Shown here piece after piece: positions 1 through 64,000 of a stretch of DNA of 64,000 bases; within the stretch, counting starts at the first letter, position 1; every line of letters starts with the position of its first letter. Made by a program: the position numbers and the translations under genes. A model generated the notes under the pieces. That model saw only the letters and a program-made list of their open reading frames with translations. It did not search any database and had not been told where the DNA came from. The stretch comes from a marine gamma proteobacterium HTCC2080 (GTDB lineage: Bacteria > Pseudomonadota > Gammaproteobacteria > Pseudomonadales > Halieaceae). The stretch is from contig AAVV01000003.1 in NCBI GenBank assembly GCA_000169115.1, forward strand, positions 124,001 to 188,000, given 5' to 3'.

Positions 1-138
1 TGACTCCCAGTTTAGCAGTCCGCTGGCGGCAGTTAGGCCAAATTTGGGGAAACCGACCGACCAGCCCCGCTCTTGACCTGCTGTCATTCTTCCAGCTCGT
101 AGAACAAAGCTGCGAATGGGTCTGTTAGTTTCCGTCAT
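1..138 (-). CDS. trmB: tRNA (guanine-N7-)-methyltransferase, 5' end only
   Basis: Only the first 46 codons lie in the window; the gene continues past base 1. The translated start contains IRSFVLRAGRMTAGQ at residues 8-22, which matches the conserved N-terminal segment of TrmB, the SAM-dependent enzyme that makes m7G46 in the tRNA variable loop. The ATG (136-138) overlaps the TGA of the upstream DUF423 gene in an ATGA arrangement, implying translational coupling. The catalytic Rossmann domain is outside the window, so the call rests on the N-terminal motif alone. Confidence 0.8.
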   Translation of the reverse strand, partial: MTETNRPIRSFVLRAGRMTAGQERGWSVGFPKFGLTAASGLLNWES

Positions 139-560
139 GGTGACGGTGGCAGCGTTGTAACGCTACGGCCCTTTACAAGCGCGCATCCGAATAATATTGA
201 CCAAGCCACAAGTAGTGCCAGACCACCTAAAGGCGTAATGGGCCCAAAAGCACTCATGTTAGTCAGTACCAAAAGATATAAGGAGCCCGAGAAAAGTAGC
301 ACCCCCGCTATCATCAACCCACAAGCCAGCAAAAGCCAAGACTGCAGTCGAGACGACAGGGCACTCTGCTGCCAAGTCGCCAGCCCAAGCAAAGCGATGG
401 CATGCAAAAGTTGGTAGTCGGCAGCGGTATTCCAGGTATTAAGCTGTTCGAGTGTCACCAAATCACGCAACCCATGGGCACCGAAGGCGCCGGCTGCAAC
501 GCCCGAAAAACCCAATAACGCGGCCCCAGCTCTTGGCCAACGAGGCGCTACACCCTCCAT
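135..560 (-). CDS. DUF423 family inner-membrane protein (YgdD-like)
   Basis: A 141-residue protein with four predicted membrane segments (about residues 11-29, 49-64, 73-98 and 108-128). It has family-like motifs: GAFGAHGLR near the first segment, YQLLHA at 49-54, GSLYLL at 92-97 and GPITPLGG at 106-113. These identify the DUF423/YgdD family, small membrane proteins of unknown biochemical role. The gene lies 10 nt downstream of rpoH and overlaps trmB by 4 nt, so it is probably read from the rpoH side. No strong Shine-Dalgarno is visible before the ATG. The family call is firm; the function is unknown. Confidence 0.82.
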   Translation of the reverse strand: MEGVAPRWPRAGAALLGFSGVAAGAFGAHGLRDLVTLEQLNTWNTAADYQLLHAIALLGLATWQQSALSSRLQSWLLLACGLMIAGVLLFSGSLYLLVLTNMSAFGPITPLGGLALLVAWSILFGCALVKGRSVTTLPPSP

Positions 561-570
561 GCCGTGAGGA

Positions 571-1446
571 TTAGATGACGAGGGTATTTTTAAGCTTCTT
601 CATCGCATTAACTTCCAGCTGACGAATCCGCTCAGCCGACACACCGTATTCAGCGGCCAGCTCATGCAATGTAGCTTTTTGTTCAGCCAGCCAACGTTGC
701 GTCACAATATTGCGACTACGCTCATCTAAATCGCTGAGCGCAGCGCGCAAGCGATTTTCACCGTCCCGAGCTGAGTCTTCTGCCTCAATGCACCGCGCTG
801 GGTCAGTCGATATATCGTCTAAGTAAGCCTGCGGTGACTGCCATGCGTCTTCGTCATCGGCGTCGGTGGGGAGATCAAAAGCGATGTCGCGGCTTGATAG
901 ACGCCCTTCCATGCGCTGCACTTCAGCTTCGTCGACACCCAAGTCTGCAGCGATCGCCTGAGTCTCTTCCGCGTTCAGCCAACCCAATGATTTTTTTGCA
1001 CTGCGCAAGTTAAAGAACAATTTACGCTGCGCCTTGGTCGTTGCCACTTTAACGATGCGCCAGTTACGCAAAATAAATTCGTGCATTTCCGCTTTAATCC
1101 AATGCACAGCAAAGGAGACTAGGCGCACGCCTTTATTGGGATCAAAGCGTTTTACCGCTTTCATAAGGCCCACGTTACCCTCTTGAATGAGGTCTCCCTC
1201 GGCAAGGCCATAGCCCGAGTAACTTCGTGCAATGTGAACCACAAAACGCAAGTGAGCAAGCACTAACTCTCGCGCAGAGTCAACGCAGCCCTCATAATAT
1301 AGCTTTTCAGCTAGTGCTTGTTCACGGTCAACCGACAAAATCGGTATTCCGCTCACAGCCTGAACATAGGCGGGCAAATTGGCCCCAGGGGTCATAGACA
1401 TAACCGCCCCGTGACCCATTGCTACTGTCTTTCCTGATTCGGACAT
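571..1446 (-). CDS. rpoH: RNA polymerase heat-shock sigma factor sigma-32
   Basis: A 291-residue group-3 sigma-70 family protein close to the usual length (E. coli 284). Region 2 includes DLIQEGNVGLMKAVKRFDP at 85-103. The RpoH box QRKLFFNLR at 140-148 distinguishes sigma-32 from other sigma factors. A region 4.2 helix-turn-helix lies at about 259-287. It directs transcription of chaperone and protease genes during protein-folding stress. The start is supported by a strong GGAGGAGG Shine-Dalgarno. A perfect CIRCE operator lies 31 nt upstream of the start codon, so transcription is probably also under HrcA control. It follows ftsYEX on the same strand, as in many gammaproteobacteria. Confidence 0.96.
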   Translation of the reverse strand: MSESGKTVAMGHGAVMSMTPGANLPAYVQAVSGIPILSVDREQALAEKLYYEGCVDSARELVLAHLRFVVHIARSYSGYGLAEGDLIQEGNVGLMKAVKRFDPNKGVRLVSFAVHWIKAEMHEFILRNWRIVKVATTKAQRKLFFNLRSAKKSLGWLNAEETQAIAADLGVDEAEVQRMEGRLSSRDIAFDLPTDADDEDAWQSPQAYLDDISTDPARCIEAEDSARDGENRLRAALSDLDERSRNIVTQRWLAEQKATLHELAAEYGVSAERIRQLEVNAMKKLKNTLVI

Positions 1447-1477
1447 ATTGTTATCCTCCTCCCTTCGATAACTTATT

Positions 1478-1504
1478 TTAGCACTCTACATTAGAGAGTG
1501 CTAA
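1478..1504 (-). promoter_or_regulatory. CIRCE operator (HrcA-binding inverted repeat) upstream of rpoH
   Basis: The sequence is TTAGCACTC-N9-GAGTGCTAA, a perfect 9-9-9 inverted repeat identical to the CIRCE consensus bound by the heat-shock repressor HrcA. It lies in the 94-nt gap between ftsX and rpoH. On the rpoH strand its downstream arm overlaps an extended -10-like string, TGCTAAAAT (plus coordinates 1475-1483), so repressor binding would block initiation. hrcA is not in this window. The operator identity is read directly; the regulatory effect is inferred. Confidence 0.9.
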
Positions 1505-1540
1505 TCGGGGAAAAGTTCAGTCGTTGCACAAAATCGAAGA

Positions 1541-2497
1541 CTATCTGGGCTCTAGCTCTCTGAGCTGTGTCGTTGCTGCGTGCCAGGCACTGAGTAGCCC
1601 TAAGGCACCGCCGAGAAACATCATGTTCAAAACACCCATGATCCCAAGGCCCGTGAAACGCCGATCACTGTCATACAGCTGCAGCAGCTGGTTAACCGGC
1701 TCAGATAGATAGATGAAAAAAACCCCCACCATTATGGCGCCGAGTAGCCCGCCGCCAAAACCTGACCACAATCCAGTGTATAAAAATGGACGACGCGCAT
1801 ACGCATCATTCGCCCCAATCAATTTAATCACCACAATTTCATCCCGGCGGGCCTCAATTGCGAGGCGGATAGTGTTGGCCAAAATAAGAACCGCACCCAC
1901 CATCATAAGCAGACCGATACCCATCACAAGCCTTCTGCCTGCCTGCAATACCCCAGCTAACCGGGCCTGCCAAAGGGTATCAAAAACCACTTGATCAACA
2001 CCCCGTACAACCTTTAACCCTTTCGCCAGCTCTGACAGGCCCTCAGACTCCACACTCGCCAAGGGGTTTACCAGCAACGTATGCGGCAATGGATTATCCG
2101 GAATTGAATCCAGCAAACCCACCAACCCAGTATCAGCAGCAAATCTTGCCAACGCTTGATCTTGAGGGATCAAGGTCACATCGCGCACATCAACCCGGCT
2201 CTCAATTCGCTTTAAAATTGTTTGAGCGGCGTTGAGCGAGGTATCCGCTTCAAGCAAAACTGAAAAACGGGCAGGCGAGCGCATGTCACCGGTCACAGCC
2301 TCAATATTTTGTAAAATCACCAGTAATGAGGCCGGTAACGCCAATGCGATTCCCACCACTAACCAGGTGAGGCCTGTAGCCACCGGCAGCCTAAAGGCTC
2401 TCAGTAAACTATTAGACGCCGCCTGCCGATGGTGATGAACCCAGGACACCACACTGGCCCTGGGAGCAATGCCAAGCCCAGCCGCTGGCTTATTCAC
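1541..2497 (-). CDS. ftsX: cell-division permease-like protein FtsX
   Basis: A 318-residue membrane protein with the FtsX layout: a first membrane segment near 39-62, a periplasmic domain of about 120 residues, and three further segments near 194-215, 241-265 and 285-308. FtsX pairs with the FtsE ATPase and transmits its cycle across the membrane to activators of septal peptidoglycan hydrolases. The gene overlaps ftsE by 4 nt. The basic stretch before the first membrane segment resembles the N-terminal tails of other gammaproteobacterial FtsX proteins. Confidence 0.93.
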   Translation of the reverse strand: MNKPAAGLGIAPRASVVSWVHHHRQAASNSLLRAFRLPVATGLTWLVVGIALALPASLLVILQNIEAVTGDMRSPARFSVLLEADTSLNAAQTILKRIESRVDVRDVTLIPQDQALARFAADTGLVGLLDSIPDNPLPHTLLVNPLASVESEGLSELAKGLKVVRGVDQVVFDTLWQARLAGVLQAGRRLVMGIGLLMMVGAVLILANTIRLAIEARRDEIVVIKLIGANDAYARRPFLYTGLWSGFGGGLLGAIMVGVFFIYLSEPVNQLLQLYDSDRRFTGLGIMGVLNMMFLGGALGLLSAWHAATTQLRELEPR

Positions 2498-3156
2498 AGG
2501 CCTGCTCCTGCCACCAGCCTTCCCGCTTTTAAAGTAACGATGCGGTGGCGTAATCTCGAGATTAAAGCAAGATCATGGCTCGCCACGATAACGGTCACGC
2601 CGACACGATTGAACGCCTCAAACAAGCCCATAATCTCTGCCGAAAGTTGCGGATCAAGGTTGCCCGTAGGTTCATCGGCGATCAAAAATCGAGGCCGTGC
2701 AACGACAGCGCGGGCAATGCCCAAGCGCTGCTGCTCACCACCTGATAGAACCGCCGGGTTAGCTCTTTCTCGACCCAAAAGCCCCACCTTATCAAGAGCC
2801 GCTCGGGTCCTACGCTGGATATCACGGGGACGAAATCCCGCTATTTCTAAGGGTAAAGCCACATTTTCAAGAACCGACCTGTCGTACAACAATTGATGAT
2901 CCTGAAACACGATGCCGAATTCACTGCGATATCGACCGATGTTACGTCCTTTAATGCGAGCTGTATCGCGACCATCAACTCGTAGGGAGCCCATTGAAGC
3001 ACGCTCTAGCAACATAAGTAGACGCAAAAACGTCGTCTTACCAGCCCCCGAATGACCGGTGAGAAATACCATTTCACCTGTAGGAATCGTAAGTGAGACG
3101 TCACGTAGAGCATCATGATCTACGTAGCGCTTGCTCACTCGGTTAAATTCAATCAC
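2494..3156 (-). CDS. ftsE: cell-division ATP-binding protein FtsE
   Basis: A 220-residue ABC ATPase, the usual FtsE length. Walker A GHSGAGKT is at 34-41, the ABC signature LSGGEQQR at 137-144, and Walker B FLIADEPTGNLD at 157-168, followed by a switch histidine (ASHD). It is the cytoplasmic partner of FtsX at the division ring. It lies 9 nt after ftsY and overlaps ftsX by 4 nt, forming the standard ftsYEX operon, here followed by rpoH. Confidence 0.96.
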   Translation of the reverse strand: MIEFNRVSKRYVDHDALRDVSLTIPTGEMVFLTGHSGAGKTTFLRLLMLLERASMGSLRVDGRDTARIKGRNIGRYRSEFGIVFQDHQLLYDRSVLENVALPLEIAGFRPRDIQRRTRAALDKVGLLGRERANPAVLSGGEQQRLGIARAVVARPRFLIADEPTGNLDPQLSAEIMGLFEAFNRVGVTVIVASHDLALISRLRHRIVTLKAGRLVAGAGL

Positions 3157-3165
3157 GGGTTACAT

Positions 3166-4185
3166 TCACTCACTTTCAAATAACGCACTAACAAACGCGT
3201 TGGCGTCAAAGGGTTGCAAATCTGTCACAGCCTCGCCAATACCCACAAAGCGAATCGGTCGCGCCAACCGCTGCGCAATCGCAAAAATAACACCTCCTCG
3301 AGCAGTACCATCCAATTTGCTGAGCGCGATCCCAGTGACCCCCACAGTCCTGTCGAACTCTTCTGCCTGAGACACCGCGTTTTGACCAGTACCCGCGTCG
3401 AGCACCAATAAAGTCTCGTGGGGTGCCTGAGGATCGACCTTTCGCATCACTCTGACAACTTTTTCCAGCTCATCCATCAAATGGCTTTTATTCTGCAGCC
3501 TACCAGCAGTGTCAGCTATGAGGATATCGACTCCTCTGGCCTTGGCCGCTTGCACTGCATCAAACAAAACCGAAGCGCTATCTGCACCAGTGTGCTGAGC
3601 AATGACGGGCACCTCATTACGCTCGCCCCAGGCTTGGAGCTGCTCCACCGCGGCAGCTCGAAATGTGTCGCCAGCAGCCAACATCACCTGCTTACCCTCA
3701 GCTTTGAAGCGATGGGCAAGCTTACCTATTGTGGTGGTTTTACCCGCACCGTTAACTCCCACAACCAGTATCACGAAGGGTTTATTGTCGTCAGGTGCCA
3801 AGGGTTGCTCGCAGGGGGTCAGAATATCAAGCAGCGCAGATTTGGTCGCCTCCATGACTGCAGCGCCGTCCGAAAGTTCTTTTCGAGAAATTCTCTCGGT
3901 AATATCCGAGACAATGCGCTGGGTTGCCTCTATACCCACGTCAGCCGTTAACAGCTGGTCTTCTAGAGCTTCTAAGACATTCTCGTCGATCACTTTGCGC
4001 CCTAAAAAGAGCGCGCCAATACCATTGGAAAACTGGCCACCGGTTCGACTTAGGCCGCGGCGAAAGCGTGAGAACATACCTTGTTCATCAACCGAGAGCA
4101 GCTCTGCTGGGGCCGTGCTTAGAGTGTCCGCTGGTTGGCTCTGTGCTGTCTTTTCAGGTTTTTCTTTGCGCCCAAAGAATTTCAT
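3166..4185 (-). CDS. ftsY: signal recognition particle receptor FtsY
   Basis: SRP-family GTPase that receives ribosome-SRP complexes at the membrane. G-domain motifs are GVNGAGKT (143-150), DTFRAAA (173-179), DTAGR (225-229) and a C-terminal SKLDGTARGG. I chose the ATG at 4183-4185, giving 339 residues starting MKFFGRKEK. The longer open frame to 4365 would run into rsmD on the other strand and lacks family similarity. The acidic N-terminal A domain is short compared with E. coli. It is divergent from rsmD with a 90-bp gap, and first gene of ftsYEX. Confidence 0.95.
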   Translation of the reverse strand: MKFFGRKEKPEKTAQSQPADTLSTAPAELLSVDEQGMFSRFRRGLSRTGGQFSNGIGALFLGRKVIDENVLEALEDQLLTADVGIEATQRIVSDITERISRKELSDGAAVMEATKSALLDILTPCEQPLAPDDNKPFVILVVGVNGAGKTTTIGKLAHRFKAEGKQVMLAAGDTFRAAAVEQLQAWGERNEVPVIAQHTGADSASVLFDAVQAAKARGVDILIADTAGRLQNKSHLMDELEKVVRVMRKVDPQAPHETLLVLDAGTGQNAVSQAEEFDRTVGVTGIALSKLDGTARGGVIFAIAQRLARPIRFVGIGEAVTDLQPFDANAFVSALFESE

Positions 4186-4275
4186 GGCAACGTACTCATT
4201 ACAGTTTTGACAGTCAGTTGATGGTTGGGCCCGGCCCTCAGCCCAACATGGTAGCACTGCGTCGAGGGAGCAGAC

Positions 4276-4866
4276 ATGCGCAAAGAGGCAATAAAACACA
4301 GTGGTGGCCGGCTGCGCATTATTGGGGGCGAGTGGCGAGGCCGCAAACTCAGCTTTCCTGAGCAAGTTGCCAATCTGCGGCCTACGCCAGACAGAGTCAG
4401 AGAGACGCTTTTTAACTGGCTTTCGAGCCGTATTTACGGAGCCAACTGTCTGGATCTTTTTGCCGGTAGCGGCGCCCTTGGGCTTGAAGCGCTATCAAGG
4501 GGCGCAAGCCACTGCACATTTGTCGACACTGCCAATGTGGCAACCGACGTTATCCGTCGTCATCTGAGTGAACTGAATGCCCATGACCGCGCCACTATCG
4601 TTTGCGGCGATGCCCTCCAGTGGCAGACACGCGCACCCGTAGATATTGTGTTCCTTGACCCTCCATACTCGGCAAATTTAGTTGGCGGCGTAATACACCA
4701 CCTCCTTACAAACAGTTTACTGGCTAGCGACGCTAGGATTTATGTCGAGCTAGAGCGCGATCAGGCACCACCTGACCTACCGACTTCCTTAGAGGTCATT
4801 CGGGATAAATTCGCGGGGAGCGTTCGTTACCAGCTATTGGCAGTTTCGGATAATGTTTGTCTGTAG
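4276..4866 (+). CDS. rsmD: 16S rRNA (guanine966-N2)-methyltransferase
   Basis: A 196-residue SAM-dependent methyltransferase that modifies G966 of 16S rRNA in the small ribosomal subunit. Visible features are the N-terminal RIIGGEWRGRKL block (14-25), LRPTPDRVRETLFNWL (34-49), the SAM-binding motif LDLFAGSGALGLEA (59-72) and the catalytic DPPY at 128-131. It is divergent from ftsY and followed by coaD after 49 nt, the common rsmD-coaD pairing. Confidence 0.94.
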   Translation: MRKEAIKHSGGRLRIIGGEWRGRKLSFPEQVANLRPTPDRVRETLFNWLSSRIYGANCLDLFAGSGALGLEALSRGASHCTFVDTANVATDVIRRHLSELNAHDRATIVCGDALQWQTRAPVDIVFLDPPYSANLVGGVIHHLLTNSLLASDARIYVELERDQAPPDLPTSLEVIRDKFAGSVRYQLLAVSDNVCL

Positions 4867-4903
4867 ACAGCCCGTTGTGTACATTCAGCGCGGTTAGGGC
4901 TAA

Positions 4904-6207
<1,304 letters not shown>

Positions 6208-6221
6208 AATTAAACAGACAC

Positions 6222-6254
6222 AAAAAACCCCGGGACTGATGACAGCACCGGGGT
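6222..6254 (-). terminator. intrinsic terminator after rpmB-rpmG
   Basis: On the minus strand an ACCCCGG arm (plus 6248-6254) pairs with CCGGGGT (plus 6227-6233) around a 14-nt loop and is followed directly by a run of T. It lies 24 nt beyond the rpmG stop and just ahead of the mutM start, separating the two transcripts. Confidence 0.75.
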
Positions 6255-6277
6255 AATTTCAAGGACTATCACAAGAT

Positions 6278-6433
6278 CTATTTGATCTTGCCTTCCTTAT
6301 AAATGACATGCTGCCTAGCCACTGGATCAAATTTTTTCATTTCCAGCTTCTCTGGCATCGTGCGCTTGTTCTTATCGGTCGTATAAAAATGACCGGTACC
6401 CGCTGTTGAGTTCATACGAATCTTTTCGCGCAT
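6278..6433 (-). CDS. rpmG: 50S ribosomal protein L33
   Basis: A 51-residue basic protein starting [19 protein letters not shown] and containing [17 protein letters not shown], the conserved L33 pattern. The short size and position 12 nt after rpmB give the standard rpmB-rpmG operon. It has no zinc-binding cysteine pairs, so it is the zinc-free (C-) type. The ATG at 6431-6433 is preceded by GGAG. A T-run terminator follows. Confidence 0.95.
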
Positions 6434-6445
6434 ATCAAATCTCCT

Positions 6446-6682
6446 TTAAACTTTTTCGCCACGGGAGCGCAATTCGGCAAGCACCGTATCGATCCCGCGC
6501 TTATCAATAATACGCATCCCTTTGGGGGATATACGAAGAGAAACAAAGCGCTTCTCGGACTCAACCCAAAACCTATGGTTGTGAAGGTTTGGGAGAAAAC
6601 GACGACGTGTTCGGTTCTTGGCGTGAGACACGTTGTTACCGGTTACCGGACGCTTGCCGGTAACTTGACAGACTCGAGACAT
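6446..6682 (-). CDS. rpmB: 50S ribosomal protein L28
   Basis: A 78-residue ribosomal protein (E. coli 78) beginning [20 protein letters not shown] and containing [18 protein letters not shown], which is diagnostic of L28. I chose the ATG at 6680-6682, matching the family N-terminus; the open frame extends 16 codons further upstream without similarity. L28 sits in the 50S subunit and is needed for 70S assembly. It forms an operon with rpmG. Confidence 0.96.
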
Positions 6683-6756
6683 GATTAAACCCGTCGCAGG
6701 ACACTGAAAAAAGGGTGCGCAACATACCAAAGCCCTGACATTACCGCAAGCCTTAG

Positions 6757-7428
6757 TCAGCGGAATCCCGCTAATCCCTCAGAGGCCATGGATAAATACC
6801 GACCTTGAGCCACAATTAAGTGGTCAAGAAGGTCTATATCAATGAGGCCTAGGGCACGGCGGAGCCGATCTGTTAACTGTATATCGGCAACACTTGGGGC
6901 CAAACAGCCTGAGGGGTGATTATGCGCAACGATAATGGCTGACGCGCCCATTTTTAGCGCCATTGCTACGATTTCTCGAGGGTATACGGGCGCCGTATTG
7001 AGCGTGCCAAAAAACATATCACGACACGCCAACAGTTGACGTTGAGTGTCTAGAAATAAGCACGTGAACACCTCCCTAGACTGTAATAAATAATGATGTT
7101 GGAGGTATTTATAACAGCTGCCGGGATCTTTTAGTGGCGATCGTTCAAATAACTCTTCCTCTGCTAGCCGTGTGGCCAGTAATAATGCGCAGCTAAGCTG
7201 GTATCGACGCTGACGACCCACCCCCGTGAGGGGTATATCGCAGTTCAACAGCGACGCAATGCTCTCAAACAGCGACCCGCGATGCTGGCTCATATAATTT
7301 GCGACAGCAGCGGTGCCGTCCGGCAACCCAAGAGCTGCGGACAATAAATCGGCGTCACTACCCAAGAAATTACTCTTAGAGCGGTCATACGGCAGTGAAA
7401 TGCTAAATGTGTCCAAAAAGCGCTCCAA
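6757..7428 (-). CDS. radC: RadC/JAB-domain protein
   Basis: A 223-residue RadC-family protein (E. coli 222). The C-terminal MPN/JAB domain is well conserved: [24 protein letters not shown], and the metal-binding [15 protein letters not shown] with its H-x-H...S-x-x-D ligands. The N-terminal helix-hairpin-helix half is much more divergent than in typical RadC. The start is a TTG (7426-7428). RadC is no longer regarded as a proven repair protein and its biochemical role is unsettled. The gene precedes rpmB on the same strand and is divergent from coaBC across about 40 bp. Confidence 0.88.
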
Positions 7429-7468
7429 GTGCTAGGGTTCGGGGTATTTTCCGGGTTAGCGCGATCTC

Positions 7469-8719
7469 ATGGGACACCTTCACAATCGGAACATCATCAT
7501 CGGTGTCACAGGCGGCATTGCTGCCTACAAAATCGCCGAATTAACCCGCCTGCTACGAGGTGATGGTGCGGCGGTACGCATCATTATGTCCCGAGGCGCA
7601 CAGGCCTTCATAACTCCCCTCACCTTACAATCACTATCTGGGCACCCAATCCACACCGAACTTCTCGATGAAACCGCTGAAATGGGCATGGGGCATATTG
7701 AGCTAGCACGCTGGGCCGATGCTTTTCTCGTAGCCCCCGCGACGGCCGACGCGGTCGCCAGGCTTGCTGCAGGACGCGCAGATGACCTGCTAACTACAGC
7801 CGCCTTAGCGACCCCGGCACCGCTGTTTGTCGCCCCCGCCATGAATCAACAAATGTGGAACAACCCCGCAACGTCAGCAAATATTCAGACCCTCATAAAT
7901 CGCGGCGTAAACATCATTGGCCCTGGTGCTGGCGATCAAGCCTGTGGTGATGTCGGTCCCGGCAGGCTGACAGAGCCCGTAGATATTAGCGCTAAAATTA
8001 ATGCCCACTTTCCCAATCGAGCATTGGAGGGCAAACGGGTTGTTATTACGGCAGGCCCCACGCGGGAACCCTTGGACCCGGTGCGGTATATATCAAATCA
8101 CAGTTCCGGAAAAATGGGCTTTGCTCTTGCTAAGGCTGCGGCTGAAGCAGGCGCGGAAACTATTTTGATTGCTGGTCCGGTTATGCTCAGTACCCCCGAG
8201 GGCGTTACCCGTTTGAATGTAGAGACCGCGGGGCAGATGCATGAAGCTTGTATAGAGCAGATCCATAAACCCACAGATGTATTTATTGGTAGCGCTGCGG
8301 TCGCAGACTACCGAGCAGAGTTCAGCGCACCACAGAAGATAAAAAAAGTGGGCGATACGCTAAACTTAAATCTGATCAGAAACCCAGATATCATCACTGA
8401 AGTAGCCAAATCCAAACATCGCCCAACAGTGGTTGTAGGATTTGCTGCCGAAACTGAGCATCTGGTAGAGCATGCAGAAGCTAAGCGTGTCGCCAAAGGG
8501 CTTGATGTCGTTGTTGCAAATGATGTCAGTCGAGCCGACATAGGCTTTAACAGCGACGCCAATATGGTGACCTGGCTAGATAACATCGGGCGCGAAGTTA
8601 TACCCTTAACCACGAAGCAGAACCTGGCAAAGCTTTTAATGATGCGGTGTAGTAAGCGCCTGTCACCGACAAGCGATAATGACGAGAAAATGGCAACGCA
8701 ACTGGAGGGCGACCGTTGA
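7469..8719 (+). CDS. coaBC: bifunctional phosphopantothenoylcysteine decarboxylase / phosphopantothenate-cysteine ligase
   Basis: A 416-residue flavoprotein fusion performing steps two and three of CoA synthesis. The N-terminal CoaC half shows VTGGIAAYK (13-21), catalytic His76 in GHIELARWAD, the PAMNQQMW motif (123-130) and the substrate-flap Cys159 in DQACG. The C-terminal CoaB half starts near 190 with ITAGPTREPLDPVRYISN and contains the VVANDVSR motif. The stop overlaps the TTG start of the following AlgC-like gene. The dut gene, which sits between coaBC and algC in Pseudomonas, is absent here. Confidence 0.96.
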   Translation: MGHLHNRNIIIGVTGGIAAYKIAELTRLLRGDGAAVRIIMSRGAQAFITPLTLQSLSGHPIHTELLDETAEMGMGHIELARWADAFLVAPATADAVARLAAGRADDLLTTAALATPAPLFVAPAMNQQMWNNPATSANIQTLINRGVNIIGPGAGDQACGDVGPGRLTEPVDISAKINAHFPNRALEGKRVVITAGPTREPLDPVRYISNHSSGKMGFALAKAAAEAGAETILIAGPVMLSTPEGVTRLNVETAGQMHEACIEQIHKPTDVFIGSAAVADYRAEFSAPQKIKKVGDTLNLNLIRNPDIITEVAKSKHRPTVVVGFAAETEHLVEHAEAKRVAKGLDVVVANDVSRADIGFNSDANMVTWLDNIGREVIPLTTKQNLAKLLMMRCSKRLSPTSDNDEKMATQLEGDR

Positions 8720-11178
8720 GCGCCGAGCAAAAGGGCCAAAAAGACGGAGAAGTTGTTAGTGAAGGTGACAGCCTAAGAAGGCTGCTTTATCGCGCAGGTC
8801 TTATCGCTCTTGCACCGGCTTTACTCGCATTTTTTTGGCTAGGCTTAATTCGAGAACCACTGATTCAATCAGGTACCGCCACTAGCCTCGCGCAAGCCAC
8901 TGTTGAAAGCCGTGCTGATATGGTGGGTCTGTATATAAAAGACCTTGAGTTACGCATTGATGTGCTCACGCTCCAGCTGGACAAACCGACCGAATCCCAG
9001 GATTTGACTTACGCCACGTTAAGCTTCCCTGATGCAGATGCCATCTCATTTATTCCCCTAGACGACTTGGGAACCGTCAGTATCAGCCCGGGAGATTATG
9101 GTTTGCGCTCCCATATCGATATCGATATCGTTCGCCGCGCCTTTGGCGGGGAAGATCCTGCACCAGAATTTGTTGTTGTTGACGATGAGGCATACACACT
9201 GTTTGCTCGGGGGATAGGCAGCCCCGTCAAAGGTGTTTTTATCGTTGAGGTCAGTCAACGTCGGCTGAAAAAACTGATTACACCCGGTAGTGAAGGGCAA
9301 TATCGCATTGTTCAGGAGCTACCTGGCGCCGGTAACGATACGGTTGTTGGAACTTTGCGCGATGAACCCCTAGTTCATGCTGATGTTACGGGCACGCTCT
9401 GGAAAGTAGAATTCGCCCCTAACCCAGAGTGGCTCTCCGCTGCCCAGCCCAGTTGGTGGGGGCTTATTATCTCGGTAATCATTGCCCTCGCCGGAATTTT
9501 ATCGGGCTTTTATCTGCTCATTCAACAATCAGAGCAGCTGTTGAAAGTAGAGATCCGACGGATACTTGAAGCTGCCGAGCTGCGGACGCCACTTCGGGTT
9601 ACGGTGCCGGCCTTGACGCCGGTCGCAAAAATGCTGCGGCAGTTAAGTTTACTCAGTCGACGCCAGCTAGTACTCCAAGCTCGAAGAGAGGCAACACGGG
9701 AAGATTTAGGCGAAGTAGCCTCCAAAGGCCCAGATGTCCTGATGCCCGAACCTACTGAAGGCCAACAAGACCCAGACGAGCTGCTAGCTGACCATGAGCC
9801 GCAGCCCGATATCGATGAAATCCCCGTTCATATTTTCAGATCTGGAAGTATTCGGGGAGACGTGCAGACAGAGTTAACCGAGGCGCTTATAGAGAGCATT
9901 GGGCAAGCCTTAGCCGTTATGTGCGGCGACCGTAACATCCAAACTCTTGTCGTCGCTCACGACTCTCGTCCTAGCAGCAAACAAATCAGAACCGTTTTAG
10001 TCAAAGCCCTGTTAGCGAGTGGCCGCGATGTTATTGATGTCGGCGAGATACCCACCCCCGCATTTTACTTTGCCACCCACGAGACTGATACCGATTCAGG
10101 AATCATGATCACCGGCGGCCACGGCGGTGAGCAGTTCAATGGTTTCAAAATTGTCTTCCACAGAAAGTTGCTGTCCGGGGTAGGAATTGAAGAGATTCTT
10201 GCAACGATTCGCTCGAGGAAAACGACGCAAGGCTCGGGTCGTACGATTCGATCCCGTATTGAAGCAGACTATATCGATCGCATCGCCATGGATGTCTCAT
10301 TGGCACTACCATTAAAGGTGGTCGTTGATAACGACTTCGGAACAGCCGCTCGAATCACCACACCGCTGCTCGAAGCACTGGACTGTGACCTAGTAAGCCT
10401 CAACTCCCCAGAAGAAGGCCCGCGCCCAACCGAACGCACACTCGAGACGGCTCTGGAATCTTTGGGAGAGCAGGTAAGAGCGGAGAGCGCAGACCTTGGG
10501 GTTCTTTTCGATAGTGACGGGGATCGACTTTACACCGTGACAGAAGCCGGTGTAGCTGTAGGCAACGACTTACTGTTGATGTTATTTGCAAGAGATATGC
10601 TCGAGCGCAATCCCGGCGCCGATGTGGTTTATGACATTCAATGCACTCGGCAATTCGCGCCTTTTGTAACTCGGGCCGGAGGCAGAGCGCAAATGTCACG
10701 CTCTGGTCAGGCTTTTATTCAAGAAAAGATGCTGCAAGCAGAAGCACTTTTAGCTGGGGATTTAGCGGGTCACCTATTTTTTGCAGAGCGCTGGTACGGC
10801 TTTGACGATGCGCCATATGCCATGGCACGCTTGTTAGAGATTCTTGCCACGGCAAGCTCCGGGTTTGGAGACATTGTTGCAGCATTGCCTCAGTCAAGGA
10901 GCACCCCCGCAATTCATATAGCATTGGAAAGCAAAATCCGTAAAAAAATAATGCGTGCCCTGGTGAGCAATGCCGATTTCCCGGGAGCCCGAATCACAAC
11001 GTTGGATGGTCTTCGTGTCGACTATGCCGATGGCTGGGGTCTTGTCCATAACTCAACCACCGAGTCAGCGCTATCCCTCCGCTTTGAGGGGAACGATGAC
11101 GCGAGCCTAGAGCGTGTCAAAGGGGTTTTACGAAAAGCCATCGCTGACGCAGAACCCAGCATCGACTTGCCCTTCTGA
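8716..11178 (+). CDS. membrane-anchored AlgC-like phosphohexomutase-fold protein, probably catalytically inactive
   Basis: An 820-residue protein at the algC position (coaBC-algC-argB). Residues about 23-43 and 247-269 are membrane segments enclosing a region of about 200 residues likely to be extracytoplasmic; 277-370 is a charged linker. From 372 the phosphomannomutase/phosphoglucomutase fold follows AlgC to the end. Active-site comparison with AlgC as I recall it: the phosphoserine loop TGSHNP is TGGHGG (466-471; Ser to Gly468); the HHPDP loop is lost (PRPTER, 569-574); the Lys/His pair in WKTGH becomes SRSGQ (661-665); GEMSGH becomes GDLAGH (681-686); the phosphate-loop Arg is His778. The metal loop DSDGDR (599-604) and ERWYGFDD remain. 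TTG start, preceded by GGAGGG and overlapping the coaBC stop. The fold assignment is firm; loss of mutase activity is inferred. Confidence 0.85.
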   Translation: MSAEQKGQKDGEVVSEGDSLRRLLYRAGLIALAPALLAFFWLGLIREPLIQSGTATSLAQATVESRADMVGLYIKDLELRIDVLTLQLDKPTESQDLTYATLSFPDADAISFIPLDDLGTVSISPGDYGLRSHIDIDIVRRAFGGEDPAPEFVVVDDEAYTLFARGIGSPVKGVFIVEVSQRRLKKLITPGSEGQYRIVQELPGAGNDTVVGTLRDEPLVHADVTGTLWKVEFAPNPEWLSAAQPSWWGLIISVIIALAGILSGFYLLIQQSEQLLKVEIRRILEAAELRTPLRVTVPALTPVAKMLRQLSLLSRRQLVLQARREATREDLGEVASKGPDVLMPEPTEGQQDPDELLADHEPQPDIDEIPVHIFRSGSIRGDVQTELTEALIESIGQALAVMCGDRNIQTLVVAHDSRPSSKQIRTVLVKALLASGRDVIDVGEIPTPAFYFATHETDTDSGIMITGGHGGEQFNGFKIVFHRKLLSGVGIEEILATIRSRKTTQGSGRTIRSRIEADYIDRIAMDVSLALPLKVVVDNDFGTAARITTPLLEALDCDLVSLNSPEEGPRPTERTLETALESLGEQVRAESADLGVLFDSDGDRLYTVTEAGVAVGNDLLLMLFARDMLERNPGADVVYDIQCTRQFAPFVTRAGGRAQMSRSGQAFIQEKMLQAEALLAGDLAGHLFFAERWYGFDDAPYAMARLLEILATASSGFGDIVAALPQSRSTPAIHIALESKIRKKIMRALVSNADFPGARITTLDGLRVDYADGWGLVHNSTTESALSLRFEGNDDASLERVKGVLRKAIADAEPSIDLPF

Positions 11179-11221
11179 TATGATGGGGAGCAAACGACCC
11201 ACCTATTCACATGTAGAGTAA

Positions 11222-12109
<888 letters not shown>

Positions 12110-12154
12110 TAAGACATGATAATTTTTAGCCCAAAGCGCTATTAAAAAATTGCA

Positions 12155-12175
12155 CTAGCCACCGTCTATGGCTAG
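12155..12175. repeat. 7-7-7 inverted repeat upstream of slmA
   Basis: CTAGCCA (12155-12161) is a perfect inverted repeat of TGGCTAG (12169-12175) around a 7-nt spacer. It sits between argB and slmA, 32 nt before the slmA ATG, and is not followed by a T-run. It could be an operator (SlmA is a TetR-family protein) or a weak argB terminator. It does not resemble the 12-bp SlmA site. Confidence 0.45.
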
Positions 12176-12207
12176 CATGAATATGACTTTCGCTGGATCA
12201 ATCGTCC

Positions 12208-12807
12208 ATGGCAAACTCAAAATTAGGACGTCGGGATCAAATCTTGCAAGCATTAGCAGCGATGCTGGAGCAAGGCCCGGATACCCGCATCACGACGGCT
12301 AGACTCGCCAAAGAGGTCGGCGTGTCAGAAGCTGCCCTTTATCGGCATTTTCCTTCCAAAACTAAAATGTATGAGGCACTGATAGAGTTTGTCGAGGTGA
12401 CTTTGTTCACGCGAATCAGCCGCATTACTGAGGACAAGCAAAACAGCTTGGACTGCTGCTACCGAATTCTTGAATTATTGTTGGGGTTTTGCGAACGAAA
12501 TCCGGGCATCACTCGCATTCTCCATGGCGAAGCCCTGCAGGGGGAGTCAGAAAGACTGCACCTGCGGGTTGCGCAACTCTTTGACCGTATCGAAACACAA
12601 CTCCGTACGGTTTTAAGAGAGGCTGAAGTCAAGGAGCAGCTAAGGCCAACAATATTACTCGCCGACAGTGCTAGCTTACTCTTGGCCACTGCCGAGGGCA
12701 GAATCTCACAGTTTATTCGCAGCGGATTTAAGCGCTCACCCCTACAGAACTGGGACAAACAGTGGGCGTTGTTGTCGGTCGACCTAATGAGACCGGTACC
12801 CGCTTAA
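12208..12807 (+). CDS. slmA: nucleoid occlusion factor SlmA (TetR family)
   Basis: A 199-residue TetR-family protein (E. coli 198). The N-terminal helix-turn-helix spans about 28-55, with ITTARLAKEVGVSEAALYRHFPSK, characteristic of SlmA. SlmA binds DNA sites scattered over the origin-proximal chromosome and disassembles FtsZ rings over the nucleoid. The location next to the argB/pyrE cluster agrees with slmA in other gammaproteobacteria, where it neighbours dut and pyrE. A perfect copy of the SlmA recognition palindrome occurs within mnmG at 49175-49186 in this window. Confidence 0.93.
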   Translation: MANSKLGRRDQILQALAAMLEQGPDTRITTARLAKEVGVSEAALYRHFPSKTKMYEALIEFVEVTLFTRISRITEDKQNSLDCCYRILELLLGFCERNPGITRILHGEALQGESERLHLRVAQLFDRIETQLRTVLREAEVKEQLRPTILLADSASLLLATAEGRISQFIRSGFKRSPLQNWDKQWALLSVDLMRPVPA

Positions 12808-12808
12808 C

Positions 12809-13468
12809 TTACTGCGTTGGCGTCTCGAGTTGATGGCGCAACCTGACTACATCCTGCAGCTGTTCAAATCGATCAATATCGCGCTGATAGAGTGCCGTCA
12901 TCTCGGTGATTTGGGCCTCTCTTGTCGTTATTTTATCGTCGGTACTTTCAATTTCTCTCTTGAGCAACTTAATACTTTCAAGATCGATAGGCTGCGGGTC
13001 CACTCCTGCACGTTCAGTTGCGGCAACTCGTGCTTGGGCATTTTCAACCTGCTGGCGCAAGCTTCTACGGTTGGACTTCAGAATGGACACCCTAATTTTT
13101 AGGTCACTCAAGGATCTATCTCGCGCGTCCTCAATGTCGGCGATGGTCGAATAGCGCAACAACAGCGACTCATCCCAGTTTTGCAGACGTTGCTGCTCAG
13201 ACTTAGCGTCTTCTTGCAGCTCACGGGAAAGTACAACATTGGCACGCTCCTCAGGAGTCATCGCCCGAGGTACAACCGATACCACTACGCCACTAGCATC
13301 TAACACCTCATAACCATTGTCGGCGTATTCGACAGGAACGTGAAAATCGACGACTAAAACGCCGTTATCGGCCCTGTAGCGATATAAATTTTCAGCCAAT
13401 CCTGATGTCGCAACCGTCACGAGGAAAGCCGCAAAAAGTGCACCGATGAAAGGGGGGTTATACCCCAT
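12809..13468 (-). CDS. secreted coiled-coil protein with DUF4124-like N-terminus
   Basis: A 219-residue protein with an N-terminal signal sequence (hydrophobic core about 8-23, probable cleavage after LAENL-proximal Ala). A short YRYRADNGVLVVDFHVP segment (30-46) recalls DUF4124-type beta modules. From about 75 to 210 it is strongly charged and heptad-like, predicted coiled coil. The ATG overlaps the last 11 nt of pyrE in another frame, so translation is likely coupled. I do not recognise a specific function; the periplasmic location and coiled coil suggest a structural or scaffolding role. It is convergent with slmA, with stops 2 nt apart. Confidence 0.7.
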   Translation of the reverse strand: MGYNPPFIGALFAAFLVTVATSGLAENLYRYRADNGVLVVDFHVPVEYADNGYEVLDASGVVVSVVPRAMTPEERANVVLSRELQEDAKSEQQRLQNWDESLLLRYSTIADIEDARDRSLSDLKIRVSILKSNRRSLRQQVENAQARVAATERAGVDPQPIDLESIKLLKREIESTDDKITTREAQITEMTALYQRDIDRFEQLQDVVRLRHQLETPTQ

Positions 13469-14114
13469 AACGATCCCGATAACGTTGCATAGGCTCCAAA
13501 TATTGGCTCAGATCTTGAGTGGACTCAAGCCACTCAATAATGTCATGCATGGTTATAACACTAGCAACTTTCAAGCCGAGATCATGACTTACTTCATCGA
13601 CTGCCGATCGGGGTCCGGATCCACGTTCACAACGGTCTAAGCCAATAACTACCCCATGAGCATGGGCACCTGCATCGCGAATTAACGCAATGGCTTCTCT
13701 TATCGCGGTTCCAGCGGTAATAACATCGTCCACGATAACCACGTCGCCGGTCAGCGGTGCACCTACCAACAAGCCGCCTTCTCCGTGAGTTTTTTGCTCC
13801 TTACGATTAAAGCTATAAGGCACATCAAGGCCATGATGGCTCGATAATGACATCGCAGTAGCACTTACCAGAGGAATACCTTTGTAAGCGGGTCCAAACA
13901 AAACCGTCGGAATCAATTCAAATGCCACAAGTGTATTGGCATAGCACCGACCTAGCTCCGCCAAGGCTCGCCCTCCGGAGAACCCACCCGCATTAAAAAA
14001 ATAGGGACTCACTCGACCAGACTTCAACTCAAATTCGCCAAAACGTAGAACCTGGCACTGAATAGCCAATTCAATGAACGCCTTGCGTGTAGCAGTATGC
14101 GCTGAGTTGCTCAT
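13458..14114 (-). CDS. pyrE: orotate phosphoribosyltransferase
   Basis: A 218-residue enzyme (E. coli 213) joining orotate to PRPP in pyrimidine synthesis. The PRPP-binding motif VIVDDVITAGTA is at 126-137; the N-terminal LRFGEFELKSGRVSPYFFN and the FGPAYKGIPL segment are characteristic. I chose the ATG at 14112-14114 (MSNSAHTATRKAF); the open frame continues 28 codons upstream without similarity. It is divergent from the Crc-like gene over a 124-bp gap, the pyrE-crc arrangement of Pseudomonas. Confidence 0.95.
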   Translation of the reverse strand: MSNSAHTATRKAFIELAIQCQVLRFGEFELKSGRVSPYFFNAGGFSGGRALAELGRCYANTLVAFELIPTVLFGPAYKGIPLVSATAMSLSSHHGLDVPYSFNRKEQKTHGEGGLLVGAPLTGDVVIVDDVITAGTAIREAIALIRDAGAHAHGVVIGLDRCERGSGPRSAVDEVSHDLGLKVASVITMHDIIEWLESTQDLSQYLEPMQRYRDRYGV

Positions 14115-14238
14115 AGGTCTAATCTTCGCTCTGTTAACAAACAATCTAAATATGGCAATTTTAAATTTACCTGCGGTCGTGATGGCAGGTCGTGGCACCT
14201 TCCCCTATGATACTGGCCTTGTTTACGCAGGACTAGCA

Positions 14239-15000
14239 ATGAAAGTCGTCAGTTTAGTAGTAGAAGGTCTAGAGCAGGCGCAGAAGGCCGGCCTTTTTGA
14301 CTGGCTCCACGAGGAAGACGCAGATGTCGTTTGCCTGCAGGATACGCGTTGCTCGGAGTACACGTTAAAAGGCGACGTGTATTTCCCCGAGAATTACAGC
14401 CCCTACTTTCTCGACGACTTTGAAAATCCAAAGCGTAATGGCGTTGCCATCTACTGCAAAAAGCTGCCAAAGGCGATTATGACGGGCTTGGGTTTCGCTG
14501 ACTTTGACAGCCGCGGTCTTTACATTCAGGCCGACTACCCCAACATCAGTGTCGGGTCATTACTAATTCCCAGCGGTCAGGCTGGTGACGAAGCCATGAA
14601 TACCAAGCTCAAGTTTTTGGAGCAATTGGGGCAACATCTGCAGAAAGTCAAAAATAAGCGCAGAGACTTCATCATCTGCGGCGGTTGGGAGTTAATTGGT
14701 CAGTCAATTGACGCCGAAGAAGCTGGTAACCGCACTGATATCCCGGGATTTTCCAGTATTGAGCAAGCCTGGCTGCAAGAGCTTTATCAAAACGGTTATT
14801 GCGACGCTTTTAGAAGCATCAATGTAAGCTCTGAGGAATTTACTTGGTGGCCAGAAGGTGATGATGCCGGTGCCCTGCGATCAGATACACACATCACGTC
14901 CCTGTCTCTTGAAGGGCGGGTCGACAGTGCCGTAATCAATACCGACGACGCGTTTTCAAGCCACGCGCCCGTCATCATTGAGTACGATGTCGATCTTTAG
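14239..15000 (+). CDS. crc: Crc-like endonuclease/exonuclease/phosphatase-fold protein
   Basis: A 253-residue protein with the ExoIII-like fold and clear similarity to Pseudomonas Crc: ADVVCLQDTR (28-37), a GLGF...RG(L/R)Y(I/L)QAD stretch (83-99), LLIPSGQAGDEAMN (108-121), FTWWPE (201-206) and SHAPVIIEYD (241-250). Crc acts with Hfq in catabolite repression and is not a nuclease. ExoIII active-site residues are largely lost: Asn7 is Val7, Glu34 is Asp35, the GDxN pair is GGWE (148-151), and the Asp before the catalytic His is Ser241; His242 remains. The ATG at 14239 gives the family N-terminus. It lies divergent from pyrE, as in Pseudomonas. Family placement is good; whether it works as Crc is inferred. 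Confidence 0.8.
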   Translation: MKVVSLVVEGLEQAQKAGLFDWLHEEDADVVCLQDTRCSEYTLKGDVYFPENYSPYFLDDFENPKRNGVAIYCKKLPKAIMTGLGFADFDSRGLYIQADYPNISVGSLLIPSGQAGDEAMNTKLKFLEQLGQHLQKVKNKRRDFIICGGWELIGQSIDAEEAGNRTDIPGFSSIEQAWLQELYQNGYCDAFRSINVSSEEFTWWPEGDDAGALRSDTHITSLSLEGRVDSAVINTDDAFSSHAPVIIEYDVDL

Positions 15001-15020
15001 ACTGGCAAATAGACTGACAA

Positions 15021-15752
15021 CTAAACTGACAGCGCCTCACGCTGCTTACTGATAATAATTTCACCGCCTGCAACTGCGAGGTCAAGCATACTGTTCAATT
15101 CAGCCCGTTCGAAAGCTGCGCCCTCAGCCGTGCCCTGCACTTCGATCAGGCCGCCACCCTCTGCTACCACGACGTTCATATCCGTGTCAGCCGTCGAATC
15201 TTCTGCGTAGTCGAGATCTAGCACAGCCTGACCTTTCCAAACGCCGACGGAAACGGCACCGATCAAAAATTTAAGGGGATCAGACTGCAAGGATTGTTTC
15301 CGCTGCAACGTGTTCAACGCGTCAACTACAGCAACGCAAGCCCCCGAAATGGACGCTGTTCGGGTACCACCATCGGCCTGAATAACATCACAATCTAAGG
15401 TGAGTGTGTTTTCACCCAAGGCTTTTAAATCAATGGCAGCCCGCAGCGATCGCCCAATCAGACGCTGAATTTCAACGGTTCTACCCGACTGCTTACCCCG
15501 GCTGGCCTCTCTATTCATTCGGCTTCCCGTGGATCGGGGCAACATTCCGTACTCTGCTGTTAGCCAACCCTGGCCTTTACCCCGCAAGAATCCTGGTACC
15601 CCAGGGGTGAGTGAGGCCGTGCAGAGCACTCGAGTTTGCCCGAAAGACACCAGGACCGAGCCCTCGGCATGACAAGTAAAGTTGCGCTCAAAAGTGATCG
15701 CTCTGAGTTCATCAAGGGCTCTGCCGCTTGGGCGGTCTAAAGTAGTCGACAT
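15021..15752 (-). CDS. rph: ribonuclease PH
   Basis: A 243-residue phosphorolytic 3'-5' exoribonuclease (E. coli wild-type 238) that trims tRNA 3' ends. Recognised by the N-terminal [71 protein letters not shown] and [18 protein letters not shown]. It is convergent with the Crc-like gene and divergent from yicC, matching the crc-rph-yicC order in Pseudomonas. Confidence 0.96.
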
Positions 15753-15868
15753 GGAAAAAATTCCTCAAAAAAATAGGATTAACGCCGGCCGCGTCATGCC
15801 GGTCCCAGCTGTTAAACTCAACAGTGACGACCACTAATGACAACCTAGAAGCAACAGGGGATAGCAAG

Positions 15869-16732
15869 TTGACTCAGAGCATGACTGGATTTTCGCGCGC
15901 CATTGTAACAACTGACTGCGTGTCGGTCACAATAGAAATGCGATCGGTAAACAATCGTTATCTCGATGTGCTGGTTCGCTGCCCTGAAGTCCTTCGATCA
16001 CAGGAATCCCATTGGCGTCAAAAAATTGCAAAACAAATCACCCGAGGCAAGGTGGACGTGTCTATCCGCACCGATCTCTCGGAGCAAAGTGCATCCCTGA
16101 GCTTAGATCAAGGGCGTCTTAAGGAATTACAAACCGTATTGGGCCAACTAAGTGAGCGCTTTCCCGACGCCCCACCGCCTGATCAGCTGGCTTTACTGAT
16201 GGCGCCGGGTGTTATCTCTAGTGAGACCACGCACGAGTCGGAGTGGATTGAAGCGGGTGCAGCCGCCCTAGAGCGCGCGCTTAGCGGGCTGGTTGCCAGC
16301 AGGGAAGAAGAAGGCGGTAAACTGCAAAATCTTATCTTAAGCCGCTGCGAAGCATTTAAACACTACCTTGCAGACTTCCGAGCGGCGCTACCAGATTTGC
16401 AGCAAGCCAATCGACAACGGCTGCTCGACCGGATACAAAAGCTGTCTGTAGAACCCGATGCTAAAAGATTGGAAGAGGAGCTGGTTTATAACGCCCAAAA
16501 AACAGATGTTGATGAAGAGTTAGATCGGTTGGACGCGCATCTCGTGGCAATAGAGGTTGCGATAGAGAGCAACCAACCCTGTGGCCGCCGCCTCGATTTT
16601 TTAATGCAGGAACTCAATCGGGAGGCCAATACGCTGGCATCAAAGTCAGCATCACTATTAACGACTCAGACCGCTGTAGAATTTAAGGTGCTCATTGAAC
16701 AGATGCGGGAACAAATACAGAACATTGAATAA
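15869..16732 (+). CDS. yicC: YicC family protein (endoribonuclease-associated)
   Basis: A YicC/YloC-family protein. I start it at the TTG at 15869 (TTG ACT CAG AGC ATG ACT), because the product MTQSMTGFSRA then matches the conserved YicC N-terminus and the length becomes 287 residues, equal to E. coli YicC; an AGGGG lies 9 nt upstream. A GTG at 15824 in frame would add 15 residues. Conserved parts include IEMRSVNNRYLDV and the C-terminal GRRLDFLMQELNREANTLASK. The family has been linked to RNA cleavage with PNPase. It is followed by gmk after 15 nt. Confidence 0.9.
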   Translation: MTQSMTGFSRAIVTTDCVSVTIEMRSVNNRYLDVLVRCPEVLRSQESHWRQKIAKQITRGKVDVSIRTDLSEQSASLSLDQGRLKELQTVLGQLSERFPDAPPPDQLALLMAPGVISSETTHESEWIEAGAAALERALSGLVASREEEGGKLQNLILSRCEAFKHYLADFRAALPDLQQANRQRLLDRIQKLSVEPDAKRLEEELVYNAQKTDVDEELDRLDAHLVAIEVAIESNQPCGRRLDFLMQELNREANTLASKSASLLTTQTAVEFKVLIEQMREQIQNIE

Positions 16733-16747
16733 CGGAGGTTACTAGGC

Positions 16748-17377
16748 TTGGAAGCGCATCCACCAACAGGCAATTTACTGACCGTATCAGCGCCCAGCGG
16801 CGCTGGTAAAACGTCGCTAGTGCGGGCTCTCATTGAGCGCAGACCAAATTTGAGTGTTTCGGTATCCCATACAACGCGCCCCATGCGCCCGGGAGAAGTT
16901 GATGGGGTCAATTATCATTTTATTTCTAAAGAGGCCTTCATCGCAGCTCAGAAGTCTGGGGAATTCTTTGAGTGGGCCGAAGTATTTGGCCACTTTTATG
17001 GAACGGCCAAAACTGAGGTGGCTTCGCGCAGAGCCGCTGGTAACGACGTTATTTTAGAAATTGACTGGCAAGGCGCTCGACAGGTAAAGGCCGTTTGCCC
17101 TGAAAGCTGCTGTATTTTTGTGTTACCGCCCTCAATTGCAGACTTAGAAAGCCGGCTCACAAATCGGGGGCAAGACAAACCTGAGACCATAAAGCGGCGT
17201 ATGGACGAAGCGCAGAGTGAAATGGCTCACTGGCCCGACGCTGATTATTTGGTCCTAAACGACGAATTCGATCGTGCCCTGACAGATCTGACAACCATTA
17301 CTGACAGCCTTCGACTCAGGCTAGATTACCAATCAGAAGTCCTAGCTAGCATTCTTGATGGCCTAACCCCGCGCTGA
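16748..17377 (+). CDS. gmk: guanylate kinase
   Basis: A 209-residue kinase (E. coli 207) converting GMP to GDP. The P-loop SAPSGAGKTS is at 14-23, the GMP-binding SHTTRPMRPGEVDGVNYHF follows, and FFEWAEVFGHFYGT and EIDWQGARQVK are family blocks. The start is TTG at 16748, preceded by GGAGG. It sits in the yicC-gmk-rpoZ-spoT order typical of gammaproteobacteria, linking guanine nucleotide supply with (p)ppGpp metabolism. Confidence 0.96.
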   Translation: MEAHPPTGNLLTVSAPSGAGKTSLVRALIERRPNLSVSVSHTTRPMRPGEVDGVNYHFISKEAFIAAQKSGEFFEWAEVFGHFYGTAKTEVASRRAAGNDVILEIDWQGARQVKAVCPESCCIFVLPPSIADLESRLTNRGQDKPETIKRRMDEAQSEMAHWPDADYLVLNDEFDRALTDLTTITDSLRLRLDYQSEVLASILDGLTPR

Positions 17378-17393
17378 AGTGATTTTTACCATG

Positions 17394-17422
17394 GTCCGTT
17401 ACCAGCCGTTGTGAGGTATACT
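17394..17422 (+). promoter_or_regulatory. possible sigma-70 promoter for rpoZ-spoT
   Basis: TATACT at 17417-17422 lies 50 nt ahead of the rpoZ ATG in the gmk-rpoZ gap. The hexamer 17 nt further upstream, GTCCGT, is a poor -35. The -10 match and position support it; the weak -35 keeps this tentative. Confidence 0.35.
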
Positions 17423-17471
17423 GGCGGACTGATTCGCGTTTATGCGAAGTTAATAGGAGATGAATTCACCC

Positions 17472-17729
17472 ATGGCACGCATCACTGTAGAAGATTGTTT
17501 AGACAACGTGGACAACCGTTTTGAGCTGGTTATGCTGGCATCCAAACGGGCTCGTCAAATCGCGACCCAAGGCAAGGACCCGCTTGTTGATGAGGAATCA
17601 GATAAGCCTACCGTGATTGCTCTGCGCGAAATTGCGGAAGGCAAGGTAACGCCTGAGCTCATCGCACGCGAAACCGAAATCGAAGCTGAAGAAGAACTAG
17701 CGGCGAGTTTCGAAACACCCGTTTACTAA
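17472..17729 (+). CDS. rpoZ: RNA polymerase omega subunit
   Basis: An 85-residue protein starting [20 protein letters not shown], the near-invariant omega N-terminus, with ASKRARQIA following. It promotes assembly of RNA polymerase and, with beta', forms a ppGpp site. There is an in-frame ATG at 17460 that overlaps the only Shine-Dalgarno (AGGAG); the ATG at 17472 fits the family and the ribosome spacing better. It lies directly before spoT. Confidence 0.96.
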
Positions 17730-17749
17730 TCTTCGGGTAATAGAGACCT

Positions 17750-26950: not shown

Positions 26951-28307
26951 AATACCAGTGCTCATGTTTTTAGCCGTTTGCCTGGTGCTCTTGGCCGGCT
27001 TTCCAGTTGCTCTAACTCTTGCGGGGGTGGGCCTTGTCTTTGCAGCCATTGGCACCATTTTAGGCACATTTGATGCCGGTTACCTGGCCGCTATTCCAGC
27101 CCGAATCTTTGGCACCATCGGCAATGAAACACTTATTGCGGTGCCGCTATTCATTTTGATGGGTAATATTCTCGAGCGCGCGAAAATCGCTGAAGATTTG
27201 CTCAACAATATGGCTCAACTATTTGGCAGCCGTCCTGGTGGGCTAGGGGTTGCTGTGGTGTTAGTAGGTGCACTGCTGGCAGCGAGTACAGGTATTGTGG
27301 GCGCAACCGTTGTCACAATGGGCCTATTATCTCTTCCGTCAATGCTACGCGCAGGGTACAGCCCGGCCTTGGCGACGGGTACGATCTGTGCAACTGGTAC
27401 ACTGGGCCAAATCATCCCGCCATCAATCGCTCTGGTTCTATTAGGTGATGTTATTGCCAGTGCCTATCAGCGCGCGCAATTAGAAATGGGCGTTGTGAAC
27501 ACCGCCACTGTCTCAGTGGGAGATCTTTTCGTAGGCGCATTGATTCCAGGTCTCATTCTGGTTGGCTTATATTTGGTGTGGATCTTGTTAGTCGCCCGAT
27601 TTAAACCTCAATACGCACCCGCTATTACCTCTAAAGGCGCCTCAATTCCCAAATTAGTCAGCGCGTTGCTGCCGCCATTCTTGCTTATCGCATTGGTTTT
27701 GGGATCCATTCTTTTAGGTGCGGCAACACCTACAGAGGCAGCAGGGGTTGGCGCTGTAGGAGCGCTACTTCTGGCACTACTGCGCGGACAAATGGACTGG
27801 TTGAAATTGCACGACATTGGGTTATCGACTATGCGGATTACTAGCATGGTGTTTCTAATACTTATCGGGGCCGCTGTTTTCACGTTGGTTTTTCGCGGCT
27901 TTGGTGGTGAAGAGCTAGTCCAAGGCTTCTTTGAGCGAATGAACTTGGGTCCTCAAGGCGCCATGCTGCTGGTGATGATCGTCATCTTCCTTTTAGGTTT
28001 CATACTCGATTTTATTGAAATCACTTTTGTCGTGGTGCCAATCGTTGGACCGATCTTACTCGCCATGGGCTTTGATCCCATCTGGTTTGGCATCATGTTG
28101 GCGGTCAACCTCCAAACTTCCTTTTTGACCCCCCCCTTTGGTTTTGCCCTTTTCTATCTTCGAGGCGTTGCACCAAAGACAGTAACTACGGGATCGATCT
28201 ATAAAGGCGTTATACCCTTTGTAGCACTACAAATTGGATTGTTAGCTCTACTGTGGAGCTTCCCAGACCTAGTGACTTGGCTACCCAATGTCTTACGCTC
28301 TGGATAA
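26943..28307 (+). CDS. TRAP transporter large permease, DctM type
   Basis: A 454-residue polytopic protein with about 12 membrane segments and TRAP-large signatures: PLFILMGNILERAKIAEDLL, GASTGIVGATVVTMG-like and GTLGQIIPPSIALVLLGD, ATPTEAAGVGAVGALLLAL, and FLTPPFGFALFYLRGVAP near the C-terminus. It forms the ion-coupled translocation channel. The start is GTG inside the end of the DctQ gene. The variant with a long insert and an FLxPPFG C-terminus fits 2-oxoacid/monocarboxylate TRAP systems, in agreement with the nearby binding protein. Confidence 0.9.
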   Translation: MIEIPVLMFLAVCLVLLAGFPVALTLAGVGLVFAAIGTILGTFDAGYLAAIPARIFGTIGNETLIAVPLFILMGNILERAKIAEDLLNNMAQLFGSRPGGLGVAVVLVGALLAASTGIVGATVVTMGLLSLPSMLRAGYSPALATGTICATGTLGQIIPPSIALVLLGDVIASAYQRAQLEMGVVNTATVSVGDLFVGALIPGLILVGLYLVWILLVARFKPQYAPAITSKGASIPKLVSALLPPFLLIALVLGSILLGAATPTEAAGVGAVGALLLALLRGQMDWLKLHDIGLSTMRITSMVFLILIGAAVFTLVFRGFGGEELVQGFFERMNLGPQGAMLLVMIVIFLLGFILDFIEITFVVVPIVGPILLAMGFDPIWFGIMLAVNLQTSFLTPPFGFALFYLRGVAPKTVTTGSIYKGVIPFVALQIGLLALLWSFPDLVTWLPNVLRSG

Positions 28308-28334
28308 CCGTCATAATCTGTAAGCACGCTATAC

Positions 28335-28357
28335 ATTAGTGCTGAGTCCTCACTAAT
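28335..28357. repeat. 7-9-7 inverted repeat in the dctM-thioesterase gap
   Basis: ATTAGTG (28335-28341) is an exact inverted repeat of CACTAAT (28351-28357) around a 9-nt spacer. A TATACA string lies just upstream (28330-28335). No T-run follows, so an operator near a promoter for the thioesterase gene is more likely than a terminator. The regulator is unknown. Confidence 0.45.
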
Positions 28358-28388
28358 CTGCACCATTGCGACAACAACAGGCAAAAAA

Positions 28389-28793
28389 ATGACTGACCTT
28401 GATATGAACCCCACCCCCCAGGGCGAGCTAAGCCTTCAGGCCGTAGCCATGCCTGCGGACACTAACCCTCATGGGGATATATTTGGCGGCTGGCTAATGT
28501 CACAAATGGACTTGGCGGGCTACGTCACAGCTTGTGACGTAGCGGGCGGCAGAGTCGCCACTGTTGCTGTAGAAGGTATGGTGTTTCTGACGCCCGTTCA
28601 TGTCGGTGCGGTAGTGAGCTGCTACTCAGACATTTTAGAAATTGGGCGTAGCTCGGTGCGGGTAATCGTAGAGGTCTGGATTAACTCCCGCCAAGACGGA
28701 GAACCCATTAAAGTCACCGAGGGGACTTTTATTTATGTCGCCATTGGTGGCGATAAGCGAACTCGAGCCATTCAACGCCCAGGTTCAGCCTGA
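28389..28793 (+). CDS. acyl-CoA thioesterase, YciA-like hotdog fold
   Basis: A 134-residue single-hotdog protein. The segment MPADTNPHGDIFGGWLMSQMDLAG (near 22-46) carries the conserved N-P-x-G-D-(I/V)-F-G-G-W motif with the catalytic Asp, followed by VATVAVEGMVFLTPVHVGAVV. The YciA branch hydrolyses medium and long acyl-CoAs and acts as a hexamer. The product hydrolyses acyl thioesters by family inference. It is convergent with the TRAP binding-protein gene, and the two 3' ends overlap by 22 nt. Confidence 0.88.
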   Translation: MTDLDMNPTPQGELSLQAVAMPADTNPHGDIFGGWLMSQMDLAGYVTACDVAGGRVATVAVEGMVFLTPVHVGAVVSCYSDILEIGRSSVRVIVEVWINSRQDGEPIKVTEGTFIYVAIGGDKRTRAIQRPGSA

Positions 28794-29944
28794 GAAGCCT
28801 CCTGCATAACTGGGGGTAATACCTTATCCCGAGCGTTGAGGTAAGCGCGTTCTGAAATTTCATGATACGCCCTGACGTTCGTCGAGAAGGCCTCGTAAGA
28901 CACTGCGATCTCTTCCGCCATCGCGTCACTCGTTCGCAAATTCATCATTGCCTCTACCGACTTTTCATACAATAAATTTAATACATCGTCTGGCAAATGC
29001 CGCAATTGAGTACCCGCAGCAAGCAGTTGCTGTAACGACTCATTGTTACGAGCGGTGAACTCATCCAGCATATTCTGATTAGCCGCTCTGGCGGCGTATC
29101 GAACAATAGCCTGCAAATCAGAGGGGAGCTCTTGAAAGGCTGCGGCATTTACCGTGAATTCAAGCATGGCACCGGGCTCATGCCAGCCGGGATAATAGTA
29201 AAATTCTGCCACCTCGTTAAGCCCGAGGGTTCGGTCGTTATAAGGACCTACCCACTCGACTGCATCGATCACACCGGTTTGCATAGAGGTATAGACCTCA
29301 CCGCCAGCAATGCGCACCGCCGTGCCCCCCGCCGCATCAAAAACCTCCCCGGCGAGCCCAGGAATACGCATCTTAAGTCCGGATAAATCTTTAGCACTAC
29401 GGAGTTCTCTGTTGAACCAGCCCGCCATTTGCACGCCCGTACTTCCTCCCGCAAAGGGAATAACCCCAAAAGGTGCGTATAGATCCTGCCATAGCTCCAG
29501 CCCGCCACCATAGTGCAGCCAGCCATTCATTTCCTGAGCTGTCATGCCAAAGGGCACAGCCGTAAAGAAAACGGCGGCGGGAATTTTACCTTTCCAGTAA
29601 TAACTCGCACCGTGACCAACCTCAGCTGCGCCCTGAGAGACAGCATCAAAAACCTCAAAGGCAGGTACAATTTCGCCGGCGCCAAAAACTCTGACCTCAA
29701 GGCGGCCGTTACTCATTTCATTAACGTATCGAGCGAAGTTTTCAGGCGCTGCACCCAAGCCAGGTAGGTTTTTTGGCCAGGTAGTTACGAGCTTCCAACG
29801 GTAATCTGGCTCGTCTATGCTCCTGTTTACATCCGATAACGGCCGGGTTTGATCGCTGCTATCGACAGCCCATAACCCGACCACTAAGACCAATGACGCC
29901 ATCAACAGAATAACCACCACGGGCAGAAATCGCCTTTCAAACAT
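28772..29944 (-). CDS. TRAP transporter substrate-binding protein, DctP/TakP type
   Basis: A 390-residue exported protein with an N-terminal hydrophobic segment (about 7-27) and no clear cleavage box, so it may stay membrane-anchored. WKLVTTWPKNLPGLG, VFGAGEIVPAFEVFDAVSQGAAEVGHGASYYWKGK and GGEVYTSMQTGVIDAVEWVGPYND closely match the TakP-like 2-oxoacid (pyruvate-type) binding family. It likely feeds the DctQ/DctM pair at 26429-28307 despite opposite orientation. It lies 56 nt downstream of uvrD on the same strand. Its stop region overlaps the thioesterase gene. Confidence 0.9.
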   Translation of the reverse strand: MFERRFLPVVVILLMASLVLVVGLWAVDSSDQTRPLSDVNRSIDEPDYRWKLVTTWPKNLPGLGAAPENFARYVNEMSNGRLEVRVFGAGEIVPAFEVFDAVSQGAAEVGHGASYYWKGKIPAAVFFTAVPFGMTAQEMNGWLHYGGGLELWQDLYAPFGVIPFAGGSTGVQMAGWFNRELRSAKDLSGLKMRIPGLAGEVFDAAGGTAVRIAGGEVYTSMQTGVIDAVEWVGPYNDRTLGLNEVAEFYYYPGWHEPGAMLEFTVNAAAFQELPSDLQAIVRYAARAANQNMLDEFTARNNESLQQLLAAGTQLRHLPDDVLNLLYEKSVEAMMNLRTSDAMAEEIAVSYEAFSTNVRAYHEISERAYLNARDKVLPPVMQEASQAEPGR

Positions 29945-30000
29945 ACACCTTTCCTTCGCCCATTATTTTTTTTGGATAGTAGTAGCCGGCCTTGATCTAA

Positions 30001-32166
30001 TTAAAGCGGCTGCAGATTGGCATATTGTAAAACCAACCATTTTGACCCCTCGGCAAAACTTACCTCTACTCGCGCATTGGATCCACCGCCCTCAAAGTTT
30101 GTCACAACACCCTCACCGAATACCTGATGCATGACACGCTGCCCCAAGCTCACACCACTATCGATATGAGCCGCGCTCGGGGTTGGGGACAAAGAGGTGA
30201 GAGAGGATAGCGGGCGTGATACAGATGCACCCAATCGAACCTCATTCAAGAGCTCAGAAGGGAGTTCACGAACAAACCGTGAGGCGGTATTGTAGGATTC
30301 TGACCCATGTAGTCTTCGACTTTCCGCGTAAGTTAGCACCAGCTTTTGCATTGCTCGAGTAATACCGACATAACAAAGTCTTCGCTCTTCTTCCAGACGA
30401 CCAGGCTCATCCAACGACATACGATGAGGAAACAAGTTCTCCTCCATACCCGCGAGAAAGACCATGGGGAATTCAAGCCCCTTTGCAGAGTGCAAGGTCA
30501 TAAGCTGAACACTATCTTCATGAGGATCGGCCTGAGCATCACCCGCATCGAGTGCAGCACTATCTAAAAATTGCTGCAAAGAGGGTAAATCCGTGTCATC
30601 TGGAACGAAAGTTTTAGCCGCAGATACCAACTCCTCCAGGTTCTCTACCCGGGCCTGACCACGCTCACCTTTCTCAGCACGGTGATATTCCACCAAACCG
30701 GAGCGGGCAACAACATGCTCGGTAAGCTCTTCCAAGGGTAGCTCCAAAGTCGCAGAATCTAGCTCGTCGACCAGCACAGTGAAGCCAGACAGTGCCTTGA
30801 GTGCCCGGGATGAAAATAACTGCTCGTCTCGGGCAATCACAATGGCCTGCCACATGGGTACTTGGCGAGTTCGTGCTAGGTCTCGCAGCTGCTCCACCGT
30901 CTTGTTGCCAATGCCTCGGGGTGGCAGGTTAAGAACCCGCTCTAGTGCCGTATCGTCGCTACGCCTGATTAGTAGACGCATGTACGCTAGGGCATTTCGA
31001 ATTTCCAAGCGTTCATAAAAGCGTTGACCCCCATAGATGCGGTAGGGAATCTGTGCGCGGATTAAAGCCTCTTCAAGTACTCGAGACTGTGCATTAGAGC
31101 GATATAAAATAGCGCTGGAGCGCCGCGTGTTGCCATCAGCGACCCAGCTCTCAATGCGCTCGACAATAAATCTAGCTTCGTCCTGCTCATTGAATCCGGC
31201 ATATAAGCTGATCGGCTCTCCGGAGTCCCCTGCCGTCCAAAGCTCTTTACCTAAGCGCCCAAAGTTATGACTGATGAGACCGTTAGCTGCTTTAAGAATC
31301 GTTTGGGTCGAACGGTAATTCTGCTCAAGTCGGATCGTCTGTGCGGGGGTGAAGTCCTCGCCGAAACGATGAATGTTTTCGATCTTGGCGCCTCGCCACC
31401 CATAAATTGACTGGTCATCGTCTCCAACCGCCACAACCGGTATGCTTTGACCCGCTAAAACCCGAAGCCAAGCATACTGAATGGTGTTTGTGTCCTGAAA
31501 TTCATCCACTAAGATCGTGCGAAATCGACGCTGATAGTGCAGCAAAGTCTCAGGGGACTTCAGCCAAAGCTCATGGGCCCGCAATAGCAACTCAGCGAAA
31601 TCAACTAATCCGCCACGCTGACAAGCCTCTTCATAAGCGCTGTAAACACGCAGCATGGTTTTAGCATATAAATCACCAAAGGGTGGATCGATATGGCTGG
31701 CACGCAAGCCTTCATCTTTTTGCCCATTGATGTACCACTGAGCCTGCCTTGGTGGCCACTGCGCCTCGTCTAAGTTCAAGTCGCGACACACCCGCTTCAC
31801 AAGGCGTAACTGATCATCGCTATCCAGTATCTGAAAATTTTGTGGAAGCTGAGCCTCCTGCCAATGTTGTTTAAGCAGCCGGTGAGCCAAACCATGGAAG
31901 GTCCCGACCCACATTCCCTGTGTCGAAACGTCCAACATAGATTCAATACGGCTACGCATTTCACGCGCGGCTTTATTGGTAAAGGTGACCGACAACAACG
32001 CATGGGGAGATACACCTTCAGCACGAATAAGCCACGCCATTCGGTGTACCAATACGCGCGTCTTTCCCGAGCCAGCCCCAGCTAATACCAGTAAATTGCC
32101 CGACTCTGCCGCTACGGCATCCCGTTGCGCCGCGTTGAGGTCAGTGAGAATATCAGATACGTCCAT
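30001..32166 (-). CDS. uvrD: DNA helicase II UvrD
   Basis: A 721-residue SF1A helicase (E. coli 720) for nucleotide excision and mismatch repair. Visible motifs are Q-motif NAAQRDAV (11-18), Walker A AGAGSGKT (29-36), TFTNKAAREMR, VDEFQDTN, VGDDDQSIYGWRGA, QNYRSTQTIL, and VQLMTLHSAKGLEFPMVFLAG with CYVGITRAMQ. The C-terminus carries the UvrD-type beta-barrel motif LGQRVMHQVFGEGVV. I see no LexA box in the upstream 195-bp gap. Confidence 0.96.
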   Translation of the reverse strand: MDVSDILTDLNAAQRDAVAAESGNLLVLAGAGSGKTRVLVHRMAWLIRAEGVSPHALLSVTFTNKAAREMRSRIESMLDVSTQGMWVGTFHGLAHRLLKQHWQEAQLPQNFQILDSDDQLRLVKRVCRDLNLDEAQWPPRQAQWYINGQKDEGLRASHIDPPFGDLYAKTMLRVYSAYEEACQRGGLVDFAELLLRAHELWLKSPETLLHYQRRFRTILVDEFQDTNTIQYAWLRVLAGQSIPVVAVGDDDQSIYGWRGAKIENIHRFGEDFTPAQTIRLEQNYRSTQTILKAANGLISHNFGRLGKELWTAGDSGEPISLYAGFNEQDEARFIVERIESWVADGNTRRSSAILYRSNAQSRVLEEALIRAQIPYRIYGGQRFYERLEIRNALAYMRLLIRRSDDTALERVLNLPPRGIGNKTVEQLRDLARTRQVPMWQAIVIARDEQLFSSRALKALSGFTVLVDELDSATLELPLEELTEHVVARSGLVEYHRAEKGERGQARVENLEELVSAAKTFVPDDTDLPSLQQFLDSAALDAGDAQADPHEDSVQLMTLHSAKGLEFPMVFLAGMEENLFPHRMSLDEPGRLEEERRLCYVGITRAMQKLVLTYAESRRLHGSESYNTASRFVRELPSELLNEVRLGASVSRPLSSLTSLSPTPSAAHIDSGVSLGQRVMHQVFGEGVVTNFEGGGSNARVEVSFAEGSKWLVLQYANLQPL

Positions 32167-32361
32167 TCTGTGATTCTACCGGAAAACAAACCGGTTACTC
32201 AGTTTTACACGTGCAACTTCCTGTAGTTTGGGGCAACTTTAGACTTGTTTTCGTCGCAGAACTCGTGACAATCATAGACTCTGGCTAGTAACCACGACTT
32301 CATTTAGGAAAAAAGCGCGTCAACGCGGCTGAACCGAGAAAAAACAGAGGTAAAGACAACA

Positions 32362-33882
32362 ATGGATGATCATGACGAAAACGATAAACGTCGAGTTATG
32401 ACGCCTCCAAAAGAATGGGGGAGTGACGATGATGGATCAGACTGGCTCATGGCCTCGGAAGAGCGCTCCGACCCACCTCAACCTTCAGCGCGACCCGACA
32501 TCGACGACGCCGGCTGGCTCACTTCAGAGTCTGATGATGCCCAGGTAAACCCAAGTACCAATGGTACTGATGCAGCGGACTCCTCTACTGGTGACTGGTT
32601 TACTGGCGGCGACATTACAACAGCCCCAAAAACAACGACCCCAGTTCAGACGGACAACTCCTCACGAATACCTCCACCTTCTGCAGACATTCAACCTGCA
32701 GCAGAGATCGAGGAGGAGACCCTGGCAACATCAGAACCATTTGGCGCAGGAGATAGTTCTGAGTTTTCTTCGATGGACCTACTGACCGACCATCATATTG
32801 TCGGCACAACCACCTCAGGCAAGCTACCGCTATGGCCAACAGTCGCAGGAATAGCCGCTGTAGTTTTGCTCATTATTGGGGGGTGGGGAGCAATTTCGGA
32901 GCGATCTACACTGCAAAATCGCATCGTTGAACTAGAGGAAGAACAAGCTTCCCCCCAGTCTCTAGGCAGCCTTGACGCCGGGGGTGAAGCCGTTTTGGAG
33001 GCTGAAAACCAAGCTCTGGAATTACAGCTCGCTACACTGCAGGGTGACTACTCAGCGGCCAACAACACAATAGAGTCCCTACAGGTTGAGCTCGAGAACG
33101 CTGAAAAGCTGGCTGCGCAATCTTCACGCCTCGTAAAAGAGCGCAAATCTGAGGCGTTACCCGAGCCGCAGATCGCTGCAAGACCAGAGATCAGATCCAC
33201 CGCAGCTCAACCTAACGCTAATACAGCCTCTGTAAATAAGGCCGATACGGCCCGAGCCTCAGACAGTAGCAGTCAAGGCCTCTGGTTTGCCAATGTGGCA
33301 GCCTACTCACGTCGTGACACAGCAGAGAATTGGGCTCAAAAACTACAACTTGAAGGCTACAACGCGATTACCCAGAGCGTGGAGATTGACGGTCGCACTC
33401 TTTACCGCGTGCGTGCCGTAGGTTTCGAGACAAAAATGGGGGCGAAATCTGCAGCCGCTGAATTAGAAACAACCTACAATTTAGGCGCTCTATGGATCGG
33501 CAAAACCTCGGCTCCGCCAGCTTCAAATCTCACGCCAACGGGTCAGTACGAAACTCCATCAAGCAGCACAGTACCTACCAAGACCAACAAAGCCACCAAT
33601 AAAGTGGCAACAGTGGCATCATCGGCCAGTCAGGTTGATCAAACAGGAGGCGGCTGGTTTATCTACGTCGATACCTATGCCCAAGGAACTGACGCTGACA
33701 GCAAAGCACAACAGATTGAAGACGCCGGCTACGCCGCTAAAGTAGCCGTCGAGTATCGCTCTGGTGAACTACTTTATCGGGTGCAAATTGTTGGAATCAA
33801 CACACGCACGCAAGGTGAGGAAATCATTCAAGCACTAGCAGCAGGCGGCGATATGCCTAACCTGCAACTGCGCCAATATTAA
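32362..33882 (+). CDS. single-pass membrane protein with two SPOR domains
   Basis: A 506-residue bitopic protein: an acidic, low-complexity cytoplasmic tail (1-155), a membrane segment (156-177), a coiled coil (182-262), a linker, then two SPOR-type modules at about 306-382 (GLWFANVAAYSRRDTAENWA...LYRVRAVGF) and 430-506 (GGWFIYVDTYAQGTDADSKA...LYRVQIVGI). SPOR domains bind septal peptidoglycan stripped of stem peptides, so a division or cell-wall role like FtsN or DamX is inferred. The tail has three repeats of a W-centred motif: SDWLMAS (26-32), AGWLTSE (50-56) and GDWFTGG (77-83). No family name fits the whole architecture. It is divergent from uvrD. Confidence 0.8.
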   Translation: MDDHDENDKRRVMTPPKEWGSDDDGSDWLMASEERSDPPQPSARPDIDDAGWLTSESDDAQVNPSTNGTDAADSSTGDWFTGGDITTAPKTTTPVQTDNSSRIPPPSADIQPAAEIEEETLATSEPFGAGDSSEFSSMDLLTDHHIVGTTTSGKLPLWPTVAGIAAVVLLIIGGWGAISERSTLQNRIVELEEEQASPQSLGSLDAGGEAVLEAENQALELQLATLQGDYSAANNTIESLQVELENAEKLAAQSSRLVKERKSEALPEPQIAARPEIRSTAAQPNANTASVNKADTARASDSSSQGLWFANVAAYSRRDTAENWAQKLQLEGYNAITQSVEIDGRTLYRVRAVGFETKMGAKSAAAELETTYNLGALWIGKTSAPPASNLTPTGQYETPSSSTVPTKTNKATNKVATVASSASQVDQTGGGWFIYVDTYAQGTDADSKAQQIEDAGYAAKVAVEYRSGELLYRVQIVGINTRTQGEEIIQALAAGGDMPNLQLRQY

Positions 33883-33923
33883 CGCTTTATTAAAACCCAG
33901 CCCCCAACAACGGAAGCCCAACG

Positions 33924-34286
33924 ATGAAAATAATAACCACCTCAATCACCCTTTTACTCGCACTTAGTGCAGGTCAAGCACTGGCCTCCGACTGCGAACT
34001 GCCCGCAATGCCGACGATCCCGGATGGCAGTAAAGCCACCATGGAAGAAATGGTTAACGGACAAAAAGGCGTGAAAGCTTTTCAAGCAAGCGCAGAAGAA
34101 TACCGAGCTTGCCAAGACAGCAACATGGCAAGACTTAAAGCCTCTGTAGAAGAAGGAAATCCGGGTGCAGCACCGAAATATGAAGCAGCAACAGAGGGAT
34201 ACAACCAATCGGTAGCCCTTGAGGAAGAGCTAGCCGAGCAATTTAATCAAGCAATTCGGGCTTATAAGGCCGCTAACCCAAGTTAA
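33924..34286 (+). CDS. small secreted protein of unknown function
   Basis: A 120-residue protein with a clear signal peptide (hydrophobic core 3-19, likely cleavage after AxA at about 21). The mature part of about 98 residues is acidic and helical, with two cysteines (24 and 63) that could form a periplasmic disulfide. It contains MEEMVNGQKGVKAFQA and EEYRACQDSNMARLKAS. I do not recognise a named family. It lies 41 nt after the SPOR gene and may share its transcript, hinting at an envelope role. Confidence 0.72.
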   Translation: MKIITTSITLLLALSAGQALASDCELPAMPTIPDGSKATMEEMVNGQKGVKAFQASAEEYRACQDSNMARLKASVEEGNPGAAPKYEAATEGYNQSVALEEELAEQFNQAIRAYKAANPS

Positions 34287-34333
34287 ACGATTGTCAGAAC
34301 TATATACTTGAGGGCGGGTTACTCGCTGTATTA

Positions 34334-34348
34334 GGGCGCCAAGCGCCC
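34334..34348. terminator. possible bidirectional terminator hairpin
   Basis: GGGCGC (34334-34339) pairs with GCGCCC (34343-34348) around a 3-nt loop, in the 137-nt gap between two convergent genes. There is no strong T-run on either side, so termination efficiency is doubtful, but the location suits a shared terminator. Confidence 0.4.
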
Positions 34349-34423
34349 CTTCAAAACTCGTCTTCAAGATACCCTCATTACGAATTGCTCGTATCCTGGG
34401 CTAGAGCATAGCAGCCGTTAATT

Positions 34424-35263
34424 TTAAGATTTTGAACCCGAACCAAAAGTAAGTTGTGAGAATAGTGCGCTTTGCTCATTGAGTGAGAGATCGGCGGAGT
34501 TGCGTCGAGGAAAGGTAGTAGCCTCCAGCTGCGCCAGAATATCCTCAGAAGATACTGGCAACTTAGAACGCATAATCAAAATGTTAAAATCCCTAACTCG
34601 TGTTAGCCGACACTTATCTTTCAAGTTCGTTGCGTTCAGCAGCGACTTTTGAAACAACGCAGAAGTAGATGCATTGCAAAGAAACATCTTATTACCACCC
34701 GCAAAGAACGGTACAAACCGGCGCGGTCTGTCCTGTTCAGCAAAATCAAGAACGGCGGCCTCAATGCCAGGAAACTCCCGGTCTTGATAATCGTCCATTG
34801 CAATAATGGCATGGTCATCCAAATAGGGCGTAAAGATGGCTAATTGTTCAAGTACCTCGTGATATTCATGTCCCGCATCAATATGCAAAAACCGTAAAGG
34901 GTTTTTGATTGTCTCATCCAGAATATCTAGAGAAATATCACTGGTCAGGCCTTTATATAACTCTACATTTTTTTCAGAATTGAAGGCTAGCAAACTCTGT
35001 TGCGTCGCCTCTAAATGATTTTCATCAAACAAATCAAAACCCAATAACCGCTCAGTTTCGCGCTTTAGTAATGACAAAAGAACGAGGCTTTTACCTTTGA
35101 AAACGCCGACTTCACAGAGATCGCCACTTATCTGTAAGCGCTCTTGCAAGGCGCACAGCTCAAAGAAGGCGAGTTGATCCGGACTAAAAAACCATCCTTC
35201 CAGCTCATTATGCCGCCCATCAATAAACTCCTGAATAGCGCCTAATTCCATAACAATCTCCAA
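34424..35263 (-). CDS. class I SAM-dependent methyltransferase (TylF-like)
   Basis: A 279-residue protein with a SAM-binding motif I GDLCEVGVFKGKSLVLL (47-63) and LRFLHIDAGHEYHEVLEQL, followed by an acidic motif IIAMDDYQDREFPG. These match the Methyltransf_24/TylF-type O-methyltransferases acting on sugars or small metabolites; the DD and DAGH residues would form the metal/catalytic site. The start may be the ATG at 35263 or one four codons in (35251). No biosynthetic cluster surrounds it. A 10-bp tandem repeat and a hairpin lie directly upstream. Confidence 0.75.
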   Translation of the reverse strand: MEIVMELGAIQEFIDGRHNELEGWFFSPDQLAFFELCALQERLQISGDLCEVGVFKGKSLVLLSLLKRETERLLGFDLFDENHLEATQQSLLAFNSEKNVELYKGLTSDISLDILDETIKNPLRFLHIDAGHEYHEVLEQLAIFTPYLDDHAIIAMDDYQDREFPGIEAAVLDFAEQDRPRRFVPFFAGGNKMFLCNASTSALFQKSLLNATNLKDKCRLTRVRDFNILIMRSKLPVSSEDILAQLEATTFPRRNSADLSLNEQSALFSQLTFGSGSKS

Positions 35264-35288
35264 TTCTTAAACAGACCACAGACCAGAC

Positions 35289-35343
35289 GTCGATAGATGT
35301 CGATAGATGTCGATAGATGTCGATAGATGTCGATAGATGTCGA
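35289..35343. repeat. 10-bp tandem repeat, 5.5 copies
   Basis: The unit GTCGATAGAT is repeated five times without change (35289-35338), followed by a partial copy GTCGA. The array starts 26 bp upstream of the methyltransferase start codon. The perfect identity suggests recent expansion by slippage, and a 10-bp period places the units on one face of the helix. A change in copy number would alter the promoter or leader spacing. Confidence 0.95.
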
Positions 35344-35363
35344 AGTTTACCTTACAAACATCC

Positions 35364-35383
35364 GGTTGGCAGTTTTGCCAACC
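35364..35383. repeat. 8-bp-stem hairpin upstream of the methyltransferase
   Basis: GGTTGGCA (35364-35371) pairs perfectly with TGCCAACC (35376-35383) with a 4-nt loop. It lies 20 bp beyond the tandem repeat on the upstream side of the methyltransferase. No T-run follows on either strand. It could be an operator or a leader-RNA structure. Confidence 0.6.
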
Positions 35384-35443
35384 AACCACAGCCACGATTT
35401 TTGCGCTGAAAATATTAACGCTAGGGGCAATACAGAGAATCCA

Positions 35444-35464
35444 GCCTAAAGTTTCAACTTAGGC
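35444..35464. repeat. imperfect hairpin in intergenic region
   Basis: GCCTAA (35444-35449) pairs with TTAGGC (35459-35464); the inner GTT/AAC extends the stem to nine pairs with one bulged A. It may be the 3' structure of the upstream small membrane-protein transcript, although no T-run follows. Confidence 0.4.
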
Positions 35465-35619
35465 CCAGAATGTCTGGTTGCAAAAATAAGCTAAGATCTA
35501 GACCCACTCATAACCAACGTTATGAAAAAGCACAACAATGAGCTCACCATCGTAGCAGCCAAATACACCATGACCATCTGTTCACCTTCACCCAATGTGC
35601 CAGCAGAAGACCCCTCAGC

Positions 35620-35874
35620 TCACCAAGCCCAAGCGCGGTAGTGCAGAGAAAAGGTAAAGCCCCATGCTCCGCAGATCACTCCGGTTGAATGACGATCTTT
35701 TATTAAGAAGTAGCTACCGGCAGCTAAGAGGGTAACAGCCACTAAATCAGGAAGTAGGCCCAAAAAAGTTTGTCCGAACTGGAGGGTGTAAAGGATCTCT
35801 AAAGCGAAATGCGCTGCTGCAAACAAAATGCTGACTACGGCAAAGTTTGTTGTAAATGTAGCGCCTTTAAGCAT
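35620..35874 (-). CDS. small membrane protein of unknown function
   Basis: An 84-residue protein from the ATG at 35872-35874 (preceded by AAGG with suitable spacing); a TTG nine codons upstream is also in frame. Three hydrophobic segments (about 7-28, 33-55 and 62-78) suggest a small polytopic membrane protein. It starts MLKGATFTTNFAVVS. I do not recognise the family. It is isolated between the methyltransferase and glmS on the same strand. Confidence 0.55.
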   Translation of the reverse strand: MLKGATFTTNFAVVSILFAAAHFALEILYTLQFGQTFLGLLPDLVAVTLLAAGSYFLIKDRHSTGVICGAWGFTFSLHYRAWAW

Positions 35875-36047
35875 AAGAAAACCTTGGCTATCTAGGTGCA
35901 ACCGATGAACAATAATTTATCGTTGTGTGGTTAGAATGCTTATGCACCAATTTCCGATAGGCCCCATTCAACAGTATCTCAAACACTTCCGAGGGTACGT
36001 AGGTTACAACCCAAAAGTACATGTGTTTGCATGGACTCTATTAATTT

Positions 36048-37868
36048 CTACTCAACAGTGACTGACTTAGCAAGATTTCGAGGCTTATCCACGTCGGTGC
36101 CTTTAACAAGAGCGACGTGATAAGCAAGCAGTTGCAAGACGACAGAGTAAACGATGGGCACCGTCCAGTCGGCACAATGGGGAACTTGAAAAACGTGTAG
36201 CCCAGGTCCGGCCTCAAAGCCTGACGCTTCATCGGCAAATACAAACAGCTCACCACCTCGGGCTCTGACCTCCTCCAAGTTGGATCGGAGTTTCTCCAGC
36301 AAATCGTTATTGGGGGCCACTGCCACCACAGGCATATCAGCATCAACCAACGCTAAGGGGCCGTGCTTTAACTCGCCTGCGGCATAAGCCTCTGCGTGGA
36401 TGTAGGAAATCTCTTTGAGCTTAAGTGCCCCTTCCATTGCCACTGGATTATTAATACCCCGACCAAGAAATAAGGCATGATGTTTAGAGGCGAAATGTAC
36501 AGCCATTTTTTGTATAGCTTTTTCCTTACCTAAGATGGTTTTTACGTCAGAAGGTAGGGATAAAAGCGCTGCATCCAGTGCCTCGCGTTTAAAGTCTGCG
36601 CGATTATTAATTTCCGCGAGCTTTCCTGACAGCAACATAAGCGCCGCCAACTGAGTGGTAAATGCTTTCGTTGATGCGACACCAATTTCAGCACCAGCGC
36701 GGGTCAAAATTGCAAGTTCACTAGCACGAACAATCGCGGAATGGTCGACGTTGCACAAGGCTAAGCGCGCGACGACATTGTCATTAGATGCATGTTTTAA
36801 GGCGGCTAGCGTGTCAGCAGTTTCCCCACTTTGAGAAATACAAACCACCAAGGTCCCTGGTCGCATTACCGATTTCCGGTACCGGTATTCAGACGCAACC
36901 TCGACCTGACAGGTGAGACCTGCGATGCCTTCTATCCAGTGCCGCGCAATTAAACCAGCATGATAACTCGTGCCACAGGCAATGATTTGAATCGACTCTA
37001 CTCGAGATAATAGCTCACGCGTATTGGCACCAAAGCAATCGTCGCTGCGCCAATCTATTGAGACGGTGTCTTGTAACCTTGCTGGCTGCTCATAAATCTC
37101 TTTGAGCATGTAGTGTTCATAATCGCCCAGACCACCGTTGTCATCGCTCGCTTCAAGACGTGTAATCTCGCGTTCAACAACATGACCGTCGTGACTGTAA
37201 ATCGTATAGCTACCAGCAATAAGCTCAGCGGTATCTCCCTCTTCGAGATAGACAAATCGATCGGTCACTGGCCGCAGAGCCAAAGTGTCGGAACCGGCGT
37301 AGCTTTCTCCCATTCCAACCCCTAAAACCAACGGACTGCCGGCTCTCGCAACCACTAAGAGCCCCGGTGTTTGCGCATCTAACACAGCCAAGGCATACGC
37401 ACCCTCTAGACGAGGCAAGACTTGCTGGACAGCTTTTAATAAAGAAGGCTGGTTTTCCATCTCTGCATTGATTAGGTGAACAATAACCTCAGTGTCCGTA
37501 TCAGAGGCGAAAGTCACCCCGTGGCTCATTAAGGATTCACGCAGTGATTGATGATTTTCGATAATGCCGTTGTGAACTAAGGCGATGCGATTGCCGCTGA
37601 TATGAGGATGGGCATTAACCGTATTAGGCGCTCCGTGAGTGGCCCAGCGGGTGTGAGCAATACCTGTAACACCCATGACCGGTGAGGTTGCCAGCGCCTC
37701 CTCAAGTACTGCAACCTTCCCAGAGTGCTTGCTAGACTGAAGGTCACCTTCGTCGTTAAGTAAAGCAACGCCAGCCGAATCGTAGCCGCGGTACTCCAAG
37801 CGCCTTAAACCTTCTAGGAGAATCTCTGTAACATCTCGCTGACCAACGGCGGCGATTATTCCACACAT
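36048..37868 (-). CDS. glmS: glutamine-fructose-6-phosphate aminotransferase (isomerizing)
   Basis: A 606-residue enzyme (E. coli 609) making glucosamine-6-phosphate for peptidoglycan and LPS. The N-terminal glutaminase begins MCGIIAAVGQRDV with catalytic Cys2; HTRWATHGAP follows. Two SIS sugar-isomerase domains fill the C-terminal half, with ACGTSYHAG, SQSGETADT and the terminal LAKSVTVE. The stop is 8 nt inside a region with no obvious terminator. It is 3 nt downstream of glmU, so the UDP-GlcNAc pathway enzymes are co-transcribed. No glmS ribozyme is expected or seen. Confidence 0.97.
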   Translation of the reverse strand: MCGIIAAVGQRDVTEILLEGLRRLEYRGYDSAGVALLNDEGDLQSSKHSGKVAVLEEALATSPVMGVTGIAHTRWATHGAPNTVNAHPHISGNRIALVHNGIIENHQSLRESLMSHGVTFASDTDTEVIVHLINAEMENQPSLLKAVQQVLPRLEGAYALAVLDAQTPGLLVVARAGSPLVLGVGMGESYAGSDTLALRPVTDRFVYLEEGDTAELIAGSYTIYSHDGHVVEREITRLEASDDNGGLGDYEHYMLKEIYEQPARLQDTVSIDWRSDDCFGANTRELLSRVESIQIIACGTSYHAGLIARHWIEGIAGLTCQVEVASEYRYRKSVMRPGTLVVCISQSGETADTLAALKHASNDNVVARLALCNVDHSAIVRASELAILTRAGAEIGVASTKAFTTQLAALMLLSGKLAEINNRADFKREALDAALLSLPSDVKTILGKEKAIQKMAVHFASKHHALFLGRGINNPVAMEGALKLKEISYIHAEAYAAGELKHGPLALVDADMPVVAVAPNNDLLEKLRSNLEEVRARGGELFVFADEASGFEAGPGLHVFQVPHCADWTVPIVYSVVLQLLAYHVALVKGTDVDKPRNLAKSVTVE

Positions 37869-37871
37869 TGT

Positions 37872-39251
37872 TTAGTCCTTTCTTTCATCGGGGCGCAGCC
37901 AACCGGAGATGTTTCGCTGACGCCCACGACCTACTGCTAACTCTTTCTCTGGAACGTTACTAGTCACCACAGATCCTGCTGCCACAAAAGCGCCATCTGA
38001 CAGATTTATAGGAGCAACCAACGTACTGTTGGAACCTACGAAGACGGAATCACCCACTATTGTTGGATGCTTATTTACCCCATCGTAATTACAGGTAATG
38101 GTGCCAGCACCAATATTACTTTGAGCGCCAACCGCAGTGTCCCCAAGGTAGGCAAGATGATTCGCTTTGCTACCTACCCCTAAGAAAGTGTTCTTCGTTT
38201 CAACAAAATTACCTACCCGAGCAGTTTCAGCCAAAACACTACCCGGTCTTATTCGCGCATAAGGGCCAATGCGGCAGTGTTCGCCAACATCGGCCCCCTC
38301 GAGGTGACAAAAAGGCTGGATGTCAGTACCAGAAGCGACAACGACATCTTTCAAGACGCAATGCGCGCCAATTTTAACGCCGTCACCAAGACTAACCCGG
38401 CCTTCAAAAACGACATTGATGTCAATCTCAACGTCAACGCCACAGTCCAACTCACCTCGAATATCGATCCGTTGGCGATCCGCTACCGCTACACCTGCTG
38501 CCATGAGTGCATCAGCCCTGCGACATTGGAGGGCACGCTCAAGAGTTTGTAGTTGCAGGCGATCGTTAACGCCATACATCTCAAGGGGGTCTTTGGTTAT
38601 CGCAATAGCGACGTCGGTGCCGTCCTGCTGCGCCAAACCCAAAACGTCAGGTAAATAGTATTCCTGCTGGGCGTTGTCATTTTCCACGCGGTTAAGTAAT
38701 GCCAACAACTGCTCGGTTGGCGCCGCCAGAACTCCTGTGTTCACTTCATTGATCGACGCCTGTGCTTCACTCGCGTCAGCTTGCTCTACGACCGCCAGGA
38801 AATGACCTTCTTCATCACGCAATACACGTCCATAGCCTCGCGGGTCATCAAGACGTGCCGCCAGCATAATAGGATGATCTTGAGCGCCGGATATTAGTGC
38901 CTGAAGTGTTGATGCTGCTATGAGGGGCACATCACCAAAAAGCACCAATACAACCGTATTAGGTCTGCAGGCCGGTAGGGCGCAGGCTACGGCATCACCC
39001 GTCCCCAACTGTTCGAGCTGAGTGTGAAAAATCAGATCTTGATTTGCTAGAGCCTTTTGAACAGCACCAGCACCATGACCCACCACGACATGTATTTGAG
39101 TTGGATTAAGCTGTTGGGCCGTATCGATGACGTGCTGCAACAAGGGCTTACCCGCTAATGCGTGCAGTACTTTAGGCGCAGAGGAACGCATGCGTGTTCC
39201 TCGCCCCGCGGCTAATATGATGATCTCGAGATTTTTATATGACGCGGCCAT
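37872..39251 (-). CDS. glmU: bifunctional UDP-GlcNAc pyrophosphorylase / glucosamine-1-P acetyltransferase
   Basis: A 459-residue fusion enzyme (E. coli 456). The N-terminal uridylyltransferase carries LAAGRGTRMRSSAPK (13-27); the C-terminal left-handed beta-helix has hexapeptide repeats and the acetyltransferase segment YDGVNKHPT. I chose the ATG at 39249-39251, which has GGAGGG 8 nt upstream; an open frame continues nine codons further. It forms a pair with glmS and follows the ATP synthase operon across an intrinsic terminator, as in many gammaproteobacteria. Confidence 0.97.
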   Translation of the reverse strand: MAASYKNLEIIILAAGRGTRMRSSAPKVLHALAGKPLLQHVIDTAQQLNPTQIHVVVGHGAGAVQKALANQDLIFHTQLEQLGTGDAVACALPACRPNTVVLVLFGDVPLIAASTLQALISGAQDHPIMLAARLDDPRGYGRVLRDEEGHFLAVVEQADASEAQASINEVNTGVLAAPTEQLLALLNRVENDNAQQEYYLPDVLGLAQQDGTDVAIAITKDPLEMYGVNDRLQLQTLERALQCRRADALMAAGVAVADRQRIDIRGELDCGVDVEIDINVVFEGRVSLGDGVKIGAHCVLKDVVVASGTDIQPFCHLEGADVGEHCRIGPYARIRPGSVLAETARVGNFVETKNTFLGVGSKANHLAYLGDTAVGAQSNIGAGTITCNYDGVNKHPTIVGDSVFVGSNSTLVAPINLSDGAFVAAGSVVTSNVPEKELAVGRGRQRNISGWLRPDERKD

Positions 39252-39307
39252 AATAAAACCCTCCATTGAAAGGCGCACTTTAACAGCCAGTCGTCTATTT
39301 TGAGGCC

Positions 39308-39337
39308 AAAAAAAACCGCCCTACAGGCGGCTTTCTT
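39308..39337 (-). terminator. intrinsic terminator of the atp operon
   Basis: On the minus strand CCGCC (plus 39326-39330) pairs with GGCGG (plus 39316-39320), extended by flanking A/T pairs, and is followed by a run of eight T. It lies 11-40 nt after the atpC stop and ahead of glmU. Confidence 0.8.
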
Positions 39338-39347
39338 ACTTGACCTC

Positions 39348-39776
39348 TCAGCCCCTACCGGCTCGAGCCTTCATTTTTCGCAGCGTTGCCAATTGTGCCG
39401 CCGCTTCGGCGAGCTGAGCAGAGGCCCTGCCGTAATCGAGTTCACCACTTTGATTAGCCAATGCATCTTCAGCAGCTTTACGGGATTCTTCCGCAGCGGC
39501 TTCATCCACATCAGCCGCTCGAAGCGCCGTGTCAGCCAAAATTGTCACAACATCTCGTTGCACTTCCAGGAAACCACCAGAAGCATAAAAAACCTGCTCC
39601 GCACCACCCTGCTCAACCAAGCGCACTGGCCCGGGCACCAAAGCGGTTAATAATGGCGCATGGCCATAACAAACGCCTAATTCACCCTCAGAACCGGTAG
39701 CAACGAGCAACTCAACAAGGCCAGAGTAAATCTGAGCCTCAGCAGAAACGATGTCACAGTGAATTGTCATGGCCAT
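39348..39776 (-). CDS. atpC: ATP synthase epsilon subunit
   Basis: A 142-residue epsilon subunit (E. coli 139) of the F1 central stalk, which couples rotation and can inhibit hydrolysis. The N-terminal beta-sandwich ([34 protein letters not shown]) and the alanine-rich C-terminal helical hairpin are visible. An ATG two codons in (39770) is a possible alternative start. It is the last gene of the operon, 19 nt after atpD. Confidence 0.95.
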
Positions 39777-39795
39777 AACGTGCTACCCCAGAAGA

Positions 39796-41247
<1,452 letters not shown>

Positions 41248-41269
41248 TCAATACAAAATCTTTTTGGGG

Positions 41270-42133
41270 TCAGCCAATGGCAGCTGCACCGCTCACAATC
41301 TCAGCCAACTCTTGAGTAATTGCCGCTTGACGCGCTTTGTTGTACACCAGCTGAAGCTCATCAATGAGGTCACCCGCATTATCACTTGCGCTTTTCATAG
41401 CCACCATTCGGGCTGCTTGCTCACAGGCACCGTTTTCAACCACTGCCTGATAGACCAAAGACTCAACGTATCGAACCAATAACGCATCGAGCAGTTCTCT
41501 AGCGTCGGGTTCATACACGTAATCCCAATGATGCGACAGACCGGCGTCTTCTGAGGGCTTAAGTGGTAAAAGCTGCTCTACTTGGGGGCTCTGAGTCATG
41601 GTGTTAACGAACTCGTTACTGACCAAATAAAGTGTATCGATACGCCCTTGAACGTAGGCGTCTAACATCTGCTTAACACCACCGATCAACTGATCAACCG
41701 TAGGTTCTTCACCTACATCCTTGACGCTCGCGACGACGTTGCCACCGACACTTTTAAAGAAGGCCAGTGATTTTGCCCCGATCAAACAAAGGTCAACTTC
41801 GATACCGGCTTCATTTTGCGGGCGCATACCCGCAATGGCTGCCTTAAATAAATTAATATTTAGGCCACCGCATAAGCCCCGATCAGTGGACACAATAATG
41901 TATCCAACGCGCTTTACATCGCGTTGTTGCATGTAGGCGTGACGATATTCAGGCACAGCATTGGCAATGTGGCCCACTACGTCGCGAATACGCCGGGCGT
42001 AAGGCTTACCAAGTTCCATGCGATCCTGAGCGCGGCGCATTTTACTCGCAGCCACCATCTCCATGGCACTTGTGATCTTTTGAGTACTTTGAATACTCGA
42101 GATCTTAGTGCGAATTTCCTTGCCAGCAGCCAT
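41270..42133 (-). CDS. atpG: ATP synthase gamma subunit
   Basis: A 287-residue rotor subunit (E. coli 287). Both ends match the family: [35 protein letters not shown] at the N-terminal helix (with the DELSEED-contacting region) and [21 protein letters not shown] at the C-terminus; [13 protein letters not shown] is the central signature. It lies between atpA and atpD with a 6-nt gap to atpA. Confidence 0.96.
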
Positions 42134-42139
42134 AACCGA

Positions 42140-43684
42140 TTACCAGGCCTGTGTTGACTTAAAGGTATCAATGGCAGATTTGAACGCAGTTTCACGATCG
42201 CCATTCCAATTTCCATCAGAAGCAATTTCGGTCATTAGTGACCCATGCTCAGCGTGCATATAGGCCAAAAGCGCGGTTTCAAAATCGCCGATCTTATCTA
42301 CCGGAACGTCACCCAACTGATTTTCGTTGGCGGCGTACAGAAGAACACCCATTTCTGCTACTGACAGCGGCGCATACTGCTTCTGTTTCATCAGCTCAGT
42401 AACGCGCTCTCCATGATCAAGTTGCGCCTTAGTGGCGTCATCGAGGTCTGACGCAAACTGTGAGAACGCAGCAAGTTCACGGTATTGAGCCAATGCGGTT
42501 CGAATACCACCCGACAGCTTTTTAACAATTTTCGACTGTGCGGCACCGCCCACTCGAGATACAGAAATACCTGCGTTCATCGCGGGACGCACACCGGCAT
42601 TAAACATGTCGGCCTCTAGGAAGATCTGACCATCAGTAATCGAAATAACGTTAGTGGGTACGAAGGCCGACACGTCTCCCGCCTGAGTCTCAATAACGGG
42701 CAATGCGGTTAGCGATCCGGTCTTACCCTTCACGGCACCATCAGTAAACTTTTCAACATAATCGGCATTTACTCTGGCTGCGCGCTCAAGCAGTCGTGAG
42801 TGCAAATAAAATACGTCACCGGGGTAAGCCTCACGGCCAGGAGGACGACGCAACAGCAGTGAAATTTGACGATATGCTACAGCTTGCTTAGATAGGTCAT
42901 CATAAATAATAAGGGCGTCTTCACCACGATCTCTGTAGTACTCACCCATGGTGCAGCCCGCGAAAGGCGCCAAAAATTGCATGGCAGCTGGATCTGAAGC
43001 ATTGGCAGCAACAACAATCGTATGGTCCATCGCACCGTGCTCTTCGAGCTTACGAACAACCGCGGCCACTGATGACGCTTTCTGACCTACAGCCACATAC
43101 ACACATTTAATGCCCGTACCCTTTTGGTTGATAATTGCATCGACCGCGATAGCAGTCTTACCAACCTGTCGATCCCCAATAATCAGTTCGCGCTGACCAC
43201 GACCAATCGGCACCATAGCGTCAATAGCTTTCAATCCGATTTGTACTGGTTGATCAACCGATTGACGTGCGATAACTCCGGGAGCAATCTTTTCAATGGC
43301 ATCGGTTTCGTCGGTATCTATACTGCCGCGCCCATCAATAGGGTTACCAAGCGCATCCACCACTCGGCCTTGCAGGGCAGGGCCAACAGGTACTTCTAGG
43401 ATTCGACCTGTACAACGGCAGGTTTGGCCTTCAGCGAGTTGCTTGTAGTCACCTAAAATAACCGCACCGACAGAGTCGCGTTCCAGGTTCAGCGCGAGAC
43501 CGAAAATACCGCCCTGAAACTCGATCATCTCGCCGTACTGAACCTCATTGAGGCCATGAATGCGGATAATTCCATCGGTTACCGAAACGATCGTACCTTC
43601 GTTGGTTGCTTGCGACGTAACGTCCAGCTGATCAATCCGTTGCCGAATGATATCGCTAATTTCCGAAGGGTTAAGTTGTTGCAT
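42140..43684 (-). CDS. atpA: ATP synthase alpha subunit
   Basis: A 514-residue non-catalytic nucleotide-binding F1 subunit (E. coli 513). It starts [17 protein letters not shown] and carries Walker [10 protein letters not shown], the [13 protein letters not shown] segment, [14 protein letters not shown] and the alpha-specific [10 protein letters not shown]. The gene is 14 nt from atpH and 6 nt from atpG within the atpIBEFHAGDC operon. Confidence 0.97.
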
Positions 43685-43698
43685 GACCTATTCCTCTG

Positions 43699-44235
43699 TC
43701 AGGGTGTCAACGTGCCAGCTAGTTTATTTAGACGGCCGCGAACCGAGCCATCGATGACTACATCACCGGCCCGAATGACAGCTCCGCCCAACAAGGCTGA
43801 GTCTGTCTCTGAAGTTATAGAAACCGTTCGCTCAAAATGTCGCGACATGGCCTCAGAAATCTCATTGAGTGCATCGTCACTCACTGCAAACGCAGAGGTG
43901 ACCAGTACATCAACCGACGCTTCCTGCGCCGCTTTTAGTTCTGCAAACAAGGCCGCAGTTTCGTTAATCAAATCTAGACGCCCATTGGTCGCCATGATTC
44001 CTAAAAAACCTCGAACTTCTTTGCTTAATGCGTCACCTAGCACTGTCGCAAGAACAGCGACTCGCTGGTCAGCCGTTTTTGCAGGGTCACCGAGAACCGC
44101 ACGCACCTCAGGTTCAATGCTTACAGCAGCGGCCATATTTAAACCGTCCACCCATGCATCAAGGGCGCCTGCATGACGAGCAAACTCAAAAGCAGCACGC
44201 GCATAGGGCCTTGCTAAAGTCCTGGGCTCAATCAT
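43699..44235 (-). CDS. atpH: ATP synthase delta subunit
   Basis: A 178-residue peripheral-stalk subunit (E. coli 177) joining b to the top of F1. The N-terminal TLARPYARAAFEFA and the C-terminal SETDSALLGGAVIRAGDVVIDGSVRGRLNKL are the standard delta/OSCP blocks. It begins 2 nt after the atpF stop. Confidence 0.95.
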   Translation of the reverse strand: MIEPRTLARPYARAAFEFARHAGALDAWVDGLNMAAAVSIEPEVRAVLGDPAKTADQRVAVLATVLGDALSKEVRGFLGIMATNGRLDLINETAALFAELKAAQEASVDVLVTSAFAVSDDALNEISEAMSRHFERTVSITSETDSALLGGAVIRAGDVVIDGSVRGRLNKLAGTLTP

Positions 44236-44237
44236 AG

Positions 44238-44708
44238 TTAGTGATCCGCCGTTAGGCTCTTTAAGAGCTCAGCGTGCTTTGCGGCGTCAATTTCACTGCC
44301 CAAAACCTTTTCAGCACCAGCCAAAGCAAGGCTACTTACTTGACTCATTAATTGCTCTTGGGCTCGCGCTCGCTCCTGTTCGACTTCAGCAGCCGCCGCC
44401 GCTTTTACCCGATCAGCTTCCGCTACCGCAGCGACCTTTGCCTCGTCAATTAAGGCAGCAGCACGTTTATTAGCGGCATCAATAATAACCGCTGCTTCAC
44501 GTTTAGCATCGGCCATCTCTTCTGTAGCCCGCTTCTGTGCCAACTCTAGATCGTGGCCGGCACGATCAGCAGCAGCCAAACCGTCGGCAATCTTCTGCTG
44601 ACGCTCTGCCATAGCCGACACGATAGGTGGCCAGACAAAACGCATGCAGAACGCCACAAAAGCCACAAAGGCGATTAGTTGGCCGATAAGCGTTAAGTTA
44701 ATGTTCAC
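44238..44708 (-). CDS. atpF: ATP synthase b subunit
   Basis: A 156-residue subunit (E. coli 156): one N-terminal membrane helix (about 5-27, [25 protein letters not shown]) and a long alanine/glutamate-rich dimerising helix. It forms the peripheral stalk. A strong hairpin lies in the gap between atpE and atpF just upstream. Confidence 0.96.
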
Positions 44709-44735
44709 GATGTGCTCCTGTTGTCACCGGGGGAA

Positions 44736-44754
44736 CCGGTACGTTCGGTACCGG
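44736..44754 (-). repeat. hairpin in the atpE-atpF gap
   Basis: CCGGTAC (44736-44742) and GTACCGG (44748-44754) form a perfect 7-bp stem with a 5-nt loop, 20 nt after the atpE stop and 28 nt before the atpF start. With no T-run it is unlikely to be a full terminator. It may protect or attenuate the mRNA so that more c subunit than b subunit is made. Confidence 0.6.
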
Positions 44755-44773
44755 CAGACGCGTAAGGTGACTA

Positions 44774-45013
<240 letters not shown>

Positions 45014-45047
45014 TTAGATCTAGCTTTACTTGGTTTAAAAAATTTGA

Positions 45048-45944
<897 letters not shown>

Positions 45945-45967
45945 CTAGTCCTTTTTTTCGACTTCAC

Positions 45968-46324
45968 TTACCATTTAAGGTGCTGCACCAACCCAGTTGC
46001 AATGGGCAGGGCCAATAAAACTGTTGCTGCCCCTGTAAAAACAGCGAAAGCATGAATCTCTGGTTTCAGCACAAACAAAAGCGCGAAACCTAAACCGCAT
46101 AATGGTAATTTCACCAATGCCACAACCGTGGCGTATTGGGCTCCCCGTACTGATGCCACGTGTTTAGCTATCCACACGCTGGGAACCAGGATTACCGCAC
46201 CGCCCAAAAGGACTGCTTTTGCAGCCTCCCAGCCCACAATAAAACCAAACGCAGCCGCACAGACCAACAAGCAAAGGGTGCTACATACCACAGCTACTTG
46301 CAGTTCTTTGCGAACGGTCCCCAT
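45968..46324 (-). CDS. atpI: ATP synthase I protein
   Basis: A small membrane protein with four hydrophobic segments (from the ATG at 46324: about 10-27, 32-52, 68-84 and 92-110), at the promoter-proximal end of the atp operon, the usual atpI position. AtpI assists c-ring assembly. It is poorly conserved, so the call leans on size, topology and location. The start is uncertain: the frame stays open to 46402, and TTG or GTG codons between are possible; the ATG at 46324 has no good Shine-Dalgarno. Confidence 0.8.
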   Translation of the reverse strand: MGTVRKELQVAVVCSTLCLLVCAAAFGFIVGWEAAKAVLLGGAVILVPSVWIAKHVASVRGAQYATVVALVKLPLCGLGFALLFVLKPEIHAFAVFTGAATVLLALPIATGLVQHLKW

Positions 46325-46423
46325 GGGGTCTTGAGGCTTAATTGTGACCAATAGACAACCCACCCCAAGATGACGCGGGCGCAAGTCTAGTCGAAAGGCC
46401 AATGGCCTTCAACTTGTTGTTAA

Positions 46424-47341
46424 CTAATGAATCCGACTAAGGATACCGTCTAACTCGTCGAAGGATGAATACGTGATGACCAGCTTCCCTCGCTGACCCT
46501 TTCCTTGAGCGATCGTTACGGAAGATCCAAGCCGACCCGTAAGCTCTCGCTCTAAACTCATGACGTCTGGGTTTGCCGCAGTAACATCCTTAACAGCCGT
46601 TGCCGTAGGTTTCTGAGCAGATTTAACCAAGCTTTCGGTTTGCCGAACTGACAACCCGCCTTTTAGCACTTTTTTTGCTACTTTTATTTGAGCGGTCCCT
46701 TCTAATGCCAGCAAGACCTTGCCATGCCCAGTATTCAGCCCACCGGTTTCAAGCATAGTTTTTACAACGGGCTCGAGTACTAACAGACGCATCAAATTAG
46801 CGATAACCGGCCTGGACTTCCCCACACGCTCAGCCACTTGTTGTTGACTTAGGGCAAACTCTGTTTGAAGGCGACGCAATGCCTCAGCCTCTTCAATGGC
46901 GTTTAAGTTTTCACGCTGTATGTTCTCAATGAGCGCCATCGCTATCGTGGCTTCATCGCTCACATCTCTGATTAAGGCAGGTATTTTATCGATACCCGCT
47001 AGTTGACTTGCTCTCCAACGACGCTCACCGGCTATTATTTCCCACTGGTTCTCATCGATTGCCCGCACAACGATTGGTTGAAGGACTCCTTGAGAGCGAA
47101 TACTTTCAGCGAGTTCTTGCAGCGATGCTTCATCGAACTCCTGTCTTGGCTGATATTTTCCCGGTTTAAGCCTCTCAAGAGGCAAAAATTTAAGCCCTGG
47201 GTCATCGGAGGACCGCGTTACGCCCTCTTGGTTGATAGCAGCGTCGTCCGAACCCCCCGGAGACATCCGCGGCAACTCGACTGCACCCAATAACACATCA
47301 AGGTCTTTGCCAAGCTTCCCGCGTTTCATTTTGTTACTCAA
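46424..47341 (-). CDS. parB: chromosome partitioning protein ParB
   Basis: A 305-residue parS-binding CTPase (Noc/ParB family). It shows KRGKLGKDLDVLLG, the ParB box LPLERLKPGKYQPRQEFDE, the CTP-binding GERRWRASQLAG, the helix-turn-helix ALSQQQVAERVGKSRPVIANLMRLL, and a C-terminal dimerisation region. Two consensus parS palindromes lie within recF at 58800 and 59424, about 12 kb away in the same window. It is downstream of parA, 45 nt apart. Confidence 0.96.
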   Translation of the reverse strand: MSNKMKRGKLGKDLDVLLGAVELPRMSPGGSDDAAINQEGVTRSSDDPGLKFLPLERLKPGKYQPRQEFDEASLQELAESIRSQGVLQPIVVRAIDENQWEIIAGERRWRASQLAGIDKIPALIRDVSDEATIAMALIENIQRENLNAIEEAEALRRLQTEFALSQQQVAERVGKSRPVIANLMRLLVLEPVVKTMLETGGLNTGHGKVLLALEGTAQIKVAKKVLKGGLSVRQTESLVKSAQKPTATAVKDVTAANPDVMSLERELTGRLGSSVTIAQGKGQRGKLVITYSSFDELDGILSRIH

Positions 47342-47386
47342 TGGTGACTCCCTGCGCTTTTTCGACGTAACAACCCGTACTTGAAG

Positions 47387-48157
47387 TTAAGCTTCAGCTT
47401 GTTTTTGTTTTTTTACAAACTCTCCGGCAAGTGCAGCATAAGCACGCGCACCTGACGAATAACGATCATAATGTAGCGCTGGCAAGCCATGACTCGGGGC
47501 CTCGGCGAGACGCACATTGCGTGGAATGACCGTACGGTAAACCAAATCACCGAAATGTTTGTGTAATTGCGATGAAACTTCACCGGTTAAGGAGTTTCTC
47601 GGGTCATACATGGTGCGTAAAATCCCTTCGATCTCTAGGGTGGGGTTCACGGTATCCGCTATACGGCGAATTGTTTTGAGCAAGGCCGATAAACCTTCAA
47701 GCGCAAAATACTCGCACTGCATCGTAATAATGACTGACTTAGCGGCCACGAAGGCGTTCACCGTCAACATACTTAAAGATGGGGGGCAATCAATGAGCAC
47801 TAAATCAAATTGCTCCGCTGACGCGAGCGCATCAGCTAAGCGCCTCTCTCGCTTTTGTACATCGAGGAGTTCAACCTCTGCTGCAGTAAGGTTCCTATTG
47901 GCTGGCACTAACCAGTAACCATTGTTAGCAGCCGGCACAATTACTTCGCTTGCCGGGCGTTGATCCACCAACAAATCGTAAGCTGTCGCCTCAAGTTCAT
48001 GCTTATCGACCCCCGACGACATCGTTGCATTGCCCTGAGGGTCGAGATCAACGAGCAATACACGTCTGCCCATAGCAGCCAAACTAGCGGCTAAATTAAC
48101 GCTAGTGGTGGTCTTGCCGACACCGCCTTTTTGGTTGGCTACCGCCACGATTTTCAT
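47387..48157 (-). CDS. parA: chromosome partitioning ATPase ParA (Soj)
   Basis: A 256-residue deviant-Walker ATPase. It begins MKIVAVANQKGGVGKTT, with the KGGVGKTT motif at 10-17 and a Walker B-like LVLIDCPPSLS. Nucleoid-bound ParA-ATP gradients move ParB-parS complexes to segregate origins. The rsmG-parA-parB order next to mnmG is the standard arrangement of chromosomal par loci. Confidence 0.97.
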   Translation of the reverse strand: MKIVAVANQKGGVGKTTTSVNLAASLAAMGRRVLLVDLDPQGNATMSSGVDKHELEATAYDLLVDQRPASEVIVPAANNGYWLVPANRNLTAAEVELLDVQKRERRLADALASAEQFDLVLIDCPPSLSMLTVNAFVAAKSVIITMQCEYFALEGLSALLKTIRRIADTVNPTLEIEGILRTMYDPRNSLTGEVSSQLHKHFGDLVYRTVIPRNVRLAEAPSHGLPALHYDRYSSGARAYAALAGEFVKKQKQAEA

Positions 48158-48181
48158 AGGTACACCTTTGATTCTGCCCGC

Positions 48182-48814
48182 TCAAACGCGGACACGGAGC
48201 TCGACAAGATACCTTGTCTCTTCAAGACCAGGAACTTCAAGTTCATGTAAAGCCACTAGCTCCGCTAAGTTATCAATCTCATTGAGCTCAGCATGCACAC
48301 CTGCCGACTTCATGGCGAAAATATGTCCTTGTGGTGATAACAAGTGCTGACAAGAGTTAATCATTGAACTCAAACTGGCAAATGCTCGACTCACAATGCA
48401 ATCATAACCCCGATCAACTTGAAAGTTTTCAACCCGCGTTTCTTTAATATCGACGTTCGTGAGAAGTAAGTCATTTTTTACTTGGAATAAGAACCGCGTT
48501 TTCTTTCCATTACCGTCTAGCAAATGAAAGCGTTGGTCAGGGAAGGCGACTGCAAGCGGAATACCTGGCAAGCCAGGGCCTGTGCCTACGTCTAAAGTAA
48601 TGCCCGCGGGAATGTGGGGGCTAATTGCCAAACTATCTAACAGATGGCGAGTAACCATCGCCATGGGATCGCGCACCGCTGTTAAATTGTAGGCACGGTT
48701 CCAACGATTAATCAGCTCTACATAAGCAATAAGTTTTTTTTGTTGTGCCGCAGAGAGGGGCAAATCAAGCTGCGTCAATGCACGCTCTAGTTGCTGCGCT
48801 AGAGCATCATGCAT
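48182..48814 (-). CDS. rsmG: 16S rRNA (guanine527-N7)-methyltransferase
   Basis: A 210-residue SAM methyltransferase (E. coli GidB 207) modifying G527 near the streptomycin site. Visible blocks are [23 protein letters not shown] and the SAM motif [19 protein letters not shown]. It overlaps the 3' end of mnmG by 8 nt and precedes parA, the classic gidA-gidB-par order. Confidence 0.96.
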
Positions 48815-50702
48815 TAGCAGCTTTTTTCACCCCATCCTTACGTTTGATATACACCAGTAATAGCGATAGCGCCGCAGGAGTTACACCAGAAATGCGCCCA
48901 GCCCTAGCGATCGTTGAAGGTCTAGCAGCAGTGAGCTTTTGTTGAATTTCATTAGAAAGCCCCCTCACATTTGCGAAATCAATATCATCAGGAATTACAG
49001 CCGACTCTTGTCGATGGAGCTTAGCAATATCTTCTGCCTGACGTTCGATATAGCCCGCGTACTTAATCTGCGTAGCGACCTGATCTGCAGCGTGTTCCGT
49101 TGTTACACAGGCGGTGCCAGACAATCCAGCAACATCATGATATTCCAACTCTGGTCGCCTTAATAAATCTGCTAGTGAGTACTCACGTACTAGTGGCTTC
49201 TTTATTTTTGGTGTTAATTGTTCGGCCTGAGTAGAGCCTGGTTGGATATAGGTAGTTTCCAGCCGATGCAACTCTTCTTCAATCGTGGCTTTCCGTGTCG
49301 TAAACGTGTCCCATTGTTCGTCAGTAACAAGACCTAAGTTTCGTCCGTGTTCAGTCAGCCTTAAGTCAGCATTATCTTCCCTAAGTAACAGTCGGTATTC
49401 TGCTCGAGAGGTAAACATACGATAAGGCTCTTGAGTTCCTAACGTTACAAGATCATCAACTAACACACCGATATACGCCTCGTCGCGGCCCGGCTCCCAG
49501 GCCGGTCGGTCAGCGGCTTTTTGAGCAGCATTCACTCCTGCGAGCAAGCCTTGAGCAGCCGCTTCCTCGTACCCGGTCGTGCCGTTAATCTGACCAGCAA
49601 AAAATAAACCTTCTATCTCTCGAGTTTCTAACGAATGTTTTAGATCTCGTGGGTCGAAATAATCATATTCAATGGCATAGCCAGGGCGCGTAATGTGTGC
49701 TGATTGCATGCCTGCAATCGAACGTACGAGGTTTAATTGGACGTCAAAAGGTAAGCTTGTTGAGATTCCATTGGGATAGAGCTCGGTTGTCGTTAATCCC
49801 TCTGGCTCCAAGAAAATTTGATGGGAATCTTTGTCTGCAAAGCGATGAATTTTATCTTCTATGCTTGGACAGTAGCGCGGCCCATTGCCTTCGATAACGC
49901 CTCCAAACAGCGGCGATCTATCGAGACCTTGCCGAATAATATCGTGGGTTTGAGTATTGGTTTCAGTGACCCAGCAGCACATTTGCTGAGGGTGGTCACT
50001 CCTATCACCGTATAACGACATAACCGGTCGAGGCTCATCACCCCATTGTTCTTGCAGCGCAGAAAAATCGACGGTTCTTGCATCAACTCTTGGCGGAGTG
50101 CCTGTTTTTAAACGACCAACCCGAGGGCAGAGTTCACGCAAACGATCAGCCAAGCTAATGGAGGCCGCGTCACCAGCACGGCCACCTTCGTGCTGCGACA
50201 TGCCTGTATGCAATCGACCACGCAAAAAAGTACCCGCCGTTAAAACGACCGTATGGCCTTTAAACTTGAGGCCGTTACGAGTCACTGCTCCGGAAACTCG
50301 ATGTCCGTCCAGCGTTAAGTCCTCTACGGAATCCTGAAAGATATCGAGGTTGGGTTGGTTAAGGAGTGTCGTTCGTATGAAGTTTCGATAGAGCACACGA
50401 TCTGATTGTGCGCGCGTCGCTCTTACAGCTGGCCCTTTACGGCGATTTAATACCCTAAATTGAATACCTGCATGATCCGCTGCTCGTGCCATAACACCAC
50501 CAAGGGCATCAACCTCTCGAACCAGGTGGCTCTTACCAATTCCACCAATAGCAGGGTTGCAAGACATTTGGCCGAGAGTGTCGATAGCATGAGTTAACAA
50601 TAGCGTTTTCGCGCCTGTACGTGCCGCCGCTAGTGCAGCTTCTGTACCGGCATGTCCACCGCCGACCACAAGAACGTCATAGTGTTGAATTAAAGCTGTC
50701 AC
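48807..50702 (-). CDS. mnmG: tRNA uridine-5-carboxymethylaminomethyl modification enzyme MnmG
   Basis: A 631-residue FAD enzyme (E. coli GidA 629). The dinucleotide-binding [19 protein letters not shown] is at 12-30; [35 protein letters not shown] and the C-terminal [13 protein letters not shown] are family blocks. With MnmE it makes the (c)mnm5U34 modification. A 553-bp non-coding gap separates it from mnmE. An exact SlmA-type 12-bp palindrome lies inside the reading frame at 49175-49186. Confidence 0.97.
49175..49186. promoter_or_regulatory. SlmA-binding-site (SBS) consensus match within mnmG
   Basis: GTGAGTACTCAC is a perfect 12-bp palindrome identical to the SlmA consensus as I recall it from E. 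coli. It lies in the coding sequence of mnmG, close to the presumed origin. slmA itself is in this window at 12208-12807. Confidence 0.7.
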
Positions 50703-51255
50703 GCTGTGCTGCTCTTTCTTTCGCTGAAGGCGGAGTATAGATCCCTATTCTGCTTAGTAAAATGGGGTTTGTACCGATATAAATCTGACGAGGGCTGAGT
50801 ATAGTCTGACGTTGGAAGTGTTTAGTTACTCACACTGAAGATCTTAAGTATTTAATAATAGAGTTATATAGTGAGTAGGTAAGTTACTTTAATGCTGTTG
50901 TTATTAGGGGCCCTCAAATCTGTGGAAAAGGCTTAAACGCCCCACTATTATTGGCTTTCACAACGGTATAAGCATTGGGTTAAAGGCACTTGTCGATCGG
51001 TATATCCTCTGGAGTAGTAGTGGATAACAATGTGCCTATTGATCGGGGTGGAATGTACATTTATCACCCACAGGTTTGCAGATTGGTTGTTCACAATGGA
51101 AAGGTCAGTGCTCTGTTGTAGGTGTGAGGTTTTTAGGCTGGCCTTTATTAATGGGTTATCTCGGGGAATTTCTGGGGACATCTTCTGGATGAGCTGTGTT
51201 TAACCTATGAATATGCCTACGCCTTCAAGTGGCGTCATCAGCACGTTCCCGTTAT
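50703..51255. other. mnmE-mnmG intergenic region with DnaA-box-like sites
   Basis: A 553-bp gap without a supported gene. It contains an A/T-rich stretch (about 50847-50900) and two one-mismatch DnaA boxes in the same orientation: TGTGGAAAA (50931-50939) and AGTGGATAA (51019-51027). It must also hold the mnmG promoter. Enterobacteria and vibrios place oriC next to mnmG, so this might be a secondary or vestigial origin; the perfect boxes are instead upstream of dnaA. Confidence 0.4.
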
Positions 51256-52578
51256 CTACTTACCGATACAGAAGCTCGAGAAAATTTCTCCTAAGAGGTC
51301 GTCGCTCGTCAACTTTCCTGTTATGGCCCCTAAAATGTCGTGGGTTTTCTTTAAGTCTTCAGCAAGAAGCTCTCCAGCCCGGGTTGCCAGAAATCGTTGT
51401 ACTGCCTCGGCTAGACTTGTGTGACCTTCACGTAATGCACGAAGGTGACGTTCGCGCGCACTGAAGCGATTTTCTGTTTGTTCGGTTATCCCTAGCGTTT
51501 CAAGAATAAGTTGTTTCAGTGCATCGATTCCCTCGCCTGTGTGAACAGAAACAGCGACAGCCTTACCTCCGTCTATAGGGCCTGGAGTTCTATCGGTTAG
51601 ATCAATCTTGTTAACCACCTTTATTCCTGAGGTGAGAGCGCTGTTTGATACATCTTTGGAGCTATCGTCTATCACTTCCAACAAAATATCTGCTTGGCTG
51701 ATGGCAGCTTCTGCCCGTCGTACCCCCTCTATTTCAACCGGGTCATTACTTGTTCTAAGCCCTGCCGTATCGATTAGCTCGAAGGGAACGCCACATATCA
51801 CTACGGTTTGTTTCAATACATCCCGGGTCGTTCCCGCGATATCCGTAACGATGGCGATATCTTCCCCTGACAGAGCGTTAAGTAAGCTGCTTTTTCCGAC
51901 GTTTGGTTTGCCAGCCAAAACAAGCGTTGCGCCACCTTGAAGAATTGCGCCTTCTTTTGCTTGCCGTATAAGTCGTGCTAGGTGCTCTAAAATAAGGTCG
52001 ACCTGCTGATCAACGTTGCCCTCTGAAATAAAGTCAATTTCTTCTTCAGGAAAATCTAGGGCGGCTTCTACGAAGACACGTAAGCCAGTGATATCTCGCA
52101 TAATCTGATTAATGGACGTGGAAAAAACGCCGCTAATGCTAGCTTGCGCTTGTCGCGCTGCGGTAGTGGAGTCAGCGGCAATTAAATCAGCGATGGCTTC
52201 GGCTTGAATGAGGTCGATGCGCCCATTAAGAAAGGCTCTTTCAGAAAATTCACCAGGGTTTGCATGACGAGCGCCAAGCTCTAGGCACCGTTGCAGCAAG
52301 AGCCCAATGACGACAGGCCCTCCATGACCTTGAAGCTCTACGCAATCTTCACCGGTAAATGACTGCGGTCCTGTAAACCCAATGACCAGCCCGTCATCAA
52401 TGACACGGTCATGTCTGTCAGTAAATTTGGCATAGTGCGCAAAGCGGTTATCAACACTGTCGCGCTGCGTAATAAGCAGCGCAATTTCTAGTGCCTTTGC
52501 ACCAGATAATCTGACAATACCTATGCCGCCGCGTCCAGGAGCAGTCGCTACGGCGGCTATTGTTTCCATAGGTGTCAC
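51256..52578 (-). CDS. mnmE: tRNA modification GTPase MnmE
   Basis: A 440-residue GTPase (E. coli 454) acting with MnmG on wobble uridines. The N-terminal tetrahydrofolate-binding domain begins IAAVATAPGRGGIGIVRLSG; the G domain carries GKPNVGKSS (223-231), DIAGTTRD and the DTAGLR region; the C-terminus ends FCIGK with the conserved cysteine. The start may be the first ATG or one three codons in. It is 29 nt from yidC. Confidence 0.96.
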   Translation of the reverse strand: MTPMETIAAVATAPGRGGIGIVRLSGAKALEIALLITQRDSVDNRFAHYAKFTDRHDRVIDDGLVIGFTGPQSFTGEDCVELQGHGGPVVIGLLLQRCLELGARHANPGEFSERAFLNGRIDLIQAEAIADLIAADSTTAARQAQASISGVFSTSINQIMRDITGLRVFVEAALDFPEEEIDFISEGNVDQQVDLILEHLARLIRQAKEGAILQGGATLVLAGKPNVGKSSLLNALSGEDIAIVTDIAGTTRDVLKQTVVICGVPFELIDTAGLRTSNDPVEIEGVRRAEAAISQADILLEVIDDSSKDVSNSALTSGIKVVNKIDLTDRTPGPIDGGKAVAVSVHTGEGIDALKQLILETLGITEQTENRFSARERHLRALREGHTSLAEAVQRFLATRAGELLAEDLKKTHDILGAITGKLTSDDLLGEIFSSFCIGK

Positions 52579-52607
52579 GTTTATAAGTGCCGTATTTTCT
52601 TCGTGGG

Positions 52608-54323
52608 TCAGCTCATGTCCCGCTCAATTTGTCGGGTAATGTAATACTGCTGTGCCATTGATAGCAGGTTGTTAACGACCCAGTACAGTACCAGACCGGC
52701 AGGGAACCAAAGGAAGAAGAAGGTGAAGACCACGGGGAGCCATTGCATTAGCTTGGCTTGCATCGGGTCGGGGGGTGGAGGGTTGAGTTTTTGCATGAAG
52801 AACATTGACGCGCCCATCATGAGTGGAAGCACGAAATAAGGGTCCATTACAGCGAGGTCTTTGATCCACAGCGCGAATGGCGCTTGACGAAGTTCAACGG
52901 ACTCCATAAGCACCCAATATAGAGCGATAAAGACGGGCATTTGAACAAGAATGGGAAGGCATCCCCCCATCGGATTAATTTTCTCTTTTTTATAGAGCTC
53001 CATCATTGCCTGGGACTGTTTTTGTTTGTCGTTAGCATGTTGTTCTTTAATTGCGACCATTTTCGGCTGGGCTTTGCGCATTTTTGCCATTGACCGATAA
53101 CTCGCGGCGGACAATTTAAAGAAAGCCGTTTTTATCAATAGCGTCAGCAAAATAATGGCAACGCCCCAGTTAATAACCACCGATTGAATTTGTGTCAGGA
53201 GCCAAAACAGCGGTTTTCCAATCCACCAAAGCCAACCGTAATCGACAACGAGCTCTAAGTGTGGTGCTAATTCGGCGAGGGTGTATTGGTCTTTAGGGCC
53301 GGCATAGAACTGGGTGTTCCAGCTACCCGTTTGTCCTGGGGCAATACGTAATGGCTCACTGGTAAATCCAGCGATATTGAAACCATCCCGTGTTCTACGA
53401 GTGGAATAAGTGTGAGTAGCCTCCGCATCGGGTACTAGAGCGGCGGTAAAGTAATGTTGGAGCATTGCGATCCAGCCACCTGTTTGTTGGGTTTTCCAGG
53501 GGTCGTCAGCGATATCAGCAAACGTGAATTTCTCGTAGCGATTCTCGGGGGTTGTTGTTGCGGCGCCCAAAAATGGCTGCATGCCGAAGCCACTGGTGTC
53601 CGCACTGGGGGCAGGGGAGCTATCGCGTTTGAGTTGTGCGAATGGAATAGACTGCCAGATTTCAGTTCCGTTATTTACGATGTGGTAGCTGACTTCAATG
53701 GTGTAAGTATTGGGGGCTACAGTGAAGTGTTTTTCGACGGCCACACCAGGTGGTGTGTCTCTAGCGGAGAGGACGATGGTTTTGGAGCCGCTAGTTGCGT
53801 CGTAGCGATTTTTTGCAGCGTCGTAAATTGCCCGGCCGTTGGTATCAATGCCATCGGGGCCTACCAAGCCGGATTGCATGATATATGTTCGCTCTGAGCT
53901 CCTTTCTAACAAGACTAGCGGTGTGTCTGGGTCTTCAATACGTTCCGGATACTTTGTTAGAGAGGTTTCAATGATGTCCCCACCTCGTAAGTCGACCACA
54001 AATTCAAGAACATCGTTTTTAATAACGATAATATTCTTGGGCTCGCTACTGGCAAGCGGGGTGTTAGTTTGGGGGGCTAGGGCTGGCAGTATCGTCGGGA
54101 CATCATCAGAGTTTGCTGCTGTATCGTAGATATCTGAGCGGTTTGCAATGCCCGTTGGTTGTTCTTGAGGGCTCGCAGCGGGGCTACTAAAGGAATTAGC
54201 AATTCGAGGTGAAGTGTCCTGCGTTGCTGCGACACGCTGATCTTTAAAAACATTCCACTCAGTTAAAAGCATGAATGAAAGTACTGCTGCAGCAGCTATG
54301 AGTAGATAACGTTGTATGTCCAT
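52608..54323 (-). CDS. yidC: membrane protein insertase YidC
   Basis: A 571-residue insertase (E. coli 548): an N-terminal membrane anchor (about 5-20), a large periplasmic beta domain, then the conserved C-terminal five-helix insertase core with KTAFFKLSAASYRSMAKMRKAQPKM, INPMGGCLPILVQMPVFIALYWVLMESVELR and a terminal WVVNNLLSMAQQYYI. It belongs to the rpmH-rnpA-yidD-yidC-mnmE operon. Confidence 0.96.
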   Translation of the reverse strand: MDIQRYLLIAAAAVLSFMLLTEWNVFKDQRVAATQDTSPRIANSFSSPAASPQEQPTGIANRSDIYDTAANSDDVPTILPALAPQTNTPLASSEPKNIIVIKNDVLEFVVDLRGGDIIETSLTKYPERIEDPDTPLVLLERSSERTYIMQSGLVGPDGIDTNGRAIYDAAKNRYDATSGSKTIVLSARDTPPGVAVEKHFTVAPNTYTIEVSYHIVNNGTEIWQSIPFAQLKRDSSPAPSADTSGFGMQPFLGAATTTPENRYEKFTFADIADDPWKTQQTGGWIAMLQHYFTAALVPDAEATHTYSTRRTRDGFNIAGFTSEPLRIAPGQTGSWNTQFYAGPKDQYTLAELAPHLELVVDYGWLWWIGKPLFWLLTQIQSVVINWGVAIILLTLLIKTAFFKLSAASYRSMAKMRKAQPKMVAIKEQHANDKQKQSQAMMELYKKEKINPMGGCLPILVQMPVFIALYWVLMESVELRQAPFALWIKDLAVMDPYFVLPLMMGASMFFMQKLNPPPPDPMQAKLMQWLPVVFTFFFLWFPAGLVLYWVVNNLLSMAQQYYITRQIERDMS

Positions 54324-54385
54324 GGTTTCTTCTGGGTCAGTTCATGATGACAGCGAGCTTGTGCTGTCTATGGATGAAGTTCATT

Positions 54386-54637
54386 TTAGTCTATTGGCAC
54401 GGGATCATACCCGCCTTCGCACCAAGGATGACAGCGACTTAACCTACGAACGCCTAGCCAACAGCCTTTAAAAAAGCCATGCCGGGTTATCGCTTCTTCT
54501 GTGTAGTTCGAGCATGTGGGCTCAAACCGACATGCTCGTCCTATCCAAGGGCTCAGGATTAGCCTATATAAATGTATGAGCTTTATTGCTGTGTAGGACA
54601 ACGCCGCTTTAGCTCTGTTTAAGATGTTGAGCTTCAT
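54386..54637 (-). CDS. yidD: membrane protein insertion efficiency factor YidD
   Basis: An 83-residue protein carrying LIHLYRLILSPWIGRACRFEPTCSNYTEEAI and LSRCHPWCEGGYDPVP, the diagnostic Cys-rich YidD pattern. I chose the ATG at 54635-54637, which overlaps the rnpA TGA (ATGA) and matches the family N-terminus. It lies between rnpA and yidC and helps insertion of YidC substrates. Confidence 0.95.
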   Translation of the reverse strand: MKLNILNRAKAALSYTAIKLIHLYRLILSPWIGRACRFEPTCSNYTEEAITRHGFFKGCWLGVRRLSRCHPWCEGGYDPVPID

Positions 54638-55005
54638 TGGTGGTTTGTTTGTTTTTGGGCTCTGTCGATTTTCTGCCAAAGCGTTGAGAACAGCACTCGT
54701 AGCTGCTGGTTGTCGAGCTCTGCTAAATCTCGTTTTGCTAGGAGCACGATGTCTCGCGGGTGCTTAAGAGAAGTGCTTCGAAAGAACTCCCGGGCGACAC
54801 GCTTTATGCGGTTACGTTGAACGGCAAGGCGCACGTTTTTCTTCGCGATAATTAACCCAAGCCGTGAGTGGCTTGGGTTAGGGATTGTTAGCAATAGGGC
54901 GTGTTTTGATCCGGCTCGTAGGTCACAGGTTTCAAAAACAGCCGTGTAATCAAATGCGCACAGAAGCCGAGCAGTGCGGGGGAAAGTTTGATCGTCCCCG
55001 TTCAT
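54634..55005 (-). CDS. rnpA: ribonuclease P protein component
   Basis: A 123-residue basic protein (E. coli 119) that binds the RNase P RNA and assists tRNA 5' maturation. The signature RNRIKRVARE is at 64-73. Its start lies 47 nt after the rpmH stop; the C-terminus overlaps yidD by 4 nt. Confidence 0.95.
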   Translation of the reverse strand: MNGDDQTFPRTARLLCAFDYTAVFETCDLRAGSKHALLLTIPNPSHSRLGLIIAKKNVRLAVQRNRIKRVAREFFRSTSLKHPRDIVLLAKRDLAELDNQQLRVLFSTLWQKIDRAQKQTNHQ

Positions 55006-55052
55006 GGAATTGGCCGATGTATGTGTAACTGCAGCGCAGCGAAGACGCTTAG

Positions 55053-55187
55053 TTAGCAGGCTAGCTTTTTGCGTCCGCGTGCGCGGCGGCGGGCAATAAC
55101 CTGTCGACCGCTTTTGGTGGCCATGCGAGATCTAAAGCCGTGGGTGCGTTTGCGTTTGAGGACGCTGGGTTGGAATGTGCGCTTCAT
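55053..55187 (-). CDS. rpmH: 50S ribosomal protein L34
   Basis: A 44-residue highly basic protein starting [20 protein letters not shown]; the family is nearly invariant. The ATG at 55185-55187 gives the usual start (E. coli L34 has 46 residues). It is first in the operon with rnpA, yidD and yidC, read away from the presumed origin. Confidence 0.97.
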
Positions 55188-55223
55188 GGCTGTCTGCCTG
55201 AGTCGGTAGTTGAAAGGGCGCGG

Positions 55224-55252
55224 AGTATACGTTGACGTTGGCACTGGAGCAA
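55224..55252 (-). promoter_or_regulatory. sigma-70 promoter of rpmH
   Basis: On the minus strand TTGCTC (plus 55247-55252) is separated by exactly 17 nt from TATACT (plus 55224-55229). It lies about 37 nt ahead of the rpmH start codon, giving a short leader. Confidence 0.65.
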
Positions 55253-55418
55253 GTCTTGAGTCTGCTTAGGATGGTGGTATTGGAGACAGAAAAAAAACTT
55301 GTTGGATTAAAAAGTAAGCGTTTACTAACGGCGCTTTACCGGCAATAGCTTTCGTTCGGAGTCCATTTTGAATTTATAGGGGGTCAGTGAACGTTAATTC
55401 ACCGCGGTTGTTAACAGC

Positions 55419-55427
55419 TTACACACA
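55419..55427 (+). promoter_or_regulatory. DnaA-box-like site, one mismatch
   Basis: TTACACACA differs from the TTATACACA box at one position and lies at the left of the presumed oriC, in the opposite orientation to the two perfect boxes. Confidence 0.45.
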
Positions 55428-55539
55428 GGTGATTGTGTGCTTGTGGGTTGCTTTTATCTGAGGGACGAGATAGGAAAAAATAAAACACTAAACGGTTGAT
55501 TATAAACAAATAAAAACAATTTGATTGGGTGGCGTTTTT

Positions 55540-55548
55540 GTGGATAAC
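55540..55548 (-). promoter_or_regulatory. perfect DnaA box
   Basis: TGTGGATAA is the reverse complement of the consensus TTATCCACA. It directly follows the A/T-rich tract, a classic DnaA-box/unwinding-element arrangement. Confidence 0.8.
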
Positions 55549-55642
55549 TAAGCATTCGGTCGTTGTTTTGTCGGCATGCAATTGGCAATATAGTTAATAA
55601 CCAGCCCTTGCCCGTCACGCAGTACAAATTATGCGCCCTAGC

Positions 55643-55651
55643 TGTGTATAA
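55643..55651 (-). promoter_or_regulatory. perfect DnaA box near dnaA
   Basis: TGTGTATAA is the reverse complement of TTATACACA, a consensus-compatible DnaA box. It lies 87 nt upstream of the dnaA start and could also mediate dnaA autoregulation. Confidence 0.75.
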
Positions 55652-55738
55652 CCACTTTAAATTTAGACTGTGCCAGACGGCGTGGTTTTTTCGTCGCTTT
55701 GCGCTTCATGCAGTTCTTAGCGCTTTTCGGAGTAACGT

Positions 55739-57172
55739 GTGTCCTTGAGAGCAATTAGTACAGATTCTTGGCAGTGGTGTTTAGGTCGCCTTGAGGATGA
55801 ATTACCGCCACAGCAATTCAACACCTGGATTAAGCCATTGCAAGCGAATGCAAGCGAAGGGGGGGTTACCCTCGCAGCGCCGAATCGCTTTATTCGAGAT
55901 TTTGTTGAGGAGCGTTATTCGGTGCTTATAGGTGAGGTGCTCGCAGAGTCGGGTGCTCAAAGTACAGAAGTTACCATTGTTGTGGGTGGTGCTCCTGTTT
56001 CTGTGGTCTCACCGGCCACCAGCACGATTTCCGGTACTGCAGGTGCTGCAGTTCCGTGCGCGTCTCAACCTATCGAAACTCCTGCTCGAGTAGCGAAAGA
56101 GCGTTTTGTTGCGCCGCCCAGGGCACCCGCTGTCCAAACAGTTCCCAGTCATCAGCATAATCTGGTTGAGGGGTATACCTTCCGTTCATTTGTGGAGGGT
56201 AAAAGTAATCAGTTAGCTTTGGCTGCAGCGCAGCAAGTTGCCGACAATCCAGGAGACTCTTACAACCCGCTTTTTCTTTATGGTGGTGTAGGTTTAGGAA
56301 AAACGCATCTGATGCATGCTGTGGGTAATTCACTGCGCAGGAAGAAGCCCGATGCGCGGATTGTTTATCTGCACTCAGAACGCTTTGTTGCGGATATGGT
56401 TAAGGCGCTGCAGCTCAATGCGATTAATGATTTCAAACGGTACTACCGGTCAGTTGACGCTTTGTTGATTGATGATATCCAGTTTTTTGCCAATAAAGAC
56501 CGCTCTCAGGAGGAGTTTTTTCATACCTTCAACGCACTATTAGAGGGTGGGCAGCAGATGATTTTGACCTGTGACCGTTACCCCAAAGAAATAAACGGTC
56601 TGGAAGAGCGCTTAAAGTCTCGATTTGGCTGGGGGCTGACGGTGGCGGTGGAGCCCCCGGAGCTGGAAACACGGGTTGCGATTCTAATGAAAAAAGCCGA
56701 GCAATCTGGAGTCACGTTGCCGCATGATGCTGCGTTTTTTATTGCTCAAAGGATCCGTTCTAATGTTCGTGAGCTTGAAGGTGCTTTGAAGCGAGTTATT
56801 GCTAGTGCAAACTTTACCGGCAGGCCTTTTGATATAGACCTAATAAAAGAAAGCCTGAAGGATCTGTTAGCGCTGCAAGATAAGCAGGTCAGTCTCGATA
56901 ATATTAAGCGTATTGTTGCTGAGTACTACAAAATTAAGTTGGCAGAGTTAATGTCAAAGCGTCGCAGTCGGTCGATCGCTCGTCCTCGCCAGGTGGCGAT
57001 GGCCCTATCCAAAGAGTTAACTAATCACAGCTTGCCGGAGATAGGTGATTCTTTTGGCGGAAGAGACCACACGACAGTTCTGCACGCATGTCGTAAGATA
57101 AAGGAACTTCGCGAAACAACATCTGATATTCGCGAGGACTACAAAAATTTATTGCGCTTGTTAACCACCTGA
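55739..57172 (+). CDS. dnaA: chromosomal replication initiator protein DnaA
   Basis: A 477-residue AAA+ initiator (E. coli 467). Domain I starts [25 protein letters not shown]; a Pro/Ala/Thr-rich domain II follows; the AAA+ core has Walker A GGVGLGKT (182-189) and LLIDDIQFF; domain IV ends with the signature [27 protein letters not shown] that reads DnaA boxes. The start is GTG at 55739 with GGAG upstream. First of the dnaA-dnaN-recF-gyrB operon, facing away from rpmH. Confidence 0.97.
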
Positions 57173-57223
57173 TCGTTGTTGCTTGAGGTGTTTTAGGCGC
57201 ATTTCTTTTGGAGCAGTTTGACC

Positions 57224-58321
57224 ATGAAGTTCAGCATATCCCGTGAAGCTTTAATAAAACCCCTCAACTTGGTTGCAGGTGTGGTGGAAAGGCGCCAAAC
57301 CCTCCCTATTTTGAGCAATGTTTTACTCAACCTTGAAGGTACACAGCTGTCGCTTACGGGCACAGATTTAGAAGTTGAGCTGATTGGTCGGGTTGAAGTG
57401 GAAGCCGGAGGTGTCGATGGTGACATTACCGTCCCAGCTCGAAAACTGGTGGATATTTGTAAATCGCTCCCAGATAGTTCCCAAATAGAATTTAGTGTTG
57501 ACTCCGGAAAGGCTATGGTAAAGGCCGGCCGGGGGCGTTTTACGTTGTCTACCTTGCCTGCAACAGAGTTTCCATCGGTTGATGAAAGTGCTGGAGACCA
57601 AACATTAGAAGTTGCACAGTCAGTCGTTAAGCGCCTCATTGATCGAACGGCATTTGCAATGGCGCAGCAGGATGTTCGCTACTATTTAAACGGCATGTTG
57701 CTGGAATTAAAGGCGGGTAGGTTGCGCATGGTGGCTACTGATGGTCATCGCTTAGCACTATGCACAGCTAATGAGGCCGTGAGTACTGGTGATGCGGCCA
57801 TTATAATTCCGCGAAAAGGCGTGCTTGAACTGTCGAGGCTATTAGATACCGATGAATCTATTCGCTTAGTTATTGGAAGCAACCATATACGTGCTGCAAA
57901 TCAGCAATTTACCTTCACCTCTAAATTGGTTGATGGCAAGTTTCCCGAGTACGAGCGTGTTCTTCCCAAGTCCGCAGATAAAACGGTTATCGGTCAGCGT
58001 CTAGAGCTACGTCAGGCGTTTACCAGAACAGCCATTTTATCTAATGAAAAGTATCGCGGCGTCCGGTTGAAACTGAGTGCTGATACTTTGGATATTACGG
58101 CAAATAACCCTGAGCAGGAGCAAGCGGAAGAGGTGGTTGCTGTTGAATACCAGGGGGAGGAGCTCGAAGTTGGGTTCAATGTGAGTTATTTGCTTGATGT
58201 GCTTTCAGTGCTTGATGGCGACCAGATTCGTTTATCTTTGTCTGACTCAGCAAGTAGTGCCTTACTTGAGGAGGCTGATGAGGGTGACTCGCTTTATGTG
58301 GTTATGCCAATGCGACTCTAG
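57224..58321 (+). CDS. dnaN: DNA polymerase III beta sliding clamp
   Basis: A 365-residue clamp (E. coli 366), with three repeated clamp folds. It starts MKFSISREALIKPLNLVAGVVERRQTLPILSN and ends SLYVVMPMRL, both nearly universal. I chose the ATG at 57224; a TTG two codons upstream is in frame. It lies 51 nt after dnaA. Confidence 0.97.
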   Translation: MKFSISREALIKPLNLVAGVVERRQTLPILSNVLLNLEGTQLSLTGTDLEVELIGRVEVEAGGVDGDITVPARKLVDICKSLPDSSQIEFSVDSGKAMVKAGRGRFTLSTLPATEFPSVDESAGDQTLEVAQSVVKRLIDRTAFAMAQQDVRYYLNGMLLELKAGRLRMVATDGHRLALCTANEAVSTGDAAIIIPRKGVLELSRLLDTDESIRLVIGSNHIRAANQQFTFTSKLVDGKFPEYERVLPKSADKTVIGQRLELRQAFTRTAILSNEKYRGVRLKLSADTLDITANNPEQEQAEEVVAVEYQGEELEVGFNVSYLLDVLSVLDGDQIRLSLSDSASSALLEEADEGDSLYVVMPMRL

Positions 58322-58342
58322 GTTTTTGGTCTCAGCTAACGC

Positions 58343-59491
58343 TTGAGTGCCAGTACCGGTGTGAATAAATTGCATGATAACTTTAGGTTAGAGTCTGTCT
58401 ATATAGATGGTGTGCGCAATTTATCGGCACAAAGATTGGTTATGGGCTCTGAAATCAACCTTATTTCAGGTCCTAATGGCAGTGGCAAGTCGAGTATCGT
58501 TGAGGCCCTATCGATGTTATCGACGGGGCGCTCATTTCGGTCTTCATCGGTTCGTTCGGTAATACAGCATGGGCGGGACGATTGTATTGTTCAGGCTCAA
58601 GTGCGTTACCGCGGTTCGGTCCGATCCTTGGGGATCCGGCGATCTAAAACAGGGGAGCTAACGCTGCGGTTAGACGGCGAGCCCATGAGTTCTCTAGCGG
58701 AGTTCGCGGCTCAAGTGCCAACGATTATTATTGACCCTTCATCTACAGACACAATAACGGGTCCCCCCGACTCTAGACGGCGACTTATTGATGGAACTTT
58801 GTTCCACGTGGAACATGGGTTTCTGGATGTTTGGCGGCGATATCAACGGGTACTGAAGCAGCGAAATGCAATGCTCCGTCGTGGTATGATGCGGGGACAG
58901 GATCCATGGTTGCGGGAACTTTCTCGGGTTGGTTCAGACTTAACGAATTACCGTGTTGGTTTGGTGTCCCGGTTAGGGCCGGTTTTCAAAAGTATTTTAG
59001 CGGAGTTAAATTCTGCTTTAGCTGATACCGAGCTGGTTTTTAGGTTTGGCTGGGACGCAAGTCTCTCGTTAGAAGCGGGGTTAGCTCGAAGCACTGAATC
59101 GGATATTGCACAAGGATTTACACATGTTGGCCCTCATCGTGCAGATTTACGTTTGCAATGGCAGGGACGGTCAATGTCCGATGTGTTCTCGAGAGGGCAG
59201 TTAAAGTTGGCTGTTATCGCGCTTCGCCTAGCTCAAGGGCGAGTTCTGGCTGAGAGTGGTGGTGGAGCGCCGCTATACCTGGTGGATGATTTGACTGCTG
59301 AACTGGACGACCATCACGCTTTGCAGGTGTGCCGGATGTTGGAACAAACGAGCTCACAGGTGGTTTTGACTACAGTGAGTGAATTAGCACAGGAGCGACC
59401 ATGGATGCATGATGTCAGTTCTGTGTTCCACGTGGAACAAGGGTGCGTGTCGAAGGTGGCCAACGATGTTGACGGCACAGAAGCACCATAA
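58343..59491 (+). CDS. recF: DNA recombination and repair protein RecF
   Basis: A 382-residue SMC-like ATPase (E. coli 357) loading RecA at gaps with RecO and RecR. Walker A is SGPNGSGKSS, the signature motif FSRGQLKLAVIALRLAQG, and Walker B YLVDDLTAELD. The N-terminus is uncertain: TTG at 58343 (used here) or GTG at 58361, neither with a strong Shine-Dalgarno. Two perfect parS palindromes are embedded in the reading frame, each encoding Phe-His-Val-Glu (LFHVEH and VFHVEQ). Confidence 0.95.
   Translation: MSASTGVNKLHDNFRLESVYIDGVRNLSAQRLVMGSEINLISGPNGSGKSSIVEALSMLSTGRSFRSSSVRSVIQHGRDDCIVQAQVRYRGSVRSLGIRRSKTGELTLRLDGEPMSSLAEFAAQVPTIIIDPSSTDTITGPPDSRRRLIDGTLFHVEHGFLDVWRRYQRVLKQRNAMLRRGMMRGQDPWLRELSRVGSDLTNYRVGLVSRLGPVFKSILAELNSALADTELVFRFGWDASLSLEAGLARSTESDIAQGFTHVGPHRADLRLQWQGRSMSDVFSRGQLKLAVIALRLAQGRVLAESGGGAPLYLVDDLTAELDDHHALQVCRMLEQTSSQVVLTTVSELAQERPWMHDVSSVFHVEQGCVSKVANDVDGTEAP
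58800..58815. promoter_or_regulatory. parS: parS centromere site 1 (inside recF)
   Basis: TGTTCCACGTGGAACA is a perfect 16-bp palindrome equal to the Pseudomonas-type parS consensus bound by ParB. It sits mid-gene in recF. ParB is encoded at 46424-47341. Confidence 0.92.
59424..59439. promoter_or_regulatory. parS: parS centromere site 2 (3' end of recF)
   Basis: A second identical perfect copy, TGTTCCACGTGGAACA, 624 bp from the first and near the recF stop. Two identical 16-bp palindromes in one gene are not expected by chance. Confidence 0.92.
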
Positions 59492-59509
59492 AACGCGAAA
59501 ACGGAATAA

Positions 59510-61942
<2,433 letters not shown>

Positions 61943-62012
61943 AAAATATGCCCTGGGTAGATAGGCTCTACTCACCGCTGCAGGCTGAAAGGCGTCAAAA
62001 TCTTAGGGGTAG

Positions 62013-62750
62013 CTAAGGTTGGGCGCGACCGTAAACACCGACTTCGGATTGTATCCTTTCGGCGTAATGCTGAAGTTCAGGAAACTCTTGCCCTATTGCG
62101 GTCATCCAGGTGCTAGGCACATTGTCTAGCAGCCCGCTCAACATACTCGTTATTGAGAAATCAAACACCGAAAGTTTGTCTCCCACAATGTACCGAGAAT
62201 TCGTCAATACGTTAGCGAGTGCCTGAAGGTCTCGCCTGGCGAACTCTTTTTGCTGCTTTAAGCTGTGTCTACCTAAGCCCTGCAAGTCCAGGGTTTTACG
62301 CATTTGTCGTCGCGCCAAGGTGCTGATCAAATTGCGTATAACAGGTGGAAATGAACCAAAAAACCCTTCGTAGACATTAGGAAACCAGTCGTCGTCCAAC
62401 CATCGGCTCGCCACAACCAGCCAGTACAGGTGATCATCAACGAGGCGGGTAAATGCACATCCCATCCCATAGTCAGCCGGGCTAAGCCCCTTAAATAATC
62501 TTCCACCAGTGAGTTGATCAAGGTGCAAGTAAATAAGTTCAGAATCATCAATAACTTCATTATTGCTGATAATAAAGGGCAGCTTCTTTTTAGGACCTTT
62601 AGCTGGATTACTCTCTAAAACGACGTCAAAGGGAATATCAAGATGCACCAGCGCCATTTCCACCCGCAGACAAAAGGGGCTGACATTGCGCAGGCCGAAG
62701 GTGGGTGGAAAGGTAAATAAAGAAATAGCGGGTACTTCTGATGAACTCAT
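62013..62750 (-). CDS. glutathione S-transferase-like protein
   Basis: A 245-residue protein with a thioredoxin-like N-terminal domain (SLFTFPPTFGLRNVSPFCLRVEMALVHLDIPFDVV; KLPFIISNNEVIDDSELIYLHLD containing the typical cis-Pro and the ED/DS glutathione-contact motif) and an all-helical C-terminal domain. The arrangement recalls the Faxc/metaxin-like GST branch. I chose the ATG at 62750, with GAGG upstream; an ATG at 62795 is also in frame. No substrate can be named. It is convergent with gyrB. Confidence 0.75.
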   Translation of the reverse strand: MSSSEVPAISLFTFPPTFGLRNVSPFCLRVEMALVHLDIPFDVVLESNPAKGPKKKLPFIISNNEVIDDSELIYLHLDQLTGGRLFKGLSPADYGMGCAFTRLVDDHLYWLVVASRWLDDDWFPNVYEGFFGSFPPVIRNLISTLARRQMRKTLDLQGLGRHSLKQQKEFARRDLQALANVLTNSRYIVGDKLSVFDFSITSMLSGLLDNVPSTWMTAIGQEFPELQHYAERIQSEVGVYGRAQP

Positions 62751-62852
62751 AACTTTATGACCTCGCGCGAATTTGCCATTCCAAACAAGCACCATTAAAT
62801 ATAGAAAAAAGTCGAACCTTTTCTCTTTATTTCGGACCGACAGGAGGGTCGT

Positions 62853-64000
62853 TTATTTACCTCCCCCACCCAGCAGGGCGAAGTCGGCAATACCTGTAAA
62901 AGCGTTTCTAAGTGCTGCTAGCAGTTCGTGCCGGTTATCTCGGATCGCAGAGTCGTCGGCATTAACCATGACCTCTTCGAAGAAACTATCAACAGGAGCT
63001 TGTAGCGTTGCTAATTTCGACAGTGCAGCCGCGTAGTCCCCCGCTGATATGTTCTTTGCGACCCCAGCTTTTAACCCCTCTAAAGTTTCGTAAAGTTGCT
63101 TTTCAGCTGGCTGATCAAACAGGTTCGGCATGGGTGTCCCTGCTCGGGTTTCACCGGACTTGCTTAATATATTCGCGACGCGTTTATTAGCTGCAGCCAA
63201 TGCTATCGCGGCTTCTGTCCCGGCAAAAACGTTCAGGGCCGACACCCTTCGGTCGACCTCTGCTGGGCCAGTGATACCTGTGGCCAACACTGCTCTCAAC
63301 ACTTCAACGGCGATATTCTGATCATCGTACCAAGACCTAAACCGTTCCAAAGTGTATTCAGTGACTGCCGCGGCAGTATCGGAATCCAGGAGGTTTTCAG
63401 GATATTCTCGAACAGCTCGTTGGGCTAAATCTAAGAGGGTCAGCGGTGAATCTAGGTTGACTAGCAGTCGTATAACGGCCAGCGCCCCACGTCTTAAAGC
63501 AAAGGGGTCTTTAGATCCTGTAGGCGCTTGGCCGATACCAAAAATACCCACAAGGGTGTCTAAGCGATCGGCTAGAGCTACAGCCGAAGCTTCTGCACTG
63601 TTTGGCAGTTGATCTCCAGAAAAGCGCGGCCAGTAGTGTTCTTCAATTGCCGAAGCAACACTTTCTGATTCACCATCGTGATGAGCGTAGTGAGCGCCCG
63701 CTATTCCTTGAAGGTCTGGAAACTCTAATACTAAATCGGTTACCAAGTCGCATTTAGCCAGTGTGGCGGCCTTTTGGGTTACGCCAATATCCGCACCGAG
63801 CGCCTCAGCTATCCAGCTACTGAGGGCAACAATGCGTCGCGTCTTGTCTGCGACACTTCCCAGTTTTTGTTGGAAAACAATACCTTCAAGTCGTGAGCCT
63901 CGATCGGCTAGTGGTGTTGCTTTATCTGTTTCAAAGAAGAACGCAGCATCACTGAGTCTTGGTCGGATGACCCTTTCGTTGCCTGCGATTACAGAAGCAG
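62853..64000 (-). CDS. glyS: glycine-tRNA ligase beta subunit, 3' part
   Basis: The C-terminal 381 residues of GlyS; the reading frame stays open to the window edge, so the 5' part (about 300 residues) lies beyond 64000. TQKAATLAKCDLVTDLVLEFPDLQG, AGAHYAHHDGE, LADRLDTLVGIFGIGQAPTGSKDPFALRR and the C-terminal anticodon-binding region (VMVNADDSAIRDNRHELLAALRNAFTGIADFALL) match the bacterial alpha2beta2 glycyl-tRNA synthetase beta chain. A TTG at 63746 is internal and not the real start. Confidence 0.95.
   Translation of the reverse strand, partial: ASVIAGNERVIRPRLSDAAFFFETDKATPLADRGSRLEGIVFQQKLGSVADKTRRIVALSSWIAEALGADIGVTQKAATLAKCDLVTDLVLEFPDLQGIAGAHYAHHDGESESVASAIEEHYWPRFSGDQLPNSAEASAVALADRLDTLVGIFGIGQAPTGSKDPFALRRGALAVIRLLVNLDSPLTLLDLAQRAVREYPENLLDSDTAAAVTEYTLERFRSWYDDQNIAVEVLRAVLATGITGPAEVDRRVSALNVFAGTEAAIALAAANKRVANILSKSGETRAGTPMPNLFDQPAEKQLYETLEGLKAGVAKNISAGDYAAALSKLATLQAPVDSFFEEVMVNADDSAIRDNRHELLAALRNAFTGIADFALLGGGGK

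What the first reader, a model, noticed from the sequence alone, without database searches (positions are those of the whole stretch)
8716..11178. Membrane-anchored AlgC homologue that has lost the phosphoserine and most catalytic loops
Seen: at the canonical algC locus (coaBC-algC-argB) the encoded protein has about 370 extra N-terminal residues with two membrane segments, and its mutase fold carries TGGHGG at 466-471 where AlgC has TGSHNP. The Ser codon is GGC at 10117-10119. The HHPDP loop is gone, Lys/His of WKTGH are Arg/Gln, GEMSGH is GDLAGH, and the phosphate-loop Arg is His778. The DSDGDR metal loop and ERWYGFDD sugar loop survive. Known: the phospho-Ser is essential in the alpha-D-phosphohexomutase superfamily. 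Inference: a conserved-fold pseudoenzyme, possibly a sugar-phosphate-sensing module tied to an extracytoplasmic sensor. The open frame is intact over 2.4 kb and the scaffold is well conserved, which argues against simple decay.
Basis: partly seen in the sequence, partly recalled or inferred. Interest (0 to 1): 0.85.

Follow-up and report, generated by a model that had tools for sequence, protein, structure and literature searches.

The report
Dead sugar-mutase on a membrane sensor
In one genus of bacteria, probably marine, a sensor-linked sugar-phosphate enzyme has lost its catalytic residues and yet is still kept by selection in a good part of the species, so it has probably become a non-catalytic signalling or scaffold protein.

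Summary
The 820-aa protein at 8716-11178 (coaBC-X-argB) is an AlgC-type mutase fold behind a two-helix membrane anchor; its catalytic Ser is Gly468 (GGC). It is neither sporadic nor an artefact: 18 of 57 genomes of the genus carry the gene, 18/18 lack the TxSHN loop and 17/18 lack Ser at that column. Outside relatives that I read keep it (28 of 28 family loci, 16 of 16 order loci, 80 of 80 named loci; the sets overlap a little). The 18 form one clade (support 1.0). The N-terminal extension is ancestral and models as a dCache-type periplasmic sensor. Selection persists (mutase dN/dS about 0.03 near the window, similar to ArgB; weaker in diverged lineages), but the active-site loops have lost their extra conservation and 11 of 18 copies have a changed metal loop. 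Two Ser-intact mutases (GlmM, CpsG-like) remain in the genome. 32 genus-mates lack the full gene; nine loci keep fossils. Best reading: a dCache receptor whose mutase domain became a non-catalytic, dispensable output or docking part. Sugar-phosphate sensing through the old site stays possible in the window's subclade. Partner and signal are unknown.

The parts
7469..8719 (+). coaBC, upstream neighbour; its stop overlaps the TTG start of the next gene (ttga at 8716-8719)
   Evidence: orthologue beside the gene or the empty site in relatives
8716..11178 (+). pseudo-AlgC: dCache-type sensor + inactive AlgC-like mutase domain, 820 aa
8770..8868 (+). residues 19-51, first membrane helix
   Evidence: AlphaFold2 models
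8863..9453 (+). residues about 50-246, periplasmic dCache-type sensor domain
   Evidence: VIA Z 12.2-14.6 in the 50 rows shown; 12 Foldseek matches at E <= 0.001; weak dCache_1 hits in 11 of 61 homologues, none in the window protein
9457..9582 (+). residues 248-289, second membrane helix
   Evidence: models
9607..9699 (+). residues 298-328, juxtamembrane helix; Q309, L310, R315 conserved in the pseudo clade and other residues in the family
9694..9813 (+). residues 327-366, disordered linker (segment with pLDDT under 50)
9832..11175 (+). residues 373-820, inactive phosphohexomutase fold (domains I-IV)
   Evidence: Pfam PGM_PMM_I-IV; TMt 0.91-0.96 to AlgC entries
10117..10119 (+). GGC, Gly468 at the position of catalytic Ser108
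10510..10527 (+). DSDGDR, retained metal-binding loop
11228..12109 (+). argB, downstream neighbour

Best explanation
A catalytically dead, membrane-anchored phosphohexomutase homologue. Shown by sequence or model: the ancestral protein was already a two-helix membrane protein with a dCache-type periplasmic domain joined by a disordered linker to an AlgC-type mutase. In this genus the phosphoserine loop was lost, most simply once in the common ancestor, while a CpsG-like mutase and GlmM stayed intact in the window's genome. The whole protein stayed under purifying selection although its active site lost its special constraint. Inferred: the periplasmic domain still senses a signal, and the cytoplasmic mutase fold now works without catalysis as an output or partner-binding scaffold, in the way GlmM's fold regulates the membrane cyclase CdaA/DacA or PGM5 serves as a structural protein. 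The function is accessory, because many genus-mates have lost the gene. The partner and the signal are not known.
For: 18 of 57 genus genomes carry it; 18/18 lack TxSHN. Outside relatives read keep Ser: 28 of 28 family loci, 16 of 16 order loci, 80 of 80 named loci. The 18 are one clade, support 1.0. Selection: window vs G031 mutase dN 0.017, dS 0.528, argB 0.030/0.486; mutase ratios with G065 and G073 about 0.03-0.04 (NG86), 0.044-0.046 for the three pairs by YN00. Active-site loops: intact pairs at 40-50% identity 0.756 loops vs 0.460 rest, pseudo pairs 0.438 vs 0.460. 57 sites conserved identically in pseudo clade and family; 35 reach 85% only in the pseudo clade, 22 of them with another residue commonest in the family. 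N-terminal domain models as dCache-type. GlmM and CpsG-like mutase with TASHNP in the same genome. Precedents: GlmM-CdaA structures (listed; PMC8573169 and PMC6368335, titles and abstract starts) and PGM5 (PMC7761743).
Against: No partner, ligand or phenotype is known. The disordered linker does not favour rigid signal transmission. Constraint is weaker in diverged lineages: mutase dN 0.195 vs argB 0.040 (G030-G006), 0.394 vs 0.115 (G027-G063), ratio about 0.12 in G027-G008, and even window-G033 0.157 vs 0.090. In the four diverged proteins scanned (L107, L108, L110, L130), Pfam domain I is below cut-off, II and IV are not reported, and L110 passes no cut-off at all. 32 genus-mates lack the full gene. 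In close pairs the N-terminal part evolves faster than the mutase part. Site counts carry no correction for relatedness.
Confidence: 0.55

Rival explanations
1. Sugar-phosphate sensor: the old active site still binds hexose phosphate with Mg without turnover, and binding is coupled to the periplasmic domain.
For: The window's subclade (7 of 7) keeps DxDGDR, H469, K478, R380, R604 and H686. S108C AlgC still binds G6P (KD 20 uM), G1P (198 uM) and X1P (11 uM) (PMC5509744, passages); an S108D-G16P complex is in the PDB (2fkm). In the 70-80% identity bin loops are slightly above the rest (0.812 vs 0.749; 9 pairs).
Against: Ligand positions Y17, K285, H308, E325, S327 and R421 are changed in the window (roles recalled). 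In the same bin intact pairs reach 0.903 (111 pairs), and in the 90-100% bin pseudo loops do not exceed the rest (0.923 vs 0.928; 7 pairs). One to three of the three metal Asp are changed in all 11 other copies. S108C weakens G16P binding (KD 839 uM).
Confidence: 0.2
2. Slow relic: catalysis became redundant to the CpsG-like mutase and the gene is on its way out; the remaining constraint is only against misfolding, or for coupling coaBC to argB.
For: 32 of 57 genomes show coaBC next to argB without the full gene; 9 of 33 such loci keep a fossil of its C-terminus, two of them with a stop inside. Carriers have larger genomes (median 2.97 vs 2.62 Mb after correction for completeness, p 0.0015, not corrected for relatedness). 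Faster evolution in diverged lineages.
Against: 17 of 18 copies have an open frame of 803-841 aa (the other is cut by a contig end) down to 23-25% identity to the window. dN/dS of about 0.03 in the window's group is like ArgB's. Sites conserved in the pseudo clade with another residue in the family exist.
Confidence: 0.2
3. Active enzyme with changed chemistry, for example phosphotransfer through His469 or through a neighbouring residue, in the window's subclade.
For: H469, the metal loop, K478 and R604 are invariant in 7 of 7 and the domain is strongly constrained.
Against: K285, H308, Y17 and R421 are changed in the window; H469 is kept in only 1 of the other 11 copies; no known phosphohexomutase works so (recalled).
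Confidence: 0.05

Closest known systems
AlgC PMM/PGM of Pseudomonas aeruginosa (1k35, 4il8, 2fkm) and its long, Ser-intact orthologues at coaBC-argB
   Same: Same fold (4il8: TMt 0.94, rmsd 2.0, 39% identity); same locus and N-terminal architecture in the family members read
   Different: No Ser108 and no TxSHN; Y17, K285, H308, E325, S327, R421 changed; extra loop constraint gone
PGM5 (aciculin), inactive vertebrate phosphoglucomutase homologue
   Same: Phosphohexomutase-fold pseudoenzyme kept for a non-metabolic role
   Different: PGM5 keeps its Ser (phosphorylated in the Baltic herring structure) and binds G1P (PMC7761743); here the Ser is gone and the protein is a bacterial membrane protein
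GlmM as inhibitor of the membrane diadenylate cyclase CdaA/DacA
   Same: A mutase fold acting as a protein-protein regulator at a membrane protein
   Different: GlmM is an enzyme and a separate protein; here the dead fold is fused to its own membrane sensor. No cyclase partner was looked for.
dCache-type receptors (Mlp37, PctA, McpU, KinD sensor domains; also the AHK4 sensor domain)
   Same: Membrane helix - double-PAS/dCache-type domain - membrane helix arrangement in the model
   Different: Output is a mutase fold rather than a methyl-accepting, kinase or cyclase domain

Membership tests
alpha-D-phosphohexomutase superfamily (fold) | four-domain PGM_PMM I-IV fold | tested here: met
   Pfam I-IV over cut-off for the window protein; TMt 0.91-0.96 to AlgC structures
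alpha-D-phosphohexomutase superfamily (active enzyme) | catalytic Ser in T-x-S-H-N | tested here: not met
   Gly468; 18/18 of the pseudo clade lack the motif, 17/18 lack Ser at the column (L130 has Ser in VVSRD); L089, L090 and L129 have a Ser one or two residues away
alpha-D-phosphohexomutase superfamily (active enzyme) | metal loop DxDxD | tested here: met
   DSDGDR in the window and DxDGDR in 7 of 7 of its subclade; changed in the other 11
alpha-D-phosphohexomutase superfamily (active enzyme) | phosphate-binding Arg of domain 4, and K285/H308 | tested here: not met
   His778, Gln642, Gln665 in the window
PMM/PGM equivalog families (NCBIfam PgmG, glmM, CpsG) | score over curated cut-off | tested here: not met
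   299.8 bits vs 600 for the best, PgmG; note that the genome's CpsG-like mutase also falls below its cut-off, 652.5 vs 801, while GlmM passes
dCache sensor proteins | dCache-type fold between two membrane helices | tested here: met
   model with VIA Z 12.2-14.6 to such domains
dCache sensor proteins | significant dCache Pfam match | tested here: inconclusive
   none in the window protein; 11 of 61 homologues weakly, best E 5.8e-4
phosphohexomutase pseudoenzyme | absence of mutase activity | not testable with these tools
   needs an assay

The most novel reading that the evidence does not exclude
A metabolic enzyme tethered to a dCache receptor has been converted, at genus level, into a dedicated non-catalytic signalling output: a new kind of one-component receptor whose effector is a dead phosphohexomutase, with living Ser-intact versions in sister genera as the ancestral state.
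Probability: 0.35. Interest if true: 0.75.

Novelty: new variant of a known kind. Interest (0 to 1): 0.6.

Why it matters
It offers a replicated natural experiment in how an enzyme becomes a pseudoenzyme: living Ser-intact orthologues in sister genera, a loss shared by one genus, different degrees of active-site erosion among its 18 copies, and several deletions with fossils. It also draws attention to a little-noticed architecture, a dCache-type sensor fused to an AlgC-type mutase, in many gammaproteobacteria: the P. aeruginosa PAS/Cache survey (PMC8694187, main text searched for five terms, 0 hits) does not name AlgC, and the Cache superfamily paper (PMC4822843, main text searched for 'mutase', 'AlgC', 'phosphoglucomutase', 0 hits) does not name such an output.

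Tried and rejected
Sequencing error or sporadic mutant: rejected, 17 further genomes share the loss. Horizontal origin: not suggested, the gene sits at coaBC-argB in the carriers and the copies form one clade. Ser moved nearby: not in the window's subclade, but L089, L090 and L129 have a Ser one or two residues from the column and L130 has one in it; whether any of these works cannot be told. Another mutase taking over at the same locus: none; the other two lie on other contigs.

Literature: 'phosphohexomutase'+'pseudoenzyme' gave 0 papers, 'phosphomannomutase'+'pseudoenzyme' 1 unrelated. Searches for a transmembrane or Cache-linked AlgC listed 20 of 31 and 12 of 128 papers, and no title there was on it; I did not open most of them. 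Only open-licence papers are held, so this is no proof of absence. An S108A search listed nothing useful.

Not done: a survey of the whole order for other Ser losses (outside the genus I read 28 loci of the family's 83 other genomes, 16 loci of 21 order genomes, and the best 80 of at least 584 named matches, a capped list); active-site geometry in the model (no coordinates at hand); a search for co-lost partner genes; a test for relaxed or shifted selection with codon models.

Rows dropped: L087 (cut by a contig end) was left out of pairwise identities and of the full-length alignment A2; L175, L176, L103 and L106 were left out of the 46-sequence intact set, but all four have the Ser. The sets overlap: L010 is L176, and L006/L156 and L008/L092 are alike in their last 400 aa. 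An earlier count said 18/18 lack Ser; the later count is 17/18 for the residue and 18/18 for the motif, and the report uses that.
Full report
OBSERVATION. The frame 8716-11178 (+) encodes 820 aa from a TTG that overlaps the coaBC stop (ttga) and ends 49 bases before argB. Close relatives read Leu at the same position of their open frames. Residues 373-820 match all four PGM_PMM Pfam domains and 368-820 match AlgC of P. aeruginosa. The position of Ser108 is Gly468 (GGC).

IS IT REAL AND GENERAL? The window lies in a 3.58-Mb genome with three mutase-fold genes: this one, GlmM with TASHNP (after a folP-like gene, name recalled) and a CpsG-like 450-aa protein with TASHNP next to a galU-like gene (name recalled). 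In the genus (57 genomes held) a profile of 12 copies found 18 full or nearly full genes. None has the T-x-S-H-N loop; 17 of 18 have no Ser at the aligned column, and the eighteenth (L130) has one in VVSRD; L089, L090 and L129 have a Ser one or two residues away. One more genome (G075) has only the first ~100 residues, at a contig end. In 32 genomes coaBC lies next to argB without the full gene; with the second locus of G008 these are 33 loci, of which 9 still show the gene's C-terminus by tblastn (a 130-aa frame joining both ends in L185, a 49-aa frame in L186, and L190, L191, L198, L209, L217, L218, L220). Six genomes could not be decided. A tree of coaBC+argB (50 genus tips, 17 of them carriers) groups the genus (0.897) and has six separate all-absent clades; two of them (G072 and G008's second locus) share nearly the same spacer and may be one event. 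Outside the genus the Ser is intact in 28 of 28 family loci read (of 83 other family genomes), 16 of 16 order loci (of 21 genomes) and 80 of 80 named loci (the best 80 of at least 584). Elsewhere in the family the gene is missing between coaBC and argB in L181-L183 and L189. In the gene tree the 18 are one clade with support 1.0 and a long stem, 0.54, so the Ser was most simply lost once. The genus is probably the Luminiphilus group of the Halieaceae: contig G030 (2,724,358 bases) equals the reported 2,724.4 kb of strain JH123, which clusters with Luminiphilus and was proposed as Ca. Paraluminiphilus, and G078 (3,095,392) that of IMCC3088 (PMC10100682, passages). This is inference.

ARCHITECTURE. 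The extension is older than the loss: 55 of 80 named intact relatives have at least 200 open-frame residues before the mutase domain (open frames, some cut by contig ends), and the 26 intact family frames used are 833-1027 aa. AlphaFold2 gives a membrane helix (19-51), a mixed alpha/beta domain, a second membrane helix (248-289), a juxtamembrane helix (298-328), a disordered linker (327-366) and the mutase. The N-terminal model matches double-PAS/dCache-type sensor domains (VIA Z up to 14.6, rmsd 3.5 over 184 residues; Foldseek, whose first two rows are integrative models). Pfam sees dCache_1 weakly in 11 of 61 homologues and not in the window protein. The mutase part superposes on AlgC entries with TMt 0.91-0.96.

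SELECTION. Within the window's group the mutase part has dN/dS of about 0.03 (0.017/0.528 with G031; 0.040/1.386 with G065; 0.056/1.491 with G073), the N-terminal part 0.08-0.13 and ArgB 0.03-0.06 (NG86; the last two dS are near saturation and the G065 argB is partial; YN00 gives 0.044-0.046 for the mutase). Elsewhere it is weaker: G027-G008 0.12 against 0.03 for ArgB; dN 0.195 vs 0.040 for G030-G006. The gene is not drifting in the window's group and is more relaxed in the diverged ones.

WHAT IS CONSTRAINED. Taking 78 loop sites and 370 other sites of the mutase, intact pairs at 40-50% identity have loops at 0.756 and the rest at 0.460 (501 pairs), while pseudo pairs have 0.438 and 0.460 (17 pairs); below 30% the loops are less alike than the rest (0.205 vs 0.282, 55 pairs); at 70-80% pseudo loops are slightly ahead (0.812 vs 0.749, 9 pairs) but behind intact ones (0.903, 111 pairs). 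The extra constraint of an active site has gone in the clade as a whole. Of sites at least 95% conserved in the 26 family sequences, 145 are not conserved at 85% in the pseudo clade, 130 of them in the mutase and 15 in the N-terminal part; 57 are conserved alike in both, 4 are fixed for a different residue, and 35 reach 85% only in the pseudo clade, 17 of them in the N-terminal part; 22 of the 35 have another commonest residue in the family, including Q309, L310 and R315 of the juxtamembrane helix. These counts carry no correction for relatedness. At equal mutase identity the N-terminal part is more alike in the pseudo clade than in intact pairs (0.366 vs 0.171 at 40-50%); part of this must be that the mutase itself changes faster there. 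In close pairs the N-terminal part still evolves faster. The window's subclade (7 sequences) keeps DxDGDR, H469, K478, R604 and H686 in 7 of 7; the other 11 have one to three of the three metal Asp changed.

MECHANISM. Shown: a sensor-linked mutase lost its catalytic loop in one clade and the whole protein stayed under selection. Inferred: the receptor is still useful and the dead fold is its output or docking surface. Precedents for a phosphohexomutase fold working as a protein-binding part are GlmM with the membrane cyclase CdaA/DacA (structures listed; PMC8573169 and PMC6368335, search listing) and PGM5 (PMC7761743, abstract, passages and section 3.6). Unlike PGM5, which keeps its Ser, here it is gone. 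That loss alone need not abolish ligand binding: AlgC S108C still binds G6P, G1P and X1P, though G16P weakly (PMC5509744, passages). The disordered linker speaks for tethering more than for rigid signal transmission. Redundancy may explain why the loss was tolerated: by my reading, 16 of the 18 carriers show a CpsG-like gene, the two without being 75% and 78% complete; among carriers its Ser was read in the window's genome (L002) only.

DISPENSABILITY. Genomes that lack the full gene are smaller (median 2.62 vs 2.97 Mb after correction for completeness; 32 vs 18 genomes; sizes rounded by the tool; p 0.0015, no correction for relatedness). The role is thus accessory.

VERDICT. A conserved, most likely catalytically dead AlgC on a dCache-type membrane receptor: a new variant of known kinds (pseudoenzyme; Cache receptor). 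That it lacks mutase activity I hold at about 0.9; that it acts as a non-catalytic output or scaffold at 0.55.

Noticed in passing
L193-L197, L200-L208, L210-L216, L219 (between coaBC and argB): A 23-base element TGCGGCATYYTCACATTGCSTTT occurs exactly once (no mismatch allowed) in 23 of 57 genus genomes and in none of the 18 carriers: in 22 it lies between coaBC and argB, and these 22 are the largest gene-less clade; in G028 it lies 52 bases upstream of argB, where coaBC was not found. The backwards control gave 0. It holds a GGCA-N9-TGCC dyad and, by eye, a possible -35 box: perhaps an argB promoter or operator gained after the deletion.
   Followed up: partly
L188 5165-5379 (G060): argB beside a full-length pseudo-AlgC is reduced to its first 36 and last 33 residues; an ArgB-like protein of 31% identity lies elsewhere in that genome.
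   Followed up: no
L185 2360-2729 (G058): Remnant frame of 130 aa joins model positions 3-56 and 764-830 of pseudo-AlgC, an internal deletion that left both ends.
   Followed up: partly
L220 and L124 (G008): One genome holds two coaBC-argB loci, one with and one without the gene: mixed bin or real polymorphism.
   Followed up: no
L209 (G035): coaBC appears broken (two separate matches, early stop) in this genome.
   Followed up: no
55 of 80 named loci L004-L083: Ser-intact AlgC with a long N-terminal open frame is widespread in gammaproteobacteria; the window's extension models as a dCache-type sensor, so a sensor-linked mutase seems common and little noticed.
   Followed up: partly
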